Assembly: GCF_006402735.1 (NCBI RefSeq) | Contig: NZ_CP017174.1 | Location: 4,467,001 to 4,531,000 of the forward strand | Source of the DNA: Myxococcus xanthus | GTDB lineage: Bacteria > Myxococcota > Myxococcia > Myxococcales > Myxococcaceae | Direction: 5' to 3' | DNA: 64,000 nucleotides | In this document: in pieces, positions 1 through 64,000 of the stretch | Layout: each line of letters opens with the position of its first letter | Numbering within the stretch: the first letter of the stretch is position 1 | Translations under genes and position numbers: made by a program | The notes under the pieces: model-generated | Database searches by the model: none | Seen by the model: the letters and a program-made list of their open reading frames with translations, nothing else | Told to the model about the DNA's origin: nothing

Positions 1-1124
1 GACGGGGCGCCGTGCTTGCGGCCGACGGCATCCGCCAGTTCGTGCAGGTCTCTGGCATCGTGCAGGACGTCACCGACCAGCCGCTCCAGTTCCTTGCGGA
101 GCATGTCGGCGAACTTCTTCTGGATGCCCAGGTCGGCCAGGTACTTCTCGCGCCCGAGCAGGTCCAGCCGGTGCGTCAGGTGGGGCGCGGCCAGGGCCTC
201 GCGGCGGAAGCGCTCGCGCAGGGCCTCCACGTCCTCCGTCAGCGACAGCACGGACACCAGCCGCTGCAGCTCCGACGGGCTCAGGCCCAGGGCCCAGGCC
301 ACGCGGCCGGCGGCGCCCCGCTGGGTGGTGAAGCCGTCCAGCACCTGGCGGCGCTCCTTCTCCACCATCGCGTCCATCAGCGCGTGGTCCCGGAGCACGT
401 TCTCCAGATCCATCTGCGTCAGCTCGCCCCGCGCGCCATTGAAGCGCTGGGACAGGGCACGCAGCAGCGCGAAGCGGTGGTCGGCGGCCTCCAGGGCGGC
501 CTCCACGATGGGCTTTCCGGTCAGGCGCGTCAGCTCCAAGAAGGACGCGCGCGGCGCCTCCACGCGGGTGAAGCGGCCCCGGGGGCGCGGCAGGTCCCTG
601 CGCGAGAGGGCGGGCTCCTCGGCGAAGTCGGCGGGCGAACCCAGCGAGTCCTCCGTGGGGGCGCGCTTGCGCGGGGCGATGCGCTCCTTGACGGTGGCCT
701 CCAGGTCCTCCTTCGCGGCCTTGCTGCCCTTCTTCCCGGCGGACGCATCCGCGGCGGGCGGCGGGGCGAAGGTGAGGGTGGGCTCGGCGGGAGCCGGAGC
801 GGGCGGCGCCTTCTGATCGCGCACGTGAGCCAGCTCGCGGGCGACCTCGTAGAAGCCGCATGCCTGACGCTGCGCGGCCACGGAGGCCTGGGTGCCGCTG
901 AGGATGTCGATGACGGCGAAGGGCCCCAGAGGGGAGGCCTCGGGTTCACCGTCCGTCAACGCGCGGACGCGGAAATCATCAGCCTCGGCCAGGAGGGCCA
1001 GCGCTTCGCGGACCTCGGGGGCCGGGGCGGGTGCCTTCGCGCGCCTGCAGAAGTCCGAGACGGCAACCGCCACGGGGGTGGGGACGTCGTCGGGCTGCCG
1101 TCTTCTCTGCCAGGGACTGTTCAT
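1..1124 (-). CDS. Uncharacterised protein with possible Fis-like helix, 3' end cut by window
   Basis: The frame opens with ATG at 1124 and stays open to base 1, so about 374 residues are visible and the C-terminus is missing. The N-terminal third (to about residue 105) is mixed. Residues about 105-190 are Ala/Pro/Lys/Arg-rich and probably disordered. The last part is helical and charged. A segment near residues 272-290 (GRVAWALGLSPSELQRLV) has the spacing of a Fis-type helix-turn-helix, with an A..LGLS turn, so a DNA-binding role is possible but unproven. No catalytic motif is visible. It is transcribed divergently from the Fur-family gene. The coding call rests on codon pattern and the exclusion of shadow frames on the other strand. 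Confidence 0.6.
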   Translation of the reverse strand, partial: MNSPWQRRRQPDDVPTPVAVAVSDFCRRAKAPAPAPEVREALALLAEADDFRVRALTDGEPEASPLGPFAVIDILSGTQASVAAQRQACGFYEVARELAHVRDQKAPPAPAPAEPTLTFAPPPAADASAGKKGSKAAKEDLEATVKERIAPRKRAPTEDSLGSPADFAEEPALSRRDLPRPRGRFTRVEAPRASFLELTRLTGKPIVEAALEAADHRFALLRALSQRFNGARGELTQMDLENVLRDHALMDAMVEKERRQVLDGFTTQRGAAGRVAWALGLSPSELQRLVSVLSLTEDVEALRERFRREALAAPHLTHRLDLLGREKYLADLGIQKKFADMLRKELERLVGDVLHDARDLHELADAVGRKHGAP

Positions 1125-1517
1125 GAATGTCGCGGAAAAATGCTCGTTTACGAGGGCGGATGCCTCTATCTTCGCCTACAGACAGGTGTCAATGAGCCAG
1201 TCCGATTCCAATCTAAACAGCCTACGGCGAGTGCAAGTCGCGGGGACGGGCGGGCGGGAGGGGAGGCGCTCCCCAGGGCCGCACGCCTAAGCGTTGCAGG
1301 GAGGGTGGGACGGGAGTATCAGGCCTGCGGCGTTCAGAGACCAACACATGCCGGTGACGTTTTCTTCTCCGGCGGGGCGCCTTTGTTGGGAAATGGCCGG
1401 GTCGCGAGGGTTGGCCGGATTGGTTACAAGAAGAGCGGAGGGCGAGGCAGCGGCGGGCCTCCACCCAGTGGCGCCCGAGGCATGGCGCGGACCCGCGGCG
1501 ACTTTGAAGGATTTCAC
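1125..1517. other. Divergent intergenic region, 393 bp
   Basis: This gap separates two divergent genes and must hold both promoters. Near 1187-1192 the minus strand carries a perfect TTGACA. On the plus side I see no convincing sigma-70 pair, only a purine-rich GAAGG at 1506-1510 that serves as ribosome-binding site for the Fur-family gene. No RNA gene or repeat is evident. Confidence 0.6.
1164..1192 (-). promoter_or_regulatory. Candidate sigma-70 promoter for the leftward gene
   Basis: The minus strand has TTGACA (complement of 1187-1192) and, 16-17 bases on, GATAGA/ATAGAG (complement of about 1164-1170). The -35 is perfect and the -10 is poor. It lies about 40 bases upstream of the ATG at 1124, which is a suitable place. 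Confidence 0.3.
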
Positions 1518-2009
1518 ATGAGCAACAGCCACAGCCATCATCACCACCACGACGACGACCGGGACAAGGACGAGGTGCTTGCCCGCTACATGGCCCAGCA
1601 TGGCCTGAAGAGCACGCGGCAGCGCAGCCTCATCATCGACACGTTCTTCGCGGTGGGAGGCCACCTGTCGGTGGAGGAGCTGTGGAACAAGGTGCGCGAA
1701 CAGGACACCAAGGTGTCCGTCGCCACCGTGTACCGGACCATGAAGCTGCTCAGTGAGTGTGGCCTGGCCCACGCGCGCAACTTCGGGGACGGGCAGACGC
1801 GCTACGAGGCGGCCGCGGGGCGCGACCACCATGACCACCTGGTCTGTACGCGCTGCGGCACCATCATCGAGTTCGAGAATGAGCGCATCGAGGCGCTCCA
1901 GGACGCCGTGGCCCGCAAGCACGGCTTCAAGGTGACGTCGCACAAGATGGAGCTGTACGGCCTGTGTCGTGACTGTCAGCGGGCCGGGCCGCCCGCCTCG
2001 GAGGCCTGA
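1518..2009 (+). CDS. Fur-family metal-responsive repressor with His/Asp-rich N-tail
   Basis: A 163-residue member of the Fur/PerR/Zur family: cytosolic dimers that bind DNA when loaded with metal. The winged helix covers roughly residues 20-95, including the recognition segment ATVYRTMKLL. The dimer/metal domain follows, with HDHLVCTRCG and a second Cys pair in CRDCQ that would hold structural zinc. Unusually, the protein begins with a tail of His (HSHHHHH) followed by DDDRDKDE, a likely extra metal-binding or buffering segment. Start chosen at ATG 1518 because GAAGG lies 7 bases upstream and homology begins just after. The open frame further upstream is an antisense shadow. Sequence alone does not separate Fur, PerR and Zur. 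The TlpA-like lipoprotein gene follows 5 bases downstream. Confidence 0.85.
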   Translation: MSNSHSHHHHHDDDRDKDEVLARYMAQHGLKSTRQRSLIIDTFFAVGGHLSVEELWNKVREQDTKVSVATVYRTMKLLSECGLAHARNFGDGQTRYEAAAGRDHHDHLVCTRCGTIIEFENERIEALQDAVARKHGFKVTSHKMELYGLCRDCQRAGPPASEA

Positions 2010-2014
2010 TCGCC

Positions 2015-2530
2015 ATGTCCCGCGCGCTGCTACGGGGCGCCGTCGTGGCGCTGGTGGCGCTGGCCGGCTGCCGGGGCACTCGGCCGGTGGACGCGGGGTA
2101 CGCCTTCCTCAACGCGCTGGCGCTGCCGTCGGTAGGGCCCACGCCGCATGACGTGCGCGCGCTGGACGGGAAGGTGGTGCTCGTCTCGTTCTTCGCGACG
2201 TGGTGCTTCCCGTGCCTGGCGGAGATGCCCACGCTGGAGGCGCTCCAGAAGGACTACGGCCTTCAGGGCTTCCAGGTGGTGGCGGTGGGCATGGACCTGG
2301 AAGGGGAGAAGGTCCTGGCCCCCTTCGCGGACCACTATGCGCTGCGCTACCCGGTGCTGGTCGCGAACCAGGCGATGATTGAAGGCCACAGCGCCTTCGG
2401 GGCCATCCAGGGCCTGCCCACCACCGTGCTGTTGGACCGCCGGGGCCGCGCCGTGGCCGGCTGGCATGGCGTGGAATCCCACGCCGACATGGCGAAGGCC
2501 GTGGAGAAGCTCCTGGCCCAGCCCAAGTAG
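2015..2530 (+). CDS. TlpA-like thioredoxin-fold lipoprotein
   Basis: A 171-residue envelope protein. A hydrophobic signal peptide ends in a lipobox, LAGC (Cys about residue 19), so the mature protein should be lipid-anchored facing the periplasm. The thioredoxin fold carries a WCFPC redox motif and the cis-proline region GLPTTVLLDRRG. Proteins of this type (TlpA/ResA) exchange thiols with client proteins, for instance during cytochrome c maturation or metal-centre assembly. The actual client is unknown. It follows the Fur-family gene at 5 bases, which suggests co-transcription and perhaps metal or redox control. Confidence 0.85.
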   Translation: MSRALLRGAVVALVALAGCRGTRPVDAGYAFLNALALPSVGPTPHDVRALDGKVVLVSFFATWCFPCLAEMPTLEALQKDYGLQGFQVVAVGMDLEGEKVLAPFADHYALRYPVLVANQAMIEGHSAFGAIQGLPTTVLLDRRGRAVAGWHGVESHADMAKAVEKLLAQPK

Positions 2531-2603
2531 CTTCCCGGCATTGCTACAGGCCTGGAGCGGAAATCTTGCGGGGCAGGGGGCCACTGGTACGGTCCTCCGG
2601 CTC

Positions 2604-2885
2604 ATGACGGCGAGGCGAAAGTTCCTGGTGGTGGCGGTAGGGGTGGCTGCGGCCCTGAGCCTCGTGTCCGTCGTGGACGCGAAGGGCTTCCGCCGCTACC
2701 TCTCGCTCCGGCAGGACGTGGAGTCGGTGCAGGCCCGCAACCGCTCCCTGTCCGCCCAGAATGAGGCCCTGCGCAGTGAGATTGCCGCCCTGCGCAAGGA
2801 CCCGGCCGCGCTGGAGCGCGCCGTGCGTGAGGAACTCGGCTTCGTGAAGCCGGGCGAGCTTGTCTTCCACCTGGAGTCCCCATGA
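2604..2885 (+). CDS. ftsB: FtsB/DivIC-type septum formation initiator
   Basis: A 93-residue bitopic protein: a short cytoplasmic N-terminus, one transmembrane helix (about residues 7-25), then a periplasmic coiled coil (about 35-70) and the conserved tail RVREELGFVKPGE, missing only small changes from the FtsB/DivIC family pattern (here AVREELGFVKPGE). FtsB forms a complex with FtsL and FtsQ that activates septal peptidoglycan synthesis. Length matches the family (about 100 residues). The start at ATG 2604 places the membrane helix correctly. Its TGA overlaps the ATG of the next gene (ATGA), so it is translationally coupled to the diguanylate cyclase dmxA. Confidence 0.85.
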   Translation: MTARRKFLVVAVGVAAALSLVSVVDAKGFRRYLSLRQDVESVQARNRSLSAQNEALRSEIAALRKDPAALERAVREELGFVKPGELVFHLESP

Positions 2886-5047
2886 CGTCGCTTCCCGAGT
2901 TTCCGTCTCCCGGAAGGTTGCTGCGTCTCGCGGTCCGGTCCATTCCCGCCGCGGCCGCGCTCGCCACGTTCATCCACCTGGCGCGCGGCGGCTTCCGGGG
3001 GCTGAACACGCTGGGGTGGACCGAGGCGGCCCTGGTGGGCTGCCTCCTGGTGGGCATCGCCGTGGCCGCCTGGCGCCGGGCCATGCGTGGCGCTGTGGGC
3101 GCTGTCATCGACCTTCGGGACGACCTGGAGCTGGGCGGAGCGCTCATCTCCGCGGCCTTCGTCGTGGTGGCCATTGGCGGCGGGGACTTGTTCCCCATCG
3201 TCTACTTGCTGATGGCGTTCCTGGTGGCCTTCCTGCCGCGCAACGCGGGCCTCACGCTGCTGGGTGTGGCGCTGGTGTACGACGCGCTGGTGACCCTGGG
3301 CGGTCCGGTGCCCAACGCCACGGGCTACCTGACGCACGCGGCCTTCCTGGCCCTGTTCTCCGGCCTCTACCACCTGGTGCTGGCGGCGCGCATCGCCGCC
3401 GCGCGCCGGGCGGAGAGCGACGCGGTGCAGAAGCGCATCCGCGAGGTGGAGGAGCGGGCGCGCACCTTCAGGCTGGTGTCGTCCGGCACGCAGGACAGCT
3501 TCAGCGGGATGAGCTCGGACGAGAAGTGGCTGGTGGCCTCGGTGAAGGAGATCGAAGGCGCCGTGCAGGCCGCGCTCGAAATCGCGGAGACGGGGCTGCG
3601 CACGTACACCTGCGCCGCGTTCCTGCTCACGTCGGATGACCGGAGCCTCAAGCTGTACGACTGCCGCTCCGGCTCCGAGCGCGTGCAGCGCGAGCGCTTC
3701 AACGCGGGCGAGGGCATCATCGGCGGCGTGCTCAAGCGCCGCGCCCCGGTGCGGATGAACTCGCCGAACGGGCTCAAGGGCGTGACGCACTACGAGGGCA
3801 GCGGCCCCGCGGTGCAGGCGCTGCTCGCGGTGCCCATCCTGGAGGCCAGCGGACTGGTGCGCGGCGTGCTGGTGGCGGACCGGCTGGCGAACGAGCCCTT
3901 CAGCGACCAGGACGAGAAGCTGCTCTCCACCATCGCCGGCGAGGTGCTGCGCTCCATCGAGGTGGAGCGGGTGATGAGCTACATCCGCAAGACGCGCGAC
4001 GAGAAGGACCGATTCTTCCGCGCCATCGAGGAGCTCAACCGCGCGGGCAGCCCGGACCAGGTGTTCGTGGCGGTGCTGGAGAGCACCCGGCAGTTGGCGG
4101 GCCTGGACTTCTGCGCGGTGACGCTGGTGTCCGAGGTCGACGGCAAGCGCATGCACCGCGTGGTGCGCATGTCCGGCGTGACGGCGCAGGGCCAGGCGCT
4201 GTCCGGCCAGAGCTTCGAGGACAACAACGGGCTGGTGGCCAACGTGGTCCGCTACGGGGCGCCGCTGCCGGGCCGCGACATCAAGGCCATGGACCGACAG
4301 ATCATCTTCGACGACGAGACGCAGATTCGCGGCCTGGGGGCGCTGAAGATCTTCCCGCTGGTGGCGGGTGACCGCATCCTGGGCACGCTGGTGGCGGGCT
4401 CGCGCAAGAAGGCCGCGTTCGAACAGGACGTGCTGCGGATGATTGAGGTCATCGCCATCCAGGCCGCGCAGGCCGTGCTGCGTGCGCAGCTCTTCGAGCA
4501 AATGGAGCGGATGGCCACCACGGACGGCCTCACCGGCCTGTTCAACCACCGCACCTTCCAGGCGAAGGCGGACGAAATCCTGGCCCAGGCGCGGCGCTAC
4601 CAGCGCAAGTGCTCCATCATTCTCACCGACGTGGACCACTTCAAGAGCGTCAACGACACCTATGGTCACCCGACGGGCGACCAGGTGCTCAAGGGCGTGG
4701 CCCGCATCATCAAGACGATGGCGCGCGACACGGACATCGTCGCGCGGTACGGCGGCGAGGAGTTCGTCATCATCATGCCGGAGACGGACGCCAAGGGCGC
4801 CTTCACCATCTCCGAGCGCATCCGCGAGGCCGTGAAGGCGGAGACGTTCCAGACGGAGATGGGGCCGCTGAAGATCACCATGTCGCTGGGCATCGCCACC
4901 TTCCCCGACAGCGGCACGGAGAAGCAGCAGCTCATCGACCTGGCCGACCAGTGCCTCTATCACTCGAAGCGCAACGGCCGGAACCAGTCCGTCACCGTGG
5001 CCATCATGCAGGGCGGCCGGAAGCTCCAGGCGGCGAACGCGTCCTGA
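2882..5047 (+). CDS. dmxA: Membrane GAF-GAF-GGDEF diguanylate cyclase (DmxA-like)
   Basis: A 721-residue c-di-GMP synthase. The N-terminus (about residues 1-170) is hydrophobic with several transmembrane helices, a short coiled coil follows, then two GAF domains (about 210-355 and 375-535) and a C-terminal GGDEF domain (about 545-705). The active-site motif is GGEEF at 624-628, and an RxxD product-inhibition site (RDTD, 615-618) lies at the correct five-residue spacing, so an active, feedback-inhibited cyclase is expected. This architecture and the coupling to ftsB match M. xanthus DmxA, which I recall acts at the division site during cytokinesis to help set up polarity in daughter cells. The ATG overlaps the ftsB stop. 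Confidence 0.9.
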   Translation: MTSLPEFPSPGRLLRLAVRSIPAAAALATFIHLARGGFRGLNTLGWTEAALVGCLLVGIAVAAWRRAMRGAVGAVIDLRDDLELGGALISAAFVVVAIGGGDLFPIVYLLMAFLVAFLPRNAGLTLLGVALVYDALVTLGGPVPNATGYLTHAAFLALFSGLYHLVLAARIAAARRAESDAVQKRIREVEERARTFRLVSSGTQDSFSGMSSDEKWLVASVKEIEGAVQAALEIAETGLRTYTCAAFLLTSDDRSLKLYDCRSGSERVQRERFNAGEGIIGGVLKRRAPVRMNSPNGLKGVTHYEGSGPAVQALLAVPILEASGLVRGVLVADRLANEPFSDQDEKLLSTIAGEVLRSIEVERVMSYIRKTRDEKDRFFRAIEELNRAGSPDQVFVAVLESTRQLAGLDFCAVTLVSEVDGKRMHRVVRMSGVTAQGQALSGQSFEDNNGLVANVVRYGAPLPGRDIKAMDRQIIFDDETQIRGLGALKIFPLVAGDRILGTLVAGSRKKAAFEQDVLRMIEVIAIQAAQAVLRAQLFEQMERMATTDGLTGLFNHRTFQAKADEILAQARRYQRKCSIILTDVDHFKSVNDTYGHPTGDQVLKGVARIIKTMARDTDIVARYGGEEFVIIMPETDAKGAFTISERIREAVKAETFQTEMGPLKITMSLGIATFPDSGTEKQQLIDLADQCLYHSKRNGRNQSVTVAIMQGGRKLQAANAS

Positions 5048-5056
5048 GTGTGAAGA

Positions 5057-5085
5057 AGGGGGCCGCCCGTGACGCGCGGCCCCCT
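5057..5085. terminator. GC hairpin between convergent genes
   Basis: A perfect 10-bp stem, AGGGGGCCGC paired with GCGGCCCCCT around a 9-base loop, sits between the stop of the diguanylate cyclase gene and the stop of the leftward oxidoreductase gene. There is no T-run on either side, so it may act as a bidirectional barrier or mRNA 3' end rather than a classical intrinsic terminator. Confidence 0.5.
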
Positions 5086-5102
5086 GGACCTGCTTCGGCG
5101 CA

Positions 5103-7349
5103 TTACAGCGAGCGCAGGAACGCCAGCAGCGCGTCGCGGTCCGCGCTGTTCATGTTGGCGAAGTTGTTGCGCGCCGCCTGGCCCTCGCCGCCGTGCCAGA
5201 GGATGGCCTCGGCGAGGTTGCGGGCGCGGCCGTCGTGCAGGTAGGCCTCGCCGCCGCTGACGCCCGCCGTCAGGCCGATGCCCCAGAGCGGGGGCGTGCG
5301 CCACTCCGCGCCGGTGGCCTGGCCGTCCGGCAGGTTGTCCGCCAGCCCCGTGCCCATGTCGTGCAGCAGCAGGTCCGTGTACGGACGGATGGTCTGGCCG
5401 CGCAGCTCCGCGTGCGGGTGGTACGCGCTGGTCGTCAGGCTGGCCGTGTGGCACCGCGCGCAGCCCGCGTTGTTGAACAGCGTCTCACCGCGCAGCGCCG
5501 TGGCGTCGCTCAGGTTGCGGCGCGCCGGCACGCCGAGCAGGGAGATGTAGCGCGTGAGCTTGTCCAGCTCCGTGTTGGCCAGCTCGGTGCTGGTGCCGGT
5601 GCAACCCTGCTGCGACGGACCGCAGTCCAGCGACGGGAACACGGAGGTGGTGACGCCGATGTCGCTGTTGAGGGCCTCGGCCACCTGGTGGCGGACCGTG
5701 GCGGTGCTGGCCTTCCAGCCGAAGCGGCCCAGGCGCGTCACGCCCGTCTGTGGGTCGCGCACCTGGTGCATGCGGCCGGAGATGCCGTCACCGTTGCTGT
5801 CGTTGGGGTCCGCCAGCGCGGCGATGGCCGACTCGGGGATGGCCTCCAGCAGGCCCATGCCCACCAGCTGCGGGGTGATGCGCGCCGAGTAGTTCGTGGG
5901 CGTGTTATTGGTGAAGCCGTAGTTGGGTCGGCGCAGCTCGAACCGGGTGCCGTCACCGTAGGTGCCGGAGCTGACGGTCCACCCGGTGATGCGGGCCTCG
6001 CCCTCGGGCGTGCCGCTGGTGCGGCGCGGCTGCAGCCGGTAGCCGAGGAACGGGTCGGCGGCGCCATTGGCCTGGCCCACCTTCACCACATAGTTCGTCA
6101 GCGTCGTGTTGTTGCCCGGGGGCAGGGCGCGGCCGTTCTGCACGTGGCAGGCGACGCAGGACGGGGCGACGTAGTTTGGGCCCAGCTTGCCCTGGTGCTG
6201 CGTGAGCGCGGGGTTGCCCGGCTCGGAGTGGCTGCCATCACCGAAGTTCGTGTGGTGGATGCGGCGGCCTTCCACGAAGGGCTGCGCGCTGACCGGCGCC
6301 AGGTTGTTGGCCATCTGCAGGAAGCGGTTGTCGGGCTCGTTGGACTGCGGCGAGCTCAGCGTGGTGCGGCCACCGCTCCAGCCCGCCTGTGGCATGGGGA
6401 TGGAGTCCCGGATGGAGCCCGTGACGTCGAAGGGCACCACGCCGCCCGAGCCGACCATGTAGAGGTACGTGGTGGCGTAGTAGTTGAAACGGCCTTCCAC
6501 CGGTTGACGAAGGAAGACACCCACCTCCAGCTCCATTCGGTCGCCCACGCGGATGGCGCGGCCTTCCTTGGCGTTGAAGTCGACGCTGGATGTGAAGTGA
6601 TAGTCGTTCACCTGGGTGAACTGGGCGTTGTGGAAGTACTCCGCCACGGTGCCGAGTCCACGGAAGAAGGCGCGGAAGTCAGGGCGCTCGTAGGGATAGA
6701 CGGTGTGCAGGTTCACCGTGACGCGATTGCCACCCTTTGCGACCTCGTCGACGATCTCGATGTAGTGCGTGCGCGCCTGGAAGTAGAGGGGCAGGTAGTG
6801 GTCGTACGCCTGGAACATGTCCTCGCGCGCGTGGCGATCCCGGACGCGGTCGCCCACGCGGGTGATGATGGCGGAGGCCGTCTCCTGGACCGTCGCGGGC
6901 TCCAGCGGCGTGGACGTGGTGTACAGCGGGACGATGGGGCCCGTGGGAGGCGTGCCCGCGTCCGTCGGAGGTGGCGGCGTGCCCGCGTCGGTGCCCGCGT
7001 CCGGCGGGGGCGGAGGCGGGGTCGTGCCGGAGTGCGTGTAGCGCGTCCAGGCCGTGTCACGGGCACAGTCGCAGGACACGTCCCAGTACGTGAATGAGTA
7101 GTCGATGGTTTCGCCCGCGGACAGGCCGGTCACCGTGTACTGGTTCCGACCGTTGACGATGCCCATCCGATAGTTGAGCTGCCCCTGATTGTTTTGGACG
7201 TAGTGGATGTCCGCCCAGGCGTTGGTGTCGACGTAGAAGACGGCGGACGAGCCCGACGGCGTGACTCCAAAGGTGGCTGCGAACGCGTCGCCCACCAAGA
7301 GGGTTGCGACCATTACGACAACGGCCATTCCTGTTGCTCTGTTGTGCAT
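5103..7349 (-). CDS. CBM56-like domain fused to di-haem oxidoreductase (DUF1111-type)
   Basis: A 748-residue exported protein. After a signal peptide (about residues 1-25, ending DAFA) comes a domain of about 85 residues with HYVQNNQGQLNYRM and GETIDYSFTYWD, typical of CBM56 beta-1,3-glucan-binding modules. A Pro/Asp/Thr linker (about 110-140) follows. The long C-terminal region resembles the di-haem cytochrome c peroxidase-like DUF1111 family. Two CxxCH haem sites are visible: CVACH at 398-402 and CARCH at 630-634. Expected location is periplasm or outside. The substrate is unknown. Start: a GTG at 7373 is possible, but ATG 7349 has GGAGAGGA a few bases upstream and begins directly with the signal peptide. 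Confidence 0.8.
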   Translation of the reverse strand: MHNRATGMAVVVMVATLLVGDAFAATFGVTPSGSSAVFYVDTNAWADIHYVQNNQGQLNYRMGIVNGRNQYTVTGLSAGETIDYSFTYWDVSCDCARDTAWTRYTHSGTTPPPPPPDAGTDAGTPPPPTDAGTPPTGPIVPLYTTSTPLEPATVQETASAIITRVGDRVRDRHAREDMFQAYDHYLPLYFQARTHYIEIVDEVAKGGNRVTVNLHTVYPYERPDFRAFFRGLGTVAEYFHNAQFTQVNDYHFTSSVDFNAKEGRAIRVGDRMELEVGVFLRQPVEGRFNYYATTYLYMVGSGGVVPFDVTGSIRDSIPMPQAGWSGGRTTLSSPQSNEPDNRFLQMANNLAPVSAQPFVEGRRIHHTNFGDGSHSEPGNPALTQHQGKLGPNYVAPSCVACHVQNGRALPPGNNTTLTNYVVKVGQANGAADPFLGYRLQPRRTSGTPEGEARITGWTVSSGTYGDGTRFELRRPNYGFTNNTPTNYSARITPQLVGMGLLEAIPESAIAALADPNDSNGDGISGRMHQVRDPQTGVTRLGRFGWKASTATVRHQVAEALNSDIGVTTSVFPSLDCGPSQQGCTGTSTELANTELDKLTRYISLLGVPARRNLSDATALRGETLFNNAGCARCHTASLTTSAYHPHAELRGQTIRPYTDLLLHDMGTGLADNLPDGQATGAEWRTPPLWGIGLTAGVSGGEAYLHDGRARNLAEAILWHGGEGQAARNNFANMNSADRDALLAFLRSL

Positions 7350-7595
7350 CGTTGTCCTCTCCAAGCGATCCACTCCGGGCGCGGATTGGGGAGATTCTCC
7401 ATCGTCCGAAGGAAGTCCGATTCTGAGGCACGAGGGCGCGAAATCCTATGGAGTTCGTTAATTCGTACTAATCCTGTCGGCTCCGCGACGGAGTCTGGCA
7501 GGGCCTTCCACGGTTGACGCGATGGGCCAGCCGTGACGTGGCGCGGAGCGTCGTGGATGGCGGAATCCGTTGCTCCTTCGCTGCGGGCATGGTGG

Positions 7596-8396
7596 ATGCG
7601 AGGCAGGAGGGTGACCCTGGTACCGCTGGCAGTGACGACGAGCACGAAGGTGGATGCGGCGCTGGTGCGCGAGGCGCGGGCCGTGGCGGCGCGGTGGGGT
7701 GTGCCCTTCCTGCCTCGGCGCGCGAAGGAGAGCGTGGCGCCGTGGCTGGGGACGAAGGCGGCGGCGCTCTTGGTGGTGGGCGGTGACGGCGTGACGCTGT
7801 GGGACGCGGAGGGCTCGTTCGGGTTCCACGCGGGCATGGCGCACCTGCGGCGGATGCGGCTGCGGGCGGGGGAGCCGGATGCCTTCGTTCGGGTGGCGGA
7901 GCTTCGCGCCGGGGACTCGGTGCTGGACTGCACGTTGGGGCTGGCGCAGGACGCGATGGTGGCGTCACTGGCGGTGGGGCCCTCGGGGCGCGTGGTGGGG
8001 CTGGAGCGGAGCCTGGCGCTGGGAGCGGTGGCGGGGGAGGGGCTGCGGCGCTATGCGCTGGGCGAGGACTCAGGGCCCATTGAAGTGGTGCACGCGGATG
8101 CGCGCGAGTACCTGAAGACGTTGCCGTCGCGCGCGTTCGACGTCGTCTTCTTCGATCCGATGTTCGCGAAGCCGCGCAAATCACAGCCGGCGTTCGACAT
8201 GCTGCGCCGCTTCGCGGAACACGCGCCGCTGACGCAGGCGACGCTGGAGGAAGCCCGGCGCGTGGCGCGGCGGTGGGTGGTGGTGAAGGGCGCGAAGTAC
8301 ACGGACGACCTTCGCAAGCTGGGCCTGGAGGATGAGCCCGGCTCGCGCTTCACCGACGTCATCTGGGGCCGCGTGGGGCCCTCCGCCGAGCTGTGA
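7596..8396 (+). CDS. RsmJ-like SAM-dependent methyltransferase
   Basis: A class I methyltransferase of about 266 residues. The SAM-binding loop is VLDCTLGLAQDAMVAS (RsmJ-type proteins have D.T.GLG.DA), followed by an acidic residue at the end of strand 2 (GLERS) and a catalytic-type motif VVFFDPMFAKPRKS resembling the DPM[FY]P motif of RsmJ, the enzyme that makes m2G1516 in 16S rRNA. An rRNA guanine N2 target is therefore plausible but inferred. The start is uncertain: the frame is open from GTG 7533, conserved sequence begins near VTLVPLAV (7611), and AGGAGG sits at 7605-7610. I chose ATG 7596. It converges on the 5'-nucleotidase gene. Confidence 0.75.
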   Translation: MRGRRVTLVPLAVTTSTKVDAALVREARAVAARWGVPFLPRRAKESVAPWLGTKAAALLVVGGDGVTLWDAEGSFGFHAGMAHLRRMRLRAGEPDAFVRVAELRAGDSVLDCTLGLAQDAMVASLAVGPSGRVVGLERSLALGAVAGEGLRRYALGEDSGPIEVVHADAREYLKTLPSRAFDVVFFDPMFAKPRKSQPAFDMLRRFAEHAPLTQATLEEARRVARRWVVVKGAKYTDDLRKLGLEDEPGSRFTDVIWGRVGPSAEL

Positions 8397-8405
8397 GGGC
8401 GGTTA

Positions 8406-8422
8406 TCACCCTCCAGGGGTGA
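8406..8422. terminator. Short hairpin between convergent genes
   Basis: TCACCC and GGGTGA form a 6-bp stem around a small loop just after the methyltransferase stop and before the stop of the leftward 5'-nucleotidase gene. There is no T-run. It is weak, and offered only because of its position. Confidence 0.25.
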
Positions 8423-8473
8423 CTGCCTGACAGGTTCCGATCCTGCGGGAAGCTCTGACGCGTCGCCTGAGGC

Positions 8474-10183
8474 CTACTCGTTCCCGGCGCCCTTCGGGGG
8501 GCCTTCGCTGCCCATCGGGGACAGCCGGGCGGACAGGGCTCCGGCCTGCTCGTGGGCCATCTTGTCCCGCGGTGAGCGGTAGTACTGCATGGGCGAATGG
8601 TGCAGGAAGTTCGACACCCGGCTCGTGTACAGACAGGCGTACTGCTCCACCTGGTAGCCAAAGCGGCTGTTCTCGTTGCCTTCCTTGAAGAGCAGTCCCC
8701 AGTACGGGTTGAAGCCTTCCTCCACGTCCTGCTCGAGCGTGTCCGCGACCTCGTTGGCCTCTTTCAAGGCCCGCCGCATCCGGTCCAGCTCCAACTTTGT
8801 CTGCTTGCGGAGCTCCTCCACGCCCAGCCGCTCATCCGGCGCCAGCTGTTCGCGCTCCAGCCGCCGCTCCAGGATGTTGAGCAGCGTCTTGTGGTGGTTC
8901 ACCTCGTCGTCCAGGCGCTCACGGAGCACCTCCACCTGCGACAGCGTTCCAATCTCCTCCTGCCGCGTCGCCGTGTACGTGATTTCGTCCTCAATCTCCT
9001 GGACCACCATGCACGTGCGCCACAGCGACGACTTCTTCGACTTCAGGATGTCGCCGTAGATGTGGTCGCCCACGTACAGGATGTTCTCGCCCCGGTAGCC
9101 CGTCAGCTCCTCGAAGCGCGCCAGGTTGCCGCCCGAGTACACCTTGCCGCGCTCCAGCGACGAGGCCTCGCCCACCACGCGGCCTTCCTCCGTGGAGGCA
9201 TCCAGCTCCAGGAAGGGGTGCGAGTCGGTGAAGAAGCCCGGCTTGCCCGCCGACGTCACCACCACGTCGAAGTAGTTCCTCCAGCTCGGATACTCCGCGA
9301 GCTGTCCGTCCAGGAGGTACTTCATCACCGCGTCCGTGTAGTCCCACGCGGAGTTCGTCAGCAGGAACAGCCGCTTCCCACCCGAGCGCAGCTTGTGCAA
9401 TGCCGGCCCCAGCTCCGGGTCCAGGAACACGTAGCGCGCCAGGTCCTTGCGCACCTCGCGCTTGAGCGAGTTGTCCCGATGCACCGTGTCGATGGCCTCC
9501 CGGATGTCGTCGTACAGCTTGCCGTACTGGACCGTGTGGCCCAGCGACTCCAGCAGCTCGATGATGCCCGCGAACAGGCACGTCTCCGGCAACGCGAACA
9601 ACGTGTCGTTCCACGCGAACTGCGGGTTTCGCAGCCGCACGCGCTTGTTCCGGTACAGCTCACGCGAGACCTCGCGCTTCAGCGGGCGCAGCCCGTGGTA
9701 CGCGCGGCCCACGTGGCCGAAGCGGTCCATCTTCAGGATGTTGCCGTTGACGCGGTCCACCGCCAGCCCGCGCATCACGAAGTGATGGTCGTACAGCAGC
9801 CCGCCCACCACCGGCGGATAGCCGTACTCGCTCACCAGCTTCGCCAGCGTCATGTCGAACGACAGCTGCTCCAGCCGGCGCATGTGATAGATGGCCAACG
9901 TGTAATCCATGTCGAAGCCGAACAGTTCGACACTGGCCATGCGCAGGTTGCGGTTGACGAAGATGTCCCGCGCCCGTTGCACCACCACCTGGCGCTCGCG
10001 GGGCGACGTGAGCAGCCGCGTGAGCTCCTCGTCGGCGAGCAGTCCACCGGCTCGCTGCGCGGCGTCCTCGGCGCGGGCTCGATTGAGGGGAGAACGGAAG
10101 CTCCCGTGAAGCGGGTCCGGCGCGGGCCCACCCGGGATGGGACGGAACGGGGAAAGTGATGGTGCCAAGGGACTCAGACACAT
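8474..10183 (-). CDS. HAD-type 5'-nucleotidase (purine IMP/GMP class)
   Basis: A 569-residue cytosolic enzyme of the eukaryote-like 5'-nucleotidase family (cN-II type), which dephosphorylates purine nucleoside monophosphates. HAD motif I is FGFDMDYTLA with the two catalytic aspartates at about 91 and 93. Motif II is FLLTNSAWDYT, and the motif III/IV region is YVGDHIYGDILKSKK. A long charged helical part follows (about 420-500). The C-terminus ends in a flexible Gly/Pro stretch. ATG 10183 was chosen: the frame is open to 10306 but the extra residues are Arg/Gly-rich and lie over the divergent gene's promoter. No clear ribosome-binding site precedes it, so the mRNA may be near-leaderless. Confidence 0.85.
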   Translation of the reverse strand: MCLSPLAPSLSPFRPIPGGPAPDPLHGSFRSPLNRARAEDAAQRAGGLLADEELTRLLTSPRERQVVVQRARDIFVNRNLRMASVELFGFDMDYTLAIYHMRRLEQLSFDMTLAKLVSEYGYPPVVGGLLYDHHFVMRGLAVDRVNGNILKMDRFGHVGRAYHGLRPLKREVSRELYRNKRVRLRNPQFAWNDTLFALPETCLFAGIIELLESLGHTVQYGKLYDDIREAIDTVHRDNSLKREVRKDLARYVFLDPELGPALHKLRSGGKRLFLLTNSAWDYTDAVMKYLLDGQLAEYPSWRNYFDVVVTSAGKPGFFTDSHPFLELDASTEEGRVVGEASSLERGKVYSGGNLARFEELTGYRGENILYVGDHIYGDILKSKKSSLWRTCMVVQEIEDEITYTATRQEEIGTLSQVEVLRERLDDEVNHHKTLLNILERRLEREQLAPDERLGVEELRKQTKLELDRMRRALKEANEVADTLEQDVEEGFNPYWGLLFKEGNENSRFGYQVEQYACLYTSRVSNFLHHSPMQYYRSPRDKMAHEQAGALSARLSPMGSEGPPKGAGNE

Positions 10184-10255
10184 AACACGCGTGTGGGTGG
10201 CCCGGCTCTTACCTTGCGGGGCTTGGAGTCGGCATGGCACGCTCCGGGGTCTGCG

Positions 10256-10567
10256 ATGCGCTCGCCCACCCGACGACAGCCCTCGGAGGCCCCCGAGGCG
10301 GTTCAAGCTCGCCTGTCCGCCCGGATCGCCGCGCTCGAAGATCGGGTTCGCCGCCTGGAGGCCCGGTTGCGTCTGAAAGTCGCCGCCACCGAGCCCGCCG
10401 CGCGAAGAGCCGCCCAGCGTACGGCCGAGCGCCCGGCCCGGGCCCGTCCCCGCTGCCCGGGGTGCACGCTGGAGCTGCCGCGTGGCCGCCGCGGTGAGTC
10501 GTGCGTGTGGTGTGGCTTCGTCTTTTCCGCCGTCACGCGGCGACGTCCGGCGCGAAAGAAGCGATGA
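10256..10567 (+). CDS. Small coiled-coil/zinc-ribbon protein
   Basis: A 103-residue protein, not recognised. The first half is a short coiled coil (ARIAALEDRVRRLEARL). The C-terminal half has CPGC and, 18 residues on, CVWC, a likely zinc ribbon, and the protein ends in a basic tail (RRRPARKKR). ATG 10256 is preferred over an earlier in-frame ATG at 10193 because the latter adds only low-complexity residues. Its TGA overlaps the ATG of the pseudokinase gene (ATGA), so the two are translationally coupled and probably work together. Nucleic-acid binding or scaffolding is possible, and nothing more can be claimed. Confidence 0.65.
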   Translation: MRSPTRRQPSEAPEAVQARLSARIAALEDRVRRLEARLRLKVAATEPAARRAAQRTAERPARARPRCPGCTLELPRGRRGESCVWCGFVFSAVTRRRPARKKR

Positions 10568-12660
10568 CGGCCACGTATCGGCTGACGAGCAAGGTGGAAG
10601 GCGGGGAACTGGCCGAGCTGTATCAGGGCATCGAGCTCCCCGGCATCCCCGTGGTGGTGAAGCTCTTCCACCCCAGGACGTCCGATCCGGCCTACGCCCA
10701 TGACCTGGCGGAGACGACGCGGCTGCTCCAGCCCGTGCGGCACCCGGGCATCCTCCACGTCGTGGACCTGGGCGTCATCCGCCAGCGCCTGGCCGTGGTC
10801 CGCGAGGACGTGGACGGCTTCACCCTGGGCACCGCGCTCCAGCGCCTGCACTCCAAGGACGTGGTGCTGCCGCCCACCGTGGCGCTCCACATCATCATCC
10901 AGCTCCTGGAGGCCCTGCATCAGGCGCACGAGGCGGGCGTGGTGCACGGCGCCATCACCCCGGGCAACGTGGTGCTGTCGCATGACGGCCTGCCCGCGGT
11001 GTGCGACTTCGGCGCGCTGCGCGCCCTCATGGCCGTGCCCCAGCTGCGCAAGTCGTTTGGCCACCGGGGCCGCGGCACGTACCGCGCGCCGGAAGTCACG
11101 CGGGGCGAGCCGCACTCCGCGCAGTCGGACATCTACTCGCTCGGCGCCATTGCCTACGAGCTGCTCACCCAGCGTGAGCCCGTAGTGCCCGGCAGCGGCG
11201 GGGTGTCCACGCGGCGCAGCGAGGCCTTGCCGCCGCCCAGCCGCGTGGACCGGCGCATCAATTCACGGCTGGACCCGCTCATCCTCCGCGCGCTGGAGCC
11301 CACGCCCCAGCGCCGCTTCCGCTCCTGTGGCGAGTTCGCCACGTCGCTTCGCAATCAGCTCGCGGCCAGCGGCGGCATGCCCTCGGCGGACGACGTTCGC
11401 CGCTTCGTGCGGGAGCTGTTCCCCAACGAGATGAGCCTCGTCAGCTCGGGGCCCCCGCCGTTCAAGGAGCCCTTCACGCTGGAGCCCATCTCCGGCGCGG
11501 AGATGGACGACCTGCGCGCGGAGGAGCTCGAGAAGTCCGTGGTTCAGCGCGCCCCATACAGCCGCGCGCTGACCGAGGACGAGGCCAACGCGGAGACGCA
11601 GCAGGCCTCCGAGCCCGCGTTCGAGGAGTACCGCCCGGAGCTGTACGAGCGGGACGTGGCGGACGTGGCCACGCGGGTGCGGGCGCCCTCGGGCGCGTCC
11701 GCCTCCGACGCCACCGCCGCGCCGGGGGAAGATGACACCGGGCCCGCTCCCGCCGGACCGCTGGAGCAGGGGTGGGAAGCGCCGCCGGGCGCCGCTCCGC
11801 CGAAGCCTCGCCGCCAGCAGTCGTCGGTGGGGGGAGGGAGCGGCCACACCCGCATCGGGCGAAATCCGCGCCTCAAGGTCGTGGAGGACTTCTCCGCGCC
11901 CGAGCCGTCCGCGGATGACGAGGGCTCGGTCTCCGTCTCCGCGCCAGGTCGCCGCGGCGCCCGGGTCCGCCGCGCTCCCGCGGAGGCCAAGGGGCCCAAG
12001 ACGATTCCGGACGTGTTGCCCGCGGTGCAGCCGGCCTCGGCGCGAGCGCGTGACGACATCGCGATGCCGCCGTCCGATCCGGCGTTGCCTTCGACTTCCG
12101 ACGTGCACCGGCGCCTGGTGAGCGCGGAGCAGCGGTTGTCCGTGGCCCAGCACCGGTATGGACGCCGGTTGGGCATCGCGGCGGCCATCGCCGGGGTGGG
12201 GTTGGTCACCTTCCTGGTGGCCGCGTGGCAGCTCGGTGGTGATACCGCACCCGCACCGGAGGAGGCCCTGCGGGAGGCGAAGGCCGAGGCAGCTCCCGTG
12301 GGCCCACCGCCCGCCATGCCCATCGCGCCGCCGCCGCCGGTGCCGGTGCCGGCGCGTCCGCTTGCTCCAGAAGCCGCGTCGCGAGGGGGCGAGGAGGACG
12401 CGGCCCCCGAGCCGAAGCCTCCCTCGAAGTCTCAGCGCGCGTATGTCACCATCACCACCAATGTGCCGGCGGCCGTCTACGTCGACGGCACGCGGCTGAG
12501 CAGTCGTACGCCCCTCAACCGATACCCCGTCAAGGTGGGCACCCGGCGCATCAAGCTGGTGTCCGTCGCCACCGGTGAGCCCAAGGAGCTGGACCTGCGC
12601 ATCAAGCGGGGGCAGCACCTCAAGGTCCTGGTGGACTCGTTCACGTCTCCGAGGCGGTGA
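10564..12660 (+). CDS. Membrane Ser/Thr pseudokinase with periplasmic PEGA domain
   Basis: A 698-residue protein. Residues about 5-280 have a Hanks-type kinase fold: the ATP lysine is present (VVVKLF, K33) and DFG is kept (148-150), but the catalytic loop reads HGAITPGN (128-135) where active kinases have HRDxKxxN, so the catalytic Asp and the loop Lys are absent. The glycine loop is also degenerate. This predicts a pseudokinase. A long acidic, Pro/Ala-rich linker (about 290-530) follows, then one transmembrane helix (about 536-558), a Pro-rich stretch, and a C-terminal PEGA domain (about 626-698, ITTNVPAAVYVDGTRL) outside the membrane. ATG 10564 overlaps the upstream stop. The response-regulator gene starts 2 bases after. 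Confidence 0.85.
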   Translation: MTATYRLTSKVEGGELAELYQGIELPGIPVVVKLFHPRTSDPAYAHDLAETTRLLQPVRHPGILHVVDLGVIRQRLAVVREDVDGFTLGTALQRLHSKDVVLPPTVALHIIIQLLEALHQAHEAGVVHGAITPGNVVLSHDGLPAVCDFGALRALMAVPQLRKSFGHRGRGTYRAPEVTRGEPHSAQSDIYSLGAIAYELLTQREPVVPGSGGVSTRRSEALPPPSRVDRRINSRLDPLILRALEPTPQRRFRSCGEFATSLRNQLAASGGMPSADDVRRFVRELFPNEMSLVSSGPPPFKEPFTLEPISGAEMDDLRAEELEKSVVQRAPYSRALTEDEANAETQQASEPAFEEYRPELYERDVADVATRVRAPSGASASDATAAPGEDDTGPAPAGPLEQGWEAPPGAAPPKPRRQQSSVGGGSGHTRIGRNPRLKVVEDFSAPEPSADDEGSVSVSAPGRRGARVRRAPAEAKGPKTIPDVLPAVQPASARARDDIAMPPSDPALPSTSDVHRRLVSAEQRLSVAQHRYGRRLGIAAAIAGVGLVTFLVAAWQLGGDTAPAPEEALREAKAEAAPVGPPPAMPIAPPPPVPVPARPLAPEAASRGGEEDAAPEPKPPSKSQRAYVTITTNVPAAVYVDGTRLSSRTPLNRYPVKVGTRRIKLVSVATGEPKELDLRIKRGQHLKVLVDSFTSPRR

Positions 12661-12662
12661 CC

Positions 12663-13328
12663 ATGGACCCGACCCGCATCTTCGTCGTCGAGGATCAACC
12701 CCAGCTCCTCAAGAACCTGGTGAAGGTGCTGGCCACCTTTCCCGAACTGGAGGTGGTAGGCACCTCCCAGGAAGGGGAGGCCGCGGTGGAGGACATCGTC
12801 CAGCTCCGCCCCCAGCTCGTCCTCCTGGACCTGGAGTTGCCCGGCATCAACGGCATCCAGGTGACCCAGCGGGTGAAGCGCCGCGCCCCGGAGGTGGAGA
12901 TCCTCATCCTCACGTCCTTCGACGACGAGACGAAGGTCTATGAGGCCATCCAGGCCGGGGCCTCCGGCTACCTGGTGAAGCGGGTGGGGCCGGAGAAGAT
13001 CCGCTCCGGCATCCAGGAGGTGATGGAGGGCGGAACGGTCCTGGAGCCCATCATCGCCAAGCGTTTCTGGAACTACTTCCAGTCCGTCCAGGCGAAGTCC
13101 ACCCAGGAGGAGAAGAAGCCGGAGAACCCCTGGGCGCTCACGCCGCTGGAGTTCGAGGTGCTGCGCTACGTGGCCAAGGGCCTGTCCAACGCCGAGGTGG
13201 GGCACGTGATGACGCTGGAGCGGCGGACGGTGCGCACGCACCTGTCGCATATCTACCGGAAGATGGGCGTCAACTCTCACGTGGAGGCCGTGGTGATGGC
13301 CCTGCGTGCGGGTGTCGTGGATCTATAG
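12663..13328 (+). CDS. NarL/FixJ-type response regulator
   Basis: A 221-residue two-domain regulator. The receiver domain (about 1-125) has the acidic pair ED (10-11), the phospho-acceptor D56 in LVLLDLELPG, the switch Thr in LTSFDD, and Lys in YLVKR. The C-terminal LuxR-type helix-turn-helix (about 155-215) shows LTPLEFEVLRYVAKGLSNAEVG and RTVRTHLSHIYRKMGV. It should bind DNA when phosphorylated. No histidine kinase lies beside it. Instead it immediately follows the pseudokinase-PEGA gene in the same operon, so the partner may be that protein or a distant kinase. ATG 12663 is preferred to GTG 12657. Confidence 0.9.
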   Translation: MDPTRIFVVEDQPQLLKNLVKVLATFPELEVVGTSQEGEAAVEDIVQLRPQLVLLDLELPGINGIQVTQRVKRRAPEVEILILTSFDDETKVYEAIQAGASGYLVKRVGPEKIRSGIQEVMEGGTVLEPIIAKRFWNYFQSVQAKSTQEEKKPENPWALTPLEFEVLRYVAKGLSNAEVGHVMTLERRTVRTHLSHIYRKMGVNSHVEAVVMALRAGVVDL

Positions 13329-13355
13329 CCACGCTCTGGTTAGGTTCGGGGTCCT

Positions 13356-14669
13356 ATGTCCAAGGCTTCCCCGAGCAAAGTACCCACTCGCGTGGCGGAC
13401 CCCGCACTCGAGTCCCTGTTCGACGTCCACGAGGCCACGCTTCCCAACGGCCTCCAGGTGCGGCTGCTCGCCAACCACCAGGCTCCCGTTGTCAGCCTCT
13501 ACACCGTGTTCCAGGTCGGCAGTCGCAACGAGCGGCCCGGCATCACCGGCATCAGTCACCTGTTCGAGCACATGATGTTCAACGGGGCGAAGAAGTACGG
13601 CCCCAAGATGTTCGACAAGACGCTGGAGTCCAACGGCGGCCGCTCGAACGCGTACACGTCCACCGACCTGACGGTGTACTACGACGACTTCTCCGCCGAC
13701 GCGTTGGAGACGGTGCTGGACCTGGAGTCGGACCGGATGCGCTCGCTGCGCATCTCCCAGGAGACGCTCACCAGCGAGCGCGAGGTGGTGAAGGAAGAGC
13801 GCCGCGTCCGCGTGGACAACGACATCTTCGGCATCATGGACGAGGAGCTGGGCACGCTCGTCTACAAGGCGCATCCCTACCGCTGGCCTGTCATCGGATG
13901 GATGGCGGACATCGAGGCCATCCGCCGCGAGGACTGCCAGGACTACTTCCGCACCTACTACGCGCCCAACAACGCCGTGCTCTACATCGTCGGGGCCATC
14001 GACCCGAAGAAGACGCTGGCGCTGGTGCGCAAGTACTACGGGAGCATCCCCAAGGGCCCCGCGCCCGCGGCGGTTCTCAACTCCGAGCCCGAGCAGAAGG
14101 GCGAGCGCCGCGCCGAGGTCCGCCACCCCGCGCAGTCCCCCGCGCTGATGCTGGGCTTCCGGGGGCCGGCCGCGCGCGATGACGACACCTTCGTGCTGGA
14201 CGTCATCCAGTACGTGCTGACGAAGGGGGAGGGGAGCCGGCTGATCCGCTCGCTGGTGTACGAGCAGAAGTTGGCCGTGTCGCTGATGCTCGACTGGAGC
14301 TGGCGCATCGACCCGGGCACCATCCTCTTCTACCTGGCCCTGAAGCCGGACTCCGACCCGAAGAAGGTGGAGGCCGCGCTGTACGCCGAACTGGAGAAGG
14401 TCGCGCGCGAGGGCATCACCGAGCGCGAGCTGCAGAAGGCGCAGAACAACCTGCGCTCGGACCACCTGCGCGAGCTGGCCACGAACAGCGGCCGGGCGCA
14501 TGCCCTGGGCCACTACGAGGCGCTGCTCGGCGACTGGCGCCGGTTGCTGACGCTGCCCTCCACCTACGCCTCCATCACCAACGACCAGGTCAAGGCCGTG
14601 GCCGCGAAGTACTTCGCGCCCGAGCACCGCTCCGTGGTGACGCTGGTTCCCGCGCCCACCGAAGCCTGA
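13356..14669 (+). CDS. M16-family zinc peptidase, catalytic subunit
   Basis: A 437-residue pitrilysin/processing-peptidase-type protein. The inverted zinc motif HxxEH is present as HLFEH (68-72), with the distal glutamate expected in the KEERRVRVDN helix. The C-terminal M16 half carries the usual YVLTKGEGSRLIRSLVYEQ segment. No signal peptide is visible, so the location is probably cytoplasmic. Members cleave peptides or process precursors as heterodimers. The gene 29 bases downstream encodes a second M16 protein that lacks HxxEH, the typical catalytic/non-catalytic pair. Confidence 0.9.
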   Translation: MSKASPSKVPTRVADPALESLFDVHEATLPNGLQVRLLANHQAPVVSLYTVFQVGSRNERPGITGISHLFEHMMFNGAKKYGPKMFDKTLESNGGRSNAYTSTDLTVYYDDFSADALETVLDLESDRMRSLRISQETLTSEREVVKEERRVRVDNDIFGIMDEELGTLVYKAHPYRWPVIGWMADIEAIRREDCQDYFRTYYAPNNAVLYIVGAIDPKKTLALVRKYYGSIPKGPAPAAVLNSEPEQKGERRAEVRHPAQSPALMLGFRGPAARDDDTFVLDVIQYVLTKGEGSRLIRSLVYEQKLAVSLMLDWSWRIDPGTILFYLALKPDSDPKKVEAALYAELEKVAREGITERELQKAQNNLRSDHLRELATNSGRAHALGHYEALLGDWRRLLTLPSTYASITNDQVKAVAAKYFAPEHRSVVTLVPAPTEA

Positions 14670-14698
14670 GCCCGGCCCGTACAAGGAAACCTCCCGAT

Positions 14699-16156
14699 AT
14701 GGCCTCTCGCAAGAGCCCCTCCCGAAAGTCCCCCGCACGTCCGGCGAAGCGCGCCGGCGGCAAGGCCCCCGTTGCCCGCAAGGCTTCGTCCGCGCGCAAG
14801 GCCTCGCCGAAGCGTGGCGCGCCACGCGCCACGACGAGCGCCCTCACGCTTCCCACGCTGCACGAAAGCACCACGTCCAGTGGCCTGAAGGTCATCGCCG
14901 CCGAGCGCGGCCCCCTGCCCATGGTGTCCGTGCGACTGGTGATTCGCGCGGGCAGCGCCACCGATCCGGATGGCAAGCACGGCCTGGCGGACTTCACCGC
15001 CCGGCTGCTGCGCCGGGGCACCCGCCGGCTGAACGCGCAGGCCATCGACGAAGCGGTGGAGTTCGTCGGTGCCAGCCTGGGCGTGGGTGTGAGTGAAGAC
15101 ACGCTGTCGGTGGCCCTCACTACGCCGTCCGAGCATTTCGTGCCGATGCTCGGCATCCTGGGCCAGTTGGTGCGCGAGCCCACGTTCCCGCAGTCCGAAG
15201 TGGACGATGCGCGCGAGCGCGAGCTGGCGCAGTTCGCCAATGACCTGGACGACCCGTCCATCATCGCCGACCGAGCCATGGTCCGCGCGCTCTGGGGCAA
15301 CCACCCCTACGGCCATGACGTGGGCGGTTCGTCGAAGACCGTGAAGACCTTCACGCGTGATGACGTGGTTCGCTTCCACCAGGAGCGCATGGGCCCGAAG
15401 GTGTCCATGCTCATCGTGGTGGGGGCGATGGACCCGCAGCGCGTGGCGGCCGCGGCGGAAGATGCCTTCGCGGATTGGACGGGCGGGCCGGACGCGCCCG
15501 TGGCCATTCCCGCGCCGGAGCGCATTGCCCTGGGTGGGCGGGTCATCATCGTGGACAAGCCGGACCAGACGCAGTCGCAGGTGCGGCTGGGCGGCCCCGG
15601 CATGCGCATGGGCCATGAGGACTACTTCCCGGCCACGGCGATGAACATCGCCCTGGGCGGTGGATTCACCTCGCGCCTGATGAACGAGATTCGCGTCAAC
15701 CGCGGCCTCACGTACGGCGTCAGCTCGTGGTTCGACTCGATGAACGCGGCCGGCGTCTTCGCGCTGTCCACCTTCACCAAGACGGAGTCCACGCGCGAAA
15801 TCATCGACGTGGCGCTGGCGGAGATTGGCGGCGTCCGGGAGAAGGGGCTCAAGCCCCGCGAGCTGGCGGATGCGCAGTCCTACCTCGCCGGCCTGTACCC
15901 GCTGCGCACGGAGACGAACGAGTCCATTGCCGGAAGCATCGCCGAGGCCCGTTTGCACGGGCTGGGGGATGACTGGGTGGAGAGGTTCCGGGACCGGCTG
16001 CGCGCGGTGACGCCGAAGGAAGTCGTGGCCGCCGCGAAGAAGTACTGCTTCGCGCAGGCTCCCGCCGTGGTGGTGCTGGGCAAGGCGGACGTGGTGAAGA
16101 AGCAGCTCAAGGGCCTGGGCCCCATCACCGTGGTGCCGGCGTCGGAGTACGAGTGA
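14699..16156 (+). CDS. M16-family peptidase-like protein, non-catalytic subunit, with Lys/Arg-rich N-tail
   Basis: A 485-residue partner of the upstream M16 enzyme. The position of the zinc motif reads HGLAD instead of HxxEH, so it cannot bind the catalytic zinc in the usual way. The C-terminal substrate-positioning segment is kept (RVNRGLTYGVSSWFDS), as in non-catalytic subunits of M16B pairs. The first 45 residues are a run of Lys, Arg, Ser, Pro and Ala (KSPSRKSPARPAKR and similar), resembling a histone-H1-type tail, which is not normal for the family and might bind nucleic acid or acidic surfaces. Its stop overlaps the GTG of the pseudouridine synthase gene. Confidence 0.85.
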   Translation: MASRKSPSRKSPARPAKRAGGKAPVARKASSARKASPKRGAPRATTSALTLPTLHESTTSSGLKVIAAERGPLPMVSVRLVIRAGSATDPDGKHGLADFTARLLRRGTRRLNAQAIDEAVEFVGASLGVGVSEDTLSVALTTPSEHFVPMLGILGQLVREPTFPQSEVDDARERELAQFANDLDDPSIIADRAMVRALWGNHPYGHDVGGSSKTVKTFTRDDVVRFHQERMGPKVSMLIVVGAMDPQRVAAAAEDAFADWTGGPDAPVAIPAPERIALGGRVIIVDKPDQTQSQVRLGGPGMRMGHEDYFPATAMNIALGGGFTSRLMNEIRVNRGLTYGVSSWFDSMNAAGVFALSTFTKTESTREIIDVALAEIGGVREKGLKPRELADAQSYLAGLYPLRTETNESIAGSIAEARLHGLGDDWVERFRDRLRAVTPKEVVAAAKKYCFAQAPAVVVLGKADVVKKQLKGLGPITVVPASEYE

Positions 16157-16857
16157 CGGACGTCCGCATCCTCTTCGAGGGCGGCGGCGTGCTCGTGGTG
16201 GACAAGCCGCCCGGGATGCTCGTCATTCCCGGGCGCGAAGGCGGCCCCTCGCTCCGGGAACTGCTGGAGACGCAGCGGCGCCAGAAGGTCTTCGTGGTGC
16301 ACCGGTTGGATCGGGACACCTCGGGGGCCCTGGTGTTCGCACTGGACGCCGCGGTGCACCGGGCCCTGTCGGGTGCCTTCGAGACGGGGAAGGTGCGCAA
16401 GCGCTACGTGGCGCTGGTGGAGGGCCGGGTCGAAGCGCCGCAAATGGTGGATGCGCCCCTGGTGGCCGGCAGGAAGGGGCGCATGCGCGTGGCTCGGCCT
16501 GGGGATGCGGAAGCCAAGGCCTCGCGCACCCGCGTGCGGCCCGTGGAGACCTTCGAGCGTGCGTCCCTGGTGGAGGCCGAGCCTCTCACGGGGCGGACGC
16601 ACCAGATTCGCGTGCACCTGCTGTCCCTGGGGCACCCGCTCCTGGTGGACCATCAGTACGGCCGCGAGGCGCCGCTGACGGAGAAGGACCTGGGCGGGGA
16701 AGGGGACTCGGTGGTGCTGTCTCGCACGCCGCTTCATGCCGCGCGTGTGGAGTGGCCTGCCCTGGCAGGTGTCGAGGCACGTGCCGTGGAGGCGCCCGTG
16801 CCCGGGGACATGGCCCGTGCCCGCGAGTTGCTGCGGGCGTCCGTCACTTCACCTTGA
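16153..16857 (+). CDS. RluA-family pseudouridine synthase
   Basis: A 234-residue enzyme that converts uridine to pseudouridine in rRNA or tRNA. The catalytic motif is HRLDRDTSG with the aspartate at residue 53. Other family blocks are present: VLVVDKPPGM near the N-terminus, KRYVALVEG, and GRTHQIRVHLLSLGHPLLVD. There is no S4 domain, so it is closest to the RluA/TruC-like single-domain group. The target position cannot be read from sequence. The start codon is GTG at 16153, overlapping the upstream TGA (GTGA), so it is coupled to the M16 pair. It converges on the next gene with a 14-base gap. Confidence 0.9.
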   Translation: MTDVRILFEGGGVLVVDKPPGMLVIPGREGGPSLRELLETQRRQKVFVVHRLDRDTSGALVFALDAAVHRALSGAFETGKVRKRYVALVEGRVEAPQMVDAPLVAGRKGRMRVARPGDAEAKASRTRVRPVETFERASLVEAEPLTGRTHQIRVHLLSLGHPLLVDHQYGREAPLTEKDLGGEGDSVVLSRTPLHAARVEWPALAGVEARAVEAPVPGDMARARELLRASVTSP

Positions 16858-16871
16858 AGCCTAGGGCCGGT

Positions 16872-18410
16872 TCATGGTTCGAACCTCATGCCCAGGTACA
16901 TCGCGAGCCCGCCGAGCTGACTGTCCAGCCAGGGCGTGTGCACCGGCGCCCAGGCGCCACGCGCCTCCGCCAACGCGCTCCAGCGGCCGAAGCGGTGGGC
17001 CGCTTGTAGGGCGACGAAGCCCATGCCGGAGACTCTGCTCTCTTTCACTTCGCCCTGGAAGTCGCTGGAGAGGTAGTGGTGGAAGGGGACGGGACCGGCG
17101 CCTGCCCGCCCGTGGAGGGAGAACGCGCCACGGCGGAAGAAGTCCGCGCGAACGGAGAGCAGCAGGGGCAAAGCCATCACTTGCGAGCGGACCACTCCGA
17201 GCGCCTCTACCGGGCCTCCGTACATGGCGGTGCGGGCTCCGACTTCCAGCTCCGCCGCGATCCGGTGCCTCCACCAAGGCGTGAGGACGGAGACGCCCAC
17301 GCCGCCCGAGGGGCCGGTGTTGGCGCCACTCGCGATCACACCTCCCGCGAGCAGGAAGAACGAACTCCGCCAGGTGTCGACCGCCTCGGAGGCGCGCGCG
17401 GTGACGGATGTGGACAGCACGGTGACGCCAGCCTCGGTGTGTGCTGCGTGCGCCTGGTCCCGGCGGCGGACGCGCACCTTCACCCGCTTGGCTCCGGAAG
17501 CTGGAGCGACGCGAACACGCAGCACGTCCTGGGCATTGGCGCCGACGTCGGCCGAGTGGGGAGCCTCTTCAATCGGAAGCTTTTGTGCTGGCGGAGCGGA
17601 GCCGCTTCTGGCGGGGGCCGTCCGCGTTGCCGCATCTGACAGAGGCCCCGTCGTCGGCATTTCCTCAGAGGTTGGGGCCACCACCGCTGACGGAGGACGC
17701 GTCGTCGGCATGTCCTCATCGGCAGGGGCGACCACCGCGCCTTCCGCCACCACGTCGACATCACTGGCGCGCAGGGGCGCTTCGCCCGCCATCAGTAGCC
17801 AGCCTCCCTCCACCGCGGGCAGGGCAGGCGGCGTGAGCGCCGCGGCCAGCGGCGAGTCCGGCGGCGGGTCCAGTGGAACGGCTGCATCGGTGCGAAGCGT
17901 CCCTCGCGTGGCCAGCACTCGCGCCTCCCGGACGCCAGGAGGGACTTCGACAGGCACGCGAGCCTGCCCCCGGGTGTTCGCCCGAACAGGGCCGAAGCGA
18001 CGATTCGCGACCTCCACCTCGACACGCGCGCCCGCCGCCGTGGCGACATCGAGCTCCGTGAGGCCCACCAGGGGCAGCCGCACCACCGTCACCAGGGGCG
18101 GCGCGTCCGCGGTGGGAGCGTCCGTCCAGAAGAGGAGCACGGCCACCTGTGGATAACGCACGGAAGGAGGCCGCCACTGGAAGAGGCGGACAGCACCACC
18201 CTCCACACGGTTCGAGGCGAAGGTGCCCGTGGATGCCGCGGCGTGGAGGGTTCCCGTGCCGGCGGGGACCTGGACCTTCAACGTCACCGGCGCATCGGTG
18301 CCGAGCACGATGCGCTCGGGCGACCAGGACACGGTGACGTCATGCTCGGCCGCCAACCCCGCCACCGGCATGGCGAGGACCATCAGGAGGGGCAGCGCGC
18401 GCAGTGTCAT
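16872..18410 (-). CDS. Exported protein with C-terminal beta-rich (barrel-like) region
   Basis: A 512-residue protein, not recognised. It starts with a signal peptide (about residues 1-20, cleavage near GLAA). Residues about 20-210 look like beta-sandwich modules with alternating hydrophobics. A Pro/Thr/Ala-rich segment (about 225-300) follows, with a near-duplicated block (PTTRPPSAVVAPTSEEMPTT). The C-terminal 170 residues are rich in Gly and aromatic residues in alternating patterns (SGGVGVSVLTPWWRHRIAAE) and end in MRFEP, compatible with a small outer-membrane barrel. Predicted envelope surface protein. No enzymatic motif is visible. Confidence 0.65.
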   Translation of the reverse strand: MTLRALPLLMVLAMPVAGLAAEHDVTVSWSPERIVLGTDAPVTLKVQVPAGTGTLHAAASTGTFASNRVEGGAVRLFQWRPPSVRYPQVAVLLFWTDAPTADAPPLVTVVRLPLVGLTELDVATAAGARVEVEVANRRFGPVRANTRGQARVPVEVPPGVREARVLATRGTLRTDAAVPLDPPPDSPLAAALTPPALPAVEGGWLLMAGEAPLRASDVDVVAEGAVVAPADEDMPTTRPPSAVVAPTSEEMPTTGPLSDAATRTAPARSGSAPPAQKLPIEEAPHSADVGANAQDVLRVRVAPASGAKRVKVRVRRRDQAHAAHTEAGVTVLSTSVTARASEAVDTWRSSFFLLAGGVIASGANTGPSGGVGVSVLTPWWRHRIAAELEVGARTAMYGGPVEALGVVRSQVMALPLLLSVRADFFRRGAFSLHGRAGAGPVPFHHYLSSDFQGEVKESRVSGMGFVALQAAHRFGRWSALAEARGAWAPVHTPWLDSQLGGLAMYLGMRFEP

Positions 18411-18446
18411 CGTCCGTGCCCCTCCATGATGGATGTGCGGCCCCGG

Positions 18447-19025
18447 TCAATCCTCCGACGCGGGGGGCGGCTCGGCGCCGTCAGCGGGCGCCGGCTCGGC
18501 GCTGTCACCGACGGGCTGGGGCTTGTCCGCGGGTCCGGTCACCTGCCGGTTGGGCGGGTTGAAGACCGGCTTCTCCACCGGGCCACCACCACGGCCGTGC
18601 ACCAGCGTCTTGGTGTCGGTGCGGAAGGTGATGTCCACCTTGTCGCCGCGAACGGCCGAGACGTAACCCGTGCCAAAGGTGGGATGCTGAATGACCTGAT
18701 CCACCTTGTACGTGTCCTTCGGGCTGTAGCGGGGCGCGTTGGCGACATCCTTGCCAGCGAGCTGCTCCTCGAAGGAGATGATGATCTTCTCCGCCTTCGC
18801 GGACGCGCTCGAGCTGCTGGAGGACGTGCGCGTGGTGCGGGTGGTGCTGGACGAGGGGCGATCCGTCGCGCCAGGCGCCCCGCGATAAGCGTGATCTCCG
18901 CCACACGTGTTGCAGCGCACCCGAGCAATCTTCGTTCCCACCATCGCCAGGATGGTGTGCGCGAGAGTGAGCTTGCAGCGGGTACAAAGCGCATCCACCT
19001 CGCCGCCGACCTTATGAGTTGCCAT
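18447..19025 (-). CDS. Zinc-ribbon protein with PcrA/CarD-like SH3 fold
   Basis: A 192-residue protein. An N-terminal zinc ribbon has CTRC (about 14-17) and CNTC (about 39-42). A Ser/Thr-rich linker (about 55-80) follows, then a segment VIQHPTFGTGYVSAVRGDKV of the type found at the C-terminus of PcrA/UvrD helicases and in CarD-type RNA-polymerase-binding domains, ending with KTLVHGR. The tail is Pro/Ala-rich. A role in binding RNA polymerase or DNA is an inference. ATG 19025 is chosen because the conserved zinc ribbon begins there. The frame is open to 19160 without family sequence. It is divergent from mlaE. Confidence 0.65.
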   Translation of the reverse strand: MATHKVGGEVDALCTRCKLTLAHTILAMVGTKIARVRCNTCGGDHAYRGAPGATDRPSSSTTRTTRTSSSSSSASAKAEKIIISFEEQLAGKDVANAPRYSPKDTYKVDQVIQHPTFGTGYVSAVRGDKVDITFRTDTKTLVHGRGGGPVEKPVFNPPNRQVTGPADKPQPVGDSAEPAPADGAEPPPASED

Positions 19026-19190
19026 GTTCGTTCGTCTATTTCTCTGCCCTGCGGGGGACGCCGCCGGGCATGGGAGTAAAGGGGCGCGGAACATAACGGC
19101 ATCGCTTCCAAGGGAGGAAGTGTCTTCGTCGCTTGCCTCCCCGGGCCTTGTGCCGGCCACCGGGCCGCCATAAAGAGTAGCCCCGAACGC

Positions 19191-20006
19191 ATGACCACGC
19201 AGACCCCCAGCAAGCCGGCACGCGAGCCCGGGCCCTTCACCCAGGCCGTCACGCGCTTTGGCCAGGGCCTCATCGACATCGTCAGCACCCTGGGCGGCAT
19301 CATCACCATGGGGCTGGACGTGTTCCGCTGGAGCGTGCGGCGCCCCTTTCGGCTGGTCAACCTCTTCGCGCAGCTGGACTTCGTGGGCGTGGGGTCCATC
19401 TTCATCGTGTCGCTCACCGGCACGTTCACCGGCATGGTCTTCGCGCTGCAGACGTCCACCGCCTTTCGGCTCTTCGACGCGGAGAGCCTGGTGGGTCCCA
19501 CGGTGGCTCTGACGCTCACCCGCGAGCTGGCGGCCGTGTTCTCCGCGCTGATGGTGACCATGCGCGCAGGTTCTGCCATGTGCACCGAGCTGGGCACCAT
19601 GCGCGTCACCGAGCAGGTGGACGCGCTGGAGACCATGGCCGTCAACCCGGTGCAGTACCTGCTGGTTCCCCGGGTGCTGGCCGGCCTCTTCATGGTGCCG
19701 GCGCTCACCATGCTCTTCAACACCATGGGCATGGGCGGGGCCTACGTGGTGGCCGTCGGGGGCCTAGGCATCTCCCCCGGAACCTTCCTCACCCGGACGC
19801 AGCAGTGGCTGGCGCCCGAGGACATCTTCCAGGGCCTGCTCAAGGGCGCCGTGTTCGGCCTGGCGGTGTCCCTCATCTGCTGCTTCAAGGGCTTCAACGC
19901 CTCGGGCGGCGCCAAGGGCGTGGGGCAGGCCACCACGGAGGCGATGGTGGCCAGCGCCCTGTCCATCTTCATCCTCGACTTCATCCTGGGCGTCCTCTTC
20001 TTCTGA
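19191..20006 (+). CDS. mlaE: MlaE-type lipid ABC transporter permease
   Basis: A 271-residue integral membrane protein of the MlaE/YrbE family, the permease of ABC systems that move phospholipids between inner and outer membranes. Family blocks are GTFTGMVFALQT, LTRELAAVFSALMVTMRAGSAM and TEQVDALETMAVNPVQYL, and a C-terminal SLICCFKGFNASGGAKGVG segment. Five to six membrane helices are expected. Its TGA overlaps the ATG of the ATPase gene (TGATG). Partners in the window are the ATPase and MlaD-type genes just downstream, and an MlaC-like gene 26 kb away. Confidence 0.92.
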   Translation: MTTQTPSKPAREPGPFTQAVTRFGQGLIDIVSTLGGIITMGLDVFRWSVRRPFRLVNLFAQLDFVGVGSIFIVSLTGTFTGMVFALQTSTAFRLFDAESLVGPTVALTLTRELAAVFSALMVTMRAGSAMCTELGTMRVTEQVDALETMAVNPVQYLLVPRVLAGLFMVPALTMLFNTMGMGGAYVVAVGGLGISPGTFLTRTQQWLAPEDIFQGLLKGAVFGLAVSLICCFKGFNASGGAKGVGQATTEAMVASALSIFILDFILGVLFF

Positions 20007-20785
20007 TGTCGCCCCCGGCCTCCAACGCTCCGGCGTCCGGCACGCCGATGATCCAGGTGGTCGACCTGCACAAGACGTTCGGCGACCACAAGGTGCTCAC
20101 CGGCATCAACCTCACCGTGCCGGCCGGCAGCACCTGCGTCATCCTGGGCGGCTCAGGCTCCGGCAAGACGGTGCTGATGAAGCACATGATTGGCCTGCTC
20201 AAGCCGGACCGCGGCCAGGTCATCGTCGACGGGGAGGACATCGTCCCCATGAGCGTCGAGTCGCTTCAGAGGGTGCGCAACAAGTTTGGCATGGTGTTCC
20301 AGGCCGCCGCGCTGTTCGACTCGATGACCGTCTTCGAGAACGTGGCCTTCCCGCTGCGGGAGCACACGAAGGATCCGGAGGACGTCATCCGCCAGAAGGT
20401 CCGTGCGCGCTTGGACCTGATGGGCCTGAAGAAGGACGTCGAGGACCGGTTCCCCGCGGACCTGTCCGGCGGCATGCGCAAGCGGGTGGGCCTGGCGCGG
20501 GCCATCGTCATGGACCCGAAGGTGGTCCTCTATGACGAGCCGACCACCGGCCTGGACCCCATCACTACGGACTACGTGGACGAGATGATCCTGGCCGCGC
20601 AGAAGGAACTGGGCGTCACCAGCGTGGTCATCAGCCATGACATCTCCTCCGCCTTCAACGTGGCGGACCAGATTGCCTTCCTCTCCAAGGGCGTCATCGT
20701 GGCCAGCGGTTCGCCGGAGCAACTCCGCGAGGCGGATCACCCCGCGGTGAAGGTGTTCCTGGAGACCTGGTTCGGGAAGAACTGA
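20006..20785 (+). CDS. mlaF: MlaF-type lipid ABC transporter ATPase
   Basis: A 259-residue ATP-binding subunit. It shows Walker A GGSGSGKT, Q-loop VFQAAALFDSMTV (QAAALF is characteristic of MlaF), signature LSGGMRKRVGLARA, Walker B VVLYDEPTTGLDP and the H-switch SVVISHDI. It energises lipid movement by the MlaE permease at the inner membrane. The first 13 residues are Ala/Pro-rich and may not be conserved. ATG 20006 overlaps the mlaE stop, which fixes the start. Confidence 0.93.
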   Translation: MSPPASNAPASGTPMIQVVDLHKTFGDHKVLTGINLTVPAGSTCVILGGSGSGKTVLMKHMIGLLKPDRGQVIVDGEDIVPMSVESLQRVRNKFGMVFQAAALFDSMTVFENVAFPLREHTKDPEDVIRQKVRARLDLMGLKKDVEDRFPADLSGGMRKRVGLARAIVMDPKVVLYDEPTTGLDPITTDYVDEMILAAQKELGVTSVVISHDISSAFNVADQIAFLSKGVIVASGSPEQLREADHPAVKVFLETWFGKN

Positions 20786-20829
20786 CCGGGGCGCGGGGCG
20801 GCGGGAGGGCGGGGGGCCATAGGAAAATG

Positions 20830-20845
20830 TGGCACTCGGAATGCA
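20830..20845 (+). promoter_or_regulatory. Candidate sigma-54 promoter upstream of mlaD
   Basis: TGGCAC, five bases, then ATGCA. The consensus is TGGCAC-N5-TTGC(A/T), so the GG and GC pairs have the required 10-base spacing and only one -12 base differs. It lies 46 bases before the GTG of mlaD in the 105-bp gap after mlaF. This would allow mlaD to be induced separately from mlaEF by an enhancer-binding protein. Experimental support is lacking. Confidence 0.45.
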
Positions 20846-20890
20846 AAACGTTAGAGTCGCGCCGGCCGGTCGCGCTCGGAGTCACATCAG

Positions 20891-22420
20891 GTGAAGAAGC
20901 TCGTCACGCCCTTCCGTGTGGGCCTGCTGGTCATCGCGGCGGGGGCTTTTTTCGTCACCTTCGTCCTGTTCGCTCGCAAAGGTGGTTTGAGCGACAGCGA
21001 ATCCACGAGGGTGTGGGCCTATTTCCGGGATGCGTCCGGCCTGGCCGTGCGTGGGCGCGTGCAGATCGCCGGTATCCCGGTGGGCGAAATCGACGACATC
21101 TCGCTCGAGGGGACCCGGGCGAAGGTCTGGTTGAAGATCCGTAACGACGTGGACCTGCGCGAGGACGCCGTCGTCACCAAGCGCTCCGAATCGCTGCTGG
21201 GTGACTACCTGCTGGACCTGAACCCCGGCACGGAGGGCGCCCCCAGCCTGGAGACGGGTGGGCAGATCCGCCGCGTCGTCGACACCCAGGGCATGGAGGC
21301 CGTCTTCGAGTCGCTGTCGCAGATCACCGCCGACATCCAGGAGGTGACGGGGGCGCTGCGGGAAGTGCTCGGCGGTGAGCGGGGTGCGGGGTCGCTCCAG
21401 CGCATCGTGGAGAACCTGGTGCGGCTGTCGGACTCCGTGGATGCCACGGTCCGCCGCAACGCGGACCGCCTGGACACCATCGTCGGCAACGTCGAGGCCA
21501 TCTCCGCGGACGTGCGCGGCATCACCCAGGGCAACCAGGCGGAAATCACCCGCATCATCGACAACATCGAGTTCATCACCCGCGACGTGCGCCAGGTGCT
21601 CGGCAGCGTGAAGAACATCGTGGGCACGGGTGAAGGCGACGTGAAGGAGACCGTCGCCAGCCTCAAGGAAACGCTCAAGAAGCTGGACGGCACGCTGGGC
21701 AACCTGGAGGAGATCACCCGCAAGGTGAAGGACGGGGAGGGCGCCGCCGGCGTGCTCCTGGCCGACGAGGCCGTGGGCCGCGAGCTCCGCGAGACGGTGC
21801 AGGACGTGTCGCGCTTCGCTTCCCGCCTGACCGACCTCCAGGCGGAGATTGGCATCCAGAGCACCTACCTGGCCGCGCAGGGAAATTCGAAGAACGTCTT
21901 CTCCGTGCGGCTCATCCCCAAGCCGGACAAGTACTACCTGCTGGAGCTGGTGGACGACCCTCGCGGCAGCGTGACGACGGAGGTGTTGCAGACGAACCCG
22001 CCGTCCGAGGGCGACCCCGTCGTTCAGACGCGGAAGGTGACGAAGGAGAGCCTCAAGGTCAGCGCGCAGTTCGCCAAGCGCTGGTACTTCACCACCCTGC
22101 GCGTGGGCCTCATCGAGTCCACCGGCGGCGTGGGCGCCGACCTGCACTTCTTCAACGACGCGCTCCGGTTCCAGGTGGATGCCTTCAACTTCGCGGACGA
22201 CGAGCTGCGCTACCCCCGCCTGCGCGCCAGCCTGCGCGCCCAGCCGCTCGATCACCTCTATTTGATCGCGGGTATGGACGACATGCTCAACGCGCAGCAG
22301 CGGGACCTGGCGACGCGGCGCCTGGTGGCGGGCCGCGACTTCTTCGTGGGCGGCGGCCTGTTCTTCACGGACGATGATCTGAAGGCCATCCTCACCTTGA
22401 CAGGCATTCCGACGCCCTGA
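20891..22420 (+). CDS. mlaD: MlaD/MCE-domain lipid transport protein
   Basis: A 509-residue periplasmic protein anchored by one N-terminal membrane helix (about 8-27). The MCE domain (about 40-120) has the typical YFRDASGLAVRGRVQIAGIPVGEI and VVTKRSESLLGDYLLDLNPG. Then comes a long helical region (about 130-320) rich in heptads that could form a tube across the periplasm, and a C-terminal beta-rich part of about 180 residues. It is much longer than E. coli MlaD (about 180 residues), more like PqiB/YebT or myxobacterial and mycobacterial Mce proteins. The start is GTG 20891. A sigma-54-like site lies just upstream. Confidence 0.88.
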   Translation: MKKLVTPFRVGLLVIAAGAFFVTFVLFARKGGLSDSESTRVWAYFRDASGLAVRGRVQIAGIPVGEIDDISLEGTRAKVWLKIRNDVDLREDAVVTKRSESLLGDYLLDLNPGTEGAPSLETGGQIRRVVDTQGMEAVFESLSQITADIQEVTGALREVLGGERGAGSLQRIVENLVRLSDSVDATVRRNADRLDTIVGNVEAISADVRGITQGNQAEITRIIDNIEFITRDVRQVLGSVKNIVGTGEGDVKETVASLKETLKKLDGTLGNLEEITRKVKDGEGAAGVLLADEAVGRELRETVQDVSRFASRLTDLQAEIGIQSTYLAAQGNSKNVFSVRLIPKPDKYYLLELVDDPRGSVTTEVLQTNPPSEGDPVVQTRKVTKESLKVSAQFAKRWYFTTLRVGLIESTGGVGADLHFFNDALRFQVDAFNFADDELRYPRLRASLRAQPLDHLYLIAGMDDMLNAQQRDLATRRLVAGRDFFVGGGLFFTDDDLKAILTLTGIPTP

Positions 22421-22531
22421 ACCCACCGCTCGGCGCTTGACGGAAAACGGGAAACGACGTACCCGGCATGGGCACGGGGCCCAGGGGAGCGCCGTGCCTG
22501 ATTTCACGGCATCTCCCCCCAGGAAGCTCGC

Positions 22532-23458
22532 ATGTCCCTGCTCGTCGTCGGCTCCGTTGCCCTGGACTCAGTGGAAACCCCCTTCGGCCAGAAGGAGGAC
22601 ATCCTCGGGGGCTCGGCCACCTACTTCTCTACGTCGGCCTCGTTCTTCAGCCCCGCGCGTGTCGTGGCGGTGGTGGGCGAGGACTTCCCCGAAGGGCACC
22701 TCAACTTCCTTCGCGGACGGGGAATCGACCTGGAGGGCCTCACCCGGGAGACGGGCCGCACCTTCCGCTGGAAGGGCCGCTACAGCTACGAGCTGAACGA
22801 GGCGCAGACGCTGGACACCCAGCTCAACGTCTTCCAGGCCTTCTCCCCGAAGCTGCCGGAGTCGTACCGGGATACGCCCTATGTCTTCCTGGGCAACATC
22901 CACCCGGAACTCCAGGCGCAGGTGCTGGACCAGGTGAAGGCGCCGAAGCTGGTGGCCGCCGACACCATGAACTTCTGGATCAAGGGCAGCCGGGCCGCGC
23001 TGCTCAAGACGCTCTCCCGCGTCAACCTCCTGTTCGTCAACGACGCGGAGGCCCGTCAGCTGGCCGGCGAGCACAACGTGGTGAAGGCCGCTCGCGCCAT
23101 CATGGCCATGGGCCCGCAGCGCGTGGTCATCAAGCGCGGTGAGTACGGCGCGCTCCTCTTCGAGGCCGAGCACATCTTCGCGTGTCCCGCCTTCCCCCTG
23201 GCCGAGGTCTTCGACCCCACCGGCGCGGGGGACACCTTCGCCGGCGGCTTCATGGGCGCCCTGGCCACCTCCAATGGTGTGTTGGACCAGGCGTTGCTGC
23301 GCCGCGCCATGGTGATGGGCAGTGTCATGGCCTCCTTCACGGTGGAGAAGTTCAGCCTGGAGCGCCTGCGCGAGGTGACGCGGCCGGAGATCCACGCCCG
23401 CTTCGCCGAGTTCCGGAAGCTGACCCACTTCGACGACCTGGGCCCCCTGGAGCGATGA
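22532..23458 (+). CDS. PfkB-family sugar/nucleoside kinase
   Basis: A 308-residue kinase of the ribokinase/PfkB family. The C-terminal signature with the catalytic base is clear (DPTGAGDTFAGGF). The N-terminal glycine-rich segment is GGSATYFSTSASFF, and the nucleotide region includes VVIKRGEYGALLF. It phosphorylates a sugar, nucleoside or related alcohol, and the substrate cannot be told from sequence. ATG 22532 has AGGAAG just upstream. It is separated by 111 bp from mlaD, so it may have its own promoter. Confidence 0.88.
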   Translation: MSLLVVGSVALDSVETPFGQKEDILGGSATYFSTSASFFSPARVVAVVGEDFPEGHLNFLRGRGIDLEGLTRETGRTFRWKGRYSYELNEAQTLDTQLNVFQAFSPKLPESYRDTPYVFLGNIHPELQAQVLDQVKAPKLVAADTMNFWIKGSRAALLKTLSRVNLLFVNDAEARQLAGEHNVVKAARAIMAMGPQRVVIKRGEYGALLFEAEHIFACPAFPLAEVFDPTGAGDTFAGGFMGALATSNGVLDQALLRRAMVMGSVMASFTVEKFSLERLREVTRPEIHARFAEFRKLTHFDDLGPLER

Positions 23459-23537
23459 GGCCGTGGGCAAGGGTGGGGCGCTCCACCACCCTCGAACTTG
23501 ACTGCGGAATCAGGCCGTCCCTAGGCTGTGGATTCGG

Positions 23538-23912
23538 GTGACGGAAGAAGGTTCCGGGTTGAGCGAAAACCGAAAGTCCACGCGGATTCCCACCCAGCTT
23601 CGGTGCTGGTGCGAGGGTGACAACGTCACGCTCTATGCGCGAATCTCGAATTTGAGCGAGGGAGGGCTGTTCCTCCGCACGAGCACGCCCCTGGCACGAG
23701 GGGCGCGTACGGTGGTGAAGCTGTCCCCCGCGGGCCATCAGGACATCCAGGCCCAGGCCACGGTGGTGTGGCTTCGGGAGGCGGAGGAACGAGCGCTTCC
23801 CGCGGGCATGGGGTTGCGTTTCGAGTCCCTGGACAGCGATACCCTGGGACGGCTTCGCCAGATGATTTCGCAGCAGCAGCAGAACCAGGTGAAGGCCGGC
23901 TGGGCGGGTTGA
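23538..23912 (+). CDS. PilZ-domain c-di-GMP receptor-like protein
   Basis: A 124-residue single-domain protein of the PilZ type common in myxobacteria. The N-terminal arginine motif (RKSTRIPTQ) and the downstream NLSEGGLFLRT, equivalent to D/NxSxxG, are both present, so c-di-GMP binding is plausible. The C-terminus ends in a Gln-rich helix. It could act as a small adaptor reading the c-di-GMP made by the two diguanylate cyclases in this window, but the partner is unknown. The start is GTG 23538. A TTG at 23559 with better purine spacing upstream is an alternative. Confidence 0.8.
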   Translation: MTEEGSGLSENRKSTRIPTQLRCWCEGDNVTLYARISNLSEGGLFLRTSTPLARGARTVVKLSPAGHQDIQAQATVVWLREAEERALPAGMGLRFESLDSDTLGRLRQMISQQQQNQVKAGWAG

Positions 23913-23939
23913 GCCCACGCCACCGGACCGAGGCCCCGC

Positions 23940-24671
23940 ATGCGTATCGCCGTCATTTCCGACATCCACTCCAACATCGAGGCGCTCACCGAGGTGCTCC
24001 GCGTCGCCGAGCACCAGAAGGTGGACCGGTTCGTCTCGCTGGGGGACATCGTCGGTTACGGGGCGTCGCCCAACCCGTGTTGTGAGTTGGTGCGCTCGGT
24101 GGCGGAAGTGACGCTGCTGGGCAACCACGACGCGGCGGTGGCGGGGCGGATGGACTATTCGTACTACTACGACGCCGCCCGGCACGCGCTGGACTGGTCC
24201 GCCAACGTCCTCACGGACGAGAACATGGCCTGGCTGCGCAGTCTCCCGTACACGTACCGGATTGGCGACGTGGGCTTCTGCCATGGTTCGCCCATCGACC
24301 CGAAGGCGTACGAGTACATCTTCGCGCTGGAGCAGGCCCGGGAGCTGACGCCCTACGTGGCGGAGTTGCCGGAGGTGACGTTCATCGGCCACAGCCACCT
24401 GTGCCGCGCCTTCGCCATTGGCAATGGCGAGGTGAACGACGTGGTGGCCCAGAAGTTCGGCATCCGCCGGGGCTACAAGTACATCATCTCCGTGGGCAGC
24501 GTGGGGCAGCCGCGCGACTACGACAACCGGGCGTGTTTCGTCATCTGCGACACGGACGCGCGCACGGTGGAGTACATCCGCGTCGAGTACGACATCGAGA
24601 CGTCGGCGCAGAAGATCTTCGACGCGGACCTGGCGCTGAACTTCGGCAAGCGCCTGTTCCTGGGCGTCTGA
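23940..24671 (+). CDS. Calcineurin-like metallophosphoesterase
   Basis: A 243-residue phosphoesterase with all five metal motifs of the family: DIHSN (DxH), GDIVGYGASP (GDxxxxG), GNHDAA (GNHD), and GHSH near residue 147, plus a His in FCHGS. It resembles the YfcE/MJ0936-like or Ap4A-hydrolase-like subgroup. The substrate may be a phosphodiester or a nucleotide such as a cyclic or dinucleoside compound. Probably cytosolic, since no signal peptide is visible. The start is ATG 23940. Confidence 0.88.
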   Translation: MRIAVISDIHSNIEALTEVLRVAEHQKVDRFVSLGDIVGYGASPNPCCELVRSVAEVTLLGNHDAAVAGRMDYSYYYDAARHALDWSANVLTDENMAWLRSLPYTYRIGDVGFCHGSPIDPKAYEYIFALEQARELTPYVAELPEVTFIGHSHLCRAFAIGNGEVNDVVAQKFGIRRGYKYIISVGSVGQPRDYDNRACFVICDTDARTVEYIRVEYDIETSAQKIFDADLALNFGKRLFLGV

Positions 24672-24729
24672 GGCCCGTTCCGGGGCACAAAAGGCGGACA
24701 GGCGCGGGGAAATGACATAAACCCGTGTC

Positions 24730-25452
24730 GTGCGCACCCTGGTCCTCCGAGCGTCCCTCAGGCCCCTCGTGGGCGTCGTCTCCGCAGTGCTGCTCACGCT
24801 GGCGCCCACCGCCTGCCGCCGCGAGCCTCCCGCCCCTTCCGCCGAGTACGAAGAGGCCGCCCGCCGCTTCCGCGAGCTGTATGCGCAGAAGCTGGATGAC
24901 GCCTTCCTGGATCCGCAGGTGGGAGAAATCGAGGCAAAGCTCCAGCGCGTCCCCGCGGACAGCCTGGACGCCGAGGGCGCCCGCGAACTGCTCCAGCGCA
25001 TCAAGGACGGACGGAACCGGATGGCGGCGGCCGCCAACGAGCGGGACGAGGCCGTGGCCAGCGCGCGGGAGCTGCCGCCGGGCTCGTACTCCGCGCCGTC
25101 CACCGAGGAGTCGGCGCGTCCCTCGGCTCCGGTGGAAGCGCCGGATGCCGGGCCTCCGGATGCCGGTGCTGGCGGTGGCCCCCAGGCTGGCACGGCCGCG
25201 TCCGAGCTGGTGGCGGGCTTCCGGGGGTGCTTCCAGCGGGGCACCCCCATCGATGTGCAGGGACGGGGCATGCGGGAGACCTGGCAGCTCGCCGACCGCA
25301 CCGCCTGTCGCCTGGAGTACCCCCAGCATCAGGATTCATTCCTCCTGATTGAAGAGGGGAAGGTCCTCACGCTGTTACCCAAGAGTGCCGTGCAGACCGT
25401 CCCCGTCACTCCCGACGGCGGTCCGGCACCCGCGACCGACGCCGGTCGCTAG
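24730..25452 (+). CDS. Putative lipoprotein, function unknown
   Basis: A 240-residue envelope protein. The N-terminus is hydrophobic and ends in LAPTAC, an imperfect lipobox (Cys about residue 29), so a lipid anchor is likely but not certain. A helical region (about 35-110) rich in Glu, Arg and Ala is followed by a Pro/Ala/Gly-rich linker (about 112-160) and a small C-terminal domain with two cysteines (FRGCFQRG and RTACRLEY) that could form a disulfide. The start is GTG 24730. The psd gene begins 15 bases after its stop. Confidence 0.7.
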   Translation: MRTLVLRASLRPLVGVVSAVLLTLAPTACRREPPAPSAEYEEAARRFRELYAQKLDDAFLDPQVGEIEAKLQRVPADSLDAEGARELLQRIKDGRNRMAAAANERDEAVASARELPPGSYSAPSTEESARPSAPVEAPDAGPPDAGAGGGPQAGTAASELVAGFRGCFQRGTPIDVQGRGMRETWQLADRTACRLEYPQHQDSFLLIEEGKVLTLLPKSAVQTVPVTPDGGPAPATDAGR

Positions 25453-25467
25453 AACCGATTCGCCGAT

Positions 25468-26310
25468 ATGAACGACCAGACTTTCATGAAGTTGATGCAG
25501 GTGTTGCCCAAGTCCGCGCTCTCCACCGTGGTGGGGATGGCCACGCGACTGCCCGTGCCCGCGCCGGTGCATCAGGCCGCCATGCGCGCCTTCGCCAAGG
25601 CCTACAACGTGGACATGGAAGAGGCCGAGCACTCCTTCGACCACTACCCGACCTTCGCCCAGTTCTTCACCCGGGGCCTGAAGCCCGGCCTGCGTCCGGT
25701 GGACGCGGGGGAGAAGGTGGTGGTGTCCCCGGTGGATGGCCGCGTGTCCCAGGTGGGCTATTCGGATTACGGGCGCTGCCTGCAGGCCAAGGGCATCGAG
25801 TACACGGTGGACGAGCTGCTGGGGGACTCCGAGGCCGCCAAGCCCTTCCACGGCGGCGCCTGGACGACCATCTACCTGTCGCCGCGCGACTACCACCGCA
25901 TCCACGCGCCGCTGGGCGGCACGATTACGGGCTACGCGTACATCCCTGGTGAGTTCTGGCCGGTGAACCCCGCGTCGGTGAAGAACAAGCAGTCCCTGTT
26001 CTGCGTCAACGAGCGGCTGGTGACCTACCTGGACACCGTGGCGGGCAAGTGCGCGGTGGTGAAGGTGGGAGCCACCTGCGTGTCGCGCATCAAGGCGGCC
26101 TACGACGAGGTGACGACGCACACCGGGCAGCCCGGCAAGGTGCACCGCTACGGCGCGGCCATGCCGGTGGAGAAGGGTGGGGAGCTGGGCCGCTTCGAGA
26201 TGGGCTCCACCGTCATCCTCCTGTTCGAGCCCAAGCGCGTCACCTGGGACGACAGCCTCCAGGAGGAAGCCGTGGTTCGGCTGGGCAAGCGAATCGGAGC
26301 CATCACGTGA
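25468..26310 (+). CDS. psd: Phosphatidylserine decarboxylase
   Basis: A 280-residue membrane-associated enzyme that makes phosphatidylethanolamine from phosphatidylserine. It has VVSPVDGRV, YHRIHAPLGG with the catalytic His, FCVNERL, and the self-cleavage site FEMGSTVILLF, where Ser247 becomes the pyruvoyl group. The protein is the proteobacterial long form (about 280-320 residues). Its TGA overlaps the GTG of hisS (GTGA), so both are in one transcript. M. xanthus membranes are rich in phosphatidylethanolamine, which fits. Confidence 0.93.
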   Translation: MNDQTFMKLMQVLPKSALSTVVGMATRLPVPAPVHQAAMRAFAKAYNVDMEEAEHSFDHYPTFAQFFTRGLKPGLRPVDAGEKVVVSPVDGRVSQVGYSDYGRCLQAKGIEYTVDELLGDSEAAKPFHGGAWTTIYLSPRDYHRIHAPLGGTITGYAYIPGEFWPVNPASVKNKQSLFCVNERLVTYLDTVAGKCAVVKVGATCVSRIKAAYDEVTTHTGQPGKVHRYGAAMPVEKGGELGRFEMGSTVILLFEPKRVTWDDSLQEEAVVRLGKRIGAIT

Positions 26311-27584
26311 GTCAGAAGGTCGCGGGCGTCAAGGGCATGAACGATCTCCTCCCTGGGGAGATCGAGATCTGGCAGCACGTGGAGGGGCTGGCCCGCGAGC
26401 TGTTCGGCCGCTTCGGCTACGGTGAGATCCGCACGCCCATGGTGGAGGACACCGCCCTGTTCGTGCGCAGCGTGGGCGAGGAGACCGACATCGTCGGGAA
26501 GGAGATGTACACCTTCAACGACAAGGCGGACCGCAGCCTGTCCCTGCGCCCGGAAGGCACCGCGCCCGCGGCGCGCGCGTACATCGAGCACTCCATCGCC
26601 AACCAGGAGCCGCTCACCCGCTGGTTCTACACAGGGCCCATGTTCCGCTACGAGCGGATGAAGACGGGCCGCTACCGCCAGTTCTATCAAATCGGCGCGG
26701 AGGCCTACGGCGCGAAGGAAGGCGCCCAGGACGTCGAGATGATGGACATGGTGGTGCAGTTCCTGGAGCGGCTGGGGCTCAAGGACATCACCCTGAACAT
26801 CAACTCGCTGGGGGACGAGGCCTGCCGGCCCGCGTACCACACGAAGTTGGTGGAGTACCTCCAGGCCCACCGCGAGGAGCTGTGCGCGGACTGCCAGAAG
26901 CGCATGGAGAAGAACCCCCTGCGCGTCCTGGACTGCAAGAACGAGAAGTGCCAGGCCATCGCCGCGGCCGGACCCAACGTGCTGGAGTCCCTGTGCGAGC
27001 CCTGCCGCGCGCACTTCGACGACGTGCAGCGGAAGCTGACGGCGCTGGGTATCCGGCACGTCGTGAATCCACGCATGGTGCGTGGGTTGGACTACTACAC
27101 GCGCACCGTCTTCGAGTTCATCGCCTCGCACCCCGCGCTGGGCACCGCCAGCACCGTGGGCGCCGGTGGCCGCTATGACAAGCTGGTGAAGAGCCTGGGC
27201 GGGCCGGACGCGCCCGCGGTGGGCTTCGCCTGCGGCCTGGACCGGCTGGTGCTGCTGCTGAAGGAGAGCGGCCAGCAGTTCGCCGTGCGCCCGGACGTCT
27301 TCGTCGCGGTGGCGGACGCGGGCTCGCACGATGCCGCCCTGGTGCTGGCCAGCCGCCTGCGCCGGGAGGGGCTGCGCGTGGAGTTCGATACCCGCGGAGG
27401 CAGCCTCAAGAGCCAGATGAAGCGCGCGGACAAGAGCGGCGCGGACTTCACCCTGGTGCTGGGCGAGGTCGAGCGCACCAGCGGCCATGCGAAGCTGAAG
27501 CCCATGGCCGGAGGCGAGCCCATCCCCGTCGCGCTCGACGAGGTCGCCAGGGTGGTGCGGGAGCGGAAGGCCGTTCCGGCATAG
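26307..27584 (+). CDS. hisS: Histidyl-tRNA synthetase
   Basis: A 425-residue class II aminoacyl-tRNA synthetase. Visible are GMNDLLPGE at the N-terminus, motif 2 (LRPEGTAPAARAY), the histidine motif (GLDYYTRTVFEF) and motif 3 (GFACGLDRL). The C-terminal anticodon-binding domain is also present (about 330-425). An insertion with four Cys (CADC, CKNEKC, CEPC) near residues 193-235 looks like a zinc-binding element present in some HisRS. The start is GTG 26307, overlapping the psd stop. Confidence 0.95.
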   Translation: MSQKVAGVKGMNDLLPGEIEIWQHVEGLARELFGRFGYGEIRTPMVEDTALFVRSVGEETDIVGKEMYTFNDKADRSLSLRPEGTAPAARAYIEHSIANQEPLTRWFYTGPMFRYERMKTGRYRQFYQIGAEAYGAKEGAQDVEMMDMVVQFLERLGLKDITLNINSLGDEACRPAYHTKLVEYLQAHREELCADCQKRMEKNPLRVLDCKNEKCQAIAAAGPNVLESLCEPCRAHFDDVQRKLTALGIRHVVNPRMVRGLDYYTRTVFEFIASHPALGTASTVGAGGRYDKLVKSLGGPDAPAVGFACGLDRLVLLLKESGQQFAVRPDVFVAVADAGSHDAALVLASRLRREGLRVEFDTRGGSLKSQMKRADKSGADFTLVLGEVERTSGHAKLKPMAGGEPIPVALDEVARVVRERKAVPA

Positions 27585-27729
27585 CGGCTTGTGGGGTCGA
27601 GAACAGTATTCCGGGCGGTTCTTGCCAAGTCTGAGAAACTGAGGTAGGCGCGTAACCCCTGATAAACGTTGGGTTATTGGGTCGGCGGGAACTCGCGGGC
27701 GCAGGTCGGGTCGGCTAGACTGACCTGCG

Positions 27730-28137
27730 ATGCCGCGCGACACTTCCACCCCCGTTGTGCCTCCGGCCCTGAGCTGGGTCCCCGTCCACGGGGACAGCAT
27801 GTGGCCATCGCTGCGCTCGGGCGACCATGCCGGCGTGGAGCCGTTGGAGGGGGCTCCACGACCTGGTGACGTCCTGCTGGCGCACTTCGACCATGCCCTG
27901 GTGCTGCACCGACTGCGGCGGTGGGAGGCCGGAGCGGTGGCGCTGCGAGGCGACAACTCGCCCCAGGAGGATCCACCGCTGGCGCCGACGCGCGTGCTGG
28001 GGCGGGTGCGCCGCGTCCGCCGGGGAGGCGTCGTCCTGGAGACGGGGTGGGACCGGGGTCCCCGGTGGCTGGGCCGGCTGCGGGTGGCCGTGAAGTGGCG
28101 CCTGGCGGCGTTGCTGGGCCGGGGAGGTGCGCGATGA
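27730..28137 (+). CDS. Small soluble S24/S26-type peptidase, operon-specific
   Basis: A 135-residue protein with the signal-peptidase/LexA-type fold. The nucleophile is Ser23 in HGDSMWPSLRSGD. The second catalytic residue is probably His60 in ALVLHRLRR, as in SipW/ER-type signal peptidases that use His instead of Lys. The RGDNSPQED and RVLGRVRRVRRGG blocks follow. Unlike housekeeping signal peptidase I there is no membrane helix, so it should act in the cytoplasm, possibly removing the leader of the small peptide encoded later in the operon. Its stop overlaps the ATG of the PqqD-like gene (ATGA). The 145-bp gap upstream separates it from hisS and probably contains the promoter. Confidence 0.8.
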   Translation: MPRDTSTPVVPPALSWVPVHGDSMWPSLRSGDHAGVEPLEGAPRPGDVLLAHFDHALVLHRLRRWEAGAVALRGDNSPQEDPPLAPTRVLGRVRRVRRGGVVLETGWDRGPRWLGRLRVAVKWRLAALLGRGGAR

Positions 28138-28430
28138 GCGCGGAATTCGCGGCGGACCATGCGCCGCGCTGGCGCGAGGGCGTCTCCGGCCAGCGCTTCG
28201 GCTCGGACTTCATCGTCCTGGATGCCGAGGGCAACACCCTGCGTGGGCTCAACGGAACGGCCATTGAAATCTGGGAACTGTGCGACGGGACGCGCACGGC
28301 GCGGGCCCTGGTTGAGCAGGTGGCCCAGCGTCACGGATGGGACGTGGAGCAGGTGCTGACCGACACGCTCAAGTTCTTCTCGGAGCTGACCCGGCTGGGG
28401 CTCATCGACGAGTTGGAGGAGGCGCGGTGA
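28134..28430 (+). CDS. PqqD-family peptide chaperone (RiPP recognition element type)
   Basis: A 98-residue PqqD-like protein. The family pattern LNGTAIEIWELCDGTRTA is intact, followed by LVEQVAQRHGW and a helical C-terminus ending LIDELEEA. PqqD proteins form a winged-helix-like RiPP recognition element that binds the leader of a precursor peptide and hands it to a modifying enzyme. No pqqA, pqqC or pqqE gene is near, so this is not PQQ synthesis. The genuine partner is likely the 48-residue peptide encoded at 32106 and the HPr-kinase-like protein after it. It overlaps genes on both sides (ATGA each), so co-translation is tight. Confidence 0.88.
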   Translation: MSAEFAADHAPRWREGVSGQRFGSDFIVLDAEGNTLRGLNGTAIEIWELCDGTRTARALVEQVAQRHGWDVEQVLTDTLKFFSELTRLGLIDELEEAR

Positions 28431-28963
28431 TGCGGACGCGTTTGGCGCTCCTGGCGGCGGCGGTGATGCTGGCCTCGTGCACGGAGGGCGTGGCGCCCTA
28501 TGCCCCCGTTCATGCGCCCCCGGCGCAGGAGCCGGTGGCGCCCACGGACGTGTTGCCCCCGCGCGAGGGTTCGGAGGCCAGGCCGCCGCCCGCGCCGGTG
28601 GAGGAGCCGGAAGTGCCTCCGCCTCCGCCGCCCGTGGTGCCGCGGGGCTCGGCCACCGTCATTGACCTGGGAGAGGGGCGCCGGGGCTTGCTGTCGGTGG
28701 AGCAGGTGGACGTGGACCTGACGGTGAGCGGCGTGCGTGGCCGGCACACGGTGTCAGTGGAGTTCGTGCCGCCTTCCGGGCTGCCGTATGAGCGCCGCTC
28801 GGCGGAGGTGGATTCACGCGTGGACGAGTCGCGCACGGTGCGCTTCTCCCTGCCCGTGGCCGGCACCGCCGTGGCGACGTCCGGCATGAGCGGGACGTGG
28901 CAGGCCCGGTTCTTCCTCGATGGGGCGCCGCTGACGGCGGCTTCCTTCACCCTGGATCCGTGA
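28430..28963 (+). CDS. Lipoprotein with Pro-rich linker
   Basis: A 177-residue envelope protein. The signal peptide ends in a good lipobox, MLASC (Cys about residue 17). A Pro/Glu/Ala-rich linker (about 20-72) leads to a beta-rich domain of about 100 residues (VDLTVSGVRGRHTVSVEFV and later FSLPVAGTAV) that looks like a small immunoglobulin-type sandwich. It is probably anchored in the outer or inner membrane, with the domain exposed. The start ATG overlaps the PqqD stop. The big PQQ-propeller protein gene begins 11 bases downstream, so the two secreted products may form a complex. Confidence 0.78.
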   Translation: MRTRLALLAAAVMLASCTEGVAPYAPVHAPPAQEPVAPTDVLPPREGSEARPPPAPVEEPEVPPPPPPVVPRGSATVIDLGEGRRGLLSVEQVDVDLTVSGVRGRHTVSVEFVPPSGLPYERRSAEVDSRVDESRTVRFSLPVAGTAVATSGMSGTWQARFFLDGAPLTAASFTLDP

Positions 28964-28974
28964 GGGCTCCATTC

Positions 28975-31900
28975 ATGCGTCCGTTCTCCGCTCCCCTCGT
29001 CGCCGCCGCCGCGCTCCTGGCGCCCTCGCTGGGGTGGGCGCAGTCGATGTCCCCGACCGCCGTCTTGACCACGCAGCCGCAGGGTGGGGACACCCGCGCG
29101 CGGGTGGTGATGGACGAAGCCTCCGAGCTGACGGTCGATGTCCGCAACAACACCTTCAGCTGGTCGCCGCTCTTCCGGCGCATCAACGAGGTGTGGTTCG
29201 CGCTGCCCAATGGCTACATCCCGCTCGCGTCCATCCCGCCCCCGGGATGGACGGTGGACTACATCGCCAATGAGCGGTGGGTCATCTTCTACAATCAGGA
29301 CTCCTGCAACGGCAGCGGCGACTACGGCCTGGGGCAGGACGAGTCGGCCCGGTTCGTTCTTCGCGTGGTTCCACCGACGTCGAACAACGACCAGAACAAC
29401 GAACGCTTCATCGCGAGTCAGACGTTCGCGCGTGACACGTGCGCGGGGGGCGACTTCACCACGTCGGTGACGACCTCGGCCGCGAGCTGGATTCGCTCCG
29501 GCCTGTACACCCAGGTGGACGTGCGTCCTCGGGTGATGGGAGTTGGCGGCGACATCGACGCGCGGATGGTGGTGGAGAACCGGACAGGCACGAACCACAA
29601 CAATACCACGGTTGAGGGACCCTCCACGGGCGCGGGCGCCGTCACCTTCCAGGTGGTGGACACCGAGCCGACGCCGTTCCGCATGAACATCGCCAGCCGG
29701 AACGCGGGCGTTTATTCCGCGAGAGTGCGGACGGGCTCGGCCGGAACGCTGGTGGCGCGGGTGCGGGGCGTCAGTGGGAACGGCAACACCGTGTCGCCCG
29801 CGATGGACGCGCGGATGGTCAACGTGGGGGCGCTCCCGGTGGCCATGGACGTGGACACCGACGACGCTTTCAACAATGAGCTCGTGCGGGTGCGGCTCAC
29901 GGTGACCAACCCGACCTCGACGGACACGTTCCTGAACGTGACGCCGCGCGCGCCCGTGTTCCAGGGAACGGCAGCCGCGTCGCTCGTGTCGGGGCCTGGG
30001 CCCGCGAGCGTTCCCCGGCTGGACCCGGGCGCCTCCGCGCACTTCGTCTGGACGTACCAGCTCACGGGCTCCCCGTTCGCGAACTACCGGTTCCGGGGGC
30101 AGGTGGATGCCACACGCAACGGCGCCTCTGTGACATCGAACCTGGTGGACTCGAGCCAGGGGCGCATCGTGCAGCACCGCGTGCGGACGAACATCAGCGC
30201 GGCGGCCGCCAACTCCACGAACCGGTCCGTCATCTACACCATCCAGAACCGGGGCCCCATGCCGCTGCATGAGGTCCGGCTGCTGCGGCCCGCGCTCAAC
30301 TACTTCACCGTCAGCGGCGTGCTGCAGACGCCCACCGGGTGGCGCATGGCGTCCAACAACGCCACCACGGGCATCACCTGGGAGTCGACGAACGCCACGG
30401 GCATCCCGGTCAACGGCGAGCGCTCCTTCACGGTGGTGTATTCCAACTTCGGGGCGGGCGCGTCGCTGTCCGGGCCCACCACGTTCCGTCATCGCTTCCA
30501 CCTCATCGACGATTACGGCGGGCCGCAGATTCGCATCGACACCCCGATGACGCTGGTGCAGGGCACCGTGCCGGACGTCAACCGTCTCACGGGCGTGGCG
30601 CGCGATGGCAGCGTGACGCTCGCCTGGGACAACCCGGCGGTGCACGGGGGCGTGCTGATTCTTCGCGCGGAGGGCGCGCCGCCGAACCTCTCTCCGACGC
30701 AGGGGCTGACCTACGCGGTGGGGGCCTATCTGGGCAACGCCCAGGTGGTGTACGCGGACGACGTTGGCGCCACCACGACGTTCACCGATACGTCCGTCAC
30801 CAACGGCACCACGTACTACTACCGCGTCTTCAACTCGGATGACCTGCGGTGGTACTCGCCGGGCAACCAGCCGACGTCGCAGGCCCTGGTAGCCACGCCT
30901 CGGGCTCGCGTGGGCGCGGCGCCGCTGTGGTGTTACTCGGTGGGCCTGAATGCCTCGCAGCAGCCCATCACCGAGCTGGGCACGGGCATCTTCAGCGCCT
31001 TCAACGACTCCGTCGTCGCCAACCTCACGCAGGTCACCAATCCGTCGGCGGATGGCGCGGAGCGGTGGCGGCCTCGCCCGCTGGCGGGCCTCATTGGCAG
31101 CCGCTTCCCGGTGGTGCCGCTGCATGGCCTGTCCGGGCAGTACATCCTCGTGGGTGACCAGGGTGGCGTGGCCAGCGCGCTCAATGCCGCCACCGGCCAG
31201 GTGCTTTGGCGCTGGGACAATGGTGGCCAGCCCATTGGCACCATCCAGTCGTTCCCCGTCACGCAGCTCTTCGACTACGCGAACGCCGCGTACCGGGCCG
31301 CGCACCCCAACCGCGACCTCGTCTTCTTCGCCACGCGGCTGGCGGACGCTTCGCGCAACCGGGTGGTGGCCCTGAATGCCGCCACCGGCGCGCCGGTTTG
31401 GAGCTACCAGCCCGGGAATCTGGGCATGGTGGCGGGCGGCATGGTGGTGGACTACACCACCAACCGGCTCTTCGTGGCGACCCGCGCGCACGCGGGATCG
31501 CCGAACACGCTTCGGGTGCTGAACACGCTGACGGGTCAGGTGCTGGCCCAGCTCCCGGTGGGCGACGTGGAGCTGAGCCTGGTTCGCAATGCGTACAGCA
31601 ACCTGATTCTCGTGACGGACAGCGATGGCTTCGTGCACGGCGTGGACGCCGCCACGGCGCAGCTCGTGTGGAGCCTGCCAGTCACCACGCGCCCGGCGCC
31701 GAACACGCCGGCCTTCACCAGCTTCGTGCGGCCCCAGGGCTTGGGCTTCGTGGCCAGCCTCGCGGCTGGCCGGGTGGCGCTGTACGACGTGTCGGGGCCC
31801 GCTCAGTCGCCGCCGGTGCTCCGGTGGAGCACGCCGATTGCGTCTCCCTCTGGCGCCTTCTCCTTCAATCGGAATGGCGCCGTGCGCCTCTACGTTGGCA

Positions 31901-32073
31901 GCTCCGACGGACAGGTCCACCAGTTGGAACTGCTGGATGGCTCCGACTCTGGTCAGGTCTCGATTGGTGGTGCGCAGCGTATCGGGACTCCCACCATCGA
32001 CCACACGGTGAGCCGCCTCCACGTGGGCTCCGAAGATGGTCGCATCTGCGCGTTCCCAGTCCCGTTCCCTTGA
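28975..32073 (+). CDS. Large secreted protein with Ig/FnIII modules and PQQ-type beta-propeller
   Basis: A 1032-residue exported protein with a signal peptide (about 1-23, ending LGWAQ). The N-terminal half contains several beta-sandwich modules, including a fibronectin-III-like domain near residues 540-640 (GSVTLAWDNPAVHGG and TTYYYRVFNSDD). The last third (about 710-1032) has repeated blades with the PQQ-like pattern: SALNAATGQVLWRWDN, VALNAATGAPVWSYQPG, LRVLNTLTGQVLAQ and HGVDAATAQLVWSLP. No transmembrane anchor is seen at the C-terminus. It should be a surface or periplasmic adhesion/scaffold protein. ATG 28975 follows GAGGG. The precursor-like peptide gene begins 32 bases after its stop. 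Confidence 0.8.
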   Translation: MRPFSAPLVAAAALLAPSLGWAQSMSPTAVLTTQPQGGDTRARVVMDEASELTVDVRNNTFSWSPLFRRINEVWFALPNGYIPLASIPPPGWTVDYIANERWVIFYNQDSCNGSGDYGLGQDESARFVLRVVPPTSNNDQNNERFIASQTFARDTCAGGDFTTSVTTSAASWIRSGLYTQVDVRPRVMGVGGDIDARMVVENRTGTNHNNTTVEGPSTGAGAVTFQVVDTEPTPFRMNIASRNAGVYSARVRTGSAGTLVARVRGVSGNGNTVSPAMDARMVNVGALPVAMDVDTDDAFNNELVRVRLTVTNPTSTDTFLNVTPRAPVFQGTAAASLVSGPGPASVPRLDPGASAHFVWTYQLTGSPFANYRFRGQVDATRNGASVTSNLVDSSQGRIVQHRVRTNISAAAANSTNRSVIYTIQNRGPMPLHEVRLLRPALNYFTVSGVLQTPTGWRMASNNATTGITWESTNATGIPVNGERSFTVVYSNFGAGASLSGPTTFRHRFHLIDDYGGPQIRIDTPMTLVQGTVPDVNRLTGVARDGSVTLAWDNPAVHGGVLILRAEGAPPNLSPTQGLTYAVGAYLGNAQVVYADDVGATTTFTDTSVTNGTTYYYRVFNSDDLRWYSPGNQPTSQALVATPRARVGAAPLWCYSVGLNASQQPITELGTGIFSAFNDSVVANLTQVTNPSADGAERWRPRPLAGLIGSRFPVVPLHGLSGQYILVGDQGGVASALNAATGQVLWRWDNGGQPIGTIQSFPVTQLFDYANAAYRAAHPNRDLVFFATRLADASRNRVVALNAATGAPVWSYQPGNLGMVAGGMVVDYTTNRLFVATRAHAGSPNTLRVLNTLTGQVLAQLPVGDVELSLVRNAYSNLILVTDSDGFVHGVDAATAQLVWSLPVTTRPAPNTPAFTSFVRPQGLGFVASLAAGRVALYDVSGPAQSPPVLRWSTPIASPSGAFSFNRNGAVRLYVGSSDGQVHQLELLDGSDSGQVSIGGAQRIGTPTIDHTVSRLHVGSEDGRICAFPVPFP

Positions 32074-32105
32074 AGAACGTCCCTTCTTCCTCGCTCGCAC
32101 ACCCC

Positions 32106-32252
32106 ATGACTTCGGACGCCTTCCAGACGCCGCCCCCTCCTGACGCCGGCCCTGCCTATGAGGCGCCGGCCATTCTCTGGGAGCAGCCCTTCGTGGCACT
32201 GGCGCAGATTTCCCAGTGCAACATCCCCGGTGAGTCGGAGTGCATTCCCTGA
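32106..32252 (+). CDS. 48-residue precursor-like peptide of a PqqD/HprK system
   Basis: A small gene easily missed by annotation. The peptide is acidic and Pro-rich at the N-terminus (QTPPPPDAGPAYEAP), then WEQPFVALAQIS, and ends in QCNIPGESECIP. YEAPAI (18-23) matches the YxxP-x-(hydrophobic) leader signature read by PqqD-like recognition proteins in lasso peptides. The tail has Cys38 and Cys46 enclosing Asn-Ile-Pro-Gly-Glu-Ser-Glu, a natural core for a ring or disulfide, and Ser36/Ser44 could be kinase targets. The HPr-kinase-like gene starts inside its last codons (GTG 32240). Coding support: position in a tight operon, overlapping stop/start and compatible composition. Ribosome-binding site is weak. 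Confidence 0.6.
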   Translation: MTSDAFQTPPPPDAGPAYEAPAILWEQPFVALAQISQCNIPGESECIP

Positions 32253-33091
32253 CCCTTCCGCCGGAAGGCCCCACGGCGGACGCGGCCCTCTGCCTGCGAA
32301 TCGCCGGTTGGACGGGAGTTGTGGAAGTCGGCGATGCGGGCCTGCGAGACTCGCTCCGGCGCATGTTCTCCCGGTTCGTGGTGTCCCCAGCGCGACAGGG
32401 CAGTGAGGTGGCTCGGCTCGTGGCCGTGGCCCCCGCCCAGGCGCGTCCTGCCCCCGTCATTCGCGAGCTGCCACGGGTCCACCGAGCGGAGGACGGCACG
32501 CTGCGCCTGGCCGGCGAGGACTACGACGCGACGCTTTCCGCCGACGGCCTCCAGGCCCACGTTGAGGGGCAGGGACGGTTTCCCGTGGAGACGGTGCTGA
32601 AGGTGATGCTTGCCCGGGCGCTGGCTCGGCGTGGCGGGCTGCTGGTGCATGGCGTGGCGGTGGCGCACCAGGGCCGGGCCGCGCTCTTCACGGGGCACTC
32701 GGGGGCGGGGAAGAGCACGCTGGGGGGCCTGTGGGCGCAGGCGGGCGGGCAGGTGTTGTCCGATGAGTTGGTGGCCGTGTGGCCGGAGCCGGGCCGTGGG
32801 TGGCGGGCGGCGGGGACTCCCTGGAACGTGGGGCAGGCCGTCGAGGCGGAGCTGCGCGTGGTGGGGACGTTGGCGTGGGACGGCGTGTCGACGTGGGAGC
32901 CGCAGGCCGCTGGCGACGTCGGACGGATGCTGCTCGTCAATGCCCTGCTGCCCGAGGCGACGCCCGTGGGGCGGGGTGGGCTGCTTGGCGCGGCGGGACG
33001 GTTGCTGTCGGAGGTTTCGCCCGTGCGGTTGGTGTTCGCGCGTGATGCGTCCGCGGCGGCGGTGATTCAGGGAGCGTTGGCGAATGGGTGA
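32240..33091 (+). CDS. HPr-kinase-like ATPase (HprK-related)
   Basis: A 283-residue protein with the HprK/P-loop kinase fold. Walker A is GHSGAGKST (152-160), preceded by the typical LLVHGVAVAHQGRAALF. The acidic LSDELVAV follows, then a GTPWN element. It lacks the HPr-binding signature of true HPr kinase and no ptsH gene is near. HprK-related proteins of this size accompany PqqD proteins in peptide-modification loci, where the best-known member phosphorylates a C-terminal Ser of a lasso peptide. Here the substrate may be the peptide whose stop lies inside this gene. GTG 32240 is taken as start because it overlaps the peptide stop by 13 bases. The miaA gene overlaps its end. Confidence 0.85.
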   Translation: MHSLTLPPEGPTADAALCLRIAGWTGVVEVGDAGLRDSLRRMFSRFVVSPARQGSEVARLVAVAPAQARPAPVIRELPRVHRAEDGTLRLAGEDYDATLSADGLQAHVEGQGRFPVETVLKVMLARALARRGGLLVHGVAVAHQGRAALFTGHSGAGKSTLGGLWAQAGGQVLSDELVAVWPEPGRGWRAAGTPWNVGQAVEAELRVVGTLAWDGVSTWEPQAAGDVGRMLLVNALLPEATPVGRGGLLGAAGRLLSEVSPVRLVFARDASAAAVIQGALANG

Positions 33092-34010
33092 GGGTGGAGC
33101 GCAGCGGCCACTGTTGACCGTGATTGCCGGGCCGACGGCGTCGGGGAAGACGGCGCTGGCGATTGCGCTGGCTCAGCGTGCTGGTGGCGAGATTGTCAGC
33201 GCGGACTCGCAGCAGGTGTACCGGCACTTCGATATCGGCACGGCGAAGCCCTCCTCGGAGGAGTTGGCCGCGGTGCCTCATCACCTGGTGTCCGCCGTGG
33301 ACCCGATGGAGGCGTTCTCCGCTGTCGAGTACCAGCGCCGTGCGGACGCCGTCATCGCGGAGATTGCCGCACGCGGCCGGCCTGTCTTCGTCGTGGGCGG
33401 CACCGGGCTGTACTTGCGCGTGCTGCTTCACGGTGTGCTCGAGGCGCCCGGGGCCTTGCCGGAGTTGAGGGCGGAGTTGGAGGCGCTGGCGGCCGGTGAG
33501 GGGCGCGAGGCGGTGCACCGGAAGCTGGCGGAGGTGGACCCGGAGACGGCAGCGAAGCTTCCTCCGCAGGACCTGGTCCGCGTCATCCGGGCGCTGGAGA
33601 TTCATGCGCAGACGGGCGTGCCTGCCTCGGCGTTCCGGAAGGCCCATGCCTTCGCGCCGGACCGTTATCCCTTCCAACTGTACGTCCTGTCGCCACCGCG
33701 CGACGTGTTGTACGGGCTCATCAACACGCGCACGCGGATGTTGTTCGAGCGTGGGCTCGTCGAGGAGACCCGCGAGCTGCTGGCGCGAGGGTACGCCGAT
33801 GCGGCGCCCATGCGCAGCGTGGGCTACGTGCAGGCGCGCGCCGTCGTCGAGGGTCGGATGACGCGCGAAGAGGCCATCCACGACACCGCGCAGGAGACGC
33901 GCCGCTACGCCAAGCGGCAGTTGACGTGGTTCCGGAAGGAGCCCGGTGCTGTCTTCCTGGCTCCCCCGTACGAAGCGGCGCTTCCGCGCGGCGGCTGTTG
34001 CTCACCCTGA
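33084..34010 (+). CDS. miaA: tRNA dimethylallyltransferase
   Basis: A 308-residue enzyme that adds a dimethylallyl group to A37 of tRNAs reading codons that begin with U. It shows the P-loop GPTASGKT, SADSQQVYRHFDIGTAKPS, VVGGTGLYLRVLLHG, DLVRVIRALEIH and the late RRYAKRQLTWFRKEP. Length is normal. ATG 33084 overlaps the upstream kinase-like gene by 8 bases, so this housekeeping gene is transcribed with the peptide locus, probably by insertion of the locus upstream rather than functional linkage. In this organism it would act on tRNA-Leu(CAA), also encoded in the window. Confidence 0.95.
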   Translation: MGEGGAQRPLLTVIAGPTASGKTALAIALAQRAGGEIVSADSQQVYRHFDIGTAKPSSEELAAVPHHLVSAVDPMEAFSAVEYQRRADAVIAEIAARGRPVFVVGGTGLYLRVLLHGVLEAPGALPELRAELEALAAGEGREAVHRKLAEVDPETAAKLPPQDLVRVIRALEIHAQTGVPASAFRKAHAFAPDRYPFQLYVLSPPRDVLYGLINTRTRMLFERGLVEETRELLARGYADAAPMRSVGYVQARAVVEGRMTREEAIHDTAQETRRYAKRQLTWFRKEPGAVFLAPPYEAALPRGGCCSP

Positions 34011-34187
34011 CGGCCCAAGGGCCGGGGCGGGCGAGGGACGGAGCGGCGTCAGCGAGCGTTGTCGGCCCCAACGCGGTGGCCCATGTTCGGCGATGGATGT
34101 GCCGGGTTCCTTTGTCGCCTGCCGACAGGCGGGCGAGACGCGAGGCGGCTCGGCCTCCGAAGTGCACTCGCTTCGGGAGTAGTCACC

Positions 34188-34805
34188 ATGGCCTTCACCG
34201 ATGAACGCAAACCGGAAATCCTGACCCCTGACACGAGGCCGAGGGTGAACTCGGCGGCCTGGGGTGGCCCCTTCATCATGGGGATTTTGATGACGCTGCT
34301 GGGGATTGTCGCGCTGGGGGCCGCCTTCTTCACCAGCCTGGTGACGGCCATCCTCTTCGGCGCGATGCTGGCCGCAGCCGGCGTCATGGAAGTCATCTCC
34401 GCCTTCCGGACGCGCAAGGAGGGCGGGCCGTTCTGGTTGTACCTGCTCAGCGGCATCCTCTCCGTCGTCGTGGGTCTGTTCGTCCTCGTCTACCCGGCGG
34501 CGGGACTGGGTGCCATGACGCTGCTGCTGGCGGGCTACTTCTTCGCCAGCGGGCTCTTCCACGCCGTCACCTCGGTGATGGACCGCTATCCCCGGTGGGG
34601 CTGGGACTTCTTCTACGGCGCCGTGTCCATCTTCCTGGGCATCATCGTGATGCGGCAGTGGCCCATCTCCGCCGTCTGGCTGGTGGGCACGCTGGTGGGA
34701 ATCGGCATCTTCTTCCGGGGCGTGGCGCTGATGGCGGGCGCCCTCTCCGTGCGGAAGGTGCTCCGCTCGGGCGGTCCGACAACGCCTGCCTCCATCTCCC
34801 ACTGA
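34188..34805 (+). CDS. HdeD-family membrane protein
   Basis: A 205-residue integral membrane protein with about six helices in three pairs, typical of the HdeD/DUF308 family (GGPFIMGILMTLLGIVALGA, then SGILSVVVGLFVLVYPAAG, then GAVSIFLGIIVMRQWP). The family is linked to acid resistance in enterobacteria, but the role in myxobacteria is unknown. ATG 34188 has GGGAG ten bases upstream. The frame is open to 34059, with no family sequence there. The upstream 177-bp gap after miaA contains a GC-rich stretch and no other gene. Confidence 0.85.
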   Translation: MAFTDERKPEILTPDTRPRVNSAAWGGPFIMGILMTLLGIVALGAAFFTSLVTAILFGAMLAAAGVMEVISAFRTRKEGGPFWLYLLSGILSVVVGLFVLVYPAAGLGAMTLLLAGYFFASGLFHAVTSVMDRYPRWGWDFFYGAVSIFLGIIVMRQWPISAVWLVGTLVGIGIFFRGVALMAGALSVRKVLRSGGPTTPASISH

Positions 34806-34921
34806 CGGGCAGGCGGCCAAGGGCACCGGCTCCCGTCCAGGGCGGACACATCCCACGTGTCCCCCTGGATTGGCGCTTGCCATGCCCCGCGCAGGCGCGG
34901 CAGCGTACGCGCCCTGCGACC

Positions 34922-35848
34922 ATGATCGACTACGACCCGCACCGTTGGTGGAGCTACTTCCATTACCTCCGCGGTTCCATGGTCCGCGAGATTGTGGCTC
35001 GGGTCCTCGTCTGTGTGTTGTGGGCCGCGGGCGTCACCGCGGTCCATCATCACATCAAGCCCCTGGACATCCCGGCCACGGTGCACACGCTGGCGGGCAT
35101 CTCGCTCAGCTTGTTGCTCGTCTTCCGGACCAACGCCTCCTATGACCGCTTCTGGGAAGGCCGGAAGCTGTGGGGCGGCATCGTCAACGAGACGCGCAAC
35201 CTGGCCCGTGCATCCGGCGTCTTCATGCGTCGGGACGCCGCGCTCTACGGCACTCTGCTGCGGTGGATCATCGCCTTCCCCTATGCCGCCGCCTCGTCAC
35301 TGCGAGGGGAGCGCGACCTGGGCCCCGTCGCCTCCGAGCTGCCGCGCGACGAAGCGGACGCGGTGCTGGGCAGCCAGCACGTCCCGCTCGCGGTGTCGCA
35401 GAAGATGTCCGTCGTGCTCGATGAGGGCCGACTGCGGGGCTGCTACCCCGAATACGTCCAGATGCAGCTCGACCAGAATGTCCAACTGCTCATCGACTAC
35501 ATCGGTGGCTGCGAGCGCATCCACAAGACGCCCATTCCGTTCGCCTACATGATGCACCTGCGGCGAGCGCTGCTCGTCTACTGCTACACGCTGCCGTTCG
35601 CGCTGGTGGATTCGTTCGGCTGGATAACGGTGCCGGCCACGTTCGTCGTCGCCTACGTCTTCTTCGGCATCGAGGAGATTGGCGTGGAGATCGAGGACCC
35701 GTTCGGCCACGACGACAACGACCTGCCGCTGGAGCGGATCTGCGAGACGATCCGCGGCAACCTCAAGGCGCTGATGCCCGGGAGCGCCGAGGCCATCCAC
35801 GCCCCGGTCTCCGCGGTCGCCATCCCCGGCGGTGGTCAGGACGCGTAG
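34922..35848 (+). CDS. Bestrophin-family anion channel
   Basis: A 308-residue membrane protein of the bestrophin (UPF0187) family of pentameric chloride channels. Family blocks include LLVFRTNASYDRFWEGRKLW, and IEDPFGHDDNDLPL, which lines the calcium-clasp-like region of the animal relatives. Four membrane helices are expected. ATG 34922 starts directly with the conserved MIDYDPHRWW. Its stop overlaps by 13 bases the stop of the convergent flavoprotein gene, so there is no terminator between them. Confidence 0.88.
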   Translation: MIDYDPHRWWSYFHYLRGSMVREIVARVLVCVLWAAGVTAVHHHIKPLDIPATVHTLAGISLSLLLVFRTNASYDRFWEGRKLWGGIVNETRNLARASGVFMRRDAALYGTLLRWIIAFPYAAASSLRGERDLGPVASELPRDEADAVLGSQHVPLAVSQKMSVVLDEGRLRGCYPEYVQMQLDQNVQLLIDYIGGCERIHKTPIPFAYMMHLRRALLVYCYTLPFALVDSFGWITVPATFVVAYVFFGIEEIGVEIEDPFGHDDNDLPLERICETIRGNLKALMPGSAEAIHAPVSAVAIPGGGQDA

Positions 35849-37563
35849 CGGTCCTCGGCCAGCTCGCGCGTGTCGTCCGCGGCGTGCGGCGCGGGCTCCA
35901 GAACGGGGACTCGGCCGGTGAGGATGCGCAGCAGCCGGTCAGGGTCCACGGGCTTGGGCAGGAAGGCCTCCGCCCCCGCGTCCAGGGCCCGCTGCCGGAC
36001 ATGCGGCCGGTTGAGGCCACTCATCACCAGCACGCGGGTGTTCCGGGTGAGGGGATGCTGCTTCAGGCCCTCGGCCAGCCGCAGGCCATCCACCCAGTGC
36101 AGCACCACGTCCAGGAGGATGGCCGTGGGCGGCCGCCGGGCCACCGCGCAGAAGAGGGCCAGCTCGTCGGCGAAAGACACCACCTTCGCCCCGGTGCTCT
36201 CCAGCAGCGCAGTGAGCGCCTCGCGTGCGTCCGGGTCGTCATCCACGACGTAGTAGAGGTCCGGCTCCAACTCCGGCACTACCGAGGGGACTGGCTCCAC
36301 CGTGGTGCGCAGCCAGGAGCCGACCAACTCCTTGAGTCCCTCCCAGCGCGCGGCGCCAAGGAGCGCGATGGGCGTGGGGCCGCTCAGGCCCAGCACCCCG
36401 CCGCCGAAGGTGCCACCCAGCGTCCGTCGCCCCTTCGCCTTGACGAAGGCCTCCGGCGAGCGAGGGCCCGCTCGGCGCAGCCAGGTCATCGTCCGGGCTC
36501 CCGCGGCGGCGTCCTCCAGCATTTCGCCCAGGCCTTCGCGCACGTAGCGGCGCTCCAGGGTGCCCGTGTCCAGCCCGCCGTCGAGCAGCGCCACCGCCGC
36601 GCGGCTGCACGAAGCCAGTGTCTCCGACAATCCCACCTGGAGCGGGTGGCCGAAGGCCGCGGGCCCCACCGCGATCTGCCCCGGCGCCACCAGCGTCCGG
36701 CCCGGTCCGTAGGGCAGGCGGGTGGTCTCCAGGGCCGCCAGCTCGAAGCCTTCCTCCACCAGGCCGTCGCGCGCGGCCATCATCAGTACCTGGCACAGGT
36801 CCGCGGGCGTCACCGCCGGCCCGAAGGCCAGCGCGTACACCGAGTTGGCGCCAGGCAGCAGGAACAGGCCATCCACCGTTGGCAGGGGCGCAATCCACAG
36901 CCGGGCCACCGGAGCCAGCTCCAGCCGAGGCGAAGCGTGGCGCAGGCGAGCCTGCACCGCCGGGATGGTGGGGGCAGGGCGGAAGCCCTTGAAGAAGGCG
37001 TCACCCATCAGCGGCCCAGCGCCCGTGGCCAGCGCCACCGCATGAAAGCGATCGCCACTGCCCTGGGCGCGCACCACCAGCGAGCCCGCGCCGCGCACGG
37101 AGGCGGGCGCATCCGGCGCGGGGGCCTGCCGCTCCACGCGCTCGACGTGGCGGGGAAGGAAGCGGGCGCCCTGGGCGCTGGCCGCGGTGGCGAGCACATC
37201 CCGCACCTGCTCCAGGCCGCCCAGCCCCTGGGGCCAGCCGTCCACCACCCAGAGGCCACCGGGTGTGGAGGACAGCAGCTCGCGCCGGCCCTCGGCGATG
37301 ATTTCAATGCCGCGCAGCTCATGGGCGCGCCATTCGGAGGGAATGCGGCAGCCCAGCGCGGCCAGGCGTGAGCGGCATTCCGGCGTCAGCACCGCCGGCG
37401 GAGCGGTGCGCTCCTGCGTTCCTCCGGAGTAGACGCGCACGTCCAGCGCCAGCCCGCGGGCCCTCCCGTTGAAAAGGAGTGAGGCGGCAAGCCCCGCTCC
37501 GGCAATGCCGCCTCCCACCACCGCCACCCTCGAACCTGTCGCCAGTCTGTTCCCCAGCATCAT
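35836..37563 (-). CDS. FAD-type oxidoreductase fused to a response-regulator receiver domain
   Basis: A 575-residue protein that joins two unusual partners. Residues 1-400 form a Rossmann-fold flavoprotein (dinucleotide motif VVGGGIAGAGLAA at 15-27, and a tryptophan-halogenase or GG-reductase-like layout). Residues about 438-555 form a receiver domain, with DDDPD near its start, phospho-acceptor D485 in ILLDVVLHW, the switch region VLVMSGLN, and Lys in FLPKPV. No output domain follows, so the receiver may regulate the flavoprotein or transmit phosphorylation to a partner. It lies 48 bases downstream of dmxB on the same strand, which suggests co-transcription. The substrate of the oxidoreductase is unknown. 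Confidence 0.85.
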   Translation of the reverse strand: MMLGNRLATGSRVAVVGGGIAGAGLAASLLFNGRARGLALDVRVYSGGTQERTAPPAVLTPECRSRLAALGCRIPSEWRAHELRGIEIIAEGRRELLSSTPGGLWVVDGWPQGLGGLEQVRDVLATAASAQGARFLPRHVERVERQAPAPDAPASVRGAGSLVVRAQGSGDRFHAVALATGAGPLMGDAFFKGFRPAPTIPAVQARLRHASPRLELAPVARLWIAPLPTVDGLFLLPGANSVYALAFGPAVTPADLCQVLMMAARDGLVEEGFELAALETTRLPYGPGRTLVAPGQIAVGPAAFGHPLQVGLSETLASCSRAAVALLDGGLDTGTLERRYVREGLGEMLEDAAAGARTMTWLRRAGPRSPEAFVKAKGRRTLGGTFGGGVLGLSGPTPIALLGAARWEGLKELVGSWLRTTVEPVPSVVPELEPDLYYVVDDDPDAREALTALLESTGAKVVSFADELALFCAVARRPPTAILLDVVLHWVDGLRLAEGLKQHPLTRNTRVLVMSGLNRPHVRQRALDAGAEAFLPKPVDPDRLLRILTGRVPVLEPAPHAADDTRELAEDRYAS

Positions 37564-37611
37564 CCGCGCCCTCGCTGCTGCCCCGCCGTTGCCTGCCTCA
37601 CCGCGCCCCGT

Positions 37612-38568
37612 TCAGTGCCGCTGCGCCGGAGGCGAATTCGCGGGCCGGCCGAACACGACGACCCGATCCCGCCCCTCGCGCTTTGCCTCGTAGAGGGCCG
37701 CGTCCGCCGCCTTCATCAGCGACTCGGTGTCCTCGCGGGGCCCTTCGAAGGTATGGTCGGCGATGCCCACACTCACACTCAGTCCGAAGGGGGCAGGGCG
37801 GCCGTCGCTCTTCTGGACGCCGACGGCGCGCAGCCCGGTGCGGATGCGCTCGGCGAAGACGGCTGCTTCCAACGCCGTCTGGTGCGGTAGCAGCGCGACG
37901 AACTCGTCTCCACCGAAGCGGGCCGCGAAGTCCGACTCACGCAGCTCGTGCTTCAACTGGGTGGCCAGCGCGAGAATCGCCCGGTTGCCCACGTCATGGC
38001 CCATGCCGTCGTTGATGGCCTTGAGGTGGTCCAGGTCGATGATGACGACGCTCAGCGGGTACTGGTAGCGCTGGGCCCGGCGGAACTCTTCTTCCATCCG
38101 GATGGTCAGCGCCCGGAAGTTGGCCAGCCCCGTGAGGCCGTCCGTCTGCGCCAGGACCTGCAGCCGGCGCTGCTGCTCGCTCTGGCGCAGCGCCCGGTCG
38201 ATACGGGCCAGCAGCTCCCGCGCGCTGGCCGGCTTGTGGATGAAGTCCACGGCGCCCATCTCCAGGCAGCGCTCCAGCGTGGCCTCGTCCGCGTCGCCCG
38301 TCAGGAAGATGACGGGCACCGCCTCCGTGCGCGACTCGCGCTGGAGCATCTCCAGCACCGCGAGCCCGTCTCCGCTGGGAAGGAACCTATCCAGGAGGAT
38401 GAGGTCCGGGCGGTGCTCTCGCGCCAGCTCCAGCCCCGCATCCGAATCCGGAGCGGCGAGCACATCGAAGCGTACGGCGAGCAGGTCCACGAGGCTCTCG
38501 CGGACCTGTGCGTCATCTTCGATGATGAGCAGAAGGGACCGCTCGGAGGTCCGGCCGCGCCGTTCCAT
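37612..38568 (-). CDS. dmxB: Receiver-GGDEF diguanylate cyclase (DmxB-like)
   Basis: A 318-residue response regulator that makes c-di-GMP. The receiver domain (about 10-130) has EDD (17-19), phospho-acceptor D60 in LILLDRFLPSGDG, LTGDAD and HKPAS. The GGDEF domain (about 150-315) keeps GGDEF (219-223) and an RxxD inhibition site (RESD, 210-213), so it should be active and feedback-inhibited. Domain order and neighbourhood match M. xanthus DmxB, needed for development and exopolysaccharide formation, as I recall. ATG 38568 has GGAG six bases upstream. The frame is open to 38718 but that extension is not family sequence. The flavoprotein-receiver gene follows. Confidence 0.9.
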   Translation of the reverse strand: MERRGRTSERSLLLIIEDDAQVRESLVDLLAVRFDVLAAPDSDAGLELAREHRPDLILLDRFLPSGDGLAVLEMLQRESRTEAVPVIFLTGDADEATLERCLEMGAVDFIHKPASARELLARIDRALRQSEQQRRLQVLAQTDGLTGLANFRALTIRMEEEFRRAQRYQYPLSVVIIDLDHLKAINDGMGHDVGNRAILALATQLKHELRESDFAARFGGDEFVALLPHQTALEAAVFAERIRTGLRAVGVQKSDGRPAPFGLSVSVGIADHTFEGPREDTESLMKAADAALYEAKREGRDRVVVFGRPANSPPAQRH

Positions 38569-38967
38569 GCACCACTCCGCTTCACTCGGCTGCTGCGAAA
38601 TGGCAGGCCGAAAGTCTCGGGTGCCACGCCCTGCCGTGTGCTCCCAACGCCCCTGCGCCCCACGCGCATCCGCCGCCGCCCGGTCCTGCAAGCACACCCC
38701 AACGCCCACAACCTTCACCCGAGACCTCCGGCTGCCAAGCCTGTCAGGCTCCGCGAGACGGGGCCGTTCCCCGTCATCCGTGAGGACGGTGCGGGAGCAA
38801 GCACCATGCCCCGCGGTGGGGGAGGGCAGTCAGAGTGTTTCCGGGCGGTTGCGCACCCTCTGCGTCGCCCTGTTGTACAGGGTCGGAAGACGTTGCAGCG
38901 CGCTGAGGGGCAAGCCGGTAGATATTCCCGTGCGCGGGCGGACGCTCAATGGCCGCGCGACGGGTCG
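38569..38967. other. Intergenic region upstream of dmxB, 399 bp
   Basis: This gap separates the dmxB start from the stop of the TPR gene and should contain the dmxB promoter (minus strand). I find no clear sigma-70 pair. A GTGCCA near 38630 gives a partial minus-strand sigma-54 -24 element, but the -12 GC is absent. No RNA gene, repeat or strong hairpin is evident. Confidence 0.5.
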
Positions 38968-39711
38968 CTAGCGTCGGGTGCTGAACTGCATGCGGCGGCC
39001 GCCCATGGGGGGCATGACCGGCGGCGGAGCCTCGAGCCCGAACTGCCACCACATGGGCTCGTACGGCTTCATCTTCAGGCGCTTGTCGTTCTGGAGCTGG
39101 GCGAGGCTGCCCTTGAGCTTCTCGTCCTTGGGGTTCTGCTCCACGCCCCGGGCGAGCACGCGCAGCGCGCCGTCCTTGTCCTTGTTCTGCATCAGGCACC
39201 AGGCATAGGCCGCCCACACAATGGACTCCTTCTTGCCGCTCTTCGTGGCGGACTCGAACGCCTTCTTCATGGCGTCGAAGTCCTTGCGCTGGAAGTACAG
39301 GGCGCCTTCCATGGCCTTGGCCATGTAGTTGCGGCCGCTGCCCTTTTCGAAGGCGGCCTTGGCGCCCTCGTGGTCCTTCACCATGTACTTCAGCATGCCG
39401 ATCTGGGAGTGAAGCTCCGGACCGACCAGGAACTGCCACTTGTCGTAGACGAGCCCCTGCTCCAGCGTCTTCACCGCCCGGTCCACCCGCGACTGGGCGT
39501 CCTTCTGGCTGGTGGGCTGGGACTGGAGGTCCTTCTGGACCACCGTCATCAGCGCCTGGACGCGGCTGGCCACCCGGCGAGCGAGCACGATGTAGGTGCC
39601 GACGAGAGCCAGGATTCCGGGGACGAGCCCCGCCCAGATGGAGAAGCCGGCCACCTTCACCAGGAGCGCGACGGCAATTCCCACACCGAGGGAGATGAGA
39701 AGGTTGTACAT
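38968..39711 (-). CDS. Membrane-anchored TPR protein
   Basis: A 247-residue protein. Two N-terminal membrane helices (about 2-42: SLGVGIAVALLVKVAG and LVPGILALVGTYIVL) precede a cytoplasmic region with tetratricopeptide-like helices (GPELHSQIGMLKYMVKDHEG, AMEGALYFQRKDFDAMKKAF, VWAAYAWCLMQNKDKDGAL, ARGVEQNPKDEKLKGS). The C-terminus is Pro/Met/Arg-rich. TPR folds mediate protein assembly. The specific role is unknown. The upstream region leads into tRNA-Leu. Confidence 0.75.
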   Translation of the reverse strand: MYNLLISLGVGIAVALLVKVAGFSIWAGLVPGILALVGTYIVLARRVASRVQALMTVVQKDLQSQPTSQKDAQSRVDRAVKTLEQGLVYDKWQFLVGPELHSQIGMLKYMVKDHEGAKAAFEKGSGRNYMAKAMEGALYFQRKDFDAMKKAFESATKSGKKESIVWAAYAWCLMQNKDKDGALRVLARGVEQNPKDEKLKGSLAQLQNDKRLKMKPYEPMWWQFGLEAPPPVMPPMGGRRMQFSTRR

Positions 39712-39807
39712 GGGGGGCCCCTCTTAGCGATGTGCGTGGAGCACCGCAATCTTCGGATGCACTTGGTATCAAGTCGCGGTATACGTCTGCTCGTCGCGAC
39801 AGCAGGG

Positions 39808-39893
39808 GGCCCTCTGTCGAAATTGGTAGACGAGGCGGACTCAAAATCCGCTGCGGCTGACCCCGCGTCCCGGTTCGAGTCCGGGGAGGGCCA
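39808..39893 (+). tRNA. tRNA-Leu(CAA)
   Basis: An 86-base type II tRNA. The acceptor stem GGCCCTC pairs perfectly with GAGGGCC, and A39893 is the discriminator, normal for Leu. The anticodon stem GCGGA/TCCGC holds the loop CTCAAAA with anticodon CAA (39842-39844). The T stem CCCGG/CCGGG encloses TTCGAGT, and a long variable arm lies between. No CCA is encoded. It decodes UUG. Confidence 0.93.
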
Positions 39894-39995
39894 TCATCCG
39901 AAGGGCAGGACCGGCGAGGTGGTCTTCCGCTGGAAGCGCCCGGTCCTGGTAAAGGACAGGCTCCAGCAGGTAGGGGCGGCGGAGGTCCCCCGTTA

Positions 39996-40670
39996 ATGAG
40001 GGTGTTGCTGGTCGAGGATGACGCGAGCCTGCGGGAAGGCATGGGCGAGCTCATCTCCGAGCTCGCGCAGGTCCACGCGGTCGGCACCGGGGAGGAAGCG
40101 GTCGCGGCCCTCGAGGCCGAGCGCTTCGTCCTGGTCATCAGTGATCTGCGCATCTCCGGAGGCGAGCTGGGCGGCCGGACGGTCGTCGAGGCTGCCCGGA
40201 AGCGTCAGCAGGCGGTGGCCATTGTCAGCGCCGCGACGCCGGACGAGGTGATCCAGGCCGTCCAGCCCCAGGTGGCGGACGCCATTCTCCTCAAGCCGTT
40301 CCAGATCGATGACATCTACGCCCTGGTGGAGCGCTTCATCGCGCTGCGTCAGGACGTGGAGCGGCTGGCCACCCAGGGGCAGCGGCCTCCCGCGAGCGCC
40401 TGGTCGCAGTGGGGCGCCCACGTTCAGCTCGCGCGGGAAGACGCATTGAGGGCAATGTGGGTGTCCGTGACGGCCGGCGGCGACTTCGGCTGGACGTTCC
40501 ACCCGACACCCGCGGGCGTGGGGATTCAGGTGGTCGAAGGCGTACTCGAAGTGGATGGCATGTCGTACTCGGCGCCCGGATATTTCTTCCTGGGGGCCGG
40601 GCAGGCGCCTCCGATGCGCAGCCCGGAAGGCTGCCTGGTCGTGGCCGTGGGACTGAAAGGGCAGGGCTGA
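39996..40670 (+). CDS. Response-regulator receiver fused to cupin-like domain
   Basis: A 224-residue protein. Residues 1-120 form a receiver domain: EDD (7-9), phospho-acceptor D50 in VLVISDLRISG, a Ser switch (IVSAATP) and Lys in LLKPFQ. After a short helix comes a C-terminal beta-rich domain (about 145-224) with GVLEVDGMSYSAPGYFFL, a cupin-like shape. It has no visible metal ligands (no HxH or ChrR-type Cys), so a non-metal ligand or structural role is likely. Receiver-cupin fusions are uncommon outputs. ATG 39996. The RsmB-like methyltransferase gene begins 5 bases after its stop. Confidence 0.75.
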   Translation: MRVLLVEDDASLREGMGELISELAQVHAVGTGEEAVAALEAERFVLVISDLRISGGELGGRTVVEAARKRQQAVAIVSAATPDEVIQAVQPQVADAILLKPFQIDDIYALVERFIALRQDVERLATQGQRPPASAWSQWGAHVQLAREDALRAMWVSVTAGGDFGWTFHPTPAGVGIQVVEGVLEVDGMSYSAPGYFFLGAGQAPPMRSPEGCLVVAVGLKGQG

Positions 40671-40675
40671 GGCAC

Positions 40676-42058
40676 GTGGATTCCGTCTGGCCGTCAACGC
40701 CCGTAGACCCGGATCGCCTGGGTCGTCCGTCCCGTCGTGGTGCGACGGCGGCACTCGAAGCCCACATCGCGGTGCTTCGCGGCGAGCCATTGAAGGCCGC
40801 GCTCGCCAACGCCTTGCGAGAGGCCAATGGCCTGGGCGGCCAGGAGCGGCGCTTCACCGCCATGGCCGTGCGCGAGCTGTCCCGGCACCAGCGCTTGCTG
40901 GACCTGGCGGCCCGGTTGCTGGGCCACACCATGGGCAAAGTGGGGCTGACGGAGGACCAGGCGCTGGTGCGCTACGCCCTCTGGCGCCGCATCTTCTGTG
41001 GTGAGGGCTGGGCCCGCATCGGTCCCGAGGTCCGGCTGCCGGGGCCCGTGCGTCCGCGCACCATCAAGGACGACCTGCTCCAGCGCGTGGTGGAACAGCC
41101 GCTGCCGGAGGCGCCGCTCCCGGAGTCCCAGACGGAGCGGCTGGCCATCCGCTACTCGTTCCCCAACTGGTTGGTGCAGCGCCTGGCCCAGGTGTACCCG
41201 GAGGATGTGCTGGAAGGACTGCTGGCGTCGCTCGATGAGGAGCCGTCGCTGCACTTCCGCGCGCGGCCCCCGGGGACCCGGGACGCGGTGCTGGCGGCGC
41301 TGAAGGAAGAGGGCGTCAACGCCGAACCGGTGGCCGCGGCGCCGGATGCCGTGCGGGTGACGGACTCCAGCCACCGCGTCTTCGAGACTCGGATGATGAA
41401 GTCCGGCCGGCTCCAGGTGCAGGACGTGGGCAGCCAGCTCATCTCCGAGATGTGCCGTCCCCGGGAGGGCTCGCTGGAGGGCTTCACCGTGGCGGACGTG
41501 TGCGCCGGCGCGGGCGGCAAGACGCTGGCGTTGGCGGACTTCGTCGGGCCCCGGGGCAAGGTGCTGGCCGGGGACCGTTCGCGCCGTCGGCTGGCCGAGG
41601 CGCGTGAGCGCGTGCGTCACTTCTCCCTCCGGCAGGTCGCCTTTCCACATCCGCTTCCGCTGTCCGACGCGGACGTCCTTCTGATCGATGCGCCGTGCAG
41701 CGGCACGGGCTCCCTGGCGCGCGAGCCGGATCAGAAGTGGAAGCTCACAGCTCAGGAAATCGCCAAGTACCAGGCCACGCAGTCGGAGTTGTTGGATGAG
41801 GTGTCACGCCAGGCGAAGCCGGGTGCACTCATCGTCTATGCGACCTGCTCGGTGATGCCGGAGGAGGACGAGGCGGTGGTGGAGGCCTTCCTCGCGAAGC
41901 ATCCGGACTTCACGCTGGAGCCAGTCGAAGACGTACTCGGCGCGGAGCGGGCGGCGCTCGCCGCGCAGGGGCCCTATCTGAAGGCGTTGCCTCCCAAGGT
42001 TCCCGGGGGAGGATTCTTCGCGGCCCGGCTGCGGAGGACAGGGGCGGGGCCGGGTTGA
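40676..42058 (+). CDS. RsmB/NSUN-family RNA m5C methyltransferase
   Basis: A 460-residue RNA cytosine-5 methyltransferase. The N-terminal region (about 1-150) is the helical NusB-like domain. The SAM site is VADVCAGAGGKTLALADFV, and the catalytic region DAPCSGTGSL and ATCSVMPEEDE provide the two cysteines of the family. It is closest to RsmB (16S rRNA C967) but I do not assign the exact site. The start GTG 40676 has GAGG closely upstream. The open frame further upstream overlaps the receiver-cupin gene and is not coding. It is followed immediately by a coiled-coil gene. Confidence 0.88.
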   Translation: MDSVWPSTPVDPDRLGRPSRRGATAALEAHIAVLRGEPLKAALANALREANGLGGQERRFTAMAVRELSRHQRLLDLAARLLGHTMGKVGLTEDQALVRYALWRRIFCGEGWARIGPEVRLPGPVRPRTIKDDLLQRVVEQPLPEAPLPESQTERLAIRYSFPNWLVQRLAQVYPEDVLEGLLASLDEEPSLHFRARPPGTRDAVLAALKEEGVNAEPVAAAPDAVRVTDSSHRVFETRMMKSGRLQVQDVGSQLISEMCRPREGSLEGFTVADVCAGAGGKTLALADFVGPRGKVLAGDRSRRRLAEARERVRHFSLRQVAFPHPLPLSDADVLLIDAPCSGTGSLAREPDQKWKLTAQEIAKYQATQSELLDEVSRQAKPGALIVYATCSVMPEEDEAVVEAFLAKHPDFTLEPVEDVLGAERAALAAQGPYLKALPPKVPGGGFFAARLRRTGAGPG

Positions 42059-42114
42059 CAGGCTCCGAGAGCGCACGCTACGCAATCGTTGATTTCTCAA
42101 GGAGTGTGACTGAC

Positions 42115-42516
42115 TTGGCGGCCGACTCGAAGCAGTCCGAGGTGGTGAAGCAGATCAACGAGGCCTTCCAGGCGGCGCAGGACCGGTTGGCCCAGCTTCG
42201 CGAGGCGGTGGAGCGCAACACGGATCTGGCCCGGGCGAACGCTCGCACCACCGTGCTGAAGGATCAGAAGGAGAAGGCACTCAAGGAACTGGGTGAAGCC
42301 GTCTGGCGCCAGGTCCAGAAGGGGCGGCTGGACCTTCCGGCGGGTTTCGGCGTCGCGCTCAAGGCGGTGGAAGCAGCGGAGCAGGCGGTCGAGGCCCACG
42401 CGCGTGAGCTCACCGACCTCCTCCGGGAAGGGGAAGAAGTGGCGCAGCGGTTGAACGAACAAAAAAACGCACCGAAGCCTCAAAGAGTTCTGGTGCCTGG
42501 AGCGAAGAAACGGTAG
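42115..42516 (+). CDS. Coiled-coil protein, function unknown
   Basis: A small helical protein, about 133 residues from this start. Two charged heptad-rich segments dominate (VVKQINEAFQAAQDRLAQLR and AVEAAEQAVEAHARELTDLL), and the tail is basic (VLVPGAKKR). Not recognised. The start is uncertain: the frame is open from TTG 42055. AAGGAG at 42099-42104 lies one base from GTG 42106 and ten bases from TTG 42115, and I prefer the latter. The tRNA-Ala tandem units begin after its stop, so it ends the RsmB transcript. Confidence 0.6.
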   Translation: MAADSKQSEVVKQINEAFQAAQDRLAQLREAVERNTDLARANARTTVLKDQKEKALKELGEAVWRQVQKGRLDLPAGFGVALKAVEAAEQAVEAHARELTDLLREGEEVAQRLNEQKNAPKPQRVLVPGAKKR

Positions 42517-42572
42517 AAGGCACCCACTTCGCCGGTCGGGCCGCTCCCCAAAGCGGCTCATCAGTAAAAGAC

Positions 42573-42645
<73 letters not shown>

Positions 42646-42658
42646 CTCTGAAATGAAG

Positions 42659-42694
42659 AGGCCCGCCAGGGGAACCTGGCGGGCCTTTTGTTTT
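42659..42694 (+). terminator. Intrinsic terminator after tRNA-Ala copy 1
   Basis: A perfect 12-bp stem, AGGCCCGCCAGG with CCTGGCGGGCCT and a GGAA loop, followed by TTTGTTTT. This is one of the strongest intrinsic terminators in the window. Confidence 0.92.
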
Positions 42695-42759
42695 GAAGCG
42701 TAGAGAGTAGCCGCTTCGCCAGTCGGACCGCTCCCCAAGGCGGCTCAGCAGCAAAAGAC

Positions 42760-42832
<73 letters not shown>

Positions 42833-42845
42833 CTCTGAAATGAAG

Positions 42846-42881
42846 AGGCCCGCCAGGGGAACCTGGCGGGCCTTTTGTTTT
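42846..42881 (+). terminator. Intrinsic terminator after tRNA-Ala copy 2
   Basis: The same 12-bp stem, GGAA loop and T-rich tail as in copy 1. It lies 13 bases before the stop codon of the leftward aldolase gene. Confidence 0.9.
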
Positions 42882-42893
42882 CCGCCGAGCCGA

Positions 42894-43817
42894 TTACGCC
42901 TTGCCGGCGAAGATGGCCATCACGTCCTTGAGGAGCTTGATGGACTCCTCGTGCGGACGCTGGAAGGCGTTGCGGCCCATGATGGAGCCGAAGCCGCCGC
43001 CGGCGTTGATCTGCTTGATCTCCTCCAGGAGGGCGTCGGTGCCCTTGGCCTCGCCGCCGGAGAAGATGACGATGCGCTTGCCGTTGAAGGCGGAGCGGAC
43101 GACCTCGCGGACGCGGTCCGCCATCGTCTTGGTGGGGATGCCGGCCTTCTCGAAGGCCTTCTTCGCCTCGGCCTGCTCGATGTGGTCCTGCGGCGGCTTC
43201 ACTTTGATGACGTGGGCGCCGAGCTGGGCGCTGATCTGCGCCGCGTACGCCACCACGTCGATGCCCGTCTCACCCTCCTTGGACAGGTTGCCGCGGGGGT
43301 AGGCCCAGAGAACGGTGGGCAGGCCGTACGACTTGGCCTCGGCGATGATGTCGCGGAGGTCCTCGTACTGCTCGTTGCGCGCCCCGGAGCCCGGGTAGAT
43401 GGTGTAGCCGACGGCGGTGCAGCCCAGGCGGACGGCGTCCTTCACGGAGCTCGTCACCGCGGACATGGGGTGGGGCACCTTGGCCAGGGTGTCGGAGTTG
43501 TTGACCTTGAGGATGAGGGGAATCTCACCCGCGTACCTGCCGGCCACCGCCTCCAGGAAGCCCAGCGGCGCCGCGTAGGCGTTGCAGCCCGACTCGATGG
43601 CCAGGTTGATGTGGTAGTCCGGGTCATAGCCGGCGGGGTTCGGACCGAAGGAGCGGGCCGGGCCGTGCTCGAAGCCCTGATCCACCGGGAGGATGACGAG
43701 CTTGCCCGTGCCGGCCAGCGTGCCGGTGTTCAGCAGCCGGGCCAGGTTGGTCAGCGTGCCGGGGTTGTCGGACGGGTACCACGACAGGATCTGCTTGACG
43801 CGATCGGTATGGGGCAT
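42894..43817 (-). CDS. fbaB: Class I fructose-bisphosphate aldolase (FbaB/DhnA type)
   Basis: A 307-residue Schiff-base aldolase of the archaeal/DhnA type. The active-site Lys is in HVIKVKPP, with other blocks LVILPVDQGFEHGP, VLWAYPRG, and SGGEAKGTD. It cleaves or forms fructose-1,6-bisphosphate in glycolysis/gluconeogenesis. ATG 43817 has AGAGGA about 9 bases upstream. The frame is open to 43955 but those residues show no family similarity. Divergent from the TolC-like gene. Confidence 0.93.
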   Translation of the reverse strand: MPHTDRVKQILSWYPSDNPGTLTNLARLLNTGTLAGTGKLVILPVDQGFEHGPARSFGPNPAGYDPDYHINLAIESGCNAYAAPLGFLEAVAGRYAGEIPLILKVNNSDTLAKVPHPMSAVTSSVKDAVRLGCTAVGYTIYPGSGARNEQYEDLRDIIAEAKSYGLPTVLWAYPRGNLSKEGETGIDVVAYAAQISAQLGAHVIKVKPPQDHIEQAEAKKAFEKAGIPTKTMADRVREVVRSAFNGKRIVIFSGGEAKGTDALLEEIKQINAGGGFGSIMGRNAFQRPHEESIKLLKDVMAIFAGKA

Positions 43818-44065
43818 GTGTGGGGATCCTCTGTCTCGGGAACACGGCGCAATCTGCTGCATGCGCCACGTCCTACCAACTCCTTTTCGCGCGCGAGTGT
43901 CACGGGTTCCACGACAGTGCACATCCCCCGTTCCTTTCGGCGCGGCCGTCCACAATCTCCGGCCGGTGCCATGGGACGAACAACACCGGTGACGGCCCGC
44001 TGTCGAACGGACATGCTGCGCCGCCGTGGGGTTCTCGGCTATGGGGAGCTACACAAGGCGGGTTG

Positions 44066-45817
44066 ATGCGCAGACACCTGGATCATGGCGTGACAATGGC
44101 GCTGGTGCTCGTGGCGGGCGTTGCCGGAGCGCAGCTCACCCCCGGTTCGGTCGGGACGGGGAGCAGCCCTTCAACCGGCACCGGAAGCACGCCGGCCCCC
44201 TCCACGCCCGGCGCTACGCCAGCGCCGACGACGCCGGACCTGGGGACGCCGGGTTCCGACGCGCCGACGACGGTGCCTGACACTGGGGCGCCCGGAGGGA
44301 CGCGGCCCACGCCGCGCGTGGGAACCGGGGGGAGGGAATTGCCGCCGAGTCCGCCGGGCATTGCTCCCAGCTCCATTGAGGAGACGCCGGGTTCCTCCCA
44401 GCGGGGGCAGGCCATTTCACCCGCACCAGTCTTGGAACCCTCCGCCGAGGCGGAGCAGGTGAAGGAGGGCGTGACGGATGCGCCGGACTCGGAGGAGAAA
44501 TCCGCGCGGCGGGAGCCGCTGACGCTGGCGCAGCTGGTGACGCGGGCTCGCGAAGCGGACTCCCGGGTGGAGGAGGCGACGGCGGAGCTGCGCAAGTTCC
44601 AGGCGCTCTACCAACAGGCGCGGTGGGCCTGGTTCCCCAAGTTCGAAATCACCGTGGGCGCGGGAGGCCCCACGCCCGAGGCCCGCAACGACGGCCTGGG
44701 TGGACCGCCCACCACGGAGGCTACTTATAAAGGAGACCTGAACTTCGGCCGCGTCGGCGTGACGATGTTCTCCACCGGCAACGCGGTGCTGCCGCTCTAC
44801 ACCTTCGGCAAGCTGACGGCGCTGGAGAAGGCGGGCGCGCAGGGGCCGGTGCTGGGGGCCGCGCTCCGCGAGCGCACGCGCAACGAGGTCGGCTTCCAGG
44901 CCGCGCAGGCGTACTTCGGCTACCAGTTGGCGCGGAACGGGCTTCAGCAGATTGAAGAGGTGTCGAAGCGGCTGGAGGACGCTGGCCAGCGCATCGAGCG
45001 GCTGCTCAAGGAGGACTCGGGCCAGGTGTCCGCTGTGGACTCGTACAAGGTCCGCTTCTTCCGGCAGATTGTCGAAGCGCGCAAGGCGGAGGCCCTGCAG
45101 GGGCGTCAGTTCGCGCTCGCCGCCATCGGCCTGCTGGCGAACGTGGGGCCCGAAGACGCCGTCACCGTCGTGGAAGAAGACCTGGAGCTCAAAGAGGACG
45201 TTCCGGTGCCCAGCCTGGAGCAGGCTTTGGTGCGCGCGGAGCAGTCCCGTCCGGAATTGACGGCCGTCGCCGCCGGCATCGCCGCTCGCGAGCAGGAGGT
45301 CTTCATCCGCGAGCGCAGCTACTACCCGGACCTGGGTCTGGCCGGCTTCTACGATGTGCGCTTCACCACCAGCGCCACGCGACAGCGCACGCCCTTCGCG
45401 TTTGATCCGTTCAACGACCGCACCGCGGGCCTGGGCCTGGTGATGCGGGGGACGTTCGACATTCCCATCAAGGACGCCCAGCTCGAGCAGGCCCGCGCGG
45501 AGCTGGACAAGCTGCGCGCGCAGGAGAAGCAGATTCGCGCGGGCATCCGCCTGGAGGTCTCCAAGGTGCACGGCGAGCTGGTGTCCGCCTGGAGTCGCGC
45601 CCGGGCCTTTGGCGAGGCGGAGCGGAGCGCCCGCCGGTGGGTGACGGCCGCCTTCACCGCGTTCGACCTGGGGACCGGTGACACACGTGACCTGGTGGAC
45701 GCTTTCACGGCCTATGCCCAGGCTTCAGGTGACAAAGGCAAGAGCTGGCACGACGTTCGGGTAGGTATGGCCGCCCTCGCGCGGGTAACCGGGGCGCCGC
45801 TGGCTCCGGGTGAATAA
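44066..45817 (+). CDS. TolC-family outer-membrane efflux protein with Pro/Thr-rich N-terminal insert
   Basis: A 583-residue protein. After a signal peptide (about 1-22, VAGVAGAQ) there is an unusual low-complexity stretch of about 130 residues rich in Pro, Thr, Gly and Ser (STGTGSTPAPSTPGATPAPT). Then follows the TolC domain: LTLAQLVTRAREADSRVEEA, long helices (FQAAQAYFGYQLARNGLQQI, EQSRPELTAVAAGIAAREQE) and beta strands of the outer-membrane barrel. It should form the exit channel for an inner-membrane pump, perhaps the RND protein at 50732. ATG 44066 follows AAGGCGGG. The MlaC-like gene starts 52 bases downstream. Confidence 0.82.
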   Translation: MRRHLDHGVTMALVLVAGVAGAQLTPGSVGTGSSPSTGTGSTPAPSTPGATPAPTTPDLGTPGSDAPTTVPDTGAPGGTRPTPRVGTGGRELPPSPPGIAPSSIEETPGSSQRGQAISPAPVLEPSAEAEQVKEGVTDAPDSEEKSARREPLTLAQLVTRAREADSRVEEATAELRKFQALYQQARWAWFPKFEITVGAGGPTPEARNDGLGGPPTTEATYKGDLNFGRVGVTMFSTGNAVLPLYTFGKLTALEKAGAQGPVLGAALRERTRNEVGFQAAQAYFGYQLARNGLQQIEEVSKRLEDAGQRIERLLKEDSGQVSAVDSYKVRFFRQIVEARKAEALQGRQFALAAIGLLANVGPEDAVTVVEEDLELKEDVPVPSLEQALVRAEQSRPELTAVAAGIAAREQEVFIRERSYYPDLGLAGFYDVRFTTSATRQRTPFAFDPFNDRTAGLGLVMRGTFDIPIKDAQLEQARAELDKLRAQEKQIRAGIRLEVSKVHGELVSAWSRARAFGEAERSARRWVTAAFTAFDLGTGDTRDLVDAFTAYAQASGDKGKSWHDVRVGMAALARVTGAPLAPGE

Positions 45818-45869
45818 CCATGCGCTCACTACAGTCTTCCCTGCCGTCCTTTCACTCGGAGCCCATTGA

Positions 45870-46475
45870 ATGATTGCTTCCCTGCTTGCCGCCACCTTGC
45901 TTGCCGCCGCGCCCGGCCCACTGACGGTCGTCCAATCCGGGAATGCGGACGTGCAGAAGGCCGCCAACGCGCCCGGTGCCACTGCGCAGTCGCTCGCCAC
46001 CGTCGTGGAGAAGTTCGTCGACTTCGAGGAACTGGCGAAGCGTGCGCTGGGTGACAAGACCTGGGCCGGCCTCCAGCCCGCCCAGCGCAAGGAGTTCACC
46101 GAGACGATGACGGGCCTGCTGCGCGCGTCCTATGCCCAGAAGGCCCTGGGGCAGGCGCAAGCGCAGGTGAAGTACGGCGAGGAGGGCGTCGACGGTAACG
46201 AGGCCTCCGTGGGCACCACGGTGACGGTGAAGAAGGACGCCGTCCCCGTCGAGTACCGCCTGTACCGCACGTCGGCGACCGGAGCGTGGCGCATCTACGA
46301 CGTCATCACCGACGAAGTGTCCCTCGTGGACACGTACAAGGGGCAGTTCCGCAAGCTGCTCGCCGACAAGGGCTTCGACGGCCTGCTGTCCACGCTGAAG
46401 AGCAAGCGGACGCAGTTGGAGAAGGAGAACGCGGCGTCGGCCGAGAAGAGCGCGGAACAGACGGCGGTCCCCTGA
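45870..46475 (+). CDS. MlaC/Ttg2D-type periplasmic lipid-binding protein
   Basis: A 201-residue exported protein, signal peptide ending LAAAPG. The family pattern is clear: VDFEELAKRALGDKTWAGL, QRKEFTETMTGLLRASYAQK, and WRIYDVITDEVSLVDTYKGQ. MlaC proteins carry phospholipids across the periplasm between MlaA and MlaFEDB. Here the gene lies next to a TolC-like gene and the ceramide operon rather than with mlaEFD, so it may carry sphingolipid. It ends at a strong terminator convergent with the reductase gene. Confidence 0.85.
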   Translation: MIASLLAATLLAAAPGPLTVVQSGNADVQKAANAPGATAQSLATVVEKFVDFEELAKRALGDKTWAGLQPAQRKEFTETMTGLLRASYAQKALGQAQAQVKYGEEGVDGNEASVGTTVTVKKDAVPVEYRLYRTSATGAWRIYDVITDEVSLVDTYKGQFRKLLADKGFDGLLSTLKSKRTQLEKENAASAEKSAEQTAVP

Positions 46476-46504
46476 CGCCCAGCGCGGTCCGCGTCACGAG
46501 TCCA

Positions 46505-46544
46505 GGCCGAGGTACCCTCGAGGGTGCCTCGGCCTTCGTCTTTT
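46505..46544 (+). terminator. Intrinsic terminator after the MlaC-like gene
   Basis: A long stem GGCCGAGGTACCC / GGGTGCCTCGGCC around TCGA, followed by TTCGTCTTTT. It ends at the last base of the convergent reductase gene, so it stops rightward transcription before the ceramide operon. Confidence 0.85.
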
Positions 46545-47545
46545 CAGCGGCCGCCCGCCTCGCGGTATGCCGCCAAGGTGCCGGCCAGGCCCTGGGCCAG
46601 GGGGATGGTGGGCAGGAAGCCCAGCTCCCGGTTCGCGCGCTCGGTGGAGCACGTCCACGCTGCGCACCGCATCTCCCGCACCTTGTCCCGGTTGAGGATG
46701 GGCACCGTGCCGCGCAGGCGGGCCACGGCTTCCGAGCCCAGCCCCACCACGTAGCTGACCGTCTGCGGCACGGGCAGCACGGCGGGCCGGCCCTTGCCGA
46801 GCGCCCCGGCCATGGCCGCGCAGACGTCCTCCCAGGAATGCTCCACGCCGTCGGACACGCCATACACGCCGCGCGCCGGGTCTTCCTTCGACACCGTGGG
46901 GCCGCGATCCGCGGCCGCGAGCAGGGCGGTGCACAGGTCATCCACGTGGATGAGCGAGTAGCGCTTGGGCCCGAAGCCGCTCTTCAGCGCCAGCCCCAAC
47001 TTCGCCATGGGCAGCAGTGACGGGAGGAACTCCACGTCACCGGGCCCGTAGACGATGGGCGGCCGGACGATGACGGACGGAACCCGGTCCGCGAACTCCC
47101 GCACCGCCTCCTCGCCGCCCAGCTTGCTGCGGCCGTAGATGGACACGGGCGCGGGCGGGTCCTCCTCGCGGCGCGGGCGCTCCGGCGTGGACGGACCGGC
47201 GGCGGCCAGCGACGAGCAGTACACCAGCCTGAGAGGGTGGGGCTGGGCGGCCATGGCCTCCACCAGGCGGCGGGTGCCCTTCGCGTTGCCCTCGATGTAG
47301 CCCTCGGGCTCGCGGGACTTGGTGACACCCGCCAGGTGCAGCACGCAGTCCACGTCGCGCACGGCTTCGGCCAGTCCCGCGCCCGTTGTCAGGTCCGCCA
47401 CCACGAAGCGGGCGCCCAGTCCCTCCAGGGGCCCACGGCGCGAGCTGGCGCGCACCATAAGGGTGAGCGTGTCGCCACGCTCCACGATGCGGCGCGCGAG
47501 CCGCTGGCCAATGAACCCGGTGCCGCCAGTGAGCAGGAATCGCAA
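46544..47545 (-). CDS. NAD-dependent epimerase/reductase, CerR-like ceramide reductase
   Basis: A 333-residue extended short-chain dehydrogenase. The cofactor motif is LLTGGTGFIGQRLAR, and the active-site pair is YGRSK (YxxxK) with SSL upstream. On sequence alone it is an epimerase-like protein. The context with serine palmitoyltransferase and a GNAT-type protein matches the bacterial ceramide pathway (Spt, bCerS, CerR of Caulobacter), where CerR reduces the 3-keto group of ceramide. It is the last gene of the three-gene minus-strand operon (27-base gap to the GNAT gene). The function is inferred from context. Confidence 0.75.
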   Translation of the reverse strand: MRFLLTGGTGFIGQRLARRIVERGDTLTLMVRASSRRGPLEGLGARFVVADLTTGAGLAEAVRDVDCVLHLAGVTKSREPEGYIEGNAKGTRRLVEAMAAQPHPLRLVYCSSLAAAGPSTPERPRREEDPPAPVSIYGRSKLGGEEAVREFADRVPSVIVRPPIVYGPGDVEFLPSLLPMAKLGLALKSGFGPKRYSLIHVDDLCTALLAAADRGPTVSKEDPARGVYGVSDGVEHSWEDVCAAMAGALGKGRPAVLPVPQTVSYVVGLGSEAVARLRGTVPILNRDKVREMRCAAWTCSTERANRELGFLPTIPLAQGLAGTLAAYREAGGR

Positions 47546-47572
47546 GGAAGACTCCTCGGAGTCGGGCTGCGG

Positions 47573-48754
47573 TCAGAGCGCGCGCGTGTAGACGCGGTAC
47601 GTCTTGGAGCGCTGGGCGCCCATGGACTCGATGGCGCGGTTGACCAGGTGGTTGTCCTCGAGCGTCCAGGAGATCTCCCCGCCCACGTAGCCCAGCCGCT
47701 TCGCCGTGCGCAGGGTGTCCAGGTACAGGATGGCGTCCAGGCCGCGGCGCCGGAAGCCCTCCTTGATGCCGAGGATGATGAGGCGCAGCCGGTTGATGCG
47801 GCGCGAGGCCAGCGCCAGCTTCACCAGGCCGATGGGCAGGCCGAACGTGGTGAGCCGCCCGTTGGCCGCGCGGATGGCCTGGTTGGCATCCGGCACCGTC
47901 AGGGAGAAGGCCACCGGCTCGCCCTGGACCTCCGCCATGAGCGCCAGCTCCGGCCGGACGACCGTCTTGAGCTCCTTGGCCAGGTGGTCGAACTCCGCGT
48001 CGGTGAAGGGCACGAAGCCCCAGTTCTTCTCCCACGCCGAGTTGTAGATGTCGCGGATGCGCTTCACCTCGGCGTCCAGGTCCTTCATGTTGACCGGACG
48101 CACGACGACGCCGTCGCGCACGCGAATCTTCTCCGCGATGCGCACCACCTTCTCCGGCGGCTGCGCGGACGATGACAGCTCGTAGGCGTACAGGTCCTTG
48201 GCCTTCGTCAGGCCACAGGCCTCCAGCAGCGCCGCGTAGTAGGGCGGGTTGTGCGGCATCATCACCGCGGGCGGCGTATCGAAGCCGTCGATGAGCAGGC
48301 CCCAGTCCTGGTTGGAGGACAGGTTGGCCGGCCCCAGCATGGCGTCCATGCCCCGCGGGCGCAGCCAGGCCGCGGCGGCCTCCAGCAGGGTCCGGGCGAC
48401 GCCCGCGTCATTCACGCACTCGAAGAGGCCGAAGAAGCCCTCCTTCGTGCCGTGAATCTCCATGTGCCGCGGGTTGCGAATGGCGGCGATGCGGCCCACC
48501 ACGTCCGGGCCGCGCCGGGCGAGGAACAGCTCCAGCTCGCCGTACTCGAAGAAGGGGTTCTTCTTCGGGTCCAGGAAGTCCCGGCGCTCCATCTCCAGCG
48601 GAGGAACCCAGTGCGGGTCGCTCTTGTAGAGGGCGTAGGGGAGGCGGATGAACTGCATCCGCTCCGCCTCGCCGCGGACAGGGGTCACCTGCACGTCCGA
48701 TGGCATGGTCGAGGACGCGTGGGTCGGCTGGGACGGCTCGGCGTGGAGGGCCAT
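47573..48754 (-). CDS. GNAT-family acyltransferase, bacterial ceramide synthase-like
   Basis: A 393-residue protein with a GNAT-like core (AALMAEVQGEPVAFSL-like segment near residue 280; actual LALMAEVQGEPVAFSL) and an acetyl-CoA-binding style strand-helix (LIILGIKEGFRRRGLDAILY). N-terminal blocks include FIRLPYALYKSDPHWVPPLE and NPFFEYGELELFLARR, seen in proteins encoded beside bacterial serine palmitoyltransferases. In Caulobacter the equivalent (bCerS) N-acylates the keto-sphinganine base. It starts 7 bases after the spt stop. ATG 48754 is used. A later ATG (MPSDVQVT) is an alternative that drops 16 low-complexity residues. Confidence 0.75.
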   Translation of the reverse strand: MALHAEPSQPTHASSTMPSDVQVTPVRGEAERMQFIRLPYALYKSDPHWVPPLEMERRDFLDPKKNPFFEYGELELFLARRGPDVVGRIAAIRNPRHMEIHGTKEGFFGLFECVNDAGVARTLLEAAAAWLRPRGMDAMLGPANLSSNQDWGLLIDGFDTPPAVMMPHNPPYYAALLEACGLTKAKDLYAYELSSSAQPPEKVVRIAEKIRVRDGVVVRPVNMKDLDAEVKRIRDIYNSAWEKNWGFVPFTDAEFDHLAKELKTVVRPELALMAEVQGEPVAFSLTVPDANQAIRAANGRLTTFGLPIGLVKLALASRRINRLRLIILGIKEGFRRRGLDAILYLDTLRTAKRLGYVGGEISWTLEDNHLVNRAIESMGAQRSKTYRVYTRAL

Positions 48755-48761
48755 GGGCGGT

Positions 48762-50300
48762 TCAGTTCCGGTCGGAGTGGGCGCCGTTGCGCATGAAGAA
48801 GTGAGCGCCCTTCTCCAGCAGCAGGCCCGGCAGCTCGCCGCGCTTCTCCCATAGCTTCATGGGCGCGTTGCCCAGCTTGCGGAGGTCCTCCGGCTGGAGG
48901 TTGGCCGCGCGCCAGGTGAGCTGCTCCACCGCGTCGAACAAGCGGCCAGCCACCTCGCGCGACGACATGCGCGACAGCTGGTCCAGCGTGATGCCGCCCT
49001 TGTCCGCCAGCAGACCGTTCGAGCCCGCGGCCCACTTCTCGCTCGCGCGGTTGGACAGGATGCGGGTGCCCGGGCGGGCGATCTGCACCGGCTCGTAGAC
49101 GGTGGGACGCGTCTCTGGAATCACGCCCAGCTTCCGGCCAATGGTCTCGAAGGTGTCGAGCACGCGGTCCAGCTGCGCGTCCGTGTGCGTGGCCATGTAT
49201 GAGGTGCGGATGAGCGCGTGGCCTGGCTCCACCGCCGGCGGAATCACCGGGTTGGCGAAGACGCCGGCCTCATGCAGCGCGCGCCAGAAGCGGAAGCACT
49301 TCACCTGGTCGCCGATGTGCACCGGCACCACCGGCGTCACCGACACACCCGTGTCGAAGCCCATGGCGCGGAAGCCGTTGTGCATCTTCTCCGCGATGTC
49401 CAGCAGGCGGGCGCGGCGCTCCGGCTCCGCTTCGATGATCTCCAGCGCCTTGAGCGCCGCGGCGATGGAGCCCGGCGTCATGGACGCGGAGAAGATGACC
49501 GAGCGCGCCTTGTGGCGGATGTAGTTGATGACCTCGAAGGGCCCGGCCAGCACTCCGCCCAGCGACGCGAAGCTCTTGGAGAAGGTCCCCATGACGAGGT
49601 CCGTCTCCTTTTCCAGGTCGAAGTACTCGGACGTGCCCCGGCCCAGCGTGCCCAGCACGCCCATGGCGTGCGCGTCATCCGTCATCACCCGCGCGTTGTA
49701 GTGCTTGGCCAGCTCCACGATGCGGGGCAGGTTGCAGATGTCGCCCTCCATGGAGAAGACCCCGTCGGTGACGATGATCTTGCCCGCGTCCGGATCCGCC
49801 TGGGACAGCAGCTGCTCCAGGTGGTCCATGTCGTTGTGGCGGAACTTGCGCTCGGTGGCGAAGGACAGGCGGATGCCGTCCACCAGCGACGCGTGGTTCT
49901 GGCGGTCGCTGAAGACGATGTCGTGCCGGCCCAGGATGGACGCCAGCGCCAGGTTCGTCTGGAAGCCCGTGGAGATGACGATGGCGGACTCGCGGTTGAG
50001 GAACTTCGCCAGCCGCGCTTCCAACTCCTCGTGCAGCGCCAGTGTGCCGTTGAGCAGTCGCGAGCCGGAGCTGGTGGTACCGAACTTCTCCGTCGCCTTG
50101 ATGGCCGCTTCCTTCACGCGCGGATCGGCGGACAGGCCCAGGTAGTTGTTGGACCCGACCATGATGACGCGCTTGCCTTCGATCTCCACCTCGGTGGCAC
50201 CGTGCGACGCTTCGATGGCACGGAAGTACGGATAGAGACCCGTAGCCTTCGCGATACGGTAGTCCTTCCAGTTACGGCACTTGTCGAAGACGTCGCTCAT
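48762..50300 (-). CDS. spt: Serine palmitoyltransferase
   Basis: A 512-residue PLP-dependent alpha-oxoamine synthase that condenses serine with an acyl-CoA to give 3-keto-sphinganine. PLP Lys is K242 in GTFSKSFASLGG. Other family features are NNYLGLS, GTTSSGSRLLNG, RQNHASLVDG and TDDAHAMGVLG. It carries about 100 extra residues after the core, longer than AONS or KBL enzymes, similar to Spt from sphingolipid-producing bacteria. M. xanthus makes ceramides. From memory its Spt is MXAN_3748. Start ATG 50300 with a sigma-70 promoter about 150 bases upstream. Confidence 0.88.
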   Translation of the reverse strand: MSDVFDKCRNWKDYRIAKATGLYPYFRAIEASHGATEVEIEGKRVIMVGSNNYLGLSADPRVKEAAIKATEKFGTTSSGSRLLNGTLALHEELEARLAKFLNRESAIVISTGFQTNLALASILGRHDIVFSDRQNHASLVDGIRLSFATERKFRHNDMDHLEQLLSQADPDAGKIIVTDGVFSMEGDICNLPRIVELAKHYNARVMTDDAHAMGVLGTLGRGTSEYFDLEKETDLVMGTFSKSFASLGGVLAGPFEVINYIRHKARSVIFSASMTPGSIAAALKALEIIEAEPERRARLLDIAEKMHNGFRAMGFDTGVSVTPVVPVHIGDQVKCFRFWRALHEAGVFANPVIPPAVEPGHALIRTSYMATHTDAQLDRVLDTFETIGRKLGVIPETRPTVYEPVQIARPGTRILSNRASEKWAAGSNGLLADKGGITLDQLSRMSSREVAGRLFDAVEQLTWRAANLQPEDLRKLGNAPMKLWEKRGELPGLLLEKGAHFFMRNGAHSDRN

Positions 50301-50449
50301 GGGTGATCGGTCTTTCTCTCAGGCTGCGTCGGGAGGCATGGACCGGCCCGGGAGCCTGGGGCTCTCCAGTCGCGACTCCCCCGATTGAAGGAACGTTCCA
50401 CATCGGGGATTTCTGCGTCCGGCGGCCTCCCACGGGGGACGCGGGGCCG

Positions 50450-50478
50450 TGAATAAAGAGGGAGCGCGGCAGTGTCAA
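50450..50478 (-). promoter_or_regulatory. Sigma-70 promoter of the ceramide operon
   Basis: On the minus strand: TTGACA (complement of 50473-50478), 17 bases, TATTCA (complement of 50450-50455). The -35 is perfect, spacing optimal and -10 matches 4 of 6. It lies about 145 bases before the spt ATG, leaving a long 5' leader. Confidence 0.6.
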
Positions 50479-50719
50479 GGCAAGCGCCGCGCCGTCCATC
50501 TCGCTGTCGTCCCCCGTATCCGGGCTCGCCTTGACAGCACTGAGACTTTGATGGCACCCCGCCGTCCGACACACGGTGTTCTCCAGTCGATACTGGAGCG
50601 CAAGGTGTGCATTGGGCTGCACACCTGCCGTGGGCGGTGCGCGCCTGGAAGCCTTCCGCTTCACCCGCTGTTCAAGAGCGCCGCTGACTGGCCGGGAATT
50701 TGCTCCGTGGCCGGTCCCC

Positions 50720-50725
50720 GAGGAG
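50720..50725 (+). promoter_or_regulatory. Ribosome-binding site deciding a TTG start
   Basis: GAGGAG with a 6-base spacer before TTG 50732. This is a near-ideal Shine-Dalgarno and makes TTG 50732 the likely start of the RND gene rather than the ATG 156 bases upstream. Confidence 0.75.
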
Positions 50726-50731
50726 TCGACG

Positions 50732-53233
50732 TTGGCCAGGTCTCAACGGTGGTTCGAAGGCTTCATCCAGGCCGCGGTCTCGCGTCCCTGGCAGGTGTTG
50801 CTCGTGTTTGCGCTGCTCGCGCTGGGCGGTATGGCGCTGGCGTCGCGGTTGGAGTTCCGCGGGTCGTTCGTGGAGCTGCTCCCTCAGGGATCCCAAGAAG
50901 TGCGGGATCTGACACTCGTGTCAGAGAAGGCAGGCGGGGACGGCTACCTGGTCCTCGTGGCAAAGGGAGACACGCCGGAGCGCCTGGAGGCATACGCGGC
51001 CGAATTGCAGACGCAATTGGAAGCGATGCCCGAGGTCCGCTACGTCGAGCACCGCTATGACGTGGACTTCTTCCGTCGAAATGCGCTGCTGTTATTGCCC
51101 ATCGAGAAACTCGCTGCGTTGCGCCAGGACCTGACGGCGCGTGTGCGTTACGAGCGACAGCGCGCCAACCCCTTCTTCTTCGACCTGGGGGGCACGCCGG
51201 AGCCGCCGGACTTCGAGGCCATCGCGAAGAAGTACGCGCCGGACGCGCCCATGCGCGCGTCATTGGCCAGCGCGGACGGCACCGAAGTTTATTTGATGAT
51301 CAAGCCGTCTGGGACGGCGGGGGACCTGGGGTTCGCACGGCGCTTCGTGGACCAGGCGATGGGCACCGGACGTACGCTCGCGGCGCAGCGCTATCCGGGC
51401 GTGACGCTGCAGGCCACGGGCAACTTCCAGGGGCGCATCGAAGAGGACGCGGTGATGCGCGGCGACCTGTCGCGCGCCGGCACGCTGTCCGCGCTCATCG
51501 CGGTGGGACTCATCCTGCTCGCCACGCGGCGGGTCGCGGCGCTGGCCGTCGTTGGCATCCCCGTCATGGTGGGCGTGGTGTTGACGTTCGCGGCGGCGCA
51601 GCTGGCCATCGGCCACCTCAACATCGTGACGGGTTTCCTCGTCGCCATCTTGATTGGCCTGGGCATCGAGTACGGCGTTCACCTGTGCATGCGGTACTGG
51701 GAGGAGCGGCGCACGCGTCCGGCCCGCGAGGCCATCGCCACGGCGGTGCGCGGCACCTTCAGCGGCGCGGTGACGTCCGCGGTGACGAACGCGGCGGCCT
51801 TCTTCGTGTTGCTGCTGGCCCAGTTCCAGGCCTTCAACCAGTTCGGCCTCTTGGCCGGCCTGGGGGTGCTGCTGGCCGTGTTGGCGACGTATGCGATGGG
51901 CCCCTCGCTGCTGGCCATCGCGGAGCGGCTGCGTCCGGCCCGCGTGGATGTGGCGGCCGAAGCCACCGCATCCCAGGTGTCCCAGCCGGAGCGGGCGTGG
52001 CGGCGCTGGCCCACGGGCGCCATCGCCGCGCTGGCGCTGTCGGTGGTGGGCTTCGCCGCGTTCTCCGTCTCCGTGGCGCCCCAACTGGGCTTCGAGACGG
52101 ACATGCGCAAGCTCAAGGGCGAGTCCCCGGCATCGCGCCTGGATGACCGCGTCACCGAACAGCTGGGCCAGCCCCTCAACCCGGCCATCTTCCTGGTGGA
52201 TGACGTGGCGCAGGCGGCGCAGGTGGAGGCCGTCATCGCGGAGGTGAAGCAGCGCAACGGCGCGGACTCCGCCATCCTCGACTCCGCGTCCCTCAATGAC
52301 TTGCTGCCGTCCGATGTCGAGCGCCGGGAGGTGGAGCTGTCGGCTTTGCGCGAGGCCTTCCAAGGTCTGGAGGACCTGCCCGCGGAGCTTCGCGCGGACG
52401 CGCGGCTCCAGGAGTTCCAGCGGATGCTGGAGGCGAAGCCCTACGGCCTGGATGCGTTGCCGGTGGAGGTGCGCCGGCGCTTCGAGGCCACGGACGGGAA
52501 GGGCACCTTCCTGCTCCTGTTCCCCTCCGTCTCCAACTCCGACACCGAGGAGCTGCGGCGCTGGGCCACACAGATCGACCAGGTGGTGGAGGGCGTGAAG
52601 GCGCGCGGCATCGACATGGCCGTGCTGGACAGCAACCGCATCGCCGCGCGCATCTTCGCGCTGGTGAGCGCGGACGGACCGCTCATCCTGTGGTCCGCCG
52701 CCGCGGTGGTGTTCGTCGTCATCCTGGTGAGCCTGCGCAGCTTCAAGCGCGCGTTGCTCGTCACCGGGCCGCTGTTCCTGGGCATGACGTGCCTGGCGGG
52801 TGGCATGTACCTGTTCGACGTCCAGCTCAACTTCATCAACGCGGTGGTCCTGCCGAACCTGCTGGCCATCGCCGTGGACAACTCAGTGCATCTCTTCCAC
52901 CGGTACGAGGAAGAGGGGCCCGGCTCGCTCGGCAAGGTGGTGCGCCACACGGGGCTGGCGGCCGTGGTGGCCACGCTGTCCAACGCGGCCGGGTATGGCG
53001 CGCTGCTGGTCGCCAACCACCAGGGCCTGCGGAGTATCGGTCAGATTGCGCTGCTGGGGGTCATGTGCACCTTCTTGGGGACCACGGTCTTCTTCCCCGC
53101 GCTGCTCGCCTTGCTGGAGCGGTGGAAGGGGCGCGAGGATGCGGTGGCGGGGAAGGGGGCGGTCGTTCAGAGCCTCGAACTCGGCGAATCTGGCGCGCAA
53201 GCCGCGCCGCCGGGGGAGCGTAAGTCGGCGTGA
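50732..53233 (+). CDS. RND/MMPL-type lipid exporter with sterol-sensing-like domains
   Basis: An 833-residue inner-membrane protein of the RND superfamily (HpnN/MMPL-like). It has two repeats: each a membrane helix, a periplasmic domain, then five helices. The helix blocks are FLVAILIGLGIEYGVHLCMR and NAVVLPNLLAIAVDNSVHLF, typical of lipid-exporting RND proteins, with Gly/Asp in helix 4. HpnN-like members export hopanoids. Divergent from and adjacent to the ceramide operon, this one could export ceramide or a product. TTG 50732 start, as argued for its ribosome-binding site. Its TGA overlaps the GTG of the PAP2-type gene. Confidence 0.82.
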   Translation: MARSQRWFEGFIQAAVSRPWQVLLVFALLALGGMALASRLEFRGSFVELLPQGSQEVRDLTLVSEKAGGDGYLVLVAKGDTPERLEAYAAELQTQLEAMPEVRYVEHRYDVDFFRRNALLLLPIEKLAALRQDLTARVRYERQRANPFFFDLGGTPEPPDFEAIAKKYAPDAPMRASLASADGTEVYLMIKPSGTAGDLGFARRFVDQAMGTGRTLAAQRYPGVTLQATGNFQGRIEEDAVMRGDLSRAGTLSALIAVGLILLATRRVAALAVVGIPVMVGVVLTFAAAQLAIGHLNIVTGFLVAILIGLGIEYGVHLCMRYWEERRTRPAREAIATAVRGTFSGAVTSAVTNAAAFFVLLLAQFQAFNQFGLLAGLGVLLAVLATYAMGPSLLAIAERLRPARVDVAAEATASQVSQPERAWRRWPTGAIAALALSVVGFAAFSVSVAPQLGFETDMRKLKGESPASRLDDRVTEQLGQPLNPAIFLVDDVAQAAQVEAVIAEVKQRNGADSAILDSASLNDLLPSDVERREVELSALREAFQGLEDLPAELRADARLQEFQRMLEAKPYGLDALPVEVRRRFEATDGKGTFLLLFPSVSNSDTEELRRWATQIDQVVEGVKARGIDMAVLDSNRIAARIFALVSADGPLILWSAAAVVFVVILVSLRSFKRALLVTGPLFLGMTCLAGGMYLFDVQLNFINAVVLPNLLAIAVDNSVHLFHRYEEEGPGSLGKVVRHTGLAAVVATLSNAAGYGALLVANHQGLRSIGQIALLGVMCTFLGTTVFFPALLALLERWKGREDAVAGKGAVVQSLELGESGAQAAPPGERKSA

Positions 53234-54177
53234 GTTCCTGGTATTCCCAAAGCGTTCGCGGTGAGGCGGTGCGCGTCCAGCTCACCACCGTGGACCTCAT
53301 CATCGTCGTGTCGTGCGCGTTGGCTTCACTGCTCCTGCTGGGGCCGGGCCGGTGGGCGCCGGATGCGCTGCGCTGCGCGGGATTGTTCGCGGTGGTGGGC
53401 GTGGGGCCGCTCGTCCTCCGCACGGTGGCCGCGTCGTTCCCGGGGCACCGGTGGCTCCACGCCCTCGCGGACTGGTGGCTGCTGCCCACGGCGGTGATGA
53501 CGCACGGCTGGCTGTCTCCCGTGGTGGACACGGTGAACCCCCTCCTCAAGGACGCGCAGTTGGTGGCGGCCGACCAGCGGCTCTTCGGCATGCAGGCGGC
53601 CGTGGTGCTGTCGCGCGTCGTCCCGGCGTGGCTCAACGACATCCTGCTGGTCTGCTACTACGGCCACTTCATCTGGGCGCTGGTGATGGGGCTGGTGCTC
53701 TACCGGCGCCCGGGCGGCGCGGAGTACGACGAGTACCTCACCGCCCTGGGGCTGCTCTTCTTCCTCAACTACGCGGCCTACGCGCTGGTGCCGGCGGTGG
53801 GGCCTCGCTACTTCCTGGTTGACGCGTTCGATGGGCCGCTGCAGGGCTCGCTGGCGCCGCTGCTGGATTCACTCATGCGCAAGCCGCTGTTCGCGCGTGA
53901 CTGCTTCCCGTCGGGACACACCGGCGCCACGCTGCTGGTGCTGTACTACGCGTGGCGGTTCTCCCGCCGTGTCTTCTGGGTGATGTTGCTGCCGGGCCTG
54001 GGGCTCATCGCGGCCACGCTGGTGGGCCGTTTCCACTACGCCACGGACCTGCTCTGCGCGGTGCCCATGGTCATGGTGGTGACGGGGCTGGCGCTGGGCG
54101 TCTCCCGGGCGGCCCGCCAGCGCGAAGTGGTGAAGGACGCGCGTTCCGTGCCGGTGGACGCTATCGTCAGGCCCTGA
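53230..54177 (+). CDS. PAP2/AUR1-like membrane phosphatase or phosphosphingolipid synthase
   Basis: A 315-residue integral membrane protein of the PAP2 superfamily. The C2 and C3 motifs are DCFPSGHTG and GRFHYATD, with the catalytic His in SGH and the nucleophile His in GRFH. The motif layout (long N-terminal helices, motifs toward the C-terminus) resembles AUR1/inositol-phosphoryl transferases more than simple phosphatidic acid phosphatases. Next to sphingolipid genes this suggests head-group transfer to ceramide, an inference. Start GTG 53230 overlaps the RND stop (GTGA). Confidence 0.78.
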   Translation: MSSWYSQSVRGEAVRVQLTTVDLIIVVSCALASLLLLGPGRWAPDALRCAGLFAVVGVGPLVLRTVAASFPGHRWLHALADWWLLPTAVMTHGWLSPVVDTVNPLLKDAQLVAADQRLFGMQAAVVLSRVVPAWLNDILLVCYYGHFIWALVMGLVLYRRPGGAEYDEYLTALGLLFFLNYAAYALVPAVGPRYFLVDAFDGPLQGSLAPLLDSLMRKPLFARDCFPSGHTGATLLVLYYAWRFSRRVFWVMLLPGLGLIAATLVGRFHYATDLLCAVPMVMVVTGLALGVSRAARQREVVKDARSVPVDAIVRP

Positions 54178-54214
54178 GCGCCCGGACGGTACGCGGCGCG
54201 AGGAGCCGACGTCC

Positions 54215-55405
54215 ATGTCCAGGCCCGTAGCCGCGCAGCGAGTCACCCGGTTCGCCACCACCGTCTTCTCCGAGTTCAGCGCCCTGGCCGCCCGCCACGG
54301 CGCGGTGAACCTGGGGCAGGGGTTCCCGGACTTCGACGGTCCGGCGGCCATCAAGGAAGCGGCGCAGCGCGCCATCCGCGACGGGGGCAACCAGTACGCC
54401 ATGGGCGCGGGCGCCCGGGAGCTGCGCGTGGCCATCGCCGAGCACTCGGCGCGCTTCTACGGCCAGACGGTGGACCCGGACACCATGGTGACGGTGACGA
54501 GCGGCGCCACCGAGGCCATCCTCGACACGCTGCTGGGGCTGGTGGACCCGGGCGACGAGGTGGTGGCCTTCGAGCCCTTCTACGACTCCTACGACGCCAA
54601 CATCACCTTCGTGGGGGCCACCGCGCGCTTCGTGCCGCTGCGCCCGCCGGACGCGGACCACGCGCAGTGGTGGTTCGACCGGGACGAGGTCCGCGCCGCC
54701 TTCAACCCGCGCACCCGGTTGCTCATCCTCAACACGCCGCACAACCCGACGGGGAAGGTGTTCACCCGCGATGAATTGACGTTCCTGGGCGAGCTGTGCG
54801 CCGAGTTCGACGTGAAGGTCCTCTCCGACGAGGTGTACGAGCACATCGTCTTCGAGCCCGCGCGCCACCTGCGTCCGGCCACGCTGCCCGGGCTGGCCGA
54901 GCGCACCGTGACGGTGAGCAGCGGCGGGAAGACGTTCAGCCTCACTGGCTGGAAGGTGGGCTGGGTCATCGCGCCGCCGCCGCTGCGGGACGCGGTGCAG
55001 CGGGCCCACCAGTTCGTGACCTTCGCCACCGCCGCGCCGCTGCAGGCCGCCATGGCGGAGGCACTACGGTTGCCAGACGCGTACTTCACGGAGCTGACGG
55101 CGTCCTACGCGGCGAAGCGGGAGCGGCTGCTCACCGGGCTGCGCGAGTCCGGGCTGACGGCGTTCGCCCCGGAGGGCAGCTACTTCATCCTCGCGGACAT
55201 CGCGCGCCAGGGCTTCGCCGATGACGTGGCCTTCTGCCGCCACCTGGTGTCCGAGGTGGGCGTGGCGGCCATTCCGCCCAGCGTCTTCTATGGTCCGGCG
55301 CACCGGCACCTGGGGCAGGGGCTGGCCCGCTTCGCCTTCTGCAAGACGGAGGCGGTGCTGGACGAAGCCGTGCGCCGCCTGCGCGCGGGCCTGTCGTCGC
55401 GATGA
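54215..55405 (+). CDS. Class I PLP aminotransferase, methionine/kynurenine type
   Basis: A 396-residue aminotransferase resembling YbdL/MTR and kynurenine aminotransferases (sulfur or aromatic amino acids). PLP-binding Lys in SSGGKTFSLTGWKVGW, family block NTPHNPTGKV, and YDSYDANI region. N-terminal NLGQGFPDFDGP is typical. It overlaps the methyltransferase gene by 4 bases. The exact substrate is not decided. Confidence 0.9.
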   Translation: MSRPVAAQRVTRFATTVFSEFSALAARHGAVNLGQGFPDFDGPAAIKEAAQRAIRDGGNQYAMGAGARELRVAIAEHSARFYGQTVDPDTMVTVTSGATEAILDTLLGLVDPGDEVVAFEPFYDSYDANITFVGATARFVPLRPPDADHAQWWFDRDEVRAAFNPRTRLLILNTPHNPTGKVFTRDELTFLGELCAEFDVKVLSDEVYEHIVFEPARHLRPATLPGLAERTVTVSSGGKTFSLTGWKVGWVIAPPPLRDAVQRAHQFVTFATAAPLQAAMAEALRLPDAYFTELTASYAAKRERLLTGLRESGLTAFAPEGSYFILADIARQGFADDVAFCRHLVSEVGVAAIPPSVFYGPAHRHLGQGLARFAFCKTEAVLDEAVRRLRAGLSSR

Positions 55406-56130
55406 GCTTCTTCGGTGAGCTCTACCTTCGCAGCACGCTGCCGTTCCTGTCGGAGGCCGTCACCGCGCGTGAGGTGGACTACCTGGCCCGAGCCTTCACG
55501 GACGTGGCGGGGCCGGCGCCGGTGGTGGACCTGGGGTGCGGCCATGGCCGCCACGCGGCGCGGCTGAACGCGGTGGGGCCTCTGGCCGGGCGCGTCATCG
55601 GGCTGGAGTTGGACGCACTGTCGTTGGCCATGCGGCGCCCGGGCTTCCCGGCGATCCAGGGAGACTTGCGGGCCCTGCCGTTTCGCGAAGCGTCTCTAGC
55701 GGGGGCCTACGCGTGGTACTCGACGCTGGCCGCCTTCACGGATGGCGAGCACATGCACATCCTCCGCGAGGTCGCGCGCGTGCTGCGGCCAGGAGGACGG
55801 TGGGTGTTCCAGACGGTGCCGTTCGAGCGACTGGCGGCGTCCCCCCGGGCGGCCTTCCGCGAGACGCTGCCGGATGGAAGCGTCCTGGAGGAGGAGAGCT
55901 GCTTCGACGCCTCGACGGGGCGGGACGAGGGACGTCGGACGCTGACCTCTCCGGAGGGTCGATGCCTGCGCGCGTCATATTCCCTTCGTTACTATCCCCT
56001 TGCGGATTGGGTGAGGCTGTTGGAAAGCACGGGATTTTCCGTCGTCTGGGTGCACGGTGGCCTGGCGGGTGGGCCGCTGGACGCGCAGTCAACCGACCTG
56101 ATCGTGGGAGCGGAGCGGCGCCATGGCTGA
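55402..56130 (+). CDS. SAM-dependent methyltransferase
   Basis: A 242-residue class I methyltransferase. SAM motif I is VVDLGCGHGRHAARL, the acidic residue is in LELDALSL, and the post-motif LREVARVLRPGGRWVFQTV. It is of the type that methylates small molecules. No substrate can be assigned. ATG 55402 overlaps the aminotransferase stop. Its own stop lies inside the HMG-CoA lyase gene, 8 bases of overlap. Confidence 0.85.
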   Translation: MSFFGELYLRSTLPFLSEAVTAREVDYLARAFTDVAGPAPVVDLGCGHGRHAARLNAVGPLAGRVIGLELDALSLAMRRPGFPAIQGDLRALPFREASLAGAYAWYSTLAAFTDGEHMHILREVARVLRPGGRWVFQTVPFERLAASPRAAFRETLPDGSVLEEESCFDASTGRDEGRRTLTSPEGRCLRASYSLRYYPLADWVRLLESTGFSVVWVHGGLAGGPLDAQSTDLIVGAERRHG

Positions 56131-57100
56131 GATGCAGGAACACTCCAGGGCGAGGTTGGGCTGGCTGGGCCAGTTGCCCAAGCAGGTCGACGTCTACGAA
56201 GTCGGTCCCCGGGACGGCTTGCAGAACGAGCTGCGCACGCTGCCCACGCGGGACAAGGCGCGCCTCATCAACGCGCTGGTGGCCGCGGGGGAGAAGCGCA
56301 TCGAGGTGACGTCGTTCGTGTCACCCAAGTGGATTCCCCAGCTCGCGGACGCGGAGGAGCTGCTGCGGCTGGTGGGCCGGCGCGAAGGCGTCGTGTTCTC
56401 CGCGCTGGTGCCCAACCTCAAGGGCCTGGAGCGCGCGAAGGACGCGGGCCTGGAGGAGGCCGCCGTCTTCATCTCCGCCTCCGAGGCGCACTCGAAGAAG
56501 AACATCAACAAGAGCATCGCCGAGGCCGTGGTGGGCGCGCGCGAGGTGACGGCCTCCGCGCTGCAGGCGGGCATGCGCGTGCGCGGCTACCTGTCCACCG
56601 TGTGGGGCTGCCCCTACGAGGGCGACGTCCCGGTGGAGCGCGTGGTGGACATCTGCCGGCAGCTCGTGGATGCGGGCATCTACCAGCTCAGCCTGGGTGA
56701 CACGATTGGCATCGGCACGCCGCGCCAGACGGAGGTCCTCCTGGAGGCACTGCTGAAGCACATCCCCGTGGAGAAGCTGGCGCTGCACCTGCACGACACG
56801 CGCGGCACCGCGCTGGCGAATGCGCTGGTGGGCCTGTCCGCGGGCGTGACGACCTTCGACGCCAGCATTGGCGGCCTGGGCGGGTGCCCCTACGCCCCGG
56901 GAGCGGCGGGGAACCTGGCCACCGAGGACGCCGTCTTCATGCTCCACGGCATGGGCGTGGACACCGGCATCAACCTGGACCGGCTGGTGGAGGCCGGGGA
57001 GATTGCCCAGGAGCTGATCGGCCGGAAGCTGGCGGGCAAGTACCTCCAGGCCGCGCTGGGCGAGCGTGAGAAGAAAGCCGCCCGCCGGGCCCAGACGTGA
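56123..57100 (+). CDS. mvaB: Hydroxymethylglutaryl-CoA lyase
   Basis: A 325-residue TIM-barrel enzyme that splits HMG-CoA to acetoacetate and acetyl-CoA, the last step of leucine degradation. It shows the N-terminal YEVGPRDGLQNE, catalytic-loop SLGDTIGIGTP, metal HLHDTRGTALAN and the signature GLGGCPYAPGAAGN with the active Cys. ATG 56123 overlaps the methyltransferase. In the same 8 kb are LiuC-like and acyl-CoA carboxylase genes, completing a 3-methylcrotonyl pathway segment. Confidence 0.92.
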   Translation: MAEMQEHSRARLGWLGQLPKQVDVYEVGPRDGLQNELRTLPTRDKARLINALVAAGEKRIEVTSFVSPKWIPQLADAEELLRLVGRREGVVFSALVPNLKGLERAKDAGLEEAAVFISASEAHSKKNINKSIAEAVVGAREVTASALQAGMRVRGYLSTVWGCPYEGDVPVERVVDICRQLVDAGIYQLSLGDTIGIGTPRQTEVLLEALLKHIPVEKLALHLHDTRGTALANALVGLSAGVTTFDASIGGLGGCPYAPGAAGNLATEDAVFMLHGMGVDTGINLDRLVEAGEIAQELIGRKLAGKYLQAALGEREKKAARRAQT

Positions 57101-57134
57101 GCGAGCCCTGCCCAGTGCCGAGGTCATGAAGTAC

Positions 57135-57161
57135 CTGACAGTCCTAAAATCCAGGTATCAT
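57135..57161 (+). promoter_or_regulatory. Candidate promoter of the chemoreceptor gene
   Basis: CTGACA (57135-57140), 15 bases, TATCAT (57156-57161), in an unusually A/T-rich 155-bp gap. Hexamers each match 5 of 6, but spacing is short. Confidence 0.3.
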
Positions 57162-57255
57162 TGAAAAATTCTGTTCGGACTTACGTTTTGAGGTGGTGAG
57201 CGGGTAGGGTTGAGGTCGTTTTGACCCCACCTGCTGCCTCAACGGGAAGTGCCGG

Positions 57256-58815
57256 ATGAACGTCTCGCTTGATGCCGACGTCCTCGCGAGACGTTCGCAA
57301 TCGCTGTTCGACGCCCACCAGGTGGCGCTGAGCCGCCGCACGGACCGGATGTTCGCCGTGCTGATGGGACTCCAGTGGGTCGCAGGGCTGGTGGTGGCCC
57401 TGGCGCTGTCCCCCCGGACGTGGAGCGGGACGTCCAGTCAGGTCCATCCGCACGTCTGGGCGGCGGCCGGCCTGGGAGCCCTCCTGGCGAGCCTGCCGGT
57501 GGCCATGGCGTGGACGTTGCCGGGGCGGGAGGCCACGCGGTTCGTCATCGCCACGGCGCAGGCGTTGGTGTCCGGGCTGCTCATCCATCTGACGGACGGG
57601 CGCATCGAGACGCACTTCCACATCTTCGGGTCCCTGGCGCTGCTGGCGATGTACCGGGACGCGCGGGTGCTGTTCCTCTACTCGGCGCTGGTGGCGGCGG
57701 ACCACCTGCTTCGCGGCCTGTACTGGCCCCTGTCCATCTTCGGCGTGGAGTCCGCCAGTGCCTGGCGCGCGTGGGAGCACATCGGCTGGGTGGTGTTCGA
57801 GAACGTGTTCCTCCTGATTGGCGGGCGAGGCGCGGTGAAGGATGCCCGGGCGCTGGCGGCGCGACAGGCCTGGTTGGAGTTGTCTCAAGGAGAGGTTCGC
57901 ACGCGCGTGGTGGAGCCGCTGGTGGACTCGGCGCGGGCGCTGACGGAGGCGACCCATTCGCTCGTGTCGAGCACGGATGATCAGCGCGCGATGCTGTCGC
58001 GCCAGTCCGCGGCGCTCACGGATACGCAGGCAGTGGCGAACGAGATGCAGCGGGCGTCTTCCACGGCCTCTCATCAGGCGGATGCCATCCTCGCCTCCAC
58101 GCTTCAGGCGGGGGACGTGGGGGCCGACGCCGAGGCCATGCTGGGCCAGAGCATGGAGGGCCTGGAGGCCATCCGCGCACAGGTGATGGAGATGGCCGGG
58201 CTCCTGCGTGGATTGGACGGCCAGGCGCGGCAGCTCTCGAGCGTCACCCTGGCGGTGAAGGACCTGGCGGACCAGTCCCACATGGTGGCGGTGAACGCGG
58301 CCATTGAGGCGGCGCGCGCGGGGGTGCACGGCAAGGGCTTCGCGGTGGTGGCCACGGAGATGCGGCGGCTCGCGCAGCAGTCCGTCCGGGCGGCCGGGCA
58401 GGTGAGCGGCATTCTGGACACCGCGCACCAGTCGATCCAGCACGTCGTGGAGCTCTCCCTGATGGGGGCGGAGCGGATGGCGCGGGACATCGAGGTGGTG
58501 CGCGCGTCGGGAGAGCGCTTGCGGGGCCTGTCCACCGTGCTGCGCACCAGCACCGAGGGCGTGCAGCAGATTTCAGTGGCGGTGGCGCGACAGGCCGCGG
58601 GCGTGGCGCGGATCTCCGGAGCGGTGGATGAATTGTCCGCAATGATGAGTCAGACGCTGGGCCGTGTTGAACAGACGACCACCGCCGCCCAGACACTTCG
58701 CGTGGTGACGGGCCGTGTCCACGGCGTCATCGACACCTATCAAGGCACTAGGACGGATGAGGCGCCGCCAGCGAACGATGCGGGCCGGGTGATTGCGTTC
58801 AGCCGGGACGCGTAA
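57256..58815 (+). CDS. Methyl-accepting chemotaxis-type protein with His-rich multi-helix membrane domain
   Basis: A 519-residue transducer. The first 200 residues have about six membrane helices and no large periplasmic loop. They carry scattered histidines near membrane interfaces: ETHFHIFGSLALLAMYRD, AADHLLRGLYWP, and AWEHIGWVVFEN. This could bind metal or haem and sense the membrane or redox state. The cytoplasmic signalling part has the canonical hairpin VAVNAAIEAARAGVHGKGFA (about 348-367; the tip glutamates interact with CheA/CheW). No HAMP domain is evident. No che genes are near. Confidence 0.85.
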   Translation: MNVSLDADVLARRSQSLFDAHQVALSRRTDRMFAVLMGLQWVAGLVVALALSPRTWSGTSSQVHPHVWAAAGLGALLASLPVAMAWTLPGREATRFVIATAQALVSGLLIHLTDGRIETHFHIFGSLALLAMYRDARVLFLYSALVAADHLLRGLYWPLSIFGVESASAWRAWEHIGWVVFENVFLLIGGRGAVKDARALAARQAWLELSQGEVRTRVVEPLVDSARALTEATHSLVSSTDDQRAMLSRQSAALTDTQAVANEMQRASSTASHQADAILASTLQAGDVGADAEAMLGQSMEGLEAIRAQVMEMAGLLRGLDGQARQLSSVTLAVKDLADQSHMVAVNAAIEAARAGVHGKGFAVVATEMRRLAQQSVRAAGQVSGILDTAHQSIQHVVELSLMGAERMARDIEVVRASGERLRGLSTVLRTSTEGVQQISVAVARQAAGVARISGAVDELSAMMSQTLGRVEQTTTAAQTLRVVTGRVHGVIDTYQGTRTDEAPPANDAGRVIAFSRDA

Positions 58816-58845
58816 GCGGGCGTCCGCCGCGTGTGAGGTTGCTGG

Positions 58846-58874
58846 CCGGGGCGCGCGGTGCCGCCGCGCCCCGG
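58846..58874. terminator. GC hairpin between convergent genes
   Basis: CCGGGGCGCG pairs perfectly with CGCGCCCCGG around a 9-base loop between the chemoreceptor stop and the stop of the leftward TIM44/TerB gene. No T-run. Confidence 0.5.
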
Positions 58875-58890
58875 AGCCCACCCCTTCGCC

Positions 58891-61735
<2,845 letters not shown>

Positions 61736-61747
61736 CCCGCACGAACG

Positions 61748-61796
61748 ACTTCGGGGACGGAAGGCCCGGTTCGCACCGGTGCCCCGTCCCCGAAGT
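61748..61796. terminator. Hairpin between convergent genes
   Basis: A 13-bp perfect inverted repeat, ACTTCGGGGACGG with CCGTCCCCGAAGT, separated by 23 bases, between the liuC stop and the YtxH-type gene stop. No T-run. Confidence 0.55.
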
Positions 61797-61831
61797 GCAT
61801 CACGTCATGGCCCGAAGGCCGCGCGCGCCGG

Positions 61832-62191
61832 TCAGGCGTTCGCGGTGCGCTCCTGGCCCATGTTGACGTTCTGCTTGTTCATGTAGGCCGTGGCCTTGTC
61901 CTTCACGGTGGTCCGCAGCTCGGTGCCCGTCTTCGGGGCCAGCAGCAGGGCCGCCACGCCACCCGCGGCCACGCCGAGGAGGAAGATGCCCAGGCCGCCC
62001 AGGCTCGCGCGCGCCGGCTTGTAGGTGGTCAACCCCACATGCCGCAGCACGTCATCCGGCTCGAAGTCATCCCAACGGTTCCGCGCCACGCGGGGCAGGT
62101 CATTGACGAGCTTGTGGGCCAGCCACTTCCGGTACAGGTCGCTCCGGGCAATCCCCTTGGCCATCCACTTGCCTCTCTTCGCTGCGAACAT
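61832..62191 (-). CDS. YtxH-domain protein
   Basis: A 119-residue protein. The N-terminal half is basic and aromatic. A membrane-type segment (LGIFLLGVAAGGVAALLLAP) followed by KTGTELRTTVKDKA is the YtxH signature. The family is stress-associated in many bacteria. A single helix likely anchors it. Start ATG 62191 has GGGA-type purines upstream. Divergent from the carboxylase gene. Confidence 0.8.
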   Translation of the reverse strand: MFAAKRGKWMAKGIARSDLYRKWLAHKLVNDLPRVARNRWDDFEPDDVLRHVGLTTYKPARASLGGLGIFLLGVAAGGVAALLLAPKTGTELRTTVKDKATAYMNKQNVNMGQERTANA

Positions 62192-62393
62192 GCGTCCCTC
62201 CTGGGCCGAATGGTTGCCGGGTGCGCATCACTCGCGAGCACGCCCCCGTTACGCACCAAGGTAGGCAGGGGAGCCTGGAGCGGCATCCCCTGGGGAACTG
62301 TTCTGCGCGGTGCGTCGTCTGCCTGTCACGCCGCGCCGGTCCCCCAGCGAGAAGGCAGCCAGCCGTAGCCCTTTCTGCTATGTGCCACGGGCC

Positions 62394-63923
62394 ATGTCCC
62401 AAGACTCGAGACTGCTGGAGAAGATCGCCCAGGTGGAGAAGGGTGGCGCGCAGAAGTACCACGCGAAGAACACGGAGGCGGGCAAGCTCTTCGCCCGCGA
62501 GCGCATCCGCCTGCTGGTGGATGAAGGCTCCTTCGTGGAGGACGCGAAGCTCGCCAACAACCTGGACCCGGACCTGCCCTCGGATGGTGTCGTCATCGGC
62601 GTGGGCAAGGTGGCCGGGCGCACCGTGGCCATCATGGCCAACGACTCCACGGTGAAGGCCGGCAGCTGGGGCGCCCGCACGGTGGAGAAGATCCTCCGCA
62701 TCCAGGAGACGGCCCGCGACCTGCGCTGCCCGCTGTTCTACCTGGTGGACTCCGCCGGTGCCCGCATCACCGACCAGGTGGAGATGTTCCCCGGGCGCCG
62801 TGGCGCCGGCCGTATCTTCTACAACGAGGTGCACATGTCCGGCTTCGTGCCGCAGGTGTGCCTGCTCTTCGGTCCGTCCGCCGCCGGTGGCGCGTACATC
62901 CCCGCGTTCTGCGACCTGGTCATCATGGTGGAAGGCAATGCCTCCATGTACCTGGGCAGCCCGCGCATGGCGGAAATGGTCATCGGCGAGAAGGTCACCC
63001 TGGAGGAGATGGGTGGCGCGAAGATGCACTGCTCCGTCTCCGGCGTCGGCGACGTGCTGGTGAAGACGGAGCAGGAGGCCATCGAGGCGGCGAAGAAGTA
63101 CATCGGCTACTTCCCGGAGAACTTCTCCCAGACGCCGCCGCGCGCCGAGCCCAAAGCCCCCAAGGCCGGCGGCAAGAAGGTGGAGGAGATCGTCCCCGTC
63201 GATCAGAACAAGCCCTTCAACATGCATGAGCTCATCAACGAGCTCATCGACGAGGGCAGCTGGTTCGAGGTGAAGAAGCTCTTCGCCCAGGAGCTCGTCA
63301 CGGGCCTGGCCCGCATCGACGGCCGCCCGGTGGGCATCGTCGCCAACCAGCCCAAGTACAAGGGCGGCGTGCTGTTCGTGGACAGCGCGGACAAGGCGGC
63401 CCGCTTCATCTGGCTGTGTGATGCATTCAACATCCCGCTGCTCTACCTGGCGGACGTGCCGGGCTTCATGATCGGCACCAAGGTGGAGCGGGCGGGCATC
63501 ATCCGCGCTGGCGCGAAGATGATCTCCGCCGTGTCCGAGGCCAGCGTGCCTCGCATCTGCGTGGTGGTCCGCAAGGCCTACGGCGCCGGCCTCTACGCCA
63601 TGAGCGGCCCTGGCTTCGCCCCGGACGCCACCATCGCGCTGCCCGGCGCGATGATCGCCGTCATGGGCCCGGAGGCGGCGGTGAACGCCGTCTACTACAA
63701 CAAGATTCAGGAGCTGCCGGAGGCCGAGCGGCCGGCCTACGTCCAGAAGCTGCGCGACGAGTACAAGCAGGACGTGGACATCTACAAGCTGGCCAGCGAG
63801 CTGGTCATCGACGACATCGTCCCGGGTGACCGGCTGCGTCAAGAGCTCACCCAGCGCTACGGCGTCTACTCCCAGCGGCATCAGCCCCGGGCGGAAAAGA
63901 AGCACGGTGTCTATCCGGTTTGA
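62394..63923 (+). CDS. Acyl-CoA carboxylase beta (carboxyltransferase) subunit
   Basis: A 509-residue biotin-dependent carboxyltransferase. N-terminal half: RERIRLLVDEGSF, LFYLVDSAGARITDQ, and FGPSAAGGAYIPAFCD. C-terminal half: GIVANQPKYKGGVLFVDSAD, VPGFMIGTKVERAGI, and RKAYGAGLYAM. It transfers CO2 from biotin to an acyl-CoA. The neighbourhood suggests methylcrotonyl-CoA (leucine catabolism), while propionyl- or geranyl-CoA are alternatives. The biotin-carrier partner is not in the window, perhaps just downstream. Start ATG 62394. Confidence 0.88.
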   Translation: MSQDSRLLEKIAQVEKGGAQKYHAKNTEAGKLFARERIRLLVDEGSFVEDAKLANNLDPDLPSDGVVIGVGKVAGRTVAIMANDSTVKAGSWGARTVEKILRIQETARDLRCPLFYLVDSAGARITDQVEMFPGRRGAGRIFYNEVHMSGFVPQVCLLFGPSAAGGAYIPAFCDLVIMVEGNASMYLGSPRMAEMVIGEKVTLEEMGGAKMHCSVSGVGDVLVKTEQEAIEAAKKYIGYFPENFSQTPPRAEPKAPKAGGKKVEEIVPVDQNKPFNMHELINELIDEGSWFEVKKLFAQELVTGLARIDGRPVGIVANQPKYKGGVLFVDSADKAARFIWLCDAFNIPLLYLADVPGFMIGTKVERAGIIRAGAKMISAVSEASVPRICVVVRKAYGAGLYAMSGPGFAPDATIALPGAMIAVMGPEAAVNAVYYNKIQELPEAERPAYVQKLRDEYKQDVDIYKLASELVIDDIVPGDRLRQELTQRYGVYSQRHQPRAEKKHGVYPV

Positions 63924-64000
63924 GTAGGTAGCGTTACCCCACCTCCAAGGCCCGGGCTGCGCCTGGGCCGTCTGCTATAGATCCTGCTGACACCATGGAT
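63924..64000. other. Short 3' gap at window edge
   Basis: The last 77 bases hold GGCCCGGGCTGCGCCTGGGCC near 63949-63970, a probable GC stem after the carboxylase stop, then CTATAGAT and ATG at 63995. The ATG may open a following gene, but too little is visible to claim it. Confidence 0.3.

Follow-up and report, generated by a model that had tools for sequence, protein, structure and literature searches.

Six tightly packed genes, located between hisS and miaA on the + strand of Myxococcus xanthus (positions 27730-33091 of the window, the 64,000-nucleotide stretch of DNA that was analysed), probably form a RiPP operon resembling that of the Linear Polyphosphorylated Peptide family (LPP; Popov et al. 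2026, PMC13381572). The features, in gene order and with the two segments of the peptide given separately, are:

27730..28137, + strand: S26-type (archaeal/SipW-like) Ser-His-Asp peptidase, proposed leader peptidase (Pfam Peptidase_S24, 2e-10)
28134..28430, + strand: PqqD-type RRE, proposed leader-binding protein (PqqD, 4.6e-15)
28430..28963, + strand: lipoprotein with a proline-rich linker and a C-terminal domain (lipobox LASC, assigned by eye)
28975..32073, + strand: secreted propeller protein with a signal peptide, beta-sandwich domains, an FN3-like domain and a BamB-like propeller
32106..32252, + strand: 48-residue precursor peptide (ORF; conserved in relatives)
32157..32204, + strand: leader motif YEAPAILWEQPFVALA, positions -16 to -1 (57 aligned peptides; pN/pS 0.105)
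32205..32249, + strand: proposed core QISQCNIPGESECIP with two Cys; Ser3 at 32211-32213
32240..33091, + strand: HprK-like P-loop kinase, proposed Ser3 kinase (AlphaFold2 fold; motif residues)

As the initial annotation had described, all six ORFs were found on this strand, overlapping or nearly touching. The peptidase and PqqD genes share 4 bases, PqqD and lipoprotein 1, peptide and kinase 13, and kinase and miaA 8, while gaps of 11 and 32 bases separate the propeller gene from the lipoprotein and peptide genes, respectively. All 46 loci with close kinase homologues among the fetched stretches contain the complete six-gene set in identical order, and in 39 of them hisS and miaA also lie within the fetched stretch. 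This count leaves out 14 of the 60 stretches fetched (L078-L091), because their kinases are distant. Since the order is the same in 46 of 46 loci, the operon is not a chance arrangement. It is present in every one of the 27 analysed genomes of the window's genus and in near relatives, covering what looks like the whole genus Myxococcus.

The small ORF is, judging from its conservation, real. The initial annotation would have been refuted had relatives lacked a conserved small ORF, and this was not the case: among 195 genomes of the phylum, 58 gave a match to the peptide profile; the matches in G093 (E 0.003) and G171 (E 0.005) were taken as chance by their weak scores and frames, so that 56 of 195 genomes are counted. 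These provided 57 aligned peptides (two from G128), retrieved for their resemblance to either the window peptide or profile A1. The pattern that set the register demanded [YW] at -16, P at -13 and W at -9 and was present in 57/57; hence only the remaining positions give free counts. The 16-residue leader is strongly constrained and the core less so (pN/pS 0.105 versus 0.476). Core position 3 is Ser in 54 peptides, Thr in two and Val in a single case (L079), that is, Ser or Thr in 56/57, and two core Cys are likewise kept in 56/57. An artefactual ORF was considered and rejected on the conservation in relatives and the constrained leader.

The LPP pathway has been demonstrated experimentally with the lpp cluster of Paenibacillus alginolyticus, whose founding kinase phosphorylates Ser3, and the available text of that report describes the family without a final product or a known role (PMC13381572). 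As far as that text allows comparison, both systems have a discrete RRE with the N33/D70/F74 contacts to YxxP, an HprK-like kinase by fold and motif, a Ser-His-Asp SpI-like leader peptidase whose residues occupy the same columns (12/12 in system A, as this operon is termed here, and 7/7 in LPP; activity predicted), a YxxPx[VI] leader that places Tyr at -16, Ser at core position +3, and no macrolactam synthetase. The operon peptide matches the LPP register at Y-16, P-13, V/I-11, L-10, Q-7 and S3, but for H-8, I-5, F-3, E-2 and T-1 of the LPP motif YxxPxVLxHQxIxFETxxS its consensus has E, F, A, L and A, and the cut site is ALA instead of FET. The LPP clusters, patchily distributed in Bacillota, include an NTP transferase and an MsbA-like exporter, whereas the operon, at its fixed hisS-miaA site in Myxococcota, has neither and encodes the lipoprotein and secreted propeller protein in addition. 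Four PF14907 (NTP transferase) matches were found in the genome, three above the cut-off and all unlinked to the operon, and a motif scan of the window for an exporter detected one ABC ATPase 7 kb upstream, devoid of an ABC_membrane domain.

Beyond the observed gene order, conservation, peptide register and catalytic residues, we infer phosphorylation, cleavage, export and partnership as follows. The PqqD-type RRE would bind the 48-residue precursor through its YxxPxI leader, and the HprK-like kinase would add one or more phosphates at core Ser3, which is Ser36 of the precursor. The RRE would present the leader to the soluble S26 peptidase, which would cut after the AxA site (Ala-1), between Ala33 and Gln34 of the precursor. 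The freed 15-residue core, QI(pS)QCNIPGESECIP, could form a disulfide; its calculated [M+H]+ without phosphate is 1617.725 in the reduced form and 1615.709 with the disulfide, each phosphate adding 79.966. Outside the cytoplasm, the product would have the lipoprotein and the secreted propeller as its dedicated partners. That PqqD carries the peptide, the kinase acts on Ser or Thr and the protease trims had been suggested in the initial annotation, and residue-level parallels with LPP argue for each of these putative roles.

The top PDB match of the RRE is LppB (9x8z_B), although a weak one (E 0.032). The LppB contact residues N33, D70 and F74 correspond to N40, D77 and F81 of the window RRE, each kept in 49/49 rows. 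Asn40 is Asn in system A (17/17) and LPP (7/7) and G, D or E in lasso RREs (6/6); contacts D70 and F74 are also found in 4/6 and 5/6 lasso RREs and each varies in 2/7 LPP rows, so they do not discriminate. A search with LppB against plasmids gave zero matches. The RRE also resembles PqqD_rel_X, of the TIGR04352/TIGR04353 models that pair with HprK-related kinase A, below the cut-off (E 3.1e-3; 18.4 versus 35 bits). The peptidase keeps Ser23, His60, Asp75 and Asp81 in 44/44 aligned rows and contains no strongly hydrophobic segment (maximum KD19 0.52); it is therefore probably soluble, in line with the soluble signal-peptidase-type protease with Ser23/His60 proposed initially. It shares with SodX, the Ni-SOD maturation protease, the small S26-like form (TIGR02754, E 4e-5), but scores far below that model (24 versus a cut-off of 63.25 bits), and a Ni-SOD gene is absent among the six genes.

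The HprK likeness of the kinase is weak in sequence and clear in the predicted fold. HprK-related kinase A (NCBIfam HprK_rel_A) matches with E 1.2e-6, its score of 27.9 falling far below the cut-off of 200, whereas the AlphaFold2 model (pLDDT 90.8) has only PEPCK or HprK/P among the best 50 listed PDB fold matches; the HPr-kinase-like assignment thus stands by fold and only weakly by sequence. A canonical HPr kinase/phosphorylase was discarded (PF07475 E 0.063; 13.3 versus 33.3 bits). The true HprK (1.1e-67) and HPr are encoded far away in the same genome, at 8.18-8.22 Mb, and therefore the earlier statement that the kinase occurs without a PTS holds locally and fails genome-wide. Residues H137, K158, S159, D175 and E176 are invariant in 47+12 rows (L080 was removed from kinase alignment A2 because its frame has a stop). 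Residue 176 is Glu in system A (16/16), in the Bacillota LPP kinases (7/7; six D-E, one N-E) and in L130, a Desulfobacterales HprK-related kinase, and Asp at the corresponding position in lasso kinases (7/7) and in 4/13 kinases of the mixed group C. A single fork of the kinase tree (92) gathers systems A and B, LPP, 10 of 13 group C rows and L130, and excludes the lasso kinases and three group C rows. The protein could instead spend ATP on other chemistry, such as Ser or Cys activation, the formation of a heterocycle or dehydro-residue, or nucleotide transfer, and be no peptide kinase. PEPCK indeed outranks HprK/P among the listed fold matches, phosphorylation alone leaves the two conserved core Cys unexplained, and the D-E pair differs from the D-D reported for BsfK (PMC10368454, available text). 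However, all five motif residues are retained and Glu176 is common to the Bacillota LPP kinases, whose founding member phosphorylates Ser3 according to the LPP text consulted here (PMC13381572), which makes this alternative unlikely.

The propeller protein (AlphaFold2 pLDDT 82.7) matched BamB by fold and PQQ_2 at 5.7e-17, and its beta-sandwich domains are, in our reading, Ig-like; by sequence, no solved structure was matched at E 0.01. The initial PQQ-propeller label needs correction: the fold is BamB-like and the PQQ-enzyme families matched below their cut-offs only, and the reading as a quinone enzyme was rejected. The lipoprotein, present in 46/46 loci, gave zero matches in family searches to E 1. 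The propeller protein occurs in 61 of 195 genomes of the phylum and all 61 carry a [YW]xxP peptide, 54 detected by the profile and seven by a permissive motif search next to the propeller gene, the latter being weaker evidence since the same search also gave hits judged false. That these two proteins handle or display the product, as had been proposed, is suggested by co-conservation alone, in an operon that contains no exporter. Alternatively, the secreted pair could be independent of the cytoplasmic machinery and merely share an operon with it: no signal sequence or exporter connects the peptide to the outside, and some second propeller copies (G091, G092) are found without an adjacent peptide. 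The order kept in all 46 loci, the several diverged loci that retain propeller, lipoprotein and peptide together, and system B, in which similar peptides adjoin a different secreted beta-propeller protein, a giant FG-GAP protein, render such independence improbable. Four loci first placed in group C (L167, L170, L172 and L175) were counted with system B because FG-GAP genes are present; the rest of the group is mixed and no single system is claimed for it. Radical SAM genes were found at L163 and L174 (Pfam) and at L164 and L165 (frames read).

The loci of phosphorylated lasso peptides, which the initial annotation had favoured as the nearest parallel, are a poorer fit to the operon than the linear LPP pathway, which is its best parallel: Glu176, RRE Asn40 and the S26 peptidase are common to the operon and the LPP loci and not to the sampled lasso loci. 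In the available text of PMC10368454, lasso loci (paeninodin, and bsf in Bradymonas sediminis) likewise encode YxxP leaders, a discrete RRE and an HprK-like kinase, BsfK phosphorylates Ser3 of the lasso precursor, and an FG-GAP gene, similar to those of system B and presumed by those authors not to be involved, borders bsf. Lasso systems, however, have a cyclase and a B2 peptidase; the operon has neither, with the S26 peptidase in the place of B2 and a D-E kinase instead of D-D. The absence of a lasso cyclase noted initially was borne out by an AsnB-type motif scan of the window, which gave no candidate, and the genome has one marginal, unlinked Transglut_core3 match (PF13471, 26.7 bits). A search of genome contigs with kinase alignment A5 found at least three loci, namely L128 and L129, which contain asparagine-synthetase genes and served as lasso loci, and L130, where a kinase and PqqD accompany an apparent NTP transferase; by frame reading, none of these listed matches is an LPP-like set. 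Among nine loci first filed as lasso, an S26 match was found in L149 only, which was moved to LPP because of this match and the lack of an asparagine-synthetase motif, and is included in the LPP tree and residue counts. Hence, although in the RRE tree the seven LPP rows (SH-aLRT 89) sit with lasso and apart from system A on a weak backbone (76), so that the tree fails to separate lasso from LPP, it is highly improbable that the operon's product is a lasso peptide, or a precursor for lasso enzymes encoded elsewhere, given the lack of a synthetase in the operon and of a candidate in the window, its kinase residue 176 and RRE residue 40, and the lack of an S26 match in the sampled lasso loci.

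The LPP-like reading allows a tentative proposal, namely a RiPP class whose phosphorylated, disulfide-bearing product would not be a diffusible antibiotic but would belong to a dedicated secreted beta-propeller, as its built-in ligand or prosthetic component, the pairing having evolved at least twice in myxobacteria, with BamB-like propellers in system A and giant FG-GAP propellers in system B. Propeller genes that adjoin RRE/HprK clusters merit re-examination, among them the FG-GAP gene that borders bsf in the consulted part of PMC10368454. The operon would represent an LPP-like peptide system outside Bacillota, to which the available text of PMC13381572 states that LPP is restricted. Moreover, its stable placement in 27/27 analysed genomes of the genus, together with particular secreted proteins, brings its function within reach of standard genetics and mass spectrometry in a laboratory myxobacterium.

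The initial annotation had described a compact set of six genes on one strand, and the set matches that description: all lie on the + strand, overlapping or nearly touching, and in the window they are flanked by hisS and miaA.

27730-33091, + strand: operon of an S26-type peptidase (S26), a PqqD-type RRE, a lipoprotein, a BamB-like propeller protein, a 48-residue peptide and an HprK-like kinase

The kinase-like gene overlaps miaA by 8 bases in the window genome, and miaA is more distant in some relatives. A search with the kinase protein gave matches in 94 of the 145 genomes of the order. Sixty stretches were fetched around these matches, 46 of them (L032-L077) being close kinase homologues, and all 46 loci contain the six genes in the same order, S26 being cut by the contig end in three. 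Both hisS and miaA lie inside the stretch in 39/46; of the other seven, four are short contigs, L073 is without hisS, and L066 and L072 are without miaA in the stretch. Diverged forms of the operon, complete or lacking some components, occur in G085, G086, G091, G092, G128, G015 and G155. Among the matches listed by a literature search, to which subscription papers were mostly inaccessible, there was no account of the myxobacterial system.

A peptide profile matched 58 of the phylum's 195 genomes, and 56 of these matches were accepted. The register of 57 peptides was set by a pattern requiring [YW] at -16, Pro-13 and Trp-9, so that Tyr (56) or Trp (1) at -16 and the invariant Pro-13 and Trp-9 (57/57) are part of the pattern itself. 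Ile/Val-11 is present in all 57, Ala-3 and Ala-1 in 54 each, and two Cys in 56 of the cores; core position 3 is Ser in 54, Thr in two and Val in one. The ratio of nonsynonymous to synonymous differences among the 43 peptides of one length was 0.105 for the leader, 0.843 for the eight codons preceding it and 0.476 for the core, the last value being possibly affected by the overlap of the final few peptide codons with the kinase start in some genomes, including the window's. A constrained leader with a looser core would be the pattern expected of a RiPP precursor. Two peptides 3' of a lipoprotein gene (L188:5097-5258 and L189:5856-6008) have C-terminal parts, VSCQKIFGESDVC and VSCQKIWGESEYC, that resemble the window core SQCNIPGESEC, and their leaders differ.

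When Tyr is set at -16, Pro-13, Ile-11, Leu-10, Gln-7 and Ser+3 of the window's peptide fall in the register of the Linear Polyphosphorylated Peptide (LPP) family. The cut site differs, being ALA in the window's peptide and FET in LPP. AxA is the usual signal-peptidase preference. Two Bacillota LPP-type precursors (L147:6386-6547, L152:5595-5735) have two Cys after the FET site, like the window peptide. In the LPP pathway described by Popov et al. 2026, core Ser3 receives several phosphates; the peptidase acts jointly with the RRE and cleaves just ahead of core residue 1 (PMC13381572).

The top PDB match of the window's PqqD protein was LppB, the LPP RRE, although weak (E 0.032). The three leader contacts of LppB correspond to N40, D77 and F81, conserved in all 49 core rows; N and F also persist in six diverged rows of system A (the window's operon and relatives), and so does D but for one Glu. 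Ser23, His60, Asp75 and Asp81 of S26 are invariant (44/44). The kinase model (pLDDT 90.8) matched PEPCK or HprK/P in every one of the 50 PDB matches listed. For a joint alignment, Bacillota loci were found via LppB (14/398 genomes matched), that genome set being entered through L128 (Halalkalibacter). Kinase residue 176 is Glu in system A (16/16), system B (9/9) and LPP (7/7, one with N-E instead of D-E), and Asp in 7/7 lasso kinases, a sample nearly all from Bacillota; the 13 mixed loci of group C have Glu in nine and Asp in four. Glu176 is not exclusive to LPP, because it is also found in the Desulfobacterales kinase L130. RRE residue 40 is Asn in system A (17/17) and LPP (7/7), and G, D or E in 6/6 of the nearly all-Bacillota lasso sample. 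The contacts D70 (D in 5/7 LPP, 4/6 lasso) and F74 (F in 5/7 and 5/6) did not discriminate.

System B comprises 14 loci, four of which (L167, L170, L172, L175) were moved in later from group C.

System B: L083, L084, L085, L087, L088, L089, L091, L121, L179, L181, L167, L170, L172, L175

Its order is PqqD, giant secreted FG-GAP protein, short YxxP peptide, HprK-like kinase and S26. The locus scan found the giant gene in 12, PqqD in 11, and the peptide and S26 in 13 each; FG-GAP genes of L170 and L175, and the L175 peptide, were seen in separate examinations. S26 lies 3.0 kb off in L167 and 1.1 kb in L172. The peptide reads YxxPxVRSxxxLVxxLF with at least two Cys in 10/14 loci; the other four differ, those of L167 and L172 having no Cys, and Ser at +3 is not constant when Tyr is -16. 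Ser replaces Asn at contact N40 in seven RRE rows, and S26 keeps Ser and His, the Asp depending on the alignment. The bsf lasso cluster of Bradymonas sediminis is likewise bordered by an FG-GAP gene (PMC10368454). One S26 carries a fused GNAT acetyltransferase domain; this protein might both remove the leader and acetylate the N-terminus so exposed.

L083, 1883-2845, - strand: S26 with C-terminal GNAT domain (Acetyltransf_1, 3.1e-13)

In L163 and L174 (by Pfam) and L164 and L165 (by frame reading) a radical SAM gene accompanies an HprK-like kinase and S26, and a YxxP peptide was seen in L163 and L165; these loci may be a variant of the same scheme that employs radical SAM chemistry. A Peptidase_C25 (gingipain-type) protein (L171:7597-10434, 2.4e-40) directly follows a kinase/YxxP peptide set.

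The propeller protein is present in 61 of the 195 genomes of the phylum. The profile peptide occurs in 54 of these, and a loose motif search found a Cys-bearing [YW]xxP short ORF directly 3' of the propeller or lipoprotein gene in the other seven. No peptide adjoins the second propeller copies of G091 and G092, which counts against the link. In L049 (G069, a single-contig genome) the propeller gene reads as three adjacent pieces and is a frameshifted or mis-sequenced copy. The predicted model (pLDDT 82.7) combines a C-terminal propeller with sandwich domains and one FN3-like domain; a 1516-residue ciliary protein ranked first in the PDB (TM-score 0.11), and the matches next in rank, BamB foremost, had TM-scores to the target of about 0.65-0.7. 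Neither model nor matches gave a sign of quinone function.

Contact residues and register suggest that the RRE would bind the leader. The position of Ser3, the signature residues of the kinase and what is known from LPP and bsf suggest that the kinase may phosphorylate this serine, and S26, from its catalytic residues and the AxA, would cut after Ala-1. A disulfide might form in the core after export, and the co-conserved propeller and lipoprotein may be partners of the product. Two NTP_transf_5 genes, 4 kb apart and unlinked to the operon (G000:C1:1289995-1295561), are possible partners in trans.

The kinase and RRE trees were built by a quick method. In the kinase tree, with 20 of 50 inner branches unsupported and a program warning of long-branch joins, systems A and B fall in one fork (SH-aLRT 92) together with L130, the LPP kinases of Bacillota and 10 of the 13 group C rows; the remaining three C rows and the lasso kinases lie outside it, and the LPP kinases are closest to two C rows (98). 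The poorly resolved RRE tree grouped LPP with lasso and not with A (76). Therefore, the window's system is not filed as an LPP member, and the claim is that it works like LPP. LPP is reported to be patchily distributed in Bacilli (PMC13381572), whereas we read the window's operon as staying at a fixed site and being inherited with the species.
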